NCBI GenBank assembly: GCA_016748015.1
Contig: JAAOMT010000523.1
Span: 1,413,595 to 1,477,594, forward strand
Origin: Geosiphon pyriformis
Lineage: Eukaryota; Glomeromycota; Glomeromycetes; Archaeosporales; Geosiphonaceae
Direction: 5' to 3'
Length of the DNA: 64,000 nt
The notes beneath the pieces were generated by a model. That model saw only the letters and a program-made list of their open reading frames with translations, did not search any database and was not told the DNA's origin. The translations under genes were made by a program, and so were the position numbers. Shown here piece after piece: positions 1-64,000 of the stretch (its first letter is position 1; each line of letters opens with the position of its first letter).

Positions 1-2124
1 TACATAAGATAAAGTACAATGAAGTTGCATTTTTTGCTAACTTAAATCTGGATATTGGTGTGAAAATTGGTGAATTGATTTTTTTCACAATAGTTAAATT
101 ACAGACTGTTTTGAATGCATATACTGCTAAATTAAGATTGGTATTTTCAGATTTCTACAATCAATGTTGAATAGAAAGACATAGTGTGATGAATTTTATT
201 AAAAATAAAAGACTTGACATTGTTACAAGTAATTATTTAAGATGTTGATACAAATAATAAATCTGTAACTTGATGCTTAATAGCTGGTACAATTGGTAAT
301 TTCTGAAGATTTTTGTGATTTGAAGATTTTGGTTAAGTTTTTTGTATAATGAACAAAGATTCAATAATTGTTTTAGTAGTCTCTCAAAATAATTATTCTG
401 TTAAATTTTTTTTTTCAACATGATAGCCAGTTTATTTTGACAGTTGTGTTCTTCTGATAAGCTATTCTTAATTTTTGAGTTCTCTATCCTTATTTCAGGG
501 TCTTTTATTAGGCTATCTTTGATATCAAATTACTCAATGCTTAATTTTTTTAATTAGTTAGTAAACAACAATGAAAAAATAAATAAAATAAATAAAAAAA
601 ATAAAAAATTAGTATTTTGTCAATAGCCATGATTAAGAGCTATTGTTTTAGTATAGTTAAGTATTGGATTCTATTAACATAGAATGTTGATAAAATAGAG
701 ATAATAAATATTTCTTAATTAAATAACAATAACATGAATTTAGGTGATAATTAATATTTTATTGATATGTGATAAGATTTTGTTTTAAGTTGTAAAAAAC
801 TACCTTTTAAAGAAAAAAATAAAATATAATTAATTAAGTATTAATTCTGAATTAAATTTTCGAATGAATTTTTGGATTAATTTTTTTTTTTTGCTTTTAA
901 TACTCTCACTATATATATATATATATTTTTTGTTTTATAAGATCTCATATTTTTTGAGTAATGTATTCTAATTTACTAATATTGCTCATATTGCTAAGCA
1001 GTATGCCTTAATTTATTGACATTGCTCATATTGTTAAGCAGTATATTATAATTTGTTAGCAATGTATTATAGTTTTCTGACATTGTATTCACATATTAAT
1101 TACTATTCTTCTATTGGTCTATTTTCCTATTTGTTTTTTTTTGTATTTTTTATAAGTAATAATATGTTTTGGTTTAAAATCAAGAGCCATTTGTGTATTT
1201 CCAGTAATAAACATGCTGATAAGTTGGCCAATTTAGCTTTATGTTTGATTTTGGTATTTTTTGTTCTTGTTAAGAAAAATTATATTAAGATTAATAGGAT
1301 AAATGTGTCTGGAAATATTTGTCATTTTATTTATGATATTTTTAAGACTGTTCATTAGACTTGTTAGAATGTTAGATTTAAATTTAATATTATTAATATA
1401 AATATGATTGAAAATGTAAATTGAGATTAAACTTCATTAGTTTGGCACTCTAACTTGTATATAGCATCTGGTTTTATAAGTAAATATACTGCTAATCTGT
1501 ATTTGTATTTTATAAAGACTTTGTATCATTATTTGCCAGTTGCTGTTAAAAAATACTTGTATAGTCAAGTCTACTTTAGTGTTTTGTGTCTTTATTACAA
1601 GGAAATAAAACTTTTTAATCACTTATTTACATGTATAATAGATTTTGTTGTTTATAAAAAATTGAATAATTTGTATTTGATTTGATAAGTCTTTATATTG
1701 AAATTAAACTTGTTATTGGCTTGTATTATATAAATGCTTTCCATATGTGCTTTTAATCTTGAAATGTATATAGCTTTATGTAAAATTTTTTAGGAATTAA
1801 TATTTGAAAGCTTTGTCTGTTTTTGGCTGTGCTAAAATTGCTAGCAAGTTGATTATTAATCTGGTGAGAAACTTAAAAGTGGCTTATAGAATAAAAGTAT
1901 AGATGATAAAAGTTAGGTTTAAAATAAATATAGAAAAAAAAGATTTAATTGCAAATAATAGTTCAGTATCTCTTGAAACCTGTAAGTTTTTGTCATTACT
2001 TTCTGATAGTGTTGTTAGATTACTTAATATTAAAAAGACATATAGTGTTAGTTTTGGTTTTTGCAAACTTTGCAGTTTTTTTTTTGGTACTAATTGTACA
2101 GTATCTGTTAAAATAGTTCTATAG
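1..2124 (+). pseudogene. Decayed 3' end of a LINE-type retrotransposon (RNase H and C-terminal tail)
   Basis: Several short reading segments in order look like the RNase H and tail region of the non-LTR elements common in Glomeromycotina. Near 15-190 a segment reads like the start of an RNase H domain (an IGVK motif, then a segment ending NQC-stop-IERHSV). At about 1165-1240 there is WFKIKSHLCISSNKHADKLA, which matches the end of RNase H (KVKxHSG..N..AD.LA). At about 1600-1680 FNHLFTC fits the usual zinc-like tail motif, and 1980-2120 (SFGFCKLCSFF) fits the C-terminal end of the same family. Stops and frame breaks separate the segments, and about 900 bases of AT-rich DNA lie between the first two. 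No reverse transcriptase motif is visible. The element is dead; its 5' part would lie upstream of the window. Confidence 0.65.
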
Positions 2125-3304
2125 TATTGCTCTAATTGGTCCAAGTAATTGGTTATATGTAGAAAGTAGATGATTTGTATCTAGTTTAAATTACTTAGTT
2201 TAATGTATTGTGCTAAATAGCATTTGGGTCTTACTTGTTAAATGATAAAAAAAAAATATTTTATAAAATTAACAAAAATTTTGTATATATTAATTACTAA
2301 TTTGGCAATATTACTAGTTTACTTTGTAAAAAAATAAAATTCAATTATAATTATTAAATTAAACTAACCAAAATTTTAATAGATTAAACAACTAATTAAT
2401 CAATTAAAGCAAATTATATATTTGAAATAATAATAATAATAGTAATAATAATAAACAATAATATTTTTTTCTATAAGTTTATTTATATTTTAAGGTTATC
2501 TTATATTTATTTTTAAATGATTGAGAAATAATTTGTTATATATATTTTTTAATATTTATGTTTTTGAGTAATAATTTTGGTCAATAGCAATTTTTTTAAT
2601 GATTAAATTTTTATTTCATAGTGTGATAAATAAATATATTCTCATATATACAGTAAAAATTAATTTTTTTTTTAATTATAGTATTTATCTTGAAGAGTTA
2701 GAATAAATTATTATTAAAATTTTTATTCTTTGAAAAAATTTTAAATTTTTTCTCTTTTGAATTTATTGTTTTTATTCTTGCAAAACTTGATTTTTTTTAA
2801 TATAAATCTTATTTATGTAGAGAATTTTTTCTTTTTTCTTTTTTTTTTTTTTTAAATTTCAGAGTATTTTTTTTAGTAATTAAATTAATTCGTTTAATTT
2901 GTTATATCTGGATTAATTTTGAAGAATTCTCAAATTAATATGGTCAAGAGAAAATCACTATCCACTGCGTATAATAGAAAAGATAAAAAGATTTTATAAT
3001 TAGACTGTATCACATATTCACCTTATGAAACCTTACCACAGAATTTCTCTGATCAAGTCTGATGAACTATCATAATAAAATGTCAGGTAATTTAGAACAC
3101 GTAAAATGAAACAAAACATAATTTTAATTGACCATGTCTCCACATAATGGACAGCTATTTTCTTATGTCTAATCATCAAGTCAACCTTAAGATATAATAA
3201 CTCGTATAAAAGCAAAGATTTAATGGAGTAAAAGATTCAATAAATTTGATCGATAAAATAATATTTTTTTATCAATTTTTTCTACAATTGCTTTTCTTTT
3301 AGAA
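2125..3304. other. AT-rich intergenic spacer
   Basis: Strongly AT-rich with poly-T runs and a short (AAT)n tract near 2427-2455. No convincing reading frame. The last 300 bases are the probable upstream region of the PB1-like gene at 3305. Confidence 0.6.
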
Positions 3305-4610
3305 ATGGATGTCGAAATGCAAGACGCGTTCAGTATTTTGGTTGATGATTATGATGATGAAATTGTTGATTATGAGGTTTGTACTTGATAAGAAAGTTTG
3401 AAATTTTTTATATTATTCTTATTTCATGTTGACCTCTTACAAATATCAAGGACGATGATGAAGTAATGATTGAAGATAATTTAGAAAAATTTGAAAAAGT
3501 TTCCGATGCTTGTTTCATTAAAGAAACGGATACCGTTAAATGTTTCAATAATGAGTCGAAATCTACTATTCGTGAATATACATTAAGCTTCAGAGATAAG
3601 CAATTAGATGATGCTGAAACCAAGAGGCTGATGGATAATTTTCAAAAGAGGAATTGGGTGAATCAACAGAATATTGGTGATCTAAACCATTTCAATAAAA
3701 ACTTTGGTACCAAAGTTCAAAACTCTTTAAAAGAAACAGGCAAGTTGATGTTTTACTTTGAAGGTTTTTGTATATTCGGTCTTTTGTTCAGTTCAATTTT
3801 AAATGTGACCATTCTAATATAACTTTTAAAACTTAAAGGTATTAAGGAAAAAGATTTGCCAAAAATTTTTTCACCATATACAAGGAATTGAACCAGAATA
3901 ATTTCTTCGGGTCTAGATGGTTTCAAAAAGTCGAATTCTCAATACATTCCCAAAGATAACTGCTCCATTTTTCAACGGTTGGGTTTCATCATGAAGGATG
4001 GGAAAATCCAAAATTTCAATAGTGAAAATCTCCAAATTGATAACAGAACAATCTCCTGGCGGCTTAAAAAGGTTGAGGTTAACGAAAAGAATTCTGCAGA
4101 TGACTTGTCAGCTAGTAATGAAATTTTTTGATTTTTTATAGTTTTGCCTTTTATCAATGGTATAGATAGAATTGCTTAAAATTTATCCTTAATTTAATAG
4201 CTAATAAAACAGAATCTTTGAATGGTACAGCAAAATTGCCTATTATAGAAGCCGAGAAGCCACAGGTTTGGGAACGGCTTTGAATTAGTGCATGTATTTC
4301 TTTAATTCGGGAATATACTAAAAACAGTTTTTCATCTAATGATCAGCTTAGATTCGCTGTCAATTATAAAGATAAAAATCATTCATTTTTCATAAAACAT
4401 GAGATCACTTTAAAAGATTTTGTCGAATACATTCAGGAAAAGTTTCAATCTAAACATATTTTTGCACCTTTTAAATATATATCATTCAACCAACGAATCG
4501 TTTACGTTGAAAAAGAGACTGATTGGTTGATTTGCAAGCGAGTTGCCTTGGCCATGAACAACCTATGTTACACCATGGAGCTCTATATACGGGAATATAT
4601 TTTTTATTAA
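3305..4610 (+). pseudogene. PB1-domain-like protein gene with two in-frame TGA codons
   Basis: Four exons can be joined: 3305-3376, 3451-3739, 3839-4114 and 4201-4610. Their lengths sum to 349 codons in one frame. Intron 2 has a GC donor (GCAAGT at 3740) and a normal AG acceptor. The N-terminus is very acidic (repeated Asp/Glu) and the middle is not recognised. The last ~90 residues resemble a PB1 domain: a beta-rich start (LRFAVNYKDK), a middle helix, then a segment reading YVEKETDWLICKRVA, where PB1 domains have the acidic loop and last helix. TGA at 3889-3891 and 4281-4283 interrupts the frame; both could come from CGA by one C-to-T change. PB1 domains mediate pairing of signalling proteins. 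It is probably a recent pseudogene; the alternative is extra introns not recognised here. Confidence 0.5.
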
Positions 4611-5289
4611 ATTTTAAATTATTGAAAAATTTGTTGGATTTTTTTTTTACATAAAATCAAGTTCCACTTTGAATTTTAAAAAAAATCTACGAGATTGATA
4701 GAATAGGAATTTTAAAATAAAAACATTCATAGATTTAGATCTAGTTGAAGAATTTTACAAAATTGGGAAAATTATATTTATCTCAAGTGAATCTTTGATT
4801 TCTGTTTCATCTTTAATCTAAATCTCTCTCAAAGAAAATAAGGATTTCTTTTATTAAAATTTTCAGCATGTAATTTCTAAATACGAAAATGATCTCTGGA
4901 ACTTTATTACTAGTTTTATTATAGATTTAGTACCATATAATTTCTTGAAATATCTTTACTCCATAACAATTTAGGTTAAAAAAGCTTCTTTAATTTGTTT
5001 TCTACTTCAATTATTATATATATATTTTTTATCATATTTAGAAAACTTTACAGAATTCATCTCAAAAAATGATATTTAAAGATTTTTGAGTTCGTTTTTA
5101 GAGAAAAATCAAAAATTTTAATTTTATAATCTGATGAAAAAGCATTTAAAGTGAATTAGGTTGTCTAAATAACATGGAAACAACAATAATTTACCTTAGA
5201 TTCGTTAAACTTGTGTTCTGATTATTGTGGTAAATAAAAAAATCTTGTACTAACAGGAATTTTCAATATTCATTTTATCATGAAACTCT
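4611..5289. other. Intergenic spacer
   Basis: AT-rich spacer between the converging PB1-like pseudogene and the Sel1 gene. No gene, repeat or RNA signal seen. Confidence 0.6.
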
Positions 5290-6540
5290 TCACTCAGATA
5301 CTTTAAAAAGTACTCTCAACTTTTTATCAGAATGTTTATCGTCCTCTCCAATGGTCATTGCTTTCCGAAACCATCGAAGAGCCATGTGAATATCCCTCGG
5401 CATTCCGAAACCATTAACAAAACATGCGGCAACGTTCGTAAATAAAACTGGTAAATTATCATCTTTAATCAATGCAGAACACCATGTCCAATAATAAGCT
5501 TTATTCAAGTCTTTTCTGGTTCCGATTCCCTTGTAATAAAAATGGCTTAACAAATTCATTCCAATTCTATTTCCAGCATTGGCTGATCTCGTACAATAAT
5601 CAAATGCCAATTGAATATTAAGGGGGACAAATATTCCTTCCTTGTAACATTTTGACAATCGTGCCATAGCAAGAGGGTTCCCGTTTTCAGCAGATTTCTC
5701 ATACCATTTCAATGCCTCTTGTTCATTTCTCGTTACGTATCTGCCCCAGAAGAAGAATTCCCCATATTGAGCTTGGGCTTCGGGTTCATCGTTTTCAGCA
5801 GCTAGTTTATACCATTTAAAAGATTCTTTGTCATCTTTGATGCCGGTGTATCCTTTTTGATACCAATCTCCTAAAAGTCGTTGTGCTCTTGAAAAATTTT
5901 GACTTGCTGATTTCTCAAACCAGTAATGAGCCAATTTATGGTTCATTATTGTTCCTGTACCGTTTAAATACATTTCAGCCAGTTTACATTGTGCTGCAGC
6001 ATTACCCTTTAGGGCCATTCTTTCATAAATTTCATGAGCTTTTTCAGAATCTTGGTCAATTCCAATTCCATTATCATAACAGATTGCTAATTGTTCATAC
6101 GCTAAAGGATCATATACATGATTCTCCAAGGCAAATCTGAACCAATAAAAGGCTTTTTGTTCGGATACTTTTGTTCCAAAGCCAACTTTGTGCAATATTC
6201 CAAGGATAAATGAATACTTTGGTAAATGTTGTAGGTTATCTACTATTTGAAAGAATTCATTTTCTGAAATATTTTCAGTTGAAATGTATTTTTTCAAGAA
6301 GTCAACGATAACGTTTAGGTCTTTAGATTCATTTTTTGGACAAGCAAAAAAGGACGATAATAAATTTAATTTTTTTTCAATTCGTGAAGAGGATGATGAG
6401 GAAGGAAAGAAGTTTGAGTTTGAGTTGGAAGTGGTAATGATGATGGGATTTCTCTCTCCATTTTTCTTTATGCGAAAAATTTTTGATTTTAGATAGGCGA
6501 ATGGTATTTTTAATCGTTTAAAACGTCTTAAATGGTTCAT
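5290..6540 (-). CDS. Sel1-repeat protein (416 aa)
   Basis: Single-exon gene. After a basic N-terminus and a Ser-rich linker (about residues 40-55), residues ~110-400 hold around eight Sel1-like (SLR) repeats of 36-38 residues. They carry the usual signature: a helix ending in A..LG..Y..G.G, then A..W..KAA..G (for example YLNGTGTIMNHKLAHYWFEK). Sel1 repeats are TPR-like alpha-solenoids that serve as adaptors in protein complexes; many stand-alone SLR proteins are known from Rhizophagus. No signal peptide, membrane segment or kinase domain is visible, so it is probably cytosolic. Its partners cannot be told from sequence. Two other Sel1 genes on the same strand (28447-29265 and 39361-40518) look like paralogues. 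The ATG at 6540 is the most upstream in frame. Confidence 0.88.
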   Translation of the reverse strand: MNHLRRFKRLKIPFAYLKSKIFRIKKNGERNPIIITTSNSNSNFFPSSSSSSRIEKKLNLLSSFFACPKNESKDLNVIVDFLKKYISTENISENEFFQIVDNLQHLPKYSFILGILHKVGFGTKVSEQKAFYWFRFALENHVYDPLAYEQLAICYDNGIGIDQDSEKAHEIYERMALKGNAAAQCKLAEMYLNGTGTIMNHKLAHYWFEKSASQNFSRAQRLLGDWYQKGYTGIKDDKESFKWYKLAAENDEPEAQAQYGEFFFWGRYVTRNEQEALKWYEKSAENGNPLAMARLSKCYKEGIFVPLNIQLAFDYCTRSANAGNRIGMNLLSHFYYKGIGTRKDLNKAYYWTWCSALIKDDNLPVLFTNVAACFVNGFGMPRDIHMALRWFRKAMTIGEDDKHSDKKLRVLFKVSE

Positions 6541-6545
6541 GATCG

Positions 6546-6581
<36 letters not shown>

Positions 6582-6619
6582 TTGTTGTTATTGTTGTTGT
6601 TGTTATTGTTGTTGTTGTG
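6546..6619. repeat. (ATT)n/(GTT)n microsatellite
   Basis: Trinucleotide repeat only six bases upstream of the start codon of the Sel1 gene read on the minus strand, so it probably lies in the 5' untranslated region or core promoter. The ATT part changes into GTT. A second (ATT)n tract lies at 6857-6878. Confidence 0.85.
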
Positions 6620-9600
6620 ATTAAAAGTTAGGCAAAAGAGAAATCAACTCTAAATTCGAGGGGTAATATTGAAAAATATTAAAAATAGATAATTGAGATT
6701 TTGTCTAACATTCTTTTTTTTCTTCTATAAAGAAAATTCCAAAATCCGGAATTTCGGAGGATAATAAAAAAGTAAAATTGAATTTCTTTCATGCAAACAA
6801 TTTTTTTTGTGTTTAAACAAATAATATATATTATAATTTATTCATTTTAAAACGTTTATTATTATTATTATTATTATTTTAAAAAAAAAACTTTTACAAG
6901 ATAATTTTGTATTTTTCTTTTCTCTTTTTTTTTTGTAACCCATTGCCATCTATCTGAATTCTTTTGAATTGATTGCACATTTTTTCTCTTAACATGTTAA
7001 TGAATTTTTCTCATAAAACAAAATAAAAATAGTAAATATTATTGAAATTGGGATTTAATATCATAATTAGAAATACTTTTTTTTTCCATTATTAGATAAA
7101 TTTTTAGCTGAGGAATAACCCAAGTATCATATAATCTTGATCATTATTACCAATCGGCAAAGATAATAGGATATTTCGTCAAGATTTTTTAGCATGACTC
7201 AAAAAATTCTTTCCTCTTGTTTTAACAAACACAAGATTCACTTGGAGTTTATTTGAAAAAAAGTTTTTAAAATTATAAACCGCAGGAAAAAGTACAAGAA
7301 ATCAATTAATCAGAAAGAATAAAAATGTTAAAAATCAAATACGTAAAAAATGAACTACACAAAATAAATTGAAACACTAAAAAAAATTTCAAATTATTTT
7401 TTATTTAATAATTGTACACCAAAAAAAAAGATTTATTTTAATTATTTAGATTTCAAAGTAAATTATTTTAATTTATTTTGCGTTACCTTTCTTTTGAAAA
7501 AGGTATAAATGCCAATTGTTTCTCAATCCATTTTGTATAAGGAGTATCACCATCATATTACAACTTTGGCTTCAGAATGAGCTGATCATACATTTAACTA
7601 GTACATGTGTAATAAATTTATAAAATTCTAAATTCCTCGTATTCATTTAATATATAAAAAGGGATATTTGAAAAGACAAGTTGCTGCGTGTAAACGTAAT
7701 TTTGTGTTAGAAGAAATGATAGTTTACTTTTGAATAAAAATGAGTTATGAAAAAAACTTGGACAGTATATGGAATAATATTGAAATTGATTTCATTTTTT
7801 CTCTCAATGTAAATTTTTTAATTCCTTGTTTTGGGTAAACTAAGAGGAACCCAATATTTATGCCCTTTACTATATATCTAGTTGAAACAATGAAAGATAT
7901 ATTCAATCAATCGCTCGGCCTTCATTTAAATTTAAAGCAAAAATACAATTCACAATTTAATTCAGAGAAAATTTCGGACATGTAGTTAATAGTAAATTTG
8001 TTGTCAACAAAAAAAAATTATATTAGATTGCTTTAGTCGATCCAAGATATGCTTTATTGAATGCCGAACTGAGATTTTAGAGTGACCTATGAAAAGTAAT
8101 ATGAGCTCTTGGATTTATTTATTGAAAATGAGAACTAAGAAGTCAGAAATTCAAGTCTTAAAAGGAATTCGAAGCTATTAATATACATAAAATTTTTATC
8201 GATGAACAATAATTTTTTTATTTAATATGTTAATCTGGGAAACTTGAGATATTAAAAGCTACAACTTATTATTTTGTAAATGTACTTTAAAAAATAAAAA
8301 ATTAATGTATCGGATAATAACCAAAAAGAGTTCTTTCAAATGGTAAATTTATTCAAAAAATTTTAAAGAATAAATTCGAACCATTTTGTGCCATATTAAA
8401 AAATAAAATAAAATAAAATAAAATAAAAAAGTGAATCATATTATGAAAAGAATAAACTTAACTAAAATTATCCATCATAATAATAGCAATAAGTTTTTAA
8501 TCTTATCACAAATACAGAATGTTATTTTATTTATTTATTTATTTAATAAAAAGAACAAAAAACTTGGTTGAGCTATTACATAATTATTTTTAGTTTAATA
8601 ATTTAGATAATATGAATAATTTTAAAAAATTCTTTGCCACCAAAAAAATTAATTGAATGATGAACTTTTATGAGATCATTGTTCAAATGTAAATAAATGT
8701 TTCATTTAAACTACTCTTATTCACCCCTCCATCTAAGACTAAACTTTTTATATTTTAAAATGTGAATTGTTAATATTTTTATTCTACAATATAGTTTCTA
8801 TAATTAAATATTTAATTTTATAAATTAATTATAATATATATATATATTAGCTTTTTACTTTATTCTCAACATATGATACAATATTATTTGGTTATTATAA
8901 TATAATTTTCATTATTAAAGATTATTAAAATATGGGAAAATTTTTTCGAATTTAGTTTTTTCGTTAGAATCTAAACTTAGACTCTTACACTATCTTTAAA
9001 CTTCAAACAAGCTTAAGTTTAGTATATGAACTAAGAAAATCTGTTACAACTATCGCAAAAGTGTTATTCAAATATCCCTTAAACAAAAATACACACACAA
9101 AATTAACTTTAAAAGCCTCTTATTTTACATATATAGGAAAAATGATGAATCAAACAAACAAACAAACAAACAAACAATTGAACATATTTGCGGATTTTAA
9201 TTGTTTTCGGTTAGATTGAAACTTTTGGGCGCTATTGTTCCCAATTTCACAATCATTTTTTTTTGGGAATTGTATGAGTAATGATGATAATAGTGAAAAC
9301 TTTGAGAATTTTAAATTAAAATAATAAAGTTCTTTGTAACAATACATAATCCCTTTATATCCTGATATGTATTATAAAATATTCATGTCTTCATATTGGC
9401 CTGACTAATTATAGGATTAGAAGATTTTGAAAATTTTGATATTGTAAATTTTTAAATAAATTTAATTAATTATTTTGCAAATTAGCTTTTTGTTATCAAT
9501 AACAAAAAAAGCAAAATCAAAAAATTTAATATAAAGGACAACAATTGAAATTTTTTTTTTGTCATTTAGAGATATTATCCATCTATTTAGATGTCATCAT

Positions 9601-10247
9601 TTAACATCATCCATAAATAATAATAAATTTTGAGAACATTTTCGAACCATCTTTTTTTCTTTTTATTTTATTTTATTTTATTTTGTTTTGTTTTGTTTCG
9701 TTTCAAACAGAAGTAATTTTTTCGGATTATCTCAATTTAGTGGTTTTTTAAGACTCATATTACATGTATATGTTTGGTGTATGTGACTCATTCACGCAAT
9801 TCAAAAAAGTTTTTTGTAATAATATCATTTGAAATGTTTCATAATTTAATCTGGTAAACATCCATCATCGGAAATTTTATTGACAAAAGAAGAGGAATTA
9901 GAAAGTCACACAGCCAGTTAAAACTCTTATCCAAACTAATCTGTCACAAAACTCGAAGGTTTTATCATGTTCATAAATTGGATATCATAAGATTTTAAAA
10001 CTGTGAAAAATAACCGTTCATGAGAAAATTTTAAAAATTTGGCAATTTGCCATCTTTCTGAACAATAAATTTAGTTTGCTCTGATTATTAATCTTATTAT
10101 ATCTTCTTGATTAATTCAAGACAAGGGTAAAATTTTAGTTTATTTCTTTGTGACATTTAAATTCTCTCTTTTAAGAAATATAAACCGTTCCAAATTAAAA
10201 AAGATTCTACTAACATTTTGTTATTATTACAGATAGTCTTTGTGAAT
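6620..10247. other. Long AT-rich intergenic region
   Basis: About 3.6 kb between divergent genes. It contains short simple repeats: AAAAT-type runs near 8398-8428, (TTTA)n near 8525-8545, (AAAC)n near 9154-9175, and TTTTA/TTTTG runs near 9660-9705. A short minus-strand frame at 9150-9347 is partly translated simple repeat and is not supported as a gene. The TTATTATTACAG at 10220-10231 could be the 3' splice site of an intron in the 5' untranslated region of the CRAL-TRIO gene. Confidence 0.6.
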
Positions 10248-11589
10248 ATGTCTAGCGAAAAAAATACTACAATCTCTGAAGTTGTTTATGAAGAACAACC
10301 ACCAAATTTAAATTTAAAGAATCAACAAGATGAATCCGTCCCTAATTCTGAGGGTACCGATGTAACCTTTAAAGAAACAGACACAGTTCTTAAAGAACCA
10401 AAAATCACCCCAGAATTAGAACAGACCTCTAAAAACGAAGACAAGGTTACCAGATCTTTAAAAGAGATAAATTCAATGGAATTAACTGTTTCAGAAGAAA
10501 ATAACACGACTTTCACCGAAGAAAATGAGTCCACTAATCCACTTTACGCCGCTTTTACGGACCGAGAAAAAGAGGCTGTATCTGAACTTAAGAAAAAGTT
10601 GCCAACAATTTTAAATAATGCTCAGGCGCCTCATAATTATTCGTTATGGGAAGTTGAGTTGGACGCTAATTCAAAAGATAAACGGCTTGAAGTTATTTTG
10701 ATCAAGTTTTTGAGGGCTAGGTGAGTGATTTGGTTAAAGGAGAAATAAGAAATTTGGAATTTATGATTTGGAAATTTTATTTATAAAAAGTTTTTCATTT
10801 AATCCACTTTACCGTGAAAAATTTAATATTATTAATTGAAAATTCCTTCGCTTCTTTTTCTAATACAACTTAGAAACTTAAATATTGCTCAAGCTGAAGA
10901 GATGCTAACTAAAATGATCAAATGGAGAATTTCAAACAATATCGATCAAATTCTTGACGAGACCTTTGACCAATCAATTTTTTCGCCTAAACTTGGATTA
11001 ATTCATGGACATGACTTGCATGGCCATCCAGTTACCTACAATTCATATGGTGGTCTAGATAATGAGAAAGTGTTTGGGGATATTAATAGATTCATGAGGT
11101 GGCGTATTCAATTGATGGAACGTGGAATTCAAGAATTGGATTTTGTCAATGTCGACCAAATGTTACAAGTACATGACTATCATGGAGTCTCATTGGCATC
11201 ACGGGATAATTTTTCCAAGGTGGCGAGTAAGACGGCGACTCAGACCCTTCAGGATAATTATCCTGAATTTTTGGTGAGTCATTTTAAACCAAAAAGGATC
11301 AATCAGAATATTTGGTCAAAATTTTTTGACTTTTTCACCTCAAATTTAATTTGATATTCCCCTTTTTTTTTTCAAATAGACTAAGAAATTTTTCATCAAT
11401 GTTCCCTGGTGGGGTGGTGCTATATACCAGTTTATCTCTGTCTTCCTCCCCGCTAAAATGAAAAAGAAATTTATTGTCACCTCAGCCGGAAATGTTAAGA
11501 AAATTTTGACGCAATATATCGCTGAAGAAAATTTACCTACTCGCTATGGTGGCCAAAGTGCTGTGGAAGGACTGGAGCTTCCGAAATAG
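10248..11589 (+). CDS. CRAL-TRIO (Sec14-like) phosphatidylinositol transfer protein, SFH5-like
   Basis: Three exons: 10248-10720, 10874-11273 and 11380-11589, giving about 360 residues. Residues 1-100 are acidic and probably disordered. Then come a CRAL-TRIO N-terminal helical part (ILIKFLRAR joined over intron 1 to NLNIAQAEEML) and a lipid-binding CRAL-TRIO domain. Conserved stretches include GHDLHGHPVTYNSYGG, RWRIQLMERGIQ, VHDYHGVSL and, after intron 2, FFINVPWWGG and ENLPTRYGG. These match fungal SFH5-type and patellin-type Sec14 proteins, which exchange phosphatidylinositol between membranes. Both introns are GT-AG and fall inside conserved motifs, which supports the model. The stop at 11587 falls just after the YGG end of the domain, where patellin-like relatives continue into a GOLD domain; see the remnant downstream. 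Confidence 0.85.
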
Positions 11590-11910
11590 AAGAGGAAGGT
11601 TTATATGAGACAAACTGGTAACCTTGAATTACAATTTCGTAATTCAAATTCGTGTCTTCCTAAATTCTCACGTCAAAATTATAATCCTATTCAGTCGTAA
11701 GATAGAGGCAGTTTGGGAAGCAGAAATTCCTCAAACTTATTAGAATTCACTCTTAAGAGGATCAAGTTAGGTATAATTTGGATTCTTGATATAATAATGT
11801 TGAAAAAGGTCACTGGTTCGAAACGTCAAAATAGACTTGATATGATTATAATATCTACACTCATAAATCAGGTGATTCTTATGAAATTGATAATAAATTA
11901 GTTTTAATAT
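11590..11910 (+). pseudogene. Probable decayed GOLD-domain tail of the CRAL-TRIO gene
   Basis: Directly after the stop codon, broken frames still look like coding sequence. One frame reads YNNVEKGHWFETSK, then two stops, then YDYNIYTHKSGDSY and KLVLIF before it runs into (AAT)n. This layout (a variable loop, then a Tyr/Asp-rich strand, then a hydrophobic strand ending in Asn) resembles the C-terminal half of a GOLD domain as in patellins. The stops are TGA and TAG, which could arise by C-to-T changes. Whether the present protein works without this tail is unknown. An unrecognised intron is the alternative. Confidence 0.4.
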
Positions 11911-11943
<33 letters not shown>

Positions 11944-12597
11944 GTAATAATAATAACAAAAATAATAATATTCAATGTCCTTGAAGAAATCCCATTACGT
12001 ATTATTAGTTTTTATATTTGGAACTTGACCAGATCAAATATTTTTGTAAAAACCCCTAAATTTTATATTTTAGTTGAATTAATGATATCTTTATCGTTTT
12101 ATTTGGCTTTAGTGTACGATAACAAGAAAATGAAAAAAAGAAATTATGCAGGATTTTTTTTTCTTTATCATAATAATTTGATATGATTTATTTAAAAATG
12201 CAAGTAGCAACTTTTCTTCACTGTTTTTGGATCTCTATTTTAATGTATGATTCTATTAATTGTAACTTTTACTTGTAATTTGAATTCTTATATTAATTGT
12301 CAGATTAATTGTAACTTAAATTGCTAACTTTAATTCTTACATTAATTGTAACTTTATTTGTACGATTAATTGTCATATTAATTATAATTGTAATTTTTTA
12401 TTAAATTTAGAGTTAAGTATGGGATAAAAATTGACAAAATAAAAATAAAAAATTTCGAAGCAAAAAATAAAAATAATAGTAATAATAATAAATTATATTC
12501 AAAGAAATTTTTTTTTAAAATCTATAATTTTATCATCAAAGCTAAATATGAGTTGTTTTTTTGATTATTAAATTCAAAAAAATACTTAACTCATACA

Positions 12598-12634
<37 letters not shown>

Positions 12635-12786
12635 TAACATAAAAAAGTGAGAAATAATAATAAATATTATATTGTTATAATATAATATAATATAATTTAA
12701 ATAAAATAAAATAAAATAATATTTTGCAATTTATGATAAAATCAAAAAATAGAACTAATAATCAGTTTAATTATTTAATTAATATT

Positions 12787-12850
<64 letters not shown>

Positions 12851-13156
12851 GTAATAATAATAATAGTAATAATGTATAAGTGGCTGATCACGCATAAGAA
12901 AAAACATGAACTGCATTTAATACATGTTGGATGTAATTAAATAGCAGTTGGGATCACATCATATGTTTAAGCAATTAAAAACAAATAAATAAATAAAATA
13001 ATGTATAACAAAAAAGTATCAGGATCTTATAATTAGTATAAATGAATATACGTGTTTTGTATTTTTAATAAGTACAAGTGTAATTAATAAAATTAAAATG
13101 TTTGCGTTGTAAAAATATATTTATTTTTAATAATAAGATTAAGATTTTAAAAGTAC

Positions 13157-13192
<36 letters not shown>

Positions 13193-13231
13193 AAATCGTT
13201 GAAATTTAAAATATAATACTAATACTAATAC

Positions 13232-13301
<70 letters not shown>

Positions 13302-13828
13302 TGTATAATAATAATAATAATATGTATAATAATAATAATAATAAAATTGATGTTATTTAATTAAAATAGTATTTTAACACGTAAATACACTTAATATCAG
13401 ATAATCATAAAAAATGTTTTATCTTAGTTATAATATTTAATTGAAAATTTGATATAAAATAAATTCGAATGTTCAAAAAAAAATTTTAAGTGTTTTCTAA
13501 TATTTATTTATTGATATTAAAATTATATTTAAAGTAAATGGGTCCCTTTTCAATGATTTGATAAAGAGTGATCCACCTCTAACTTTCCCAAATCAGAAAA
13601 TTATATCAACGTCAATAAAATAATTACAAGTTGTATGTGGGAAGGAGCATAATCCAATGAAATGTTTACATTCTTTTATTTGTGTATTGTTTCACAAAAA
13701 TAATAATCATAATAATAATACTAATACTAATACTAATACTAATAATAAACAGTTTATGTGTTATGTACAATGAATTTGCATTATGAACAACAGTAAGCAT
13801 TTTTTTGTTTGGTCATCTATGCGGCTCT
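11911..13828. repeat. Microsatellite-dense AT-rich spacer
   Basis: Nearly 2 kb with no gene. Tracts of (AAT)n or (ATT)n lie at 11911-11970, 12599-12634, 12788-12873, 13216-13345 and around 13700-13745, the last two mixed with (AATACT)n. Around 13300-13340 a GTATAATAATAATAAT unit is itself repeated. Such tracts expand by replication slippage; nothing suggests a function. Confidence 0.8.
13158..13192. repeat. Head-to-head (TAA)n/(TTA)n palindrome
   Basis: A TAA repeat runs straight into a TTA repeat, so the 35 bases are close to perfectly self-complementary and could form a cruciform or hairpin. Confidence 0.8.
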
Positions 13829-15673
13829 CTAATTATGAACGGATGTAGGATAGATTCCATTGACTTCAAACATTTGGCTATATTGACGACTTAACCTTCT
13901 TAATTTCGCCGAAGTTGCTGTCTTTTCTGCGGTGAGAGCAACAGCATTTATAGCATCTTGATAAGGATTAATTGTGATAGGGTTATTCAAATGATGATCA
14001 GGCAAAGGTTTAGTTAACAAATGGGTTGAATATGCTTGTTGAAATGCTGGGTTTGTAGTATACTTATGGAAAGGATTCGTTGACGGTAAAGGAGGAGGAT
14101 TTATGAATTGAGCTTCGACTGTTGTGTATTTTAAAGATCTGGTCGAGACTTTCGTATTAAGGGCTTTCATCGAAACGATACCGCTACTATTAAAAATATG
14201 ATTGTTCCCATGAGTAACGGAACCAGCTTGTATTGAAGCTAAACCACTTTCATTAGTTGTGTGACGCAATCGAAAATGCTGCAAATTTGGTGAAGAAATT
14301 GAGTGGGACATTTGACGAGGATTGGATTTAAATGGAGGCGGTGATAAAGGTGTAATAACAGGGAATTGATCCTGACGTGTTGTGATGTCATAATAGTTGG
14401 CATTTGCAATTGAGCCGGATACTGATGAGGGTGCTTTTAAGGCTAAGGAATTATACAAGGGTTTAATCGTGGCAGAATTCTCAGAGATTTCTTGAGGAGA
14501 AGCAATGGATGTTGATCTTTTGTGGAGTTGTTGCTGTTTTTGATGATTAACAGAATTAGCTTTTTTATGGGTTTTCTTAGTTAAGGATTGCAATGAAGCT
14601 TTCTTTCTGACAGCTAATAATGGAGTAGAAGCTGAATGTTCTTCCCATGCATAAAACCGACGGTTTGGTGGAGCCAATCTCGGCCTTACTATTGTTGCCT
14701 TCTCTTCCTCCTCCTCCTCCTCCTCCTCCTCTTCCTCTTTTTTCCCTCTTGGTTGCCGAATTTTTTCCTCACGTGATTTAGTGAATGTGGACAAAATATT
14801 TGAATCTGACTTGTTAGATGAATGATGCTGCCTTGTTGGTGGCAATGGAAAATCATTGGGAATCAGAATGGAAGAATTTTTTTGTTCAATGGATTTTTCA
14901 TTTGGAGGAGGTGGTGGTGGTTTTGCAGAGGAAGTGTTATAGGATGTGGTCCTTTTAGCGAAATTATTACTATCTTCTCGTGGTGTCACAAGATTGTATT
15001 CTTCAGCTTCATCAAACATTTCATTCTGTGAGAGTGAATAATTTCTAATCCTTCTCTGGTATCGATCGATTTCATATGCCGAAGTGGTTCGACGAATTAC
15101 CTTGGTCGTTGGAGTTGGACTATTTTGTGTCTTTGTTTCCGGGACTAAGGAGGGATGCGAAGAAGTTCGTCGAATACTGTTCGAGGTTTTTAATATCAAA
15201 CCTGATTTTGTGGGGGGACACAATCCCTTGTGACTGGTTGTTGTATCATATTGCACAGATGAAACTGAATTATTGTTATGCTTTTTAATGTCCTTTTGGT
15301 TTCTACTAAAAGCTGATTTCCAGAGTCCAAGTAAAGATTTCCAACTTAACCTTGAAGTTCTCGCTTGATTATTCTCTGATGTAGTATGGTTGCCAATATG
15401 TGAAGAATGACCAGCATTAGATTTTGGTTTACTTTGAAGATTTCCATTTGTTATAGATCCCATGCTGCGTTTTTCTTTCAATGGAAAAATTCGAAGAGGA
15501 GCAGTTCTCGTTTTCTTTGCTTGCCTGGCATATCCTATTGTATACTCATTGTCTTCATCGTCGTCGTCGAATATGCTATCATATCCATTGATATCAGGGT
15601 TTTGATCTTTCTTACCCTTAGGATTTTTGCCACTAAAACGACCAAAGACTGCAAACGTACCAGGTTTGGTCAT
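13829..15673 (-). CDS. Large disordered protein of unknown function (614 aa)
   Basis: One uninterrupted exon starting at the ATG at 15673. No domain is recognised. The protein is rich in Ser, Thr, Asn, Pro, Lys and Arg and looks disordered throughout. It has an acidic patch near residue 35 (FDDDDEDNE), a short poly-Pro stretch (KPPPPPP) near residue 253, and a run of about a dozen Glu near residue 315. Several basic R-x-x-S/T motifs (for example RRTSS, RRTTS, KRSTS) would suit basophilic kinases. The Pro and phosphosite pattern resembles cytoskeletal or polarity scaffold proteins, but that is only a resemblance. A 1.8-kb open frame in AT-rich DNA, with codon use unlike the spacers, supports a real gene. 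Confidence 0.75.
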   Translation of the reverse strand: MTKPGTFAVFGRFSGKNPKGKKDQNPDINGYDSIFDDDDEDNEYTIGYARQAKKTRTAPLRIFPLKEKRSMGSITNGNLQSKPKSNAGHSSHIGNHTTSENNQARTSRLSWKSLLGLWKSAFSRNQKDIKKHNNNSVSSVQYDTTTSHKGLCPPTKSGLILKTSNSIRRTSSHPSLVPETKTQNSPTPTTKVIRRTTSAYEIDRYQRRIRNYSLSQNEMFDEAEEYNLVTPREDSNNFAKRTTSYNTSSAKPPPPPPNEKSIEQKNSSILIPNDFPLPPTRQHHSSNKSDSNILSTFTKSREEKIRQPRGKKEEEEEEEEEEEEKATIVRPRLAPPNRRFYAWEEHSASTPLLAVRKKASLQSLTKKTHKKANSVNHQKQQQLHKRSTSIASPQEISENSATIKPLYNSLALKAPSSVSGSIANANYYDITTRQDQFPVITPLSPPPFKSNPRQMSHSISSPNLQHFRLRHTTNESGLASIQAGSVTHGNNHIFNSSGIVSMKALNTKVSTRSLKYTTVEAQFINPPPLPSTNPFHKYTTNPAFQQAYSTHLLTKPLPDHHLNNPITINPYQDAINAVALTAEKTATSAKLRRLSRQYSQMFEVNGIYPTSVHN

Positions 15674-18600
15674 TTCTATTACTTATATAAAAAATAATGA
15701 GAATCCGGATTTGTGGCAAAAAATTTGCTCCCACAAGTAGCTTTCGTTGGTCTGTGTTAAAATACCAGAAAAGTTTCCTTGAACTTCAAAAAAAAATTAT
15801 GAAAGGGAGAAAATTGTTGTCGGTTGCTACCTTAGTCCATTTTATTGATGTTAAACATCATCGGAAATAATTAATTTATTCAAGTCTGGAAGTATGGATT
15901 GTGATAATTAAGATGTTTTAGCAAAAATATTTTTGTCTGGGAGCATTGTTTGATTTATGTAATTGACCTAATATGGGTAATAAAATTGATTGACTAGTGC
16001 ATAGAGGGGAAGGAGGGACGTGTAAAAAATACGGTTGCCTTAGAAAGCACCACCCAGCAGTCTAGCTGTGGAAAGAAAGAGAGTAAAGGCAACCCCGAAA
16101 ACAATTGCTGTTCATGGACATCGCAACAAACGCCGGCCGTTGCTTCACCTTTTAAACACGATACGTATTGTCTTTGCTTCTGGGTTTGTGACATGCTTAG
16201 CAATTTACCGGAATCATGGTTAATTAGAAGTTACCAATAAACTATTCGCCAAACATTCATTCTAGGATATTTGTTATGATTTCTAATAATTAATATTCTG
16301 TTTCTTGTTTTCTATTTCTTACTATTTACAAACTGTGACTCCTTATTACGTTTCAGAATAATTCAGGCTTTTTTGAGAAATTTATCTGAGGGATTTTAAT
16401 GTAAGAGATAGTTCAGACGCAAACAACAACAACAACAACAACAACATCTTGGAAAAGAAATTAAATATTGTGGTTTTCAAACGCCATGATCTAAATTATT
16501 GGCACATTTTGTAGGATTCACTTTGCGTATAGAGCACGTTGTTGATGAGCTGTCCAAAAGGTTTTTTCCATTTGCAATGCTGCATATGGCGTGAAATTGT
16601 TGAATATAAGCCAAAAATCTTGAAAAGTTTATCCGAATTCTAACGAAAATTGGTACTTGACTTCAGCCACTCTTTTCCTAACTTCAGCCAGTAAATTGTG
16701 GGTCATTTGCTTATTTTCTTGGCGATTGTTAAAATTTCTCTCTATGTAATAGTTCTGAATAATGTTTATTGATACCTGGGTTCGAACTTTCTTTTTTTAG
16801 TATATTGTAAACCAGATGTCATTACATTTTATTTGTTGACACGCTGTTTCAGAATTAAATAATGAAATTCCGAGATTTCCTTCAGCTTTTAAAAGAGGTG
16901 TACATGTCTATCATACCTTAATATTTGCATTCTCTTACTCTTATAAAGAATTATTGTTTATTTAATTGTTCCTTTCGGTCATCGGATTATCCAGTGCTTT
17001 TTTAAAGAAATACAAAAATGATGAACCTTACTTTTTGGATGCAAGACTTTGACGATATTTTCTCACAACATTACCAGCTTCGGCTCATCTTCACCGATGG
17101 TCATTCCCACATTCATTACTGATCTTAGTTGGAAGATTTTAGTACACTCGAATTTTTTTTGTAAAACAGTTGATTTTAAGAAAATTTTGACATGAATCCA
17201 AGCTCGGAACTGTCAAAACCGTTCCGAAAAAGTATGTTCTATTTTTTATTTACCTTGTGGTGCCAAACTATTTTGACATGGGATCAAGAAAGGGAACCTT
17301 TAATTAATTCAAGAGCAAAAGAAAATCACATGTTTCAGGTGACACTTTCCAAGATTCACTGAATGCCAATAACAGGAAGAATTGTAATCTTTTTTTCAAA
17401 ACTCTAATTTTAGAATTGTTTATTTTCTTAAAAGAATCAGTGCATTCAATTCATTTATAATCTGATTAGGAAAATTTCATAATAGATTGATTGAATGATT
17501 GAATGATCAAAGATCCTATTTTATGATTTATTAAAATAATAACCAAATAACTATCAAACCAAAAAATAAAATAAAAGACATATTAGATAAATGTGAGGAA
17601 ACAGCTTCTAGTTTAAAGAACTGAGAAGACAATGATCCAAAATAATGAGCTATTTCACATTGTTTATTAAAGAATGAAAAGATGAGAGACAATTTTGTGC
17701 TTAATTTGTCAATCTGAGAGATGAAAAATATTAAACCAATTTTGGATTTGTAAGAATTAAGTAAAACCTCATTGAAACCGTTAAAATCGAAAAGGCTTGA
17801 AAACAAACATATCGCGAGAGATCTTTAATAAAAATTTCGATTGGGAAAAAAAAGAAGAAAGGTAAGGTTTTGAACTTTAAAATATTAAAATATATTTAGT
17901 AAATTTTTTTAAAAGTGCTTATTTAATGACAATGCGACACTATTAACTAGGAAACTAGGGTTTGAAAAATTCTTTAATCTGAAAATTTGAAACAGAACCA
18001 CCTTTTATAACTGAAATTTTGAAAATCTTACCCGTTTATAATTTTGGCACGATTAGAATGCATTTAATTTTGATTTCATTATAAACCTCATAGGGATTGA
18101 ATTTTTACAAGATTACATCTTAGGTATGACAAAGAGAAAACTTTCAGAAGTATCGAATAAATTAAATTTATTATCTGACATGTTAGAATGCCAATTTTTT
18201 TGAAATCGAATACAGAGATCAAGACATAGCCCAAGAATAAATTGATCCATTTCAATATTAGCTATATTTCAATATTTTTAGTTCAGGTTTTCAAATAATA
18301 ACATTTAATTAAAATTTTATATTCACTAATTGGTTTATTTTTATTAGAATTCCAAATGAGTCAATTTAAGTCGACTCGTTTAAACGAGCCGAGTCTGAGT
18401 TAAAGGAAGACACAACTCGACTCAACTCACGAGCTAACTATTATTTATCAATAGCCAATCAAATTTTCGATACGTGTTTATGATAATTTTTTCTTTACAA
18501 ATGGTGGCAACAGTGGTAACGGACAACCACCTTTAGTGCTAAGGCCTCTCAAAATCTTGATGAGATTTTGAACCATTTCAAAATTATGAACAATAAGGCA

Positions 18601-20224
18601 AAGTACAGTGAATGTATTCTGGTGCTTAAACCTTATTAAGTACATAGTTGCAACTTTTTTTATCCAAAGAAAAGAATATGATTGGCGAGCAGAGTACAAA
18701 TGACTTTTGTCAAAACTTAAAAAATTACCACAGCAATAAATTAGGAATTAAATACAAAGAACGATATTAGAGAGTTTTTTTCAAATACCCTATTAATAGT
18801 TACTAATTCTTTTTATTTAAAACATCACAACATAAAGAAAATTTTTGCAATGTGAATAGTTTATTTTGTATTTTCTATAATGGAGTGTGTTTCTCTTAGC
18901 AAATACAATATATGAAGAAATTATGAGTGTAGATATTGAAAAGTTGAAAAATAATTTTTATCGTATGACTTTCATGCTATATTTAAAAATTATTAATATT
19001 AATTTTTTCATATTATTTGTTTTAAAAATCTTATTAAAAAATATTATTCATTTAATAAATAAAAATAATATTAAACTTTTTAAATTTTAATTGCATCATT
19101 AATTTATATAATTGACAAAAGAGTACTACAATAAAACTTAAAATATAATGTGCAATCTTTAAATATTATATCTTTAAGATTTTATTAAAATTTTATTAAT
19201 TGGTGTTGAAAGACATATGAAATTAAAAATTATGACAGAATTAAATATTGAGCATATTACCATTTTTTTATAGAAAAAAAAAAAGAGTTTAGAAAAACAT
19301 GACCAAAAATTAAGGAAGGTGTTTAATTAAATTTGAAGTGGATCAAACTAAAAGCCATATATTTTTTCGTTAATGCTCAAGTACAATAACAGGTACAGAA
19401 GAAACAGATTTGGTTGCTGGTAGAACAAGTTTTTTAGCGTTCAGCAGGAGAAGAAATTACATTACTATCAAAGAAGCAACATTATAAAAAGTAAATTTTG
19501 GTTCTTTTTTTTTGGGAGATTTGATTCAACTGAATTTTGAAAAGCAGTCCGTTTTGGACTTCCTTCTCACCGCGATCTTAAAGAGGATATTTATCGGGGC
19601 CACAACATTCCTTGAAAGAACGAATGAGCTTTGATAGTCTTGATAATTTTTCTCTTTACTTGAAAAGATTATTTTTTTTTCGTTAAAAATTTTTGAGTAG
19701 CCTTCCTTCTCTTTTTGCGGCTATTAATCTGACATACCATACTATAAGTATACTTACAGGCTATAACCACAGACTTATTCCTAGGTAAGGGGTGGTGTTG
19801 AAACAAAAAATTATTTATCTACCCAGGTAGAAAAAATGATCATTATATAATCAATACAAATCAATATTCAGAATTTGTTTTGAAAGGAAAGAAAAAAAAG
19901 CAATAAATCTTTGTTAGATTTAACCTATATAAGTTAATAATTTTTCCTTGTACCCTATTATTATGGAGTAAAATCTCATCTACCTTTCTTTAATTATAAA
20001 AAAATTTTCGGAACAGTTGGAATGACGTTTTATATAAAAGGTGTTTTTGTGCCCATTCAATCCTTTTTTTGTTTGTGCTCGGTTTAAACATAGATTTTGC
20101 AAGCAGAAAAGAATTCTTATAATAGAATGATAAGATGTTTTCGAACTGTGTTTTAAAACTTGATGCTTCTTTCTGATAGTTTATAAACCAAATTATCCGC
20201 CGATATTGTAGGAGCCTTAATGTT
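15674..20224. other. Long intergenic region without a supported gene
   Basis: The first part is the upstream region of the 614-residue gene. A slightly more GC-rich patch lies at 16000-16210 and a (CAA)n tract at 16421-16446. Short frames at 15994-16203 (-), 17531-17806 (-, hydrophobic end), 18478-18699 (-) and 18887-19090 (+) show no family resemblance and were not called. Confidence 0.55.
18375..18388. repeat. 14-bp perfect palindrome within GAGTC/GACTC-rich DNA
   Basis: CTCGTTTAAACGAG is a perfect palindrome. The bases on both sides (GTCGA before, CCGAGTC after) and several ACTCGACTC copies up to 18435 make a short region of related inverted and direct motifs. It may be a repeat-element end or a protein-binding site. 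Confidence 0.6.
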
Positions 20225-20366
20225 GATTTATAGAAAACATTATATTTGGAGCGATTTTCCCTGGGCCAAAGTTAGTGCGACGCTTAATTTCTCTCGCAGA
20301 CGGTATCCCCTCGCTCCATAAATATAATATAATCTGGCGTTGCTGCTTTTTTGCTGACAAGTCCAT
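20225..20366 (-). pseudogene. N-terminal fragment of a Tc1/mariner-type transposase
   Basis: From an ATG at 20366 on the minus strand about 47 residues are open and include QRQIILYLWSEGIPSAREIK and RRTN. This matches the helix-turn-helix start of the Tc1-like transposase at 33999 (QRQVVLHFWKQGIRKAKEIQ, then NKTN). No DDE part follows, so it is a fragment of a dead copy. Confidence 0.5.
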
Positions 20367-21778
20367 TTCATGGCATCGTTTTGCCCGAAAAAGTCTTGTG
20401 TGGAGAAAGAATATTATTATTTAGTAGCACAAAATCTGATTTGTACTTTTGGCTAAATTATCACGTGTGATTTTCTTTATAAAAAAATTCCCAAAACATT
20501 TTGCTTACCACTGTATAACTCAGTTCTAAACTCAACATTGGATGAATAAAGGCCCCAAGTTGAAAAAAAGAAATAGTGGCATAGTTTTAAAAGTTCAAAT
20601 ATAACTTATAAATGCCCCAATTCTTTAATAATTTAAATCTTATCAAAACTTGTCTATGTGCGAGTTAATTTGGAAGCATTCTTAACAGAGCAATTTTAGA
20701 AAGTTGAGCGAGATAAAGAAAAGAATCTTATGGTATAGAAATTTATTCAAGAAACCGAAAATTTCTAGAGTGAATTTTTGCAGAGATCTTTTTTTTTTTA
20801 GAATTGATCGATTTAACAAAAGGGAATCTGTGAAAAAGCATTTTGTACTTTTAGGTCTCAAAAAGGCAATTATTATACGAAGGACTATTTAAAAAAATTT
20901 TCGCTAATTTTTAATCACTACCTATTACGAAAATGTATAGAGTATAGCCGTTATGCCAGGTTAAACAAAAAATTTGGTGAATGAAGAATTGATTTACGAT
21001 ATCCTTTTTTGAGGGTTTCAGAATTGACCAAATATTTCAACAATTCCGAATTCTATTATGAATAATTGATACAGAAATTTTTATAAGATATGCCGAAATT
21101 AAATTTTGTTTAATAGAAAATACTGCTCAGAAAAGATAAGAAATCTAAGAGTTTTGAGTATCGAAGTCTATATCTCAACGTTTTGTTTTTCTTGAAATTT
21201 TTATTATGAGACTCATAAAATGTGACTTTTAACGCTGTAGTTTAAATATATGAAAAAATACAAATAAGTAATCCATAATAAATTATTTCCAGAAAAACAC
21301 CTCCAATTTTGGTTTCAAGTTCTGAATTGAATGCAAGAGATTATTCTGTTGCAACAGTTTTTAAATGTTTCATTCAACGAAGGTCTACAATCTGATTTTT
21401 AAATTAAAGTTTTTCTTTCAGGTGCTACAGTTATATTATAAATCCTTGTGATTACAGGGGCACAAACACAAAATACTTTGTAGGTGGTTAAATTTTTTTC
21501 AACGTCACAACTAGAATCGTCAACAAACCTTGATAGTATTCAGCCGTATTACATCATTTAATGTAATTTGAATTTGAAACTATCTTCTATAATTCACATA
21601 ATTATTATTCTTCGCTAAATGATTGTTCAGAGTGGTAAGGATTATTAAATTTTGATTTTTGAAAAGCATGTAATAAATTAAAATTATTATTTTTTCTATT
21701 GATCAACCGATCGAGTATTTGAAAAAATTTCTTTTAAATAATTGCCTTTCCAATTTTTTTTAATAAGCTAGAGAATTC
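20367..21778. other. Intergenic spacer
   Basis: AT-rich spacer before the 3' end of the lipase-like gene. A short frame at 20704-20892 (+) is basic and unrecognised, probably chance. No repeat or RNA gene seen. Confidence 0.55.
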
Positions 21779-23161
21779 TCAAGAAGCGTTTCGATCAAAA
21801 ACTTCTTCCATTGTGTAGCTACAATCTCCAAAGTAGTATCCAAAATATGGGCCATCGTACGTGAAACTTGGTTCATGTTCTTTCTCGCTATTGATACAAT
21901 CCTATTTCAAAGGAAAATCGTAGAAATGAAATTTCGATTTTTAAAACAAGAAATTATATTGTCGAAATCATATGAATAACTCTCTTCTTAAAAGATTTTT
22001 GTCTTACTGGATGCTCATCATAAGTACCATCTTTTCCGTTGCCCGGAAAACATCGAAAATACATAATTTTATTGGTCTTTGATGGTCTACAATTACACTC
22101 CATGAAGCTCCAGACTTCAATACCTGGATGATAATAACCATCCAATTCACGTGTCGGAAATCTAGGGATTTGATCGTCAAACAACGTGTATCGCGTAATC
22201 CTTAACCTTGGAATTTGATTAACGTATTTGGCAAAATCACGATTCCCCATTCGTGGTGTGCCGAATGTCGTGACCGAGATTACTCTTTTCGGCAATTCTA
22301 GTTGTTCTCGTATATCCATGACGGCAAAAATGGCGTAGACTATTTAATGTACAATAAACAATGAAGAAAAGAGTGAAATTTAATTTCTAAAATCTGAATT
22401 GGACGACTATTGGAAGTGAACCAACCTCCAGCAAGCCTATGTCCCGTGATGTGCAAATCTATATCGCTTCGGGTATCTCTAAGAATTTCTATCAAAAGCT
22501 TGCGAATCTGAAGCCTTACTTCTTCATATTGCTCCAAAAAGTTTGAATCAACTCGCACATCCAGACTCGATATTGCTTTTGAATATTTGATAAGAGTATT
22601 TTTCCGTTCACGATTCCAGGTTGATAGATATCGAATTTCAGGTGCTTTTAAATAGATGATCAATCTAGAATTCAATAATTCAAAATTTCCTATTTTTTCG
22701 AGAGAAAGTTTTCAAAAGCTCAAATTTTGTAACCGATTGAGTATATATAAAAATTCACTGAAATAATTTCCAAAATTACCATAGACAAAGTCAGCAAATT
22801 TTATCGTTTGATTTAACGGCAAGCAGTAAACTTTATTCGCAAAATAGAATGATTTTCGACCATATCTTATGCCTGAACTCTTTTGTATTCGTTTGATCGG
22901 CGGGCCATCAAAATATAAATTTGTTGCTAGATTATTTCTCAGCAATTTTCTGTCTTGTTTATTTGAATAAAACTTCCCTAATATTGAGTTATTAAGAGGT
23001 TGCCGATTTTGAATCTTTGGTAAATTTGAAGACTTTTCGTGTTGATAAAATGTAAAAAATACTAGAGTAATTGCGGCGGCTATCAGAATTTTTCTGAAAT
23101 AAAAAAACCAGAAGTTTGAGAGTTCGGTTGAATAAAATTTCTTTTGAAGATCGTGCAACAT
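21779..23161 (-). CDS. Class 3 lipase-like protein lacking the nucleophile serine (about 366 aa)
   Basis: Four exons on the minus strand: 22780-23161, 22426-22689, 22008-22339 and 21779-21901, with GT-AG introns and one continuous frame. The N-terminus has a single hydrophobic segment (ILIAAAITLVFFTFY, about residues 25-39), so it is probably a signal anchor. The class 3 lipase fold is clear: RLIIYLKAPEIR (oxyanion strand region), the nucleophile elbow, VTTFGTPRMGNRDFAKYVN, then DDQIPRFP (the acid Asp is kept) and GYYHPGIEVW. The elbow, which should be GHSxGG, reads GHRLAG, so Ser is replaced by Arg near residue 212. No clear catalytic His precedes YFG in the last exon. Family members hydrolyse acylglycerols; this copy is predicted inactive on them. 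It lies 121 bp downstream of the secreted poly-Ser gene, same strand. Confidence 0.82.
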
Positions 23162-23282
23162 TTCTTACTACAAAATTAGATTTGAAATATTTGATTACAC
23201 GAACTAAAAATATTTTTCTAAAAGAAAATTAAATAAATAAAGCAAATATGTCTATATTTCTCGAATAAAAGTTTTTCCGACC

Positions 23283-24531
<1,249 letters not shown>

Positions 24532-24995
24532 TCCGAAGTCAAAATATCACAAAAACTAGAAATATCTTCGAAAAATGAAATCTTTTCACACAACTCATAT
24601 TTCCTTCTTTATATCAAATATCATGATAGCACGGAATTTCCTCGCGTGTGAGAATTAAAGTTTACTCATTTATGAACAGACCCAGGAGTACAGTACGCGT
24701 TCATTATACGGTGTAAAATTTTTGCAGTAATGCTTAACTTCCCATGTTTCGTGATATGCACAGGTTGCTTTAATTCGAATTTCCTTGAATAGAAGATCAA
24801 CATTGAATCAAATGTGATCATCAATTAATAATGTAAGGAAATTCGAAAGGAACGAAGGGGTGGTTACGGATTGACTTGGAAACGCCCGAAAAAAGCTAAA
24901 AGTATATATATTAATAAATTATTTTATCAATTTATATGAAACTTGAAATTTAGAATCATATGATAATAAATTAAAAATCCTTTTATACATTAACA
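24532..24995. other. Intergenic spacer
   Basis: Upstream region of the poly-Ser gene and downstream region of the reductase gene. No other signal seen. Confidence 0.6.
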
Positions 24996-26367
<1,372 letters not shown>

Positions 26368-28446
26368 GATCGAAAAAAATCCCAAGTCTTGTAGGAATAT
26401 TTCCCTTAGTAGAATTCTGACAATTTAATTTATAATTTCCTTTGATCATAACATCATCATCAGCAAAACCAAAAATCGTGGGAGGATATTAATCTTTTTA
26501 TTTCTGGGCGTAAAACAAGACAATTTATCTTGTAACTTTGACAACACCTAATTTTTCCGCCAGGACAAATTTAGGAATCAATGCTATTGAAGAAAATCTC
26601 TAATGACATATTTTGATTTTAAATTCAAATTTAAAAGTAACGATTGTTTTTCTCGAAAAGGTAAAGACTGTTATTTTAAAGTTAAAGGAAAATTTGAGTG
26701 CCATATTTATACATTTCTTAAAATTTAAAAGCATAACTTACTGCTATATATTCAATCTAAATTTAGTGAATAGGGGTATTTACAAAATTACAATGTGTTT
26801 TGTCCATAATGTTAAAGATGTTCAAAATTAGATCAAAACAACAGAAGATTCTTAATCTACTGAATTGATTCTATTGAACACTCTTGAAAGAAGAATTGGA
26901 AACTAATTTTTACCTTCAAGATTGCAAGAATGGATCGCAACTTTTGGATATATTTATAAAAGATTGATTGAACGCATCCCAAAAAGCATTATAGAATGTA
27001 TATAAAAAGAAATCAAATAGTATAATAAAAAATTTGAATGATACCTGTGCTAGAATAGTATATTACTTTTATTTAATAATAAATTCAAAATGAGAATAAA
27101 ATCTTTATTACATTAAGCCCAAGTATAAATTTATCTTTTCATTAATATATACTTAAATATAAAATGTTAATTTTCTCTTGTAAATTTTATAGAATGATAA
27201 AAAAAACTAGTGTAAAAACCTCTGCAAGATCTGCAAAAATTCATTCTAGATTAAATGCATCAAAAAAAATCTTTGTAGTAATTTTAAAAATTAAAAAATA
27301 TCTATGACTTCAAGTATCTAGTAATTTTTCAATTTTTTAAATAAATTTATACAAATAATCTCGCATCTAAATAAAATTTGGATTAAGTTTTAAATTATTT
27401 AAAAAATTGGGGCATTCATAAATGACGATTGAGTGATTAAGCTTTTGTGATTCTAACAAACCATCTAGATGCAGATCTTAATAGTCTATTGCAAATATTT
27501 GGGTAGCGTGATGATTTTTTTGAAACACATACCCCATGAAACCATAATTAATGATAACATTTTTTTCAACTTGGAAATCAATAAACTGAACATATCTATT
27601 TTCTCCTTAAACGCTAACCTTTGTGCCTTCGTAAAGACAATTAGAAGCTTATTGATTATCTTTGGATTGCTTACAGAAGCTCAAAAATTGATGGATATTT
27701 TAAAAAGTAAAGAATCCTCGGTGGGGTCGGGTAATCACGATACCCATTTATTGATGCATAAGTAGGTCTATGAATTTCAATTGTATTTGGAAAAATAAAT
27801 TTTTAGTAAATTTGCTGAGTAATTCATTGAATTATTTATAGTTTGTTAAAGAAAATGATAATTTTTCAAGAATTGCCAAGGATGTGAAGATAATATACAA
27901 AAAAATCTTAATTTAAAATTTCCTTTCTTTTGACATCAGTTTAATTTGAAACTACCCATCTCGAGGATTAATTTCTTTCATTCAACACAAATAAATCTTT
28001 CGTCACGTTAAAGATATTGAAATTATTGAGGTTTAATGACCGTTGATGACCGAAGTTGAATAAATAATTAAAATCTAAATTTTGAATTTTGAATTATTAT
28101 AAGTTGTCTCCAAATAAAACTAATGAGAATTCCAAAATAAAAATTCGATCAATATTCCTTCTGCGATATTTCATTTTATATTTAAATTTTAGATTTTGTT
28201 TCTTGCATTATCCAGTTCAATTATTTGACTTTAGAAAAATTGAATGAAATCTAATTGTCTTTCACTTTGATATATTTAAATAACTACATCTATTTATACC
28301 TTATTTACAAAGAAATTGGATAAAATTTTTACTTTTTCGCCATTTTCTTTTTATCAGGAAAGGTATTAAAAATCAAAGTGATTAAATTAAAATATGTATA
28401 AAATTACAAGTAGAGGTACTATGTAAATTTCCACTATTTAAATCAT
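26368..28446. other. Intergenic region
   Basis: AT-rich. A 98-residue frame at 27469-27765 (+) and a 72-residue frame at 26613-26831 (+) have no recognisable motif and were not called. Confidence 0.5.
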
Positions 28447-29265
28447 CTACTTCTTCGAACCCTTCCCTTTAAAGATAGAATGTAAATGTCGTTTTGTGAT
28501 GGAATCCAGCTTATTTGATGTCTTTCTATGCCAATAAATTGCCTGATGCAAATCCGACATAGTTCCCATGCCCTGTCGACAAAATATAGCCAACATAGCA
28601 GGGGCATATTTATTTCCACCTATAGCAGCATTTTCATATAATCTTAAGGCAACCTTACAATTCTTTTTACAATACGCACGCCCTTGAGTATAACTAAACC
28701 CTAATTGAAATCTTGCTTCCGAATTTCCTTGCTTAGCTGCTTCATTATACCAATAATCCGCTTTCGAGAAGTTTTTTTCTGTTCCCATACCCTTTGAAAA
28801 ACAATTTCCCAATGCTAATTGAGCAGGAGCAAAACCTTTTTTCGCAGCTTCTTCAAATCGTTCAAATGCAAGTGATTCTAATTCTTTCGAGATCCCAATC
28901 CCACGTGCATAACATTCTGCAACGCAAAATGTCCCAACCGGATTTCCTCTATACATTGCATAAACAAAGAGATCGAATGCTTGTTTCGAACTTTGTGGTG
29001 TACCCGTCGCATACAAATGACAAAATGCAAGGATGAGAACATTATTCGTAGAGATATCGGCCAATGCATTGCTAAAATATTGAAAGATATCAGGCTTTTT
29101 CAGGTTTTTTGTACGCAGGAATTTTCTAAAAGCGTGTTTAAATTTTAGGAAGCCGTTATTTTTTGCCAATGTTGTCATGAGGCAATCCCATGCTTCTTTG
29201 CTGACACTGAGGCTAGATGAGGTAGATGTCATTTGAGGAAAAAAAAGATATTTGAATTTTGTCAA
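28447..29265 (-). CDS. Sel1-repeat protein (about 260-272 aa)
   Basis: Single exon. After about 85 residues of unrecognised helical sequence there are about five Sel1-like repeats (for example CYARGIGISKELESLAFERF and CFSKGMGTEKNFSKADYWYN), which run almost to the C-terminus. Sel1 repeats form adaptor solenoids; no signal peptide or enzyme domain is present. The ATG at 29232 (MTSTSSS) may be the real start because the eleven residues before it look untranslated, but the frame is open to 29265. It is a likely paralogue of the genes at 5290 and 39361. The 3' end of a Tc1-like element lies about 330 bp upstream. Confidence 0.85.
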   Translation of the reverse strand: MTKFKYLFFPQMTSTSSSLSVSKEAWDCLMTTLAKNNGFLKFKHAFRKFLRTKNLKKPDIFQYFSNALADISTNNVLILAFCHLYATGTPQSSKQAFDLFVYAMYRGNPVGTFCVAECYARGIGISKELESLAFERFEEAAKKGFAPAQLALGNCFSKGMGTEKNFSKADYWYNEAAKQGNSEARFQLGFSYTQGRAYCKKNCKVALRLYENAAIGGNKYAPAMLAIFCRQGMGTMSDLHQAIYWHRKTSNKLDSITKRHLHSIFKGKGSKK

Positions 29266-29596
29266 AATTTTAAATTGATGGTAAAAGAGAAGAGATTTGA
29301 AAAAATTGAACTTGTTTGCTACCTTAAAGTGAGATCTTTAAAACCGGGATAAAATAACACACTAACAGATCTTAAAAATATTTGTTTATTGACGTTTCGA
29401 AATTTGGTAAACTCCTTTTCAAGACTACGGAGCTAATAACTGAAAATCACTCTCAGTTTAATCTAAATATTACGACAGTGAATCGTAGCTATTTTAAATT
29501 TGATCGAATCATACATTGAAAAGAAAAAATTTTCCGTTGAATGCCAAATTTATTCGCTCAATCAATCAATAAATGAGAATTTGCAGGTATTACACA
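29266..29596. other. Promoter-side spacer of the Sel1 gene
   Basis: Spacer between the Sel1 start and the Tc1-like element. No motif could be assigned. Confidence 0.5.
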
Positions 29597-30925
29597 CAGG
29601 GGGGTATATAATATGTTATATAAAAGAATTAACTTATGAATCGTTAATTTTTTATTATTATATTAAAATAAATGTTAGTATTTTGTTTGACCCCCATTTG
29701 CTTCAAGAATAGCTTGAACTCGACGTGGCATAGACTTGATCAAATTACGATAGTAATTTACAGGTATCCCATCCCATTCTTCCTTAACCCACTGTTCCAA
29801 TTGTACAATATTTGAGTGTTGTGAATTACGTTGACGAATTTTAACTTCAATATATGACCAAAGATTTTCTATTGGAGTAATATCAGGACTTTGTGCTGGC
29901 CAAGGAAGTAATTCAACATTTGAAGAGGTAAGAAAAGAACGCGCGACTTTTGATGTGTGGATTGGTGCATTGTCTTCCTGAAAAAAAAACTTTTTTTAGC
30001 TTTTTTTGCATGAAGTTTTACCGTAGGAATTGCATAATTAGCCAAGGTTTCGCGGTGTATAACTCCAGTAATATGACCAACCAAAGAAACTAAAGGACCC
30101 AAACCAACCCATGAAAAACATCCCCAAAACATGCGACCAAAGCTTTTTCTAACTGTGGCTGCAATACAATCCTTATGAAACTCTTCGGAAGGTTTACGCC
30201 ATACACGTCCAAATCCTGTAGTTCTAAATTGTGTATATGTAGATTCATCTGACCAAAAAACTCGTTTAAAATCTTCTACTGTCCAATTTTCATAAGTACG
30301 AGCCCATTGTAAACGTTTTTCTTTATTTGATTTGGAAATTAATAGCTTGAGACGAGGAATACACGAGCGAAGTCCTTGAGCTAATCCATTTCGAATAGTT
30401 TGTATAGAAATAGATTTGTTGGTATCTTTAATAAAATTTAATCGTATTTGAGAAAGAGATTGGCGGCGGGTTTCTTTATTCTCCATTATTGAATATTTGA
30501 GTTGTTCACGTGCGCGTTTGTCAAGAATTTGTGGTCGGCCCGTTCGTTTTTTAGGAAGTTTTTTTTAGCTCGTATGACTTCCATACACGTATTACAGAAG
30601 AACGTGAACATCTAATAGTCGTGGAAATCTCACTGTTTGTATGTCCTAACTTTTTTGCTGAAATAATCCCTCCTTTTTGGTATTCAGAAAGTTCTTTTCC
30701 AAGACATATTTGATGCGGTAAATTTTTTCACAAGAATGTTTGATATTTTATATATACACATATGATTCACTGTTGTGTTTTACAAGGACGCGATTTATGT
30801 TAATTTGTAGATTATAACTATAAGTAATTATAAAAAAAATTATGGCTTAAATTGGTAATGGTATTACAATATATAGCCTTTTTTATATATTATATTAAGT
30901 GTCCAATACTTTTTATACCCCCCTG
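29597..30925 (-). mobile_element. Tc1/mariner-type DNA transposon with terminal inverted repeats
   Basis: The ends match each other as inverted repeats: CAGGGGGGTATATAAT at 29597 and, read on the other strand from 30925, CAGGGGGGTATAAAAA. At least 13 bases match. The dinucleotide outside the right end is TA, as expected for a Tc1 target duplication; outside the left end it is CA, one transition away. The 1.33-kb length and a single transposase gene are typical. The transposase is frameshifted, so the copy is not autonomous at present. Confidence 0.82.
29675..30722 (-). pseudogene. Tc1-like transposase, nearly complete with two frameshifts
   Basis: Reading down the minus strand one sees the N-terminal helix-turn-helix part (GKELSEYQKGGIISAKKLG, then RCSRSSVIRVWKSYE), a frameshift in an A-run near 30560, KRTGRPQILDKRAREQL, the first catalytic Asp in VFWSDES, the second in QEDNAPIHTSKVARSF after another frameshift in a nine-base homopolymer at 29981-29989, the third acidic residue in SPDITPIENLW, and the C-terminus LEANGGQTKY before the stop at 29675. 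All three DDE positions are present. The normal start codon seems lost (TTACCG where an ATG would be expected). The few lesions, all in or near homopolymers, suggest a young copy or partly sequencing error. Confidence 0.8.
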
Positions 30926-32159
30926 TATATGCAAAAGAAGTAACATTTTTAGAGAACTAGTTTTAATCCTTGAAACATTGAAAACTTTAATATGGAATCG
31001 CTTACTTGGAGTTTTAATAACTTTTCTAGCTAGATCTAGGAAATGGGAAAATCCGATCCAAAAATTAATTGAAAAGGTTTCAATTCTGGTTATCTCCCTT
31101 CTTAAAGTTTTGGAAAATTCAAGTTTTTTTTTTAGTCATGTAAAACAAACGAAAATATTTACCAATAAATAAAATAAAAATTTCTATCTGAAATACTTTT
31201 GGAACTTTTGGATTTTGAAGTGATCAAATTTATTACATGTTTCATAAAATTGAGGAATAAAAAAGTTTCGTTAAAAACTGTCTTGCTTTCATAAATTCAA
31301 AGAGATTTAATTAATCTTTATATGTACAATCATATTTTTATCTATCATTTATAATTATTTTAAAAATACAAAACTTCATACTAGTTTAAAATATCAATTT
31401 TATTTTGGTATGGTGGATAGTTTACCTCTTATTTTTTCTTCTCTTTAAGTCAAATAAGCTTAGATTTTTTTCATATACATTACATTTCTTTTATATCATT
31501 TAACTATAGCATTTTGTATTTGTTTTTTTGAGTTAATATGTTGAGCTTTTTATTTTTTCATTTTATTAATTTGTTTAAGAATATTTAAAGTAAAATTTTA
31601 AATAAATAATTTTAAAAATAATATAGATTCCAAATTAATTATATTCATTTTAATAAACAATATAATTAATATTATATTATTTAATATTAATATTGTGTTT
31701 ATATGTGTTTGGTAAACATTTTCATCACTTTTTAAATTATGTGAGAAAAAATATAATTAAATTTATTTGATAATTTTTAATTCATTCTATTAAATTATTT
31801 TACATTGATTTTTAATTAATGTTTTTCTATCAAATAACAGTTTTTGGATTTCAAATGAAATTTTGAAATTTTTTTTAAATAATAATAATAATGATATAAG
31901 AAAATTACTCATAAATTAAATCATTTTACATTTACTTAAAAAATATCAACCAAATAAAATTTAAATTCTGTTGATACTAACCAAATGTAAATGAAACAAG
32001 AATTTTTTTTTGCAAAGTAATATTTTTAGTAGTCATTAACCTTCCATAGAAATCTTTTTGATAAATACTTTAAAAGTTTTTTAGAACTCGAATCCCCTTT
32101 ATTACAATACATCGTAAAAGTATTCGATTTCCATAACTTCATAAATAGGTAAAATAAAT
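30926..32159. other. AT-rich spacer
   Basis: Very AT-rich. The frame at 30852-31172 (+) starts inside the transposon end and is not supported. No gene seen. Confidence 0.55.
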
Positions 32160-33178
32160 GATTTTTTTTTATTTGATGGTCATGGAATAACATTATCATT
32201 TTCCTTCTTCCAATGAGCCACTTTTTTCGAACAACTCATCTTCCTACAAAACTCACTCTATAGAATTTTTTCCTAAAAAGCATATTAACAGATGAAAGAA
32301 GATCTTGTAGTTATAACCATAAAATTAGCATTGATATTGTGTTGGAAGCTAATCAGTCTATCAAAGCCTGAAACTGAAAAAATCCCATAATTAACTTTTA
32401 ATGGGTGCTTTACAGACCTGAACAATTTTATTCGTTCAAGAAATTGTCAAACTTTTAATTTTGATTGGTTTAGAAGAATTTAATTTTATCTGAAAATATA
32501 ACTTGATTCCCAGTCAAAATCTTTATAATTTTTCCCTATTGTAAACTTTTTTCTTGTATTTGTTTGTGAATAAAAGTTTGGAAAGTTTAGTCATATATTT
32601 ACCCTCACCTTCATTTAAACGTTGTTGAATAGTGTCCACACTAATGTCAACCTTTTGTTTTTCATTCCGTTGGTATATCAGTGGCGGTTAGATTAATTGC
32701 TTTTTTTTGCAAGTTGTACAATTTTGACATCTTGGTCTGGGGTTATAATTTGGTTTCAGCCAGACTTTGGTTGGTCACTTAGGTCTTTTCCTCCCACCTT
32801 TTCTAGAATCGATGTAATTTGTTGTAGCTTGAAGTCCAAGTGTTGGGCCTTTGGGATGTTTATTTAAAAAACGATTTTTCTTTTGGAACTTGATGATCAT
32901 AAAAAAGGTGTGAATGATTTACAAAGAGCTAATGGGGGAGGTTTGGATACTTTTGCGGTTCACTGTATTTCACCAATCTTTTTAAATTTACGAAAAATGT
33001 CTGTTTTACGATTAAATCTAAAAGAAGCGAATTGTCAAACCCAAGTAGTGTAACCAAATAAAGCTTCGCATAAGTCCGGGGTTTTTGATAACAGAAAACT
33101 TATTGCCACTTTTTCTTTTGCTCTGAGCCAAATACGAATATCAGATAAATCTACTAAGATTGCGTTTGTTTTAACCAT
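32160..33178 (-). pseudogene. Old, heavily decayed Tc1/mariner transposase
   Basis: Fragments in the right order on the minus strand: a start reading MVKTNAILVDLSDIRIWLRA at 33178, a basic segment GGKDLSDQPKSG, then ITPDQDVKIVQLAKK, a region reading KDFDWESSYIF (where Tc1 has DW..V.FSDES.F), RSVKHPLKVNYGIF (matching VKHP.KVMVWGCF), and KKVAHWKKENDNVIP (matching the helix before WP..SPD). Many stops and frame changes separate them. No TIRs were found. It is older than the copy at 29597. Confidence 0.65.
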
Positions 33179-33249
33179 TTTTGGTAAGTTTTGTGACGGT
33201 AAAAATGGAAGGTAAGTGGCTGAGCTCTAAAAAAAAATTCTTGTGTATT

Positions 33250-33963
33250 AGAGAGTTTGCGCTACAATGATTTCTTTGTAAATTTACTTCTAGCAGTCCC
33301 AAATGGAATTCCTTGTAGTACAGAGTTTGCGCTACAATGATTTTCTTTGTAAATTTATTTCTGCAATTGGCTAGTGATGTCACCTAATTTTAATGCAAAC
33401 GCGTATCAAATCTCCGAGAACTTGACTTTTGACAGCCTGCGAATGGCTACACTTCTGCTACTACTTCATAAGCGTCAACAGCAACTGGCCATAACAATGA
33501 AGACAATATTTGAACCTGAACGTCCATTGATTCCCAATACGAGACTTGATCTAAATGCACTTGATGAGGGAACGTGTGTAGCATTTTTCCGGTATGAAGA
33601 TTAAAGTTTTATATGATTAATGTGACAATAATGTTTTGAAAAGTATATTGAAGATAGATTCAACAAAACACAGATAGAACAACTTGTTGAACACTTCCGA
33701 ATTCCATCAGTTAGTATAGTGAATGCTTATTCACTAACAATAAAAATGGTCCAGTCTTAAAATAGGTTCGAGAATATCTCTCTAAGGTTTGGACATATTG
33801 TAAGACATACCTTGTCAGCTTTTGGGCTACAGATTGCAAAAAATTAGATAACAAAAATCTCTTACTTGTACAAAGAATTCCGGTTTTAAATTTCTTTGTA
33901 CAAGCCACAAATTTGTGGCTACAGGTAAATTTACAAAGAAAATCATTGTAGCGCAAACTCTCT
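33250..33963 (+). mobile_element. Harbinger-like TIR element (about 0.7 kb, non-autonomous)
   Basis: The sequence from 33250 to 33287 (AGAGAGTTTGCGCTACAATG and on) recurs inverted at 33925-33963 with one base missing on the left, giving TIRs of about 38 bp. ATT flanks both ends (33247-33249 and 33964-33966), a candidate 3-bp target duplication. A further direct copy of the left TIR lies inside at 33321-33357, so the left end is duplicated or nested. An 18-bp perfect palindrome at 33903-33920 sits just inside the right TIR. A 3-bp duplication and the inner protein fragment point to the PIF/Harbinger superfamily. Confidence 0.7.
33374..33720 (+). pseudogene. N-terminal fragment of a Harbinger-type (DDE_Tnp_4) transposase
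   Basis: The open part (33374-33604) contains RPLIPNTRLDLNALDEGTC followed by AFFRYED, and after a break RFNKTQIEQLVEHFRIPS is readable near 33656-33712. This is the usual start of fungal Harbinger-like transposases, before the first catalytic Asp. The catalytic core is absent, which agrees with the short element length. Confidence 0.6.
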
Positions 33964-33998
33964 ATTAACTAATAATTTTTTTAAAACTTATCTTTGAA

Positions 33999-34745
33999 AT
34001 GCCGACTTCAAAGCAAGAAACGCAACGGCAAGTCGTATTACATTTTTGGAAGCAAGGAATACGAAAGGCGAAAGAAATACAGAATAAAACGAATATACCC
34101 CTTTCTACAATCTATAATATCCTCGAAAAACTCAAAAAAAAAAGAACAATAAAGCATACAACTGGTAATGGTTGGCCAAGAAAGATTATGGGAAATTTTT
34201 CGAAAGTATTAGTGCAGATTATTCGTAGAGATTCCTCAGTTTCGTCTAGATATTTAGCAATAAAGTTGGCTAAGAAGGGAATAAATATTTCTCATGTTAC
34301 TATTCAAAACCATTTATCCAATCTTAATTATAATAAAAGTCTTCCTAGAGCAACTCCAATGCTGACCAAAGAGCATAAGCGAAAACGTGTAGAATGGGCC
34401 AAAAAACACCGGAACGACGATTGGAAAAGAACAGTTTTTACTGACGAAACATCTTTTCAACTTTTTCAAAACACGGTAAAACGTTGGCATAAAGGTACTC
34501 GACCAATTCGTCCTATGCCTAAAGATCAAACAAAAATTCTCGCATGGGAAGGGGGGGGGGGGGTTTCTACGAAAAAGGAAAGACTAGTTTATTCTGTTTT
34601 GTTCAAATAATGAATGCTAATTTTATATAGATATTCTTTGTAACCAATTACCTGAAATTAGAGCAATGCTGGGGGATAATTGGCGATTCTAACTAGCAAG
34701 CTTGCCAAAGAATTTATTGGTGGGGTGGCCATCTAATAGTCCCGA
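33999..34745 (+). pseudogene. Tc1-like transposase, truncated and frameshifted
   Basis: The frame 33999-34610 gives 203 residues: a helix-turn-helix start (QRQVVLHFWKQGIRKAKEIQ), a second DNA-binding helix, KEHKRKRVEWAKKH, and the first catalytic Asp in FTDETSFQLFQ. A run of G at 34552-34562 shifts the frame. Beyond it, coding traces go on (YIDILCNQLPEIRAMLGDNW, then TSKLAKEFIGG), but the second Asp motif is damaged or deleted. The start codon lies only 33 bp after the Harbinger-like element, which has probably displaced this copy's left end. It differs from the transposase at 29675, so it is another Tc1 subfamily. Confidence 0.75.
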
Positions 34746-34968
34746 CTTAATTGGGTTAGTAGGACAATGAGGCGGCGTTGTGAAAGAATTTCCTATATGG
34801 TATTTGACTTTCTAATAATAGTTGTTTTATGTAATTTGGTACATTAGTTAAGACATAGTAATTATTTTTATATTTCCAATTTTTTCTTAACAGACTGTAA
34901 TTCACACCTCAAGCTTTGGTTTATCCTGTGAAATACACCATTTTAAAGATATAAGCTAAATTGAAAAA

Positions 34969-36737
34969 ATGAAATTTCCGAAATCTATAAATTTTCTTTG
35001 TACTCTAACTTTTCTTCACCCGAAATTGTTAATTTCTGCTGAAATTCATCCTGAGCCACGATATTCTCATACCGCATCTCTCATAAAAGATAAAATATAT
35101 TTTATAGGTGGTCTTATCCAGTCTAATATTTTTTCTTATGATAGTTTTCGTTTAGATATAACTGGAGCTGCTCAACCATCGTTTCTGTATACCCAAATCG
35201 ATTTCCGAGGAATAGAAGACGGTTCAGCGAGTGTAGGAGATAGTGAAAGGATTTATTTATTTGGCGGCAATCAGGTTGTATTTAATTATTATGATAAATT
35301 TAAACAAATGAGAAGTATTTATAGTTTAGACATATAAAATTTTAAATATATTTTAGCAAACAGGCCCATCAAAAGATGTATTTGTCCTGTACACAGATCT
35401 TAACTTGCCCAAGTGGGAAAAACTTCCTTCATCTTCTCTCGACACCAATGAAGGGAATTGGTTAACACCTCGCACGCAATTTCAATCGGTTGTGAATAAA
35501 AGAGGTGAAATATATATGTGGGGTGGTCTTTCACCAAGTAGTGAAAGTGACGTGGACGGAAAAATATATAAATTTGATAGTGCGAGCCATGCTTGGAAAA
35601 TTACGTATGTAAATAGAGAGTTAAACCTTGCAAAAAATCCTGTGCGATTTGGACATACGGCAACAATTTTACAGGATGGACGTATTATATATATTGGTGG
35701 AAATGTCCATAATACCACATCCCAAGCACCACGCCTAAATGATGTCAGTATGAGAATAGAATCAAAACATTGAAAATTTTTAGCTTTCAAATCTGACAAT
35801 ATTCTTTATTTAGATTTTGATCTTTGATACAGTGATTTTAAAATGGGATAATGAGGTAAGCTATTCGTAAATCCAATGGAATTAGTAAAAACAACATTAA
35901 AATTAGCTTTTTTTTTTACAGATTACAGACAGTAGTTTTGGCCCATGGGATCTTGTTGCTAGATGGCATCATTCAGCCGTCTTAGGTATCTGAAATTTCT
36001 ATTTTTTCGACTCTTAAATTTAGAAAAATCTTTGAAATGACAACTGATTCCTAATTTTCAAAATATATTTCAGCCCCTAACCAGTACGATATTATAATAT
36101 ATGGTGGGACTGGATTGGAGGGGGCTTACTATCAATGATCAGTAATACAAATTCATTGCTAGTATTAGATACAAGAGATTTTTCATGGTCGGTTCCCATA
36201 ATTGATGGTTTTACTCCTGACCCTATACCATCTAGACATACAGCTACTTTATATAAGAATTTTAGGATTGTGACATTTGGTAAGGAGATTTTATGTTCTG
36301 AAGATAAAAATTCTTGATCGAAAATTAACTAATTTATAATTTTTGCCATTCCAAAAATATCAGGCATTAGAAATCATACCGCGAGTTCAGAGCTAAATAT
36401 CCTCGACCTATCAAATAATCGTTTCACCTGGTTTAAGGGATCTATTCCTCCTTCTGATCCTAATCATAATATCAATATTGTGGTTTTGATTGGTGCAATC
36501 GTTGGCGGTGTAGGCGTCTTGATCATTCTAGGCGTAGCATTTTATTTGTTTTACATCCGTAAAATTCGTAAAGCAACAAGAGGTATTGAAAATGTAAGCG
36601 AAGTAGTTAATCCAAGACCAACGTTTCCTTCGGCTCCAATCATTCAACATAATCCCATGTATGATAATCTATCTCAACGGTTCCCGCAAGGAAACGCCCC
36701 TGTTGGAAATAGGTATTATGCTAGACCAAACTTTTAA
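34969..36737 (+). CDS. Kelch-repeat membrane protein, frameshifted in exon 5
   Basis: Six exons: 34969-35274, 35357-35743, 35814-35855, 35922-35985, 36074-36279 and 36364-36737. It begins with a signal peptide-like stretch (INFLCTLTFLHPKLLISA). Kelch-type blades follow, with repeated RYSHTASLIKDKIYFIGG, FGHTATILQDGRIIYIGG, ARWHHSAVL and IIIYGG. After them come one membrane helix (VVLIGAIVGGVGVLIILGVA) and a short cytosolic tail with a PTFPSAP stretch. Kelch propellers bind proteins; this layout (outer propeller, single helix, short tail) is common in Mucoromycota and the ligand is unknown. Near 36120-36124 a GGGGG run puts the following segment (LLSMISNTNSLLVLDTRDFS) in another frame; one added base restores 460 codons. 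It is either a fresh null allele or a sequencing error. Confidence 0.8.
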
Positions 36738-37112
36738 CTAAATTTCCTCAGAATAGCCTTTGGGATCAAGGAGTTTTTCGGCTATTCTGTCGTTTGCCAT
36801 GATACCTATTGGTTTATTATTTTTAGTTGGTCTATATTCTTGTTGGTCTATAACGAGGAAACAAAATACCAATAAATTCTGATTCTGATAAGAACTATTG
36901 GTTGGCAACTCGGATTCTTTTTTAAACAATTTTACTGCTTCCTTGCCCAATAAAAATTCTATCTTTGCTCTCATCTCCTTGACCATGTCGCCAATCTCGA
37001 TTCAAGTGGCTTCATCCATCGCTTGAATATCGTTAGACAACTTGGCTTTGGTGGAGATGGTTATCACTCCTGTTAAAACTTCCCGAGTTAAAGGTAGGCA
37101 TTTCTTTGCCAT
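36738..37112 (-). pseudogene. Unidentified short coding remnant
   Basis: A frame beginning MAKKCLPLTREVLTGVITIS at 37112 is interrupted by one TGA (around 37005) and then runs open to a stop at 36738, tail to tail with the kelch gene. The later part has a Lys/Glu-rich helix (VKEMRAKIEFLLGKEAVKLF). No family is recognised. Continuity across the single stop suggests a former gene or the end of a mobile element. Confidence 0.35.
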
Positions 37113-38100
37113 CGTTTTCATGTAATTTAGCAATTATCTTTACTCTTTTATGCAATGATTTTGTCTTGATTAGATTGTATTTTCTCCTTGTTTTCAGCAA
37201 AGTTTCGGCCTACCTCATACTTATATTTATATGGCACCTTCGTGGAACCATAATTTTCATTATATTTAGGAACAACTCTGCAATAGAAATTTTGAGGGAT
37301 ATTTTGCGCAGCCAATTCCCCTTTTTGGGATCATTTCAAGAACCAAGAACCAAGAAAAATGAAAAAGAATAGAGAATTATAAATTGCCAGTTTAGGGCTT
37401 ACTGTTACTTATTCATATCATTATACAGAGATACCCTATGTCGTTACTACCCTTTTGTTTTTCTCATTAAGAATACATCAAATTCAAGAACCAAACTTAT
37501 ATATGCTCATTTTTTTCATAGAAAAGTATTCTGTGCCCTGAAAATGAGGGTATTTTCCTATGTCAACCGGAGTTATAAGACTATCTCTGAAATAGAAAAA
37601 TGGTAACACGAATTATTTTATATGTATTGACACACACTTCGCCTGAACCCATATGATGTCGCAATTTTTGGAGTCGCCAATGGGTGACCATGGGAATCAA
37701 TAAGTGCGAAATAATGGAATAGAATCCAAATTTGTGGTTCACTGTCAATGTATAGAGCGAGCAGCATTACGAATTAATAATAATAATTAATTTTCTGTTT
37801 ACTAACATATTGCCAAAGTCCAAATTACTATCGATATTAGTGTAAGACTCCTAGGTCTAATTAAATGCAGAGCCGGTGTTGAAGCTCACTGATATAAAAT
37901 CAGTACATAGTGAATGTAGCAAACCTGCAAAATAAATTATATTATCCTTCTCATTAGCAACGATCTCTATATCAGCATCTTGTTTATCCTTTCGAGAATT
38001 GGTTCTTCTTTCCTCGTGCATCATTAGCTCGATCAGTGAATATTTTTTTAAAACAAAAGCAATTAAACGATCTCTAGAGTGGGAAGTCTTCAATTAAGGT
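37113..38100. other. Intergenic region
   Basis: Mixed composition, less AT-rich than most spacers. Frames at 37106-37372 (+) and 37857-38093 (-) have no recognisable motif. It may be a part of the same repeat environment as the GC-rich units that follow. Confidence 0.45.
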
Positions 38101-38279
38101 CGGCCACCGATTGATAGCGACTCGCCATAACTAGCTTCCGACAGGTCCCAACCCTGCCGCAGACGCCTTTCATGTCAACAAACCCCACAATAGTTCTGCG
38201 CAATGAAATCAGCCGGCCACCGCTCGATGGCAACTCGCCATAACTGGCTTCCGACAGGTCTCAACCCTGCCGCAGACGC
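38101..38279. repeat. Two GC-rich 66-bp direct repeats
   Basis: Units at 38101-38166 and 38214-38279 match at 60 of 66 positions, and five of the six differences are transitions. Both start CGGCCACCG and end CTGCCGCAGACGC. The 47 bases between them are not repeated. GC content is far above the surroundings, which suggests DNA of another origin, such as the end of a mobile element. Confidence 0.85.
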
Positions 38280-39360
38280 TTCTTCAATGCTCACCAGAAA
38301 CTACTGCTAACCTTCTTGAGAATTTTTATAATTGAGCCCACCTAGTGATAAAAGAAGGAAGTGTTCAAGAACTAAGTATATCAAGTGCGGGAGTAAAGAA
38401 CGCAAAACGTGTGCACGCACAATCTAGAACTCAATGAATTGTGGAGAAGGCAATTATTATTGAATGCGTACTCTGGAGGCACAAACGTTTACAGCGCGTT
38501 ATCTATCGCTGGTCGGAGCAAAGGTAAAAGCACAAATTGTGGAGAAGGTGATCAAAAAACAACCTATCAGTTGTCATGTTGCCCGTGAACAAATCTAAGC
38601 ACTAATGGCGATTACGTAATTTCATTCAAAAACAATTACAACCTAAAAAAGAATATTTTTAACACGTGCCTGCAAGTCACCATGTTTTTATTTAAATTTT
38701 GTTTCCTATGAATTGCTTTTATCAAAAGAAATTTAAAGTATTGCAAAATTCACCTAGGAAAAAGTTGTTTTTGGTCTTAACTTTTAATTGAAAGTAAATT
38801 TCGCAAATAGCTTCTCATGAGTTCTTTTTTGAGGAGCTAAGCATAAATAATAAACGCTATCACTTAAAATCTTGTAATTATGATTCAATCCTATTTTAAA
38901 TAAAGATAACCTAACATCTTGCCAATCTAAATATATTTTCTTCGAGGGCTGACAAGGCCATCCGTGATGAAGAGATTTTAAAGTTTTAATTCCGAGCATG
39001 CCATTTATTATATTTTCAGAAGGAAAAGTCGCTCTTAATTTGTTTGCTCTCTCGTTCGTTTAATGAGTCCTTCAAAAGGGCTCGAACGTGTGAAACCAAA
39101 AAAGATGGAGAAAATTGCCGAGTTAATAATCGTTGAGATTGAGGGCCCATTTCAAAACTTTCCTATTAAAATATTTTGAAATAGGAATTTCTTAGCGAAA
39201 TTCTGGATAATTATAATTCAATTTTCACTTATTTCGAAAAAGCAATTGCATTTCTTTTAATCATTCATTGATGATATAAAACTCTAAAATCTATAAAAGC
39301 AACTATAAAAAGACAGTAGAAATCGTTTACTTATCATGAATGAATGAATGAATGAATTAA
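38280..39360. other. Intergenic region with a possible coding scrap
   Basis: The first 300 bases are still fairly GC-rich. A minus-strand frame at 38784-38999 (with HHGWPCQPSKKIYLDWQDVR) has an amino acid mix like real protein but no recognised family. A (GAAT)n tract followed by (TTAA)n at 39338-39371 runs across the stop codon of the Sel1 gene. Confidence 0.45.
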
Positions 39361-40518
39361 TTAATTAATTAAACCACCTATTTCCCAATAACCATCAAAT
39401 TCACCTTTTTTAAAAGCGCTCAGGAAGCATCTAAAAGAATAATGAAGATCTCGTGTAAAAGTCCAGTCTTTGATTCCGGAATATATTCTTCCCAATGTCA
39501 TTAAACTTTCCCCATTTCCTCCAGCGGCAGACTTTTTATACCAATAGAAAGCTTTCATCAAATCTCGCTTGCAACCTTTTCCGAATTCATAAGATTCTCC
39601 TAATTTATTTTGCCCATCAACGTCATCATTTAAAGCTGATTTCAGATACCAGTAATGAGCCATTTCTTTATTTTGCTCAATCCCAATTCCTCGACTGTAA
39701 CAATAGGCAAGATTATATTGACCACATTCATCACCAGCCTGAGCTCCCATTTGATACCAATAAACAGCCAGGGAATTATCTTCTAGGACGCCAGTGCCGT
39801 CTTGATAACAGCATCCTACTGAATTGTAAGCCATACTATTTCCAGCTCGTAGAGATTTTTTAAACCAATAAAATGCCGTTTCATAATTTACTTCAACTCC
39901 AGTTCCGGCATGATAACAATGTCCCAGATTATATTGACCAGTGGTGAATCCTTGTAGGGCACTCTCGGTAAACCAATAAACGGCCAATTTTAAATCTTGT
40001 TTTATCCCTGTCCCATCTCGATAACATCTACCGAGAAAGTTTTGACTATAGGCATCACCTTCGTTTGCTAATATCGTATAATATTCAAATGCTTTTTGAA
40101 AATTTTTTTCGGTCCCAATTTCATATTCATAACAGAAGCCAACCAAGTTTAATAATTTTGGTGTTTGTTTTGCTTGTTGATGCAACTCTGCGAAGAATTC
40201 TGGGAGTTGAATCTGCATATTTCGATCATTGATCCATTGAATTATTTTTGGTGGTAGTTTTGGAAGATAGGTTCCTTGTTCAATCCAATTAAAAAATAAT
40301 TTAGAAACATCTTCTATCAGAACAGTATTAGGATCAAGTTTGGAGCTCATTTTTGAACCATCTTTAGTTGGAGCAAGGTAAGATTGATGGTAAGAAACTG
40401 GAGTCAAAATTTTTCGTTCCATATCTTGATTATTAGGGGTAGCCGTGTTTGGGATTGGAATCAATTGGTTTTTGGATGAAATAATCGGAACAGGCTCTCC
40501 TAAATCATTTGGGTCCAT
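39361..40518 (-). CDS. Sel1-repeat protein (385 aa)
   Basis: Single exon from the ATG at 40518. The first ~110 residues are not repetitive (Pro/Thr/Asn-rich, then helical). Residues ~115-370 hold about seven regular Sel1-like repeats such as CYRDGTGIKQDLKLAVYWFT and CYSRGIGIEQNKEMAHYWYL. The repeats are better conserved than in the gene at 5290. The protein is a predicted alpha-solenoid adaptor in the cytosol. In Rhizophagus-type genomes such proteins often match the C-terminal part of kinase-Sel1 fusions, and this window has one such fusion at 58517. The partner is not known. Confidence 0.88.
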   Translation of the reverse strand: MDPNDLGEPVPIISSKNQLIPIPNTATPNNQDMERKILTPVSYHQSYLAPTKDGSKMSSKLDPNTVLIEDVSKLFFNWIEQGTYLPKLPPKIIQWINDRNMQIQLPEFFAELHQQAKQTPKLLNLVGFCYEYEIGTEKNFQKAFEYYTILANEGDAYSQNFLGRCYRDGTGIKQDLKLAVYWFTESALQGFTTGQYNLGHCYHAGTGVEVNYETAFYWFKKSLRAGNSMAYNSVGCCYQDGTGVLEDNSLAVYWYQMGAQAGDECGQYNLAYCYSRGIGIEQNKEMAHYWYLKSALNDDVDGQNKLGESYEFGKGCKRDLMKAFYWYKKSAAGGNGESLMTLGRIYSGIKDWTFTRDLHYSFRCFLSAFKKGEFDGYWEIGGLIN

Positions 40519-40783
40519 TTTTCATTTTTTGATAAGTCATTAAAAATTAGGGAATGAAAAGAGTGTTAATATATTTTCCTATTGTTTGTTGTGCAATTAT
40601 ATCATCACAGTATGCTGATCAGTAAATGCAGAGATGGTCTATATTGAAGCTTAAAAAATTTTAATTTTCAAAGGTCCAAATGATATACCATTATTTAATC
40701 TGATTAGTAAATTAAAAAACGAATAAAATTTGTATTCTAAAGGGTTGCAAACACTTTTGATTTTTTTTATCAACAACAACATC

Positions 40784-40834
<51 letters not shown>

Positions 40835-43253
40835 TATAATAATAATAATAATAATACTTGTATTTGATGTTTAATGAAAAAATTGTCAATATTTAATTTT
40901 TTAACATAATCTGTAATTGCAAAAAAATTTTATTTTTAAAAGAGTTTTTTTTATGAATTTATATGTAACAGATAAATATGAATCAAATGAAATATTATTG
41001 ATTTAAATTTAAAACCATTAAAAAGATTATAGATTAGAATCATAATTTTTTATTTTTAGACCAACTTATGTTTTTACGTGAATCATTGAATAAAAGTTTT
41101 TTTGTAAGATATTTTAAATAATTTATACATTTAATAAATGTATAAGGTTCGAATATTAAGATTTTACCTTTTGATCTAAAATCAAACAAGATTAAATTAT
41201 CTTTTAGGGCAATGATCCGATAATCTTTCCTGTGAGTAACAGGAAAGATTACCAGAATGTTAGAAGATAAAGTTACTAAAGATTATAAAGATTTTCCTAA
41301 ATTAAAAAAATGGGTCAATATGGTTGCACCTATTTATAATAAGTTGGCTGTTATGGAAGCGCAAATTGATTGATATCAAAAAATTCAAAACTTTATATGA
41401 TATAGTAGAAAGCAACAGATTATTTTGATCTTTTATAAACTATAGTGAAAAAAATTTCTATTTATCAAAGTCTCACTCAAAAAACAACAAAAAATCTAGG
41501 AAAAAAAATTACCTTTGTTTCCAATGTGGGATAATTGCCTAACGAATGACAATCACTTTAGATAACGGGGGACGCTTTCCTGAATTGAAATGCCGATTAT
41601 GTCATCAACTTTTCAGCAAATACAATGTATGTTGCAGATTCGAAATTATCTGATGAAACTAGACAATCAAACAAACTAAAAAGTAACAATCAAAGAACCT
41701 TCACCTGTTTCTAGCATCGAAAATACCTCCAAAAATTGGATATAAACAAGATAATTAAATACTCGCCAAGCACATCTTCGAAGAAGTTTGACTTTTGAAA
41801 AGAGTGAGGTACATTTTTTTGAAGTTCATTATAATGAAAAACTATTACATCAATTGTAATTTCTTTCATTAAACTTCCTAACAGCTTTATCAAACTGTTT
41901 CGGAAAATTCGGTGTAGAGATCCTTTGATAATTAGAGTGATACCCAACAAAATGATATCATTAATTGATTTCTCTCTATTGATTTAAGAGTGATATAGTA
42001 AAGAAAAAAGTTATTATAACTTAATACTTATTGTTTTGTCTTTTCGATGACTTCAATTTTAACTCATTTAATTAAAATTAAAAAATTTTTTAGTCTATAT
42101 TGTTTTTATTTGTAAAGCTTTCTTGAAATTCCCTACATTATAACATGTCTCAAATAATACATAAAACCATAGATGCTTATGGGAAAATTTTCAATAATTG
42201 GTTAGCCAAATGTCTTATTAATGATAAGGATTATTTTTTAAAAATTTGTTTCTACAAGATTACAATAATAAACTCCCTTTTAAACCTAAAAAAATGGGAT
42301 ACAAACAGCATTTATAGCGTTATTTTATCTTCCTTTTAACAACAACAGTGGTTTGATAATCTCCGATTTGTGAATATATCAACTGACTGTGGGATTGAGA
42401 AGGTGAAAAATAATAATATTCCCAAACAGAAATTTCATATGCTTTGGCAATTATAAATTTTTTCAATATTCTCAAATAGATCCCCAAAAACTTATTTGTA
42501 TAATATTAGTGATAGTAAACTACTAAATGTCTTTAGCAAATAAAACATAGTCTGAATAAATTTTGCTCTTGAATTCTACTTGAAATCACGTTTATAATTA
42601 TTAATTTCATTTGTCAAAATTATAGTTTTACATCAATTTGTTTTAAAAAAAAAAAATTTAAACGTGAAAAATCGTTTATGATTAAGAAAAAATTTCTCTT
42701 TAAAGATATATAACCAGTTTTTTAACAAACATCTTTTTCCAATCTTTGAAGCACTACTAGATGCTAATCCAAAAATTTACCGAGCGATAGGCGAAAGTTG
42801 GAAGTATCACCATTATGATAAAAAACTAGATGTCAAGAGTCTTCTGGGTGATACTGACTAATCATTCATGCATCAAAATTGTGATATCATATTGAGACGC
42901 TAAAACTTCACAATTCTTTTCTTAAATTAGCTTCATTAAAACTTGCTTTTTTACTATAAAACTAATTGATTGTTAAAGATTGTGAAACATGCAAGGCTTT
43001 TTTCAACCAGTTTAAAACTTGATGATAAGCTAATAAGTGTAACCCCGAGTTTTTCAGTTTAAAATTTTTTTAATGAATATTAAAAACTTTAGATAAAACT
43101 TTTATTAGAAAAATGAATTGAAAATTTTAAATCTAAGGCTTTGAAAGATAATCAACTGACCAGTTGGAGAACGATATAAATTTGTGTGCCAAAAATTTAT
43201 TTTTTTACGTCCCTTTGACCTTTTAAATCAAAAATATAGACAGAATCAATAAA
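40519..43253. other. Intergenic region with coding scraps
   Basis: Holds an (AAT)n tract at about 40784-40853. A short frame from 41257 (MLEDKVTKDYKDFPKLKKWV) is followed near 41515-41640 by a segment with two CxxC pairs (CFQCG and CRLCHQLF) in broken frames, possibly a former zinc-binding protein. Near 42700-42860 a segment contains FPIFEALLDANPKIYRAIG and then stops. None of these could be assigned to a family. Confidence 0.45.
41221..41251. repeat. Hairpin-forming inverted repeat
   Basis: TAATCTTTCCTGT is followed after five bases (GAGTA) by its exact complement, a 13-bp perfect stem. It ends six bases before the small frame at 41257. Its role is unknown; a terminator or element end is possible. 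Confidence 0.7.
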
Positions 43254-45665
43254 ATGCTTTTGGTGCAAAAATTTTCTTTTTTTAGTTTACTTCTATTCCT
43301 GTATTCTCAATATGATGTCAACTCTATGCCGCTTTTTGAGGAAGATGGATTTGATTCTTATTTTCGAATGACCATAATTCATACCAATGATGTTCATTCA
43401 CGTGTAGACCAAATCAATGAAGCTGCCACAGATTGCACTCCTGAACAATTCGCTAAAAGTCAATGTTATGGCGGAACAGCTCGTCATAAAACTGTCATTG
43501 ATCGATTACGAAGAAGAGGCAAATTCTTTTCTTTGTTGATGGATGGTGGTGATGAGTTTCAAGGTGAGCGGTTCAAGTGACTCTAACTTCCCATTCAAAA
43601 TTTATAAAAGTTTCAGCTAATTCTTTATAAATTTGCAATTAATTAAAAAAGGAACCATGTTTTATACTTATTACAAGGTAAGGAAAAGTATTTTCACATG
43701 ATCAACTTTTTGTTCTAGTTTAAAGAAGATCCTTTTACAATATTCTTATCTACCTTAACAAGGGAAATGTCACATCTCAAGTGATGGTAAGTTATTACTT
43801 GTCGCTTAGATTTTAAATATTCATTTGTATCTTACTAATAATTTTTAATGTTTCCTATAGAATCTCCTCGGATATAACATAACGGTAAATATTTATATCA
43901 CTTTCTTTTATTTTTGATCGATTGCTTCTATACGATTGATCTCAATTCTATTTTATATAGGCCATCGGTAATCATGAATTTGATAACGGTCCTGATGTCT
44001 TGGCTGAACATTTTAAACGGCTAAACGCTTATATCGTATGTGCGAATATTGATGCCAGTAAAAATCCTAACCTCGGACAGTATATAAAACCGTATCATAT
44101 ATTTGAAGAATATGGTATCGCAGTCATTGGATATATTACGAAGGTATCAATCACAATTAGGTTCTCTATGAATTATCCGGACTTCAGATATTCACTAAAA
44201 TTTTCATTTCTTATGAGTTTAGACTGCCGGTGGAATTTCGAATGCTGGTCCAACATTATCTTTCAGTGATCCTATTCCAATCGTTCAAAAGTACGTTGAT
44301 GAACTTCACGCCAAGGGCATCAAACGGATATTGACCCTTTCCCACAATGGTTATGATCAAGACAAGATACTCGCAGCAAATACGCACGGTGTTGCCGTAC
44401 ATGTTGGTGGGCATAGTCATTCATTTTTGTCGAGTAGAGTCGATGATGCTAATATCGCGGCAGGTCCTTATCCAACTATTATTAAAAATGCTAAAGGTGA
44501 AGATACTTTGATAGTTCAGGTATATTTCATATTTAAATCGAATATTATAAAATTTTATCTGTATCATTAAACTATAGTTATTGAATGTTCAATTTTAGGC
44601 TTTTTGGTCTGGAAAATATATTGGCCATTTAGATATCGTCTTGGATTCTCAAGGAAAGGTAGTCGCTTACAGAGGCGAACCTATCCTTATCGATCAATCA
44701 ATTCCTCAAGATTTATACGTGAAAAAGCTTGTTAGCGCTTGGCGAAAACCTTTTGATGAACACAGCAAAACCGTAATTGGTGAAGCACAAGATAACTTTG
44801 ATCAAACTAGATGCCAAAAATTCGAATGTGAGATGGGTAACCTTGTTGCTGATTCTATGTTATGGGCGAGATCGAAAAATAGCGATGTAGTTGCTGCTTT
44901 CATCAATTCTGGTGGTATACGTGCAGGATTGTTAAAAGGAAATGTTACCATTGGAAATACTGTGACCATCTTGCCCTTTGGAAACCGTTTAGTTGAAATC
45001 AAGCTTTCAGGGCAAAATATTACGGATATGCTTGAGAATGTTGTTGGTAGAAAGGTTAACAAAATTTCGGGGAAGCCAGTGACAAGCTTCATTCAAGTTT
45101 CTGGAATTCAGTTCCAGTATGATTCGTCGAAAGAAATCTATAAAAGAATAGTAATGGTTAAAATCTGGGATCCTACCCTCAAACAATATACTTTGATTGA
45201 TCCACTCAAAATATATACAATTGTTACAGTGGATTTTACTGCAAGAACTGGTGATGGGTATGTAATTTATTTCAAAGAAAAAAATGGCCCACTTCAAAGT
45301 TGGTTTATTGTATTTTCTCTAAAATTTATTTTGTTTCTTGCAGCATACTTCCATACCATATTGGAAACTTGGTTCGATTCGAGGATGATGCTGTGACGTT
45401 GCAACAATTTCTACGGAATAAAACGATTATAAAACCTTATTTGAAGGAGCGAATTAGTGACATTTCGTCAAAAGTTCAGATCTTTCAAGTTCTATTACCG
45501 GGCACCCCATTACATTATGCTTACACGAAAGCAACCAGCCCCATTGATGTGGAACTGCCGTCACCGAAACATTATAAAAATATTCTCTTTAGCCAAAAAT
45601 ATTCTCAAGTGACTGTTCAGTTTACGAATTTGGTTTCTTTCTTTAAAAATAAAAATTATACATAA
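43254..45665 (+). CDS. Secreted 5'-nucleotidase (UshA/CD73 family), 8 exons
   Basis: Exons: 43254-43563, 43652-43677, 43763-43786, 43861-43884, 43961-44143, 44223-44519, 44599-45257 and 45344-45665, giving 614 residues. A signal peptide (FFSLLLFLYSQ) is followed by the metallophosphatase domain with all expected metal and catalytic motifs: IIHTNDVHSR, DGGDEFQGT, GNHEFDNGPDV, LSHNGYD and VGGHSHSF. The C-terminal substrate-binding domain has INSGGIRAGL, SGIQFQYD and the aromatic/Asp loop TARTGDG. The family removes phosphate from extracellular nucleotides such as AMP, which would let the fungus scavenge phosphate and nucleosides or remove signalling nucleotides at the host interface. Exons 2-4 are only 24-26 bp long. 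No clear GPI signal is seen at the C-terminus, so the protein is probably released. Confidence 0.9.
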
Positions 45666-46821
45666 TCAAGAGAGTCTATTACTACTGGGGTTGATTAGAG
45701 ACCGGTAAGATTTACAAGCGAGACTTCAAGATTTTTTAGATGAAAATATCATTACAAATAGATTTTATACAATTTATTGTATAAGATTTTTAAAGAAACT
45801 TTTGTCGATTCGTGTATTAGAGCGAATCACAACAAGCGCTAATTTATTTATGCATTAATTTTTTGTTTTAATATTTCGCGGGATTTCACTCAAAATTCTA
45901 GAGCAAAAATAGGTTATTTCTAAAGGATTTTGGGAAATATTATATTTTAACCTAATTTTCAAAATAATTCTTAATTGTGGAAAGCTACTGATCACTGATT
46001 TTTAAATAATATCATATGAACAATCTTGATTTTTCTTTGACTTTAATTATAACTGTCTTGTTGAAAATATTTTTTCATTTTCCTCTGACTTATTATCAAA
46101 TAGCCACAAAAATATAAACTAATCTTATTCAACTGTAGAAAACGCGTGACATTTAATATATATATATATTTATTTATATTTAAAATGATATTATCAAGTA
46201 TTTTTCCTCATACACGTACATAAAAAGATGTGATACAAACAGAATCCCTTCAAAGATATTTTTATCTTAAATATTTCTTAGAAATTACAAAAAAGATTAG
46301 TTATTATTATTTTTTAATGCTTTTAAAAATTTTGAAAGTGTAATATATATATATTTTTTTGTAATACATGTTATGTATTGGAAAATATTTGTTTTTTCTC
46401 AGGTTGGTTGTTACTCTCTTTTCCAAATAAGAACATAAAACTTTTAAAGCAAAGATTAGACTTTTGAATTTTTTTTACTAGCCTATTCTTCACTTCGAAA
46501 TTTATAGTTTATTATTGGCCCAAAAACTTTAATTTTTTCGAATACCTTTTCATCTTATTAGATTTTTTGGATATTCAATTTTGAATTTAACTAAAATATT
46601 TAATTAAATATTATTATCTATTTTGTTCTCACCCCAATAATTCTAGTATAAAAATTTCAAATCAAACATTTTATTCTAAAATCCAATATCGTGAAAATTC
46701 CAACTTCTTTCAGTTCATTTGTCATATCAAATATTTTTAATAAGATACACCATTTCCTTCTGATGTACACTTTTTAACATTTCTTCAAACCTTTTATTAT
46801 TTCACGTCAAGCTCTCTTTAA
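45666..46821. other. Intergenic spacer
   Basis: AT-rich region between the converging nucleotidase and membrane-protein genes; it includes (TA)n runs near 46160-46170 and 46344-46353. No gene seen. Confidence 0.6.
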
Positions 46822-47780
46822 TCACTTAAGCCTATAAATAACACTCTCAACAAATTCCTTGACAAGAATTGCCAATCCAATGGAAAACACTGACCAGAAT
46901 ACACTTAAATAAATCAAATCTGTGGCTACGATTGCAGCATAGCTGAATTGTGTTAAGCCGAGAAAAGCCAATGAAATACAATATGTTAATAATGAAGCAA
47001 TTCTGAAAGCTTTTAAAAAGTTTGGCTTTGAGAAATCGGAGGTGAATGGAAGTGTAATTAGCGAAAGATAGTCTTCTTTGCCTGAATTGAATTTAGAAGT
47101 CAGATAATTACAAATTTAAAAATCAAGAGGATATAGCAAATATTAGGTGACTTTTCAAAAAAAAAAAAAAAGTAGGCCTACCAAAAAAGACACCGAAAAC
47201 ATGAAATTCCGAAAGTTGCCAAGCATAAAGTTCAAGTGCCGCTCTACTTAAACCAGCACGTGCTAACAGATCCAAAAAAAAGAAGAATGCTAGTGCAGGT
47301 TGCGTCCATGATGGGAAATCTGAATCGTTTAACTAAATTAAAAAATGATAGGAATTCACACTTTTGTCAAAATATTACTTCAGATATTTAAAAACTTCCT
47401 ACAAGCAATTCAAGAAAATGAAAAAAAATACCAACATCAGGGTACGCCAAATTTATCAAAATACAATATCCGATTAAATAATATGCATTAGCTAATGTCC
47501 AAAATATCGAATGAAATTCCGAAATAAGTGAACGATCGCCAGAATAAATTTGAACTAAATCAACTGGAGTTTTTGGAGAAATTGATGAATTTAATATCCC
47601 GTCAAAATTTGTACGTTGCTGATAATCTGGGATATTGATTGAGGTATAAGTGTAAGGGTTTGTTATAGTTGTTGTCGTTGTTTGTGGAGTTTGTGATGAT
47701 TCGAATAGTGCTTTGGAGTCAGGATTATATGGTGGGGGTGGTTCGGATGGTTGAGAGGTGGTAGTAGTAGTGTTTTCCAT
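46822..47780 (-). CDS. Multi-pass membrane protein of unknown function (248 aa)
   Basis: Three exons on the minus strand: 47432-47780, 47182-47319 and 46822-47081, all GT-AG and phase 1. The N-terminal 85 residues are Thr/Pro-rich and cytosol-like, with EPPPPYNPD, a PPxY motif that could bind WW-domain ubiquitin ligases. After it come four or five hydrophobic segments: around HSIFWTLANAYYLIGYCILI, ALAFFFFLDLLARAG, ASLLTYCISLAFLGL and YLSVFWSVFSIGLAILV. The protein ends in VESVIYRLK. No family is recognised with confidence. The start MENTTT at 47780 was chosen because the 29 residues above it look non-coding. Confidence 0.75.
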
Positions 47781-49959
47781 TGAATCTATAAAGGTTTTGG
47801 GGACAATGAAAATTTTTGAAGGAATGTGTAAAATTGGAATATTTTCCAAAGACCAATCTATGTTCAAGTAACTGATTTAACAAAACGGTTTTTCTTTTCT
47901 GTCAAATGATCTTTTAAAAGAATTTATCAAATATTTATTATTGATTTTAATTGGTTTCTCTTAAATTAAAATGTTGCACACAAAAAAGTCGTACATCGTG
48001 GTTTCAAGTTACCATATGGGAAGTAAAAATGCATAATAAATGTGTACCAATAAATTATCATCGGGGGTAACTACAAACTGTTCTAAACCTTATGAAGCCC
48101 GCAGTGGTGAGATTGTTGATGAAAAATTTTCGGTATGGAATGATCATGTCTTTCCTTTAAATTTGATACATGGCTGGAATTCCAATTCGTTTTCTCTCTG
48201 AGTGTGATTTATTAATACCCTTAAATTCTCTGAATTTTTTTGAGGTCATTGTGACATCAATATTAGTTTGATATATGATTTGATATCATAATTTAACTGA
48301 AGATCAAAACTCAACAAAACGTTTCACTCTGAAAATGACCTCATATTTAGAAGAACCTGTTCTATAAGATCTGCGATGTGTCGAAAAATTCATTATTTTT
48401 TTATCCCTAAGATACTTTATGCTCTCGAGCAAATAGATTACATCTTTGACTAGTCTAAACTAATTAATTTTCAACTTTGAAATCACGAATCAGAGGTAAC
48501 GCCCCTTTTTTATAAATTTAGAAAATTAAATTTTATGATTAAATAGCGGCTCCACCTCGTTGAAATGTGTTTTTTTAATGAAAGGAAATTCTGGCCTGAT
48601 GAAGTCTTAAAGAAAAAAAATGCTCGCTTCGACATGCTTTCGTTTTATTCACTAACTCATATGTTTGCTTGATACATAAATGACAGATCAATGGCCAATA
48701 AAAAATTTAATTTAAGAAATTCAAGTTTCAATTGGAAATTTGCTATTTTGTACCATCCCAATATTTATGAAAATATTTCGAGGGTCGTAAGCTTTTTGTC
48801 TTTTGTACTGAGTCGAATCTAACTTTTATGTATTAAAAACTCAATTCACTTAAGATTCTATAGTTGAATCTCAATAGAGAAACTAAATTCGAGTGACGCC
48901 CATTCTGAATCGGTTAAACTTTCATTTGATGTTATTGCAAAAAAGGACCGCAAAGACATCATGTTTTTTACAATGCATTACTTTCTGTTTTTTAAAAAAA
49001 GAGTGCTTCAAGAGTTTTAATTAATTAACTTATTATGAAACTGAAAATTTTTGCAGAGTAATGGTTTCACTAACCAGTTATTTAGTAGTGACGTAAAATA
49101 CCCCACCTCCTATTTGTCTGCATATCAGGCAACCGAGTAACTTGGCGTGTCATCAGACACCTTTGTTGCCCTTAGGCAAGAAAAAATCACGGCTGTGACA
49201 TCTCCATCTGCCACTCGTCTCAACGATATCCTTTCCCTTTTCCTGAAGTAGCTTCGCAAAATGCAGCCCCACCAGCAAGAAGCGTTACCCATATGCCTGT
49301 GTTTCTAACCTACAAACTCCTAACTTCAGACGATCGGGACTTAAGGCCTTATCGGAACGAGCAAGTCGCAAAGTAGTCTCAGAAATGATAATCATCCATC
49401 ACAACCGTCTCTGCCGCTTTTATTTTTGACCTCCTCCAATTGATATTCTCCCTTCATTCATGATCCTCTTCAATGAAACCTCTGATGAACAAGAACTTTC
49501 CCAAAATATTCTTGCCGCAACACTGTCTTCATCTACAGAATCTAAGGACGGCAAGCAGCTAAATACAGAAGAGAGCGCAGAACAAGCAAAAAACGCAATA
49601 CCAAGATCACCACAACGGCAGCATGCAACCAGCGACAAGGTTCAGGAAAAACTTTCAATCGTACGTTACTGGTAACACAACCACTTTTAGAAGCAGTTAT
49701 TGAAACAAAGGATGAGCTTGGCGACATTTGACTTGAATACTATAGTCGAGTGAAATAAAATGCTAAAGAAGCAAAATGGCATTACAGAAAGAAATGGGGG
49801 AAGCCTATGGAGCTTCGGCTATCTAGGGCAAAGAAAAGTCCGCGAAAATAAGAGGATACTGGGGCGGGACAGGTTAATAGGAACTTTTACTTTATACAGA
49901 GATAAAATGGACAACATTATTTTTAACTATCCAGTTTATAACTTTAAATATTTTTGTTT
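47781..49959. other. Intergenic region with a GC-richer relic block
   Basis: 47781-49080 is AT-rich and empty. 49080-49950 is clearly richer in GC and has long open stretches on both strands, for example ERASRKVVSEMIIIHHNRLC and KEAKWHYRKKWGKP on plus and ETQAYG and HFAKLLQEKGKDIV on minus, all broken by stops. It looks like a degraded mobile element; no transposase, reverse transcriptase or protease motif could be found. Confidence 0.4.
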
Positions 49960-50470
49960 CTGAACATTTTCGCGGTTATGGTTCCTCCTTTTTCTGCTTG
50001 GGTAAGATCTATTGGACGACTCATGATCGCGGTAAAATCAGAAATTTCCATAATTAAGATATAAGTTTCGTGATATTCTAATAATCTGTCCCCGCCCAGT
50101 AGATCTATCCATGCGGCTTCTATTAATCCTGGCGTTCGCGATTCTATGACTTGACAAAGCAGTCTTACATACTACGAAGGATTGTGCGCCTGCAAAGTGA
50201 GATCCACAAAAAGGCAATCGTTTATTATCGCGCCGTTTGAGGTGTCAGACATGACTATGCGGAAAATGATATGCTGGAGACATTACCATTTATGTCAAGT
50301 TCGGATTGCCAAGGGCAAGGAATTAGGGTGTTTTCATCTAAAATGAGGCTCATAATCCAAAAAGTCATTGGAGGGTTGGAAATGTACAAAACGCTAGAAT
50401 TGCCGGCTTGTAATGAAAATGACTTTCAAGGAATCCTCATCCAGGCAATAGTAGTTTTACTTAGCAATGC
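49960..50470 (-). pseudogene. Unidentified decayed coding sequence (about 165 residues)
   Basis: One minus-strand frame reads for about 165 codons with only a few stops. It includes RFVHFQPSNDFLDYEPHF, SDTSNGAIINDCLFVDLT, CQVIESRTPGLIEAAWIDLL, YHETYILIMEISDFTAIMS and RPIDLTQAEKGGTI. The amino acid mix is that of real protein. The last ~70 codons are uninterrupted. I cannot name the family; it may belong with the GC-rich relic block downstream of it. Confidence 0.5.
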
Positions 50471-50744
50471 TTAATACTACTATTTATGCCTCAATCCATC
50501 TATAATTAATAGTTTCCTATCTAATTTATTCATAATTTAAGATTAGGATCCACAAGTAAAAAAGAGAATTCTCGCAAAAAAGCTATCCAAACATGATTTT
50601 TTGAAAAATTTTAAACAACACAATAATTTACGAAATTTTATTGGACGATGAAGAGAACATAAATTTTCGTCAAAATCAATTTATTAATGGATGGCTATTT
50701 TTGCTATGTTGGCCCCAGCTTGGAATCCTTGATAAGCGTTTATT

Positions 50745-52327
50745 TTATCGTTCAAAGTTTGATGGAGTTTCACATTCTCCAAATTTCACTCCAAAATATT
50801 TTTCGGATTGCAGAGTATTCTCGCCAAGTTTTTCTGGCCTGGCAAATAAATTATTACATCCCTATGTTGAATAAAATTACAAATTCAATATCATTCTTGT
50901 CTCATTTCAATTCGTAAAAATTCACTATACTCACTGGACTTTCTAATTCCCCATCATTAATCCCCGGGCATTCATACAAAGGTCCATTTACTTGGCTTAC
51001 CCAATACTCTTGTTTTGGATGCAGATAATTTCGGAAGCGTGGCAATGTTGGGAGAGTTTCTGTAAAGAAGGTAAATCGATAGACTAAAGGTCTTTCTTGA
51101 AAGGATAGTCTCTGATTTACCAATTGGGCAAAAGCTTTATTGCCAATTCGTGGAAGACTATATGTAAAAACAGTAATTTGAGTACTAGGAAATTCTAGCT
51201 TTAGGGCAAGTGCTGTGAATATTGCATACGCTAGAGACGAAATATTAGATAATTAATAAACATGTCAACAATAAACTAAAGTTTGGAGGATAAATTCGGA
51301 ATGTAATATTTACCGCCACCAATATTTAGACCGGCTAATCGAATGGGCTTATTACTGTCAGTCAACTCTTGCACTATTATTCTCATCTCATCCAAAATTC
51401 GATCAGATGCTTGTTGATAACGATTCCAAAGCCCCTGATGCACTAAAACTCCGATTTCGTTCAGGTAAGGTATTTGAACTGAATATTGAGAATTTTCAAG
51501 GAACCCTGCAAGCTTAGGAAGCGGGTCGCCAGGGAATAATATCAAATTTTCTCTTTGCTCTTTTACTGAACTTTCAACTGATCCAAAGTATGCTGTTTTT
51601 TAGAAAAAGGAAGTTTAAGAAGGCTCGTTCATGTGAATGGCATGAGTAATAGAGAAATACCTTCAATAAATAACGAAAAATTCTTTTGTTTTTCTTTGCA
51701 TTGAAGATCCCAGAGGGCCAATGTATATTTTCGAAAGAATAGCACCAAGTCTGCGGATTGAACTAGCTTTCGATATTCAGGATCCGCAGAACCGAAAGAT
51801 GAGTTGAACCTCCAGTTTCGTAGAAAGTCTTCTTCACTTATTGGGAATGATGGTGGACTAGAGGCTCCTGAATCGGAACTTGAGAGTTGGGAATTCAAAG
51901 GTTCAGAGAGTGAAATTGTGGATTGATTATCAACTTCATCTGAAAATTTTGCTTTGTCAGCCAAAGATAAAATGGTTTGGGTTTCCTCACTTGGAGTGTT
52001 TGGAAATTCATTAAATTCATTGTTAAGCAAGGAAAGATTTGTGTCTAATAAAGGAGCTTGTGAATCGATGGATTGATTGTTCGAAGTTTCAGGCAGATCA
52101 TTTAATTCAGCGGAAAGCGAATCAGGATTATTAAGGCTTGCTAATATTACTTCCTCGGGATTTTTTAGCAAGTCAAATGTGTCAATCTCCTGGCGTTTTT
52201 GGAAAAGCTCTTGTTCATGTATGCTAACATTATTTAAAGGTTTTATTGGTGTGGGATTGATAAAGGGAAAAAAGGTGAACAAAAACAGGAAGGATGCAAA
52301 TTTGTGTATGAAAGCTCTTGGGAGCAT
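50745..52327 (-). CDS. Class 3 lipase-like protein with replaced catalytic residues (about 452 aa)
   Basis: Four exons on the minus strand: 51661-52327, 51314-51592, 50935-51230 and 50745-50861. MLPRAFIHKFASFLFLFTFF is a signal peptide or anchor. An acidic, Ser/Asn-rich linker of about 150 residues follows, then a lipase-type domain: LILFPGDPLPKLAG, VHQGLWNRYQQASDRIL, the elbow region, AIFTALALKLEFPSTQITVF, YSLPRIGNKAFAQLVN and YFGVKFGEC near the end. Where active lipases have GHSxGG this one has GLNIGG, so both His and the nucleophile Ser (about residue 312) are replaced; AAT for AGT is one transition. At the acid position (ND.VP.LP) it reads TETLPTLP. No His precedes YFG. Exon lengths stay in frame, so it looks like a maintained pseudoenzyme rather than a wreck. 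Confidence 0.8.
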
Positions 52328-52804
52328 TTCGATGAGTTCAAGATATTTGAAATGGTTATAGGATTGCAATTAAGAAATTTATTTATTTAAGAAGGGAATA
52401 GCATTTACATGTGACCCAGAGAATTATAATTTTGAAACATTCATTATTTTGCCCTTGCAATCTAAATATTGAAATCAGCATACGTAAATATCAAATAATT
52501 CGGAATATAGGTGTGCCGGATGGATTGTAATATGACAATAATAGATCTCAAGGCTCCATCAAGCAATGCCAGAGAAAAATCCCCGAGAGTCATTTTCGTC
52601 TATATCTATTATAGTCTTACAATTTCAGCGTTTATATATCTTAGATTCTCTGATGTTTTGGATGTTTCCACACCAACTGCGAAAAATGAAATTAAATAGT
52701 AAAAGTTAATAAGAATATATGTTTAATAATTATAAAAATATTTGATTTAATACAATAATACAATAATACAATCATAACTTTTAAAAAAATTACATATAAA
52801 ACTA

Positions 52805-52862
<58 letters not shown>

Positions 52863-53441
52863 TAACATTAAATGAATTTTTTTATTTACTATTCATTTAT
52901 TTATTAACTTTTTATTATATTATTATTTTGTTCAAAATTTTTTAAACTTTAAATATATTTCTAATTAAAATATAAATTAATAATTTGACTCATTTTTAGA
53001 AAACTGTTTTTTAATATTATTTTGAAGAGTAATTTTTAAAATTGAAAGTTGTAAAAATAATAATAATACAAAGTTACAAAAAATTAAAATAGTTATAAAT
53101 AATTACAGTAATTATTACAATCGTAGTAATTTTATTAGATTCCAAAAATAATAGCAAATAATTTTACAGGAAATTGGTTAAAAATATTTTTAGGCGTGTT
53201 AAGAAGTGTATTAAAAAAAATGTTCCATGACTTGTTTATTACCTATGGATTATTTGATCGGCTTGGCAGAATTTAACTAGGGCTTATATAGGAATTCCAC
53301 AGTTGCTCTACTAAAAATTTAATTTTCTTCTGATGATAGAGAAATACAATTTGCAAAAACAAAAAAAAAAGGAAATGGCAGAACCTCCCTACTTATCAAT
53401 AACTCAAGAAGTCAGAACTGATAAGCTAGATTTGGAAAGTC
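52328..53441. other. Intergenic spacer
   Basis: AT-rich upstream region of the lipase-like gene with an (AAT)n tract at 52806-52861. A frame at 52511-52699 (+) is not supported. Confidence 0.55.
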
Positions 53442-54975
53442 ATGAAATGTTGCATTCCCAGAGACTTGGTATCAAATAATAATGTTCAGATCGCAAAGAG
53501 AGCCGAATTAGAAGCATTTGCTTATACATCGAACAGAAACCTGAAATTCTTGAAATTCGCTGGTGTGGAGAATGACAAAGATTACCTAGACAATGTGTCT
53601 GACCTAACAGAATTGAGCGAAGATGGTAGGTAAATTTATATTTATTGCTCCTTTCTAGCATTTCTTCTATCAAATTGTTTTGAATAATATCTATAGCTAC
53701 AGCAGATGATGCGTCACTTGAAAACAAGGTTTATCGCGAGTCTATTGAAGCCGTTGACAGTGACGATAATGATTTCACCGATAATGAATGGGAGGTTTAA
53801 AAAAACTATTATTGAAAAAAATAATGAGATAACCCTATTATCAAAATTTTAGTAGCTAATTTTGAGGATAATACGGAAACATCAGTTTCGGCCTTAGAAA
53901 AGGTAGAAAGGATTTTGTGGAAAAGCTGCCAAAACTTCTGAGCCTTGTATGAAAATTCGGAATCACATACTCAATTCCTGGATAGAAAGGAAGCCAGATT
54001 ATGTTACCAAGACAAGTATTCAAACAGGTTTGAAGGTAGTTTCAAAATGAAAATTTTCAATTACTTTTTTACCACAATTTATTCAGAATTGTGGTGATGT
54101 GAATGCTATCGGTCGAGTTCATACCTACTTAGAAGTAATTGGGGCAATTAATGTTGGGAAAGTTTTAATTCCTCCTAAAACAAGACGACCATATCAAAGA
54201 CGACAGTATGAAGAAACCGTGGATGGATTTTATGAATTTGGAAATATCCGTAATTGAAAAGGCTATTTTGATGATAACTAAGTCCAGAAGGGGTTAGTTG
54301 AATAACTCATTGAATCTTCTGCGAATTTTTTTAGATTTTTATAGAATGTAAATAAAACAAGACACAGACGAGTTCGTGATGGCTTAGGGAGATGGTATGT
54401 CAGCGTGATTTCAAAAAATATTTGATAGACATACGAAAGATGTTTGTTTCTCTTTTATTTATTCTTTTGTCATTTGTCAAGAAAGATCTTTATAATGCTA
54501 ACTTTAATGACCGTAATCAAAGCCCAAGTTTTAGTTTAAAATTCTTTTGATCTTATTACAATATAACATGAGCTCCAACTGCAATCCTCTTGATTACTCC
54601 TGCGAATTCAGATTCATGGGGCAAAATGCGATTCAGAAGCACGCGCAAGCAACGTCGGGTTAATTATGAGGAAATATCCACCTAATTTCTTCGTGATCCT
54701 CGCATTTAGTAGTTGAAGCAGAACTTCTCAAACTTTTCTTATAAATATTTGATCATCAATTAAAAGCGGTTTTGCTCCAGTAATCAAAGAGGAAGTAGAA
54801 AATCTTACAATGTCAAGGATGATATTTATGAAAGAAATTATCCTGCCGATTTTCAGTTGCTTACTGCTTCAACAGTAATGAAAGTAGCAGGCAAACAACC
54901 CTATGATTTGGATCTTTATTCTCACAAAGTCGAAGAAAATACCAATTATGAAGAAACCGAAATAACACCTTTTAC
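53442..54975 (+). pseudogene. SWIRM-domain (MYSM1-like) chromatin protein pseudogene
   Basis: Segments in order on the plus strand: an N-terminal acidic part (53442-53633, then 53700-53797 after a GT-AG intron, with DDNDFTDNEWE), then at 53910-54030 KAAKTSEPCMKIRNHILNSW and IERKPDYVTKTSIQTGLK, spliced over an intron to [20 protein letters not shown] at 54088. This matches the SWIRM domain of MYSM1-type histone H2A deubiquitinases, a DNA/nucleosome-binding helix bundle. Further on, TRHRRVRDGLGRWY (near 54360-54400) fits the basic stretch that follows it in that family. Stops and frame changes occur near 53900, 54255 and after. No MPN deubiquitinase core is found. The gene is very probably dead in this copy. 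Confidence 0.6.
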
Positions 54976-55119
54976 CACACATGAAAAAGGTCCTTCTGCT
55001 CTTTCATCCTATGCTTATTGTCAATTAAAAGAATATTTTTGACAATGTTGAAGAAAAATATGAGGCTAACGTGATGCGCAACAATAATTAAATTTTCCTT
55101 AGAGGTAGATTTCAATTTC

Positions 55120-55930
55120 CTATAATAGAAAAGCACACTTGGAAAATAGAGACAACATTTGAGACAATTCGTTTCCATTATTTGAAGGTATAACATTATT
55201 TGTGGGATTTTTGTTGCCATTTGCATTATTATTAATATTTGGGTCTGCCATAACTTTAGGACGTGTGCCGCGATAAATCTTCGAGGCTAACTTTTCATCG
55301 TGGTTGCAATTAAAAAATGTCATTTTTCCGGTTGCTACCCTATATATAATCATCCCAAAACTGTAAATATCGGTTGGAGCAGATCTGGTTCCTCCTATTA
55401 AAATTTCTGGGGCAAGATATGGCAAACTGCAGCTTGTTCATTCCAATAGAGTCTTAAGTCCCGATAATTTGAAATTGATACCTGACCTGATATCGTCGAA
55501 GAATTTCAAGGTTGAAAATTGTGTGAGGAGTTGCTTTCGTCGCTCGAAATCTTGTTCTTGCCTTGCACTGGAGGCACAGGGGGTGATATCAACATTTGAG
55601 AAGTTTTACTAAATTTTTCCCTGCGTTCTGAGATTCATTGACAGGATAGAAACAGCCAATATCATTTAAATACAAATAACTGGGATGTTTTAGATTAAAA
55701 ATTATTGTTTCCTTCGTGTAGATTGCCATGAATTAATCCTGCACTATGAAGGGCTGATAATGCAATCGCAATTTCATACAGAATTTCAAATTTCTTCATT
55801 CAGCTAATTTCATGGAACGGCAAGCCAGCCTCCATTACAAGAATGAAATTTTTAGTATTAGGTTCTGGAATATCCCATAGCATAATGGAGTATGTCTCCG
55901 AATATTACTTCTCTGGAATAGTTTAGAATC
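55120..55930 (-). pseudogene. Protein kinase pseudogene
   Basis: The open part (55120-55425) has MPYLAPEILIGGTRSAPTDI and YSFGMIIYRVATGK, which are the APE motif and helix F of a kinase. Upstream on the same strand, in broken frames, are IWDIPEPN and FILVMEAG (hinge region) and ALHSAGLIHGNLHEGN, the catalytic loop, in which HxD has become HGN. Stops separate the pieces and the N-lobe is not seen. The wording of the motifs is that of the large Rhizophagus tyrosine-kinase-like family. An unrelated (NANG/NPTNN) Asn-rich tail follows. Confidence 0.7.
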
Positions 55931-56510
55931 CTCAAGACACCACTAAAGGAAAATTTTTTTACTCTGAACGTATCATTTAAATATACGATATTTACTTGAA
56001 AGAGGACTTGTCTTCAGAATATTTGGAGTAGGATTACTAATACCTATACGAGTTGTGGTATGCGGATTTGCAGGCCTTGCCTTTGCACAAGTATTTAATT
56101 GCAGACAATCATCATTCTTACCGTCATCCCTACCATCATCATTCCCACTGACTTAACTTGTAAAACATATTAATAAAAGAATCAATTTTTGTCACCAAGT
56201 CCCTATAAATCAGTATTCAGCAAACGTGAAAATTTTAATCTCTTCCTCTCCTTTGCCATTGACGCTATTTTGATTATTCTTATCTTCCCCATTATATTTT
56301 CCTTTTATTGTCGTCTTCACTGTCTTTATTATTGTCATTACTGTCTTTATCATTATTACTGTCTTTATTATTGTCATTGTCTTTATTATCGTTTTTGTCT
56401 TATCATCATTATCTTTATTATTATCATCTTTGCGATATCCTTTTTTCAATCACTGTCTTAATACAATTTGGATTATAAAAGTAACCCTTTACTCTCTCTT
56501 TTTTTTTCTC
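55931..56510. other. Low-complexity spacer
   Basis: Includes a long pyrimidine-rich stretch at 56260-56450 made of TCTTTATTATTGTCATTA-like units, giving repetitive frames on both strands. No gene. Confidence 0.6.
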
Positions 56511-57487
56511 AAGCTAGTTTTTAAAAATGTTAATTCCACTACTACTACCACCATCACCACTACTATTAGCACCACGACCGCCACGGCCACCACCACCACC
56601 ACCACCACCACCATTGCTACCACCATCCCCACTACCACCGTTAAGCAAAAAGAAAAACACAGCAGCTCTTTAAAATCCTATTGAAATAAACAAGTTGCAG
56701 AATGGTCTCAAAAATTGTGGTTACCCATTATGATTGACTCTGCTGCTTCACTTTCAACTTCTTTCAACATGTCTTCCTTTTCTATTTTGTAAAATTCATG
56801 GTTTTCTTCAACAAATCAATCTCCAATAAATATGAGCTGGTCAAGAATATTTTTGCCAGCAACAGTGGAATGCAAAGATGATGAACCAAATTGCAAAAAA
56901 ATGACAATTCATAACAAACACCAAAAAAACAGAAAAGATTCTCAATCGCACATTTTAAAATATATTCAAATTATCTTTAAAAACAACTTTTAAAGTAATG
57001 AATGAGATTGGCCTGATTTGCTTTTAAAACAGTAATGGGATGGAACAAAAAACGTCAAATCAGAAATCAAAATGGTATTATTGAAAGAAGCCTATAATTA
57101 TTCAACAAAACAACTTCTTTTCAATGATAATTTAGCTATTTGGGTGAACAAAAGTTTTGTAGAGCTGTTGTTCAGTTGAGCATGCTTTTATAAGTTTGTT
57201 TAGGTTTATTTATATTTTATTGTTCATTATTTTTGCGTTCTACTGTTGATGGCAAGAATATTCTTTACCAGTTCATATGTATTGAAGGTTGGTTTATTGA
57301 AGAAAATCTTGAATTTTGCAAAATAGAGAAGAAAACATATTAAAAGTGAAGCAGCAGAAACAGTTATAATGAATAACCACAATTTTTGAGACTATTTTGC
57401 AACTTGTTCATGCCAATAGGGTTTTACAGGGCTGCTTTTGTTGTTTAAAATTTTCTTTTTGCTTAAGGGCGGTAGTGGTGATAGCAA

Positions 57488-57519
<32 letters not shown>

Positions 57520-57544
57520 GAATTAAATTTTTAGAAACTAGCTT
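56511..57544. repeat. About 1-kb imperfect inverted repeat (possible MITE or foldback element)
   Basis: The sequence from 56511 (AAGCTAGTTTTTAAAAATG) to about 56890 recurs inverted between about 57215 and 57544 (which read in reverse starts AAGCTAGTTTCTAAAAAT). Matching continues through an ACC/ACT-rich tract, GTTAAGCAAAAAGAAAA, AACAAGTTGCA, CTCAAAAATTGTGGTTA, CTGCTGCTTCACTTT and TTGCCA.CAACAGT. The arms are about 330-380 bases and differ by many point changes and by the length of the trinucleotide tracts. The centre of about 320 bases is unique. No target duplication was found. Confidence 0.8.
56520..56990 (+). pseudogene. Possible TnpB/Fanzor-like N-terminal fossil
   Basis: One frame runs with two stops from a Thr-rich tract through VAEWSQKLWLPIMIDSAASL, NSWFSSTNQSPINMSWSRIF and LPATVECKDDEPNCKKMTI. 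The order KLWLP, then NSWF, then a Leu-Pro-x-x-x-E segment before a basic K.R start recalls the N-terminal extension of the TnpB-like (Fanzor-type) proteins found in Glomeromycotina. The RuvC core and zinc ribbon are not seen in the window. The inverted arm at 57215-57428 holds a more decayed version of the same reading. The assignment rests on memory of the family pattern and is tentative. Confidence 0.3.
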
Positions 57545-58516
57545 TAATTATACTTTGCAACAACTAGGATTCTTAATATTCCAAAAATATTATAAAGCAA
57601 AACTTAAATTGCCTAAATTTCTCAAATTTATTCTTAAAAAAAGTTGTTTAATGTGTAAAAAGCAAAATATTCTATAATTTTATTCAATACTTGAACTTAT
57701 AATACTTTAAAAAATTCTTTGGGAATATTTTTGATTGAGGATTTTATTTTGGAATAAATAAATGCATCTTCCTTTGAATATGATTTTTAGGCGAAAAACC
57801 TATTCTTTCAACTATTGTAAAAAGTTTTGCTCAATAGTAAAATATGAAGTGATAATACAAAAAAGATATTGGAATATTGCTTGGAAATTTAAAGGTCATT
57901 TAAAATGAATAATTTGATTTCTTAATCTTTACAGAATTATATTAATTAAGAGAATTTGAAATATACGAAAGAAATTGTCATCACACTTGAAGAAAATGAC
58001 AAAAGTCAATCGGAGGTGCAATATGGAAAAAAGTTGATAACAAGAACATTCACAATAAATACATGTATTAAATTGTGTTATTCTCAAAGAAAAAATATTG
58101 CATGTGGTCAGAGCTGCAAGCGTTTTCTCAAAAATCAGGAAATTTCTGGATGATGTGGATGTACATAAAATTATGGTCATTTACTTGTATAATTTGTACA
58201 ATATTCTTTTGTTCTGATATAATAAAGGATTTAGGTTCAAATATTAAAAAATTTATTTTTCTTAACAGAATGATTTTCACTTATAAGTCTTTTTTAGGTT
58301 TTACTGAAAGACATTTCGGGACCTTGCAACCGAAATGATGCAGTGGCACTGTGCGACTTACTTGCACAAAGGAAATTGGCTTCAGAACGAGTATCAGCAT
58401 ACAAAGGATGTTTTTTACTTAAATAATGTTTCCCAACTTTGGTTTTCAGAATATCTTGGTAAAAGAAGTTTAAAAAAATCTCCGTTTATTTCAAGACGAA
58501 AAAAATCTTAAAAACA
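57545..58516. other. Intergenic region with coding scraps
   Basis: A 65-residue plus frame near 57956-58153 (with ACGQSCKRFLKNQE) and a segment near 58300-58410 reading DISGPCNRNDAVALCDLL then AQRKLASERVSAYKG look like protein but have no family. They end before the start of the MLKL-like gene. Confidence 0.4.
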
Positions 58517-60988
58517 ATGCCGAAGCAGCACATTCCCCGAAAAGCGTCTCAATCAATTGACGGATATTTGACGCCACCTGTGGATGAAAAGAATCCCATA
58601 TTTTCACAAATGCTTGATATCACTGGAACTACAGTTGTTACCATAGATGCTACTGTCAGCACGGCAGGAAACTTTATGGGAGTAATGTCAGCTGTTGGCA
58701 GTGCTGCTGGTCAAGTTGGAGCGATGGCAACCTTCGCTACCTTTGTTCCTTTAATTTCAGATGTTTTAAGATTGGTCGAAGGAATGGTACAACTTTACCA
58801 ACAAGCCGAACACAATAAACGTATATGTGGTGTACTATTGGATCGTGTATTCGCAGCCGAAGCAGCCGTGAAAAATTTGCAAGTTCGAAAAAATGAACAC
58901 ATGGATTTTTTCAAAAATAACGAAAACTATCGAATTTTTCAGAATTTTCGAAATAATATTGAGAAAATAAAACGATTTATAGAAGACATTTCACAGATTA
59001 AAGGGTTGCGCAAATTCACTCAAGGATATTTACAAGCTAATGCCATTAAGAAAACTTTCAAAGAACTTACAAAAGAGTTTGATGGCTATATGCAAACGTT
59101 GCAATTTACAATCACTATCGAGATTCATGCACAACAACAGAAAGATGGTGAGGTTTTGGATCAAGATATCAACGAATTAAAGCAAGTAAGTACTCTACGT
59201 ATCATGCTAGATTAAACATTTTTTATTATTAGTGATGAATGATTAATAGTTACTTCTCTTAGTACCTGAGCGATATAGAAGGTGGAATTACGGATATACG
59301 CGGAGATATTTCTCTTGCTATTGAGAGGATTGATCTTTTGGCTAGGTTGTTCCTTAAACAACCTCCAGAGCTGTCGAGTTCGTCATCACTCCCAATCTCC
59401 ACTGATCAACCTCTTGAAATCTCCGCCTTTACACCTCCAGAAAGTCAAAAGGGTAAAGTACAGAAACGTATCAGGAAGGCGGATTATGAAGAGGCTGCTT
59501 TCAAAGAGCTTACTTTAGAAACGTTACCCCATGATATTTACACCCAAGTCACAATTCTCAAGAAACTGCAAGATTCTAAAAATATAATCAGATTTTATGG
59601 TCTGGCAAAAGAAAATGAGAAATTATATTTGGTTACGGAATGGGCTGAGCACCGAAGTTTGAAAGAATATTATACAAATTATTCGAACCTTTACGATTGG
59701 AGAAAGAAAATTGAGTTTGCCCTTGACATTTGTCGTGGTTTGAGCTTTCTGCAAGCGGTTAACATCCTTCATCATGATATTCGAAGCGAAAATGTACTCG
59801 TCCTTCAAACCGGGAAGGCAAAAATCGCTAATTTTGGGTTATCACGTGGGTTCAGTCAGGCCACGAAAAATATTGCAGCAAATGTTGAGAATGTTCGTTA
59901 TATGGCTCCTGAAAAAATAATTGATCGTAGATATCGTTATGATTGCAAATGTGAAATTTATAGGTTTGTTATTTTTAGCTCAAGTCTTTTTGTTATTGTT
60001 GTTGTTGTTGTTGAACAAGAAATTGAACATGGACAAATTTATTCCTTTCATATTTTTACAGTTTTGGAATGCTTTTATGGGAGATTTATGAAAAGAAAAT
60101 TCCATATAGTAATATTCTTAATGACATAGTGAAAATTCGGGAAATCGTGGTAAATAAGAAAATGCGTGAAACTTGGACATCCCCAAATACTCCGTCCGAA
60201 TACAAGAAGGTTTATAATCAGGGTAAGATTTTTGTGAAAAATCTTTTTGAAATTTTCAATGATCAACTTTAACCTAATTTTCCCATTGTGAAATAGCTGT
60301 CCATGATGATCCCAGTCTGCGACCATCCATTTCAGATATTTTCAAAATGTTAGTTCCTCTTTGGAAAAACGTTCAGCCACCCCCATCACCGAGAATGGTT
60401 CCATTAAGGAATAATTCTCAATTTTCTGAATCAGAAAAAGGTGATAGTGATAATGAAGGCGATAGTGATGAAGATTGTAGCATTGAACCCCCAAGGATAC
60501 CTCTACAAGAAGCAATTAGGGAACACAAAAAGAAGGATGGAGATAAAAAGAAAGCATGGGATGCTTTTCAATATTATAAAAATATTGGAGATATTCAAGC
60601 GAAATATTGGGTTGGTTACTACCTTTACTATGACATTCTCAAATTTCCTGAAACAGAGTATAGTAAAGAAGAACGTCTTCAAGAGTCAGCTAAACTTTTC
60701 AAAGAAAGTGCCGATGAATGTGGGATGCAGGAAGCTCAACTTCGGTATGGTTATTGTTTATGGCATGGTCACGGGGTTGAGAAAGATATACCTGAGGCAA
60801 TTAATTACTTTGAAAGGTCAGCTGATAATGGAAATGCTACGGCTATGTATAATGTTGGAAATGTTTATTACAACGGAATAGGGGTTGAACCTGATATTCA
60901 AAAAGGGGAACAATATTTAATCATGGGTGCTTATAATGGACAACCGAAAGCGAGAGAAATGTGCGATGAGAAGGGAATCAAATTGTGA
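58517..60988 (+). CDS. MLKL-like four-helix domain + degenerate kinase + Sel1 repeats (about 740 aa)
   Basis: Exons 58517-59185, 59263-59963, 60062-60222 and 60297-60988. Residues ~55-250 form a helical N-terminal domain (FVPLISDVLRLVEGMVQLYQ, then CGVLLDRVFAAEAAVKNL) like the four-helix bundle of MLKL and the fungal HeLo-type proteins, which insert in membranes to kill the cell. Residues ~290-545 are a tyrosine-kinase-like domain: Lys ~304 in EAAFKEL, catalytic loop HHDIRSEN (Asp ~395), APE and YSFGMLLWEIYEKKIPY. The glycine loop is absent and DFG reads NFG (Asn ~413), so catalysis is doubtful, as in MLKL. A Pro/Ser/Asp-rich linker leads to about three Sel1 repeats (~600-740), e.g. CLWHGHGVEKDIPEAINYFE. 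A role in signalled membrane damage or immunity-like death is an inference. Confidence 0.85.
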
Positions 60989-62438
60989 AGCCTGTTAAAA
61001 TTATAAATTAAATTAATGTTCAATACGAATTCGTTTTTGGGAAATTTTGTACTAAATGGATTGTTTACAAAAAGTATGAATAGAATCTAGTCTTGTGTAA
61101 ATTATATAATTTATTAATATTATGCATGTATAAATTCTCAACTCCAAAGGTAGTTTCGATTGTCAGTTTTTTAATTTCCTGTAATTCTTTTGATTTTGAC
61201 AAGAATTATTAATAGCCTAATTAAATAGTAACTTGAAGTGTGTGTTAACTTTTATCATGAGTAACATTGTATATTTTCAAAGCTTCTGTATTTTTCTATT
61301 TTGAGTTTAAATAATTTTCTTTCAAGAAAAAAATAATTTATATTGAGAATTTTTTGTAAATCTTTTTCATGTTTTATTATTGATTAAAAATTTGGTTTAA
61401 CGTCAACTTTTTTTATCTCTTAAAAAGAATAAAATACTATTTGATGTTACAGCATCATTGTTATAATTTTTATTATTATCATTAAATTTTAAAATAACAA
61501 TAGATGAAGCGATTAAAATATTGAAGAACGTGATAAAAATGTAGTAAATTCATTAGATTTAATTAAAAGTCACTTTATTTACATTGAGCAAAAATTTTGA
61601 GTAATTAATTTATAAATCTTTTTAACAGAAAAAATGTATACATTTAATGTGTACCAATCGAAATAAATAATTTCTGAAACATTTTCTCCTTTGTTTTAAT
61701 ATTTCAAACTTTTCATATTTAACCAAAAAAATATTGAACTTTTCTTCATTTAATGTCAAAGATTTTGAAGTTATTTCAAATAAAATATTTAGTAAAAATT
61801 ATTAGCTTATCAAAAATTATTTAAAGTTGATAAATTTTATTTCTTTTAAAAATTATTTCAATAAATAAGAAATCTGTAGATATTTAGAAACCTTTTTTTT
61901 TAATACCAAAATATTTTTATGATTTCATGTCTATAATCGTTGAATAACAGAGAAAATTTTTATATTTACGTTATTTTTGTCTTTTAGGTTCGTTATCACA
62001 GAAAAACGCAACAATTAACAAAAAATTAAATTATTTTAAAGATTTAAAAATAAAAAGCAGTACTATATATGTAAGTCTTATTTTTCATATGTTACTATAT
62101 ATATTTTTTAATAAAAGTATTTTTATAATAATATTATTTTTAAAAGTTAAAAATTAGATATATAAATATTAGAATAATTTTCTTGAATTGAATAGGAAAC
62201 ATACTGAATCTTTTCTTTATACATAAAATTAAATTAGATTATTAATATTATAACTAATAGTTTATTTCTAAAATCTTTTATTCCAAGCAAACAATAGTTT
62301 TTAATCTAATAAATAAAAATTTGAATCTAAAGAATCTTATACACTTATTTAACATCTAATTTATAATCTTACTTTATAAGGCTAAAATTTTAGATACTCT
62401 AAAGTTTCTTTAGAAAATTTTAATTTGAGAAAAAGATG

Positions 62439-62514
<76 letters not shown>

Positions 62515-62980
62515 ACTTTTAAATTGAAGGTTTCACTTTTGTCCATTTAGAATAATCAATATTTTTTGAGTTTTTTGATTAATATTTTTATAATAATTTG
62601 AAATTATTACTTTTCGATTCAGCATGCTCGTTAAAAATATAAATTTCGAAAATTTTTAACCTGAACTATTCTCTAAATTTTGAAATAATCTAAAAATTTT
62701 AAAAATGAACTAATTTTAGACCTATCAAGTTATGTCACAGATAAAAAATGTCTTTATAATCAAAAAGATTTTCCGAATAGATAACCTCTAAAGATTGAAA
62801 CAAAATTAAAAAAAAACAATGATGCCAAATGGAAAAAAATATTTACAAATACTTATGATAATTGTGTTTGTAGAGATTTGTCAAATTCAAGTGTTTTTTG
62901 AACATCATATCAAATTGAATTTCAGAAAGTTCATTTCGCATAAAAAAATTGATACAAAAGACGAAAAAATTATTTAAAGG
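60989..62980. other. AT-rich intergenic region
   Basis: About 2 kb without any supported frame. It holds the poly(A) tract listed separately. The last ~200 bases are the upstream region of the lipase gene at 62981. Confidence 0.6.
62444..62513. repeat. 70-base poly(A) tract
   Basis: An uninterrupted run of 70 A on the plus strand. It could be the 3' tail of a retroposed copy, but no recognisable element body lies upstream and no target duplication is seen. Confidence 0.9.
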
Positions 62981-63947
62981 ATGCCTAACCTGAGTCAAAA
63001 CCTACAAAAAAAGTCAATCATAACAAAAATAGACTTATACCAAAAACTATTAATCACCTTACTCTTTTTACTATCCCTTTGGACATGTGGAAAAGCTTTA
63101 CCAGCTTCAGAGTTCTTGAAGTTTGATGAAAATAATAAAATTCAAGAGCTTTTTCTTCCTGAAGATGATTCAAAGGAAATTTTTTTAGATCAAAAGAATT
63201 TTATCTCTGCAACCGAGGAAATTCAAATACCTAATACGGAAAATGAAGCATGGATTGAAAATAAATTCCTCGGATCAATCTCATCAACTGATGTGACTTT
63301 GGAACAAGATCAAATGAACTTTGATAATACATCTGATTACAAAGAACTTACTTTTCTCTCGAATTCAATTTTTAATCCGAATTCTGGAAATGAATTTGAA
63401 TTTGAAACTGTAAAAAATAAAAATTGGGAAAAAACTCTTCAACCATTAACTTCTAATTTATTCCAGGAATATATTTTTAAGAAAAAGGACATTAATAGTG
63501 CTTATATTTTAAGCCAACTTCGTCTATCCGCTAGATATGCATGGCTCGCATATTGCCTTAATAGTGGGAATGAAATTTCTAAAGAAGTTTATGGTGAATA
63601 TAGTGAAAAAGCTCCAAAAATTTGATAAAATTTTCAAGCACTCATTTCAAGTATTTCGCTTACAAACTTAAATTTATTAGTTCGATCGGACAGGGAATCA
63701 AGAAATGAATTTATCTTTTATTTTCGAGGCGAAGAGAAAAATCTCCAATCAATCTTGCAAAATAATACCCAAACAGCATATCAACCTGCTAATTTCTCTA
63801 TTCATGGTAGTGTTCGTTTAATGGTTCATGCAGGCTTGTTTAACAAATTTAAGAAAGCTCGGAAGATTTTCTTGGAAATTTTAATTGAACTTTTAGAAGA
63901 AGGATTGATAAAATCGGCTATTATTGTAGGGCACAGTTTAGGAGGAG
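62981..63947 (+). CDS. Class 3 lipase with intact GHSLGG motif, 5' part only (window end)
   Basis: Exon 1 is 62981-63593 and exon 2 is 63639-63947; the gene continues past the window. A signal peptide (LLITLLFLLSLWTCGKA) is followed by an acidic, Asn-rich linker (about residues 40-150), then LSARYAWLAYCLN, which is typical of the start of the lipase fold, NEFIFYFRGEEKN (oxyanion strand), VHAGLFNKFKKARKIFLEIL and the nucleophile elbow IIVGHSLGGG (Ser about residue 304). The family hydrolyses triacylglycerols or related lipids, and the signal peptide points to secretion or the vacuole. The next intron starts directly after the elbow in phase 1, as in the two lipase-like genes at 21779 and 50745. 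Intron 1 (45 bp) is unusually short and was chosen for frame continuity, so that join is less certain. Confidence 0.8.
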
Positions 63948-64000
63948 GTATTTTCTAATATTACAAGTTAAATGGCTTTTAAGAATTTATCAATTCAATT

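Follow-up and report, generated by a model that had tools for sequence, protein, structure and literature searches.

A gene on the plus strand of a 64,000-nucleotide stretch of DNA from Geosiphon pyriformis (the window) raises the question of whether a fungus can encode an MLKL-type protein, that is, one in which a four-helix bundle (4HB) effector, a pseudokinase latch and a Sel1 docking part together bring about death by permeabilising a membrane. The answer is of different strength for the parts of this question. From its sequence, the 4HB-pseudokinase-Sel1 architecture is near certain. For the full reading of an intact gene for a fungal protein that works in the MLKL manner, the chances appear evenly balanced, and the death-effector function itself is plausible at about even strength. 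The architecture suggests, but does not prove, that the fungus has its own necroptosis-like switch.

Spliced alignment of 58517-60988 (+) gives an intact four-exon gene of 740 aa that is open throughout (Table 1), and the coordinates proposed for it in a first-pass annotation of the window proved correct, with the three introns recovered identically by the spliced aligner whichever of three paralogues was used for the fit. Intron 1 has a counterpart at the same point in the models of C250, C399, C303 (142 and 21.9 kb), C203 and C402 (72.7 kb), where the C-numbers denote loci of the same genome (124.7 Mb, 406 contigs). MLKL_N, kinase and Sel1 occur together in seven of the eight other gene models at E<=0.01, and an artefact of fused neighbouring genes was rejected because this identical domain set recurs. 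The window is low in GC. At the C250 locus (L016), a kinase intron (~3405 in reverse-strand numbering of the locus) appears to require a GC-AG rather than a GT-AG donor.

Table 1. Features of the gene at 58517-60988 and further Sel1-repeat frames in the window (window positions).
Feature	Position	Strand	Extent and content	Basis
Further Sel1-repeat frame	5290-6627	-		
Further Sel1-repeat frame	28447-29337	-		
Further Sel1-repeat frame	39361-40521	-		
Exon 1	58517-59185	+	aa 1-223; N-terminal segment and 4HB region	open frame; intron call from three paralogues
Charge-free Gly/Ala/Ser/Thr-rich segment	58649-58759	+	37 residues, aa 45-81; precedes and overlaps helix 1	
4HB core, MLKL_N type	58706-59131	+	aa 64-205	PF22215 match aa 82-205; relatives' profiles match MLKL 4HB in PDB
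Intron 1	59186-59262	+	77 bp, GT-AG; separates 4HB from brace-like segment	paralogue fits
Exon 2	59263-59963	+		paralogue fits
Brace-like linker	59263-59361	+	starts IEGGIT	co-linear with MLKL
Kinase-like domain (predicted pseudokinase)	59449-60346	+	aa 286-527, split by introns 2 and 3	Pfam PF00069/PF07714
HHD replacing HRD	59770-59778	+	catalytic Asp kept	sequence, A3 alignment
NFG replacing DFG	59830-59838	+		A3 alignment of 9 members
Intron 2	59964-60061	+	98 bp	paralogue fits
Exon 3	60062-60222	+		paralogue fits
Intron 3	60223-60296	+	74 bp	paralogue fits
Exon 4	60297-60988	+	kinase domain end, acidic linker, Sel1 tail, stop included	
Sel1 repeats	60608-60970	+	about three by eye, two pass Pfam alone	PF08238, E 1.1e-17

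The N-terminal domain had been annotated as helical and possibly of the MLKL/HeLo kind. In Pfam, MLKL_N matches exon 1 alone at E 8.8e-4 (19.2 bits, under the curated cut-off of 27) and the spliced protein at E 0.0062, and a phmmer search of the PDB with exon 1 alone returned nothing useful, the best match (E 0.054) being centromere protein Q and not MLKL. Used as a query against its own genome, the window N-terminus matches 12 places, itself included and some of them two exons of one copy. The MLKL_N profile independently finds seven places, four of them over the curated cut-off and including relatives at C250 and C219; C250, which the window N-terminus also matches directly (E 8.6e-28), lies above that cut-off. 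When a profile of 10 relatives (A1) was compared with 177635 PDB sequences, the first seven were all MLKL (E 8.9e-13 to 3.7e-9). Because A1 includes members fetched with MLKL_N, the search was repeated with the seven members gathered by the window sequence without MLKL_N, and MLKL again took the first six PDB places (E 4.2e-4 to 9e-3), with mouse MLKL 4btf at E 0.15.

Nine of the 10 A1 members match MLKL_N at E<=0.1, and other Pfam families appear in at most two members each. Among the eight other gene models that were scanned, seven carry MLKL_N at E<=0.01 (four over the cut-off), the C399 member giving no match at that threshold. A search with the 4HB of C284 recovers itself and C234 but no member of the window's group, and C284 and C107 are therefore joined to this group only by MLKL_N and the alignment. 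Neither HeLo (PF14479) nor PigL_N (PF17111) has a match in the genome at E<=0.1, and both, together with RPW8, are absent from the Pfam list of the window protein at E<=1. A single-sequence predicted model (mean pLDDT 48.5) was too poor for comparison with the PDB or RPW8 to inform. The sequence profiles thus support an MLKL-type 4HB within residues 1-223, and of the annotated claim the MLKL part stands while strict Pfam HeLo does not.

The charge-free segment around the start of helix 1 is a candidate membrane-active segment. A run of this length arises in 0.135% of shuffles of aa 1-223, for a feature picked after being seen, and none of six relatives has a charge-free run as long, their maxima being 11 to 26. 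By Kyte-Doolittle hydropathy the N-terminal maximum of the window protein is not a significant peak (p 0.39); the lowest p among seven proteins is 0.018 (C219), uncorrected for seven tests.

The IEGGIT that opens the brace-like linker recurs in close paralogues with minor variation (I-E/R/D-GGI-T/A), as read from the models. A profile that spans 4HB, linker and kinase in five members (A4) ranks human MLKL first (E 1.4e-43) and mouse MLKL second (E 4.9e-39) in the PDB, among the best 60 of 942 matches at E<=1e-20, and its positions 27-461 correspond to 15-469 of the human chain, a full-length co-linear match. The window protein thus shares with animal MLKL (human 6lk5, mouse 4btf) the order 4HB, brace-like linker, pseudokinase and the loss or change of catalytic motifs. 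It differs in its Sel1 tail, where MLKL ends after the pseudokinase, in the HHD and NFx of its family in place of the MLKL variants, and in its charge-free Gly/Ala/Ser-rich N-terminal segment. The MLKL-like architecture with an added Sel1 part, as first annotated, is borne out by the A1, seven-member and A4 sequence profiles and by the Pfam scan of the other gene models.

Sel1 in the window protein scores 64.2 bits in Pfam against a curated cut-off of 30.7, and the C-terminal solenoid that had been annotated is present but short, with two Pfam-passing repeats. Seven of the eight other models have Sel1 at E<=0.01 (five over the cut-off), and the eighth, C399, was supplied without its tail; at positions 3683-4378 of that locus (L017), a Glu/Gln-rich, loosely repetitive frame occupies the place where others carry Sel1. 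A regular expression for Sel1 found nothing near 30 control kinases, and this control was discarded because the same expression matched just two of 12 family regions, though at least eight carry Sel1 by Pfam. The genome is rich in both kinases and Sel1 (597 and 1991 first-look candidates, respectively). At least 15 clusters of Sel1 are located no more than 3 kb 5' of a same-strand PF07714 kinase match (by eye, among the matches listed), and in such loci, e.g. C138:650930-654796 (-) and C393:351886-355327 (+), Sel1 comes before the kinase, the order opposite to that of the 4HB family. Because these clusters sit 5' of kinase matches in the same genome, Sel1-array kinases are possible partners of the window protein. 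None of the three further Sel1 frames of the window matches a kinase by itself at E<=0.001.

By analogy with MLKL we infer a course that would run from autoinhibition and a trigger through oligomerisation and membrane attack to death. The N-terminal 4HB would be the effector, the pseudokinase behind its helical brace a regulatory latch, and the C-terminal Sel1 repeats a docking site for a partner. At rest, the 4HB would be held by the pseudokinase and brace. It would be released when a partner binds Sel1 and/or the activation loop of the pseudokinase is phosphorylated by any of the numerous active kinases that the genome encodes, and once released it would oligomerise and permeabilise a membrane, after which the hyphal compartment would be killed or sealed off.

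In related superfamilies, 4HB-like N-termini can serve as adaptors instead of killing. The window protein may accordingly be a signalling scaffold, in which the 4HB is an interaction or oligomerisation module, the pseudokinase and Sel1 bring in partners, and membranes are left whole. Such a role would suit Sel1 repeats together with a kinase fold that has been kept, and it is also favoured by the weak PUB10_N matches in two of the 10 A1 members, by the lack of a significant hydropathy peak in the window protein and by C234, where a 4HB accompanies an HRD/DFG kinase that looks intact. However, no other family is matched nearly as often as MLKL_N, the MLKL matches are co-linear over their full length and a charge-free segment lies ahead of helix 1, and we consider the scaffold a possible but somewhat doubtful explanation.

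Whether the latch of an MLKL-type effector would be catalytically dead depends on the kinase half, which matches PK_Tyr_Ser-Thr at E 7.5e-40 on the spliced protein (Pfam). At the positions that we take to be GxGxxG, beta-3 Lys, alpha-C Glu, HRD and DFG, the window kinase has no GxGxxG before AAFK, keeps the beta-3 Lys and has Gln for the alpha-C Glu, in addition to HHD and NFG. The annotation of NFG for DFG without a glycine loop is upheld: the Asn and Phe of NFx align in all nine members of the A3 alignment while the third position varies, although in C399, whose DFG region reads GCGVNF, the NF aligns only via a four-residue gap and GCG stands there without it. HHD is found in eight of the nine, with HKY in C284. 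The alpha-C Glu is replaced in five (the window, C399, C303_142k, C303_21k and C203), and the beta-3 Lys in C399 (Thr) and C303_21k (Glu). All 28 readable control kinases have Asp at both the HRD and DFG places and none has NF (read by eye), in a sample that is biased to canonical kinases because it consists of the best-scoring 30 of 146 matches, two of which could not be read by motif search. NFG may not be exclusive to the family, since HRD and NFG also occur in kinase-like frames that lie immediately upstream of the 77 kb copy at C303. The HHDIR DNA pattern was rejected as a genome-wide signal, being uninformative because its reversed control gives 94 matches against 28.

The degraded catalytic motifs support a predicted pseudokinase. 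Ser or Thr occupies one activation-loop column in eight of the nine aligned members, which makes this column a possible phospho-switch. Pseudokinases were reportedly the subject of a study by Kwon et al. in 2019. The window kinase could instead be atypical but active, with the Asn of NFG still allowing weak phosphotransfer, since HHD retains the catalytic Asp and the window protein its beta-3 Lys; the Asp of HHD is present in eight of nine members, and the Asn is conserved and not randomly decayed. The missing glycine loop of the window protein and the replacements of the alpha-C Glu and beta-3 Lys in some members speak against this, and we hold it to be improbable.

The ancestry of the predicted pseudokinase is a separate matter from its resemblance to MLKL. 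In a PDB search with the kinase-only A3 profile, CTR1 (157.2 bits), BRAF (156.9) and TNNI3K (149.1) all score above MLKL (146.2), and the kinase half is therefore, as judged from these scores, TKL-type and not specifically MLKL. JAK and EGFR chains come out above these only through the adding up of two kinase domains, their best single domains reaching 101.9 and 83.0 bits. In a first tree, a branch (100/98) separates the nine members from 26 other sampled kinases and from the 4HB-bearing C234 kinase. A second tree, built without RIPK sequences and without C284, which was left out because of its very long branch, recovers an eight-member clade (99/98) that groups with five of the eight sampled kinases of the fungus and with C234, not with MLKL, at 90/92, below the tool's star. 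Constraining the clade to join MLKL worsens the tree by 4.5 log units (p-AU 0.203), which does not reject a joint origin. Independent assembly of the MLKL architecture is thus favoured by the grouping with the fungus's own kinases, but not shown.

A broader proposal is that the window protein belongs to a lineage-specific clade of 4HB-pseudokinase-Sel1 executioners with conserved NFx, which would have been built independently of animal MLKL from the expanded kinases of the fungus, would be switched by Sel1-array kinases of the same genome, and would kill or seal off hyphal compartments in a coenocyte in allorecognition, defence or endobacterial control. We offer this as a speculation that is unlikely to hold in full. 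If the 4HB is lytic, it would place MLKL-like latch death in a fungus from a lineage in which allorecognition and defence are still little understood.

At C234:118000-126000 (L025), one open frame holds both an MLKL_N match (38.3 bits) and the beginning of a kinase that has a glycine loop, and the next frame carries HRD and DFG. The genome thus also contains a 4HB joined to a kinase that looks intact. Comparing this locus with the dead-kinase clade would allow a test of how such latches evolve, and of whether the MLKL architecture has arisen repeatedly.

Three close open copies (C303_142k, C303_21k and C203) are under purifying selection, with dN/dS of 0.40-0.45 overall, 0.33-0.63 in the 4HB and 0.36-0.49 in the kinase, by simple Nei-Gojobori estimates on the three pairs of these fully open copies, the window copy not being among them. 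Other copies are broken, namely C402 72.7 kb (three stops), C303 77 kb (a stop) and C303 28 kb (two stops), and for the C402 65 kb copy the fit covered the later part alone. That the window gene is likewise a decaying paralogue without function is very unlikely, for in spite of these broken relatives it is fully open over four exons with introns that agree between queries, and selection is purifying in the close open copies, a test outside which the window copy itself lies. Four family copies at C303 (21.9, 28.9, 77 and 142 kb) lie within ~121 kb, all on the minus strand and two with stops, and the 77 kb copy (C303:71500-79500, L022) is interrupted by transposase-like frames (by eye).

Part of this family has probably been described before. 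The relevant part of a survey of early-diverging fungi reports homologues of the MLKL family (TCDB 1.A.105) with Sel1 and no clear function, found within that survey 'exclusively in Glomeromycotina' (PMC8778642), and these are probably the same family as the window protein. Relative to that part of the paper, the 4HB test, the catalytic-residue analysis and the phylogeny come from the present analysis; Glomeromycotina MLKL homologues with Sel1 are already in print, and the addition here is a conserved NFx predicted pseudokinase with an MLKL-type 4HB. In a limited literature search, we recognised no paper on the 4HB, catalytic residues or phylogeny of the MLKL-Sel1 family.

Elsewhere in the fungi, 4HB homologues are known, and HELL domains occur in kinase or pseudokinase proteins according to a figure legend (PMC12881547), while basidiomycete MLKL_NTD-like domains are described as carrying an extra N-terminal helix (PMC9815663). 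As far as the cited parts of these papers go, the window protein shares the 4HB superfamily with fungal HeLo/HELL and basidiomycete BaMLKL (PMC9815663, PMC12881547, PMC10197012) and, with BaMLKL, an N-terminal extension ahead of MLKL helix 1. Unlike fungal HeLo/HELL proteins, it has no NLR part, its genome has no PF14479 match at the threshold given above, and Sel1 apparently stands in place of an amyloid motif. The plant MLKL-like protein Pm13 has the same order of MLKL_NTD, brace and kinase (PMC10951266), but it keeps its kinase residues, and no Sel1 tail is mentioned in the part of that paper cited here. PMC10234402 appears to be related literature alongside PMC10197012 and PMC10951266.

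Elsewhere in the window, two frames, 29869-30564 (-) and 33969-34610 (+), carry a Tc3-type transposase helix-turn-helix (PF01498), and 23863-24546 (-) contains a very long serine run, with poly-His in another frame, that comes from a simple repeat.
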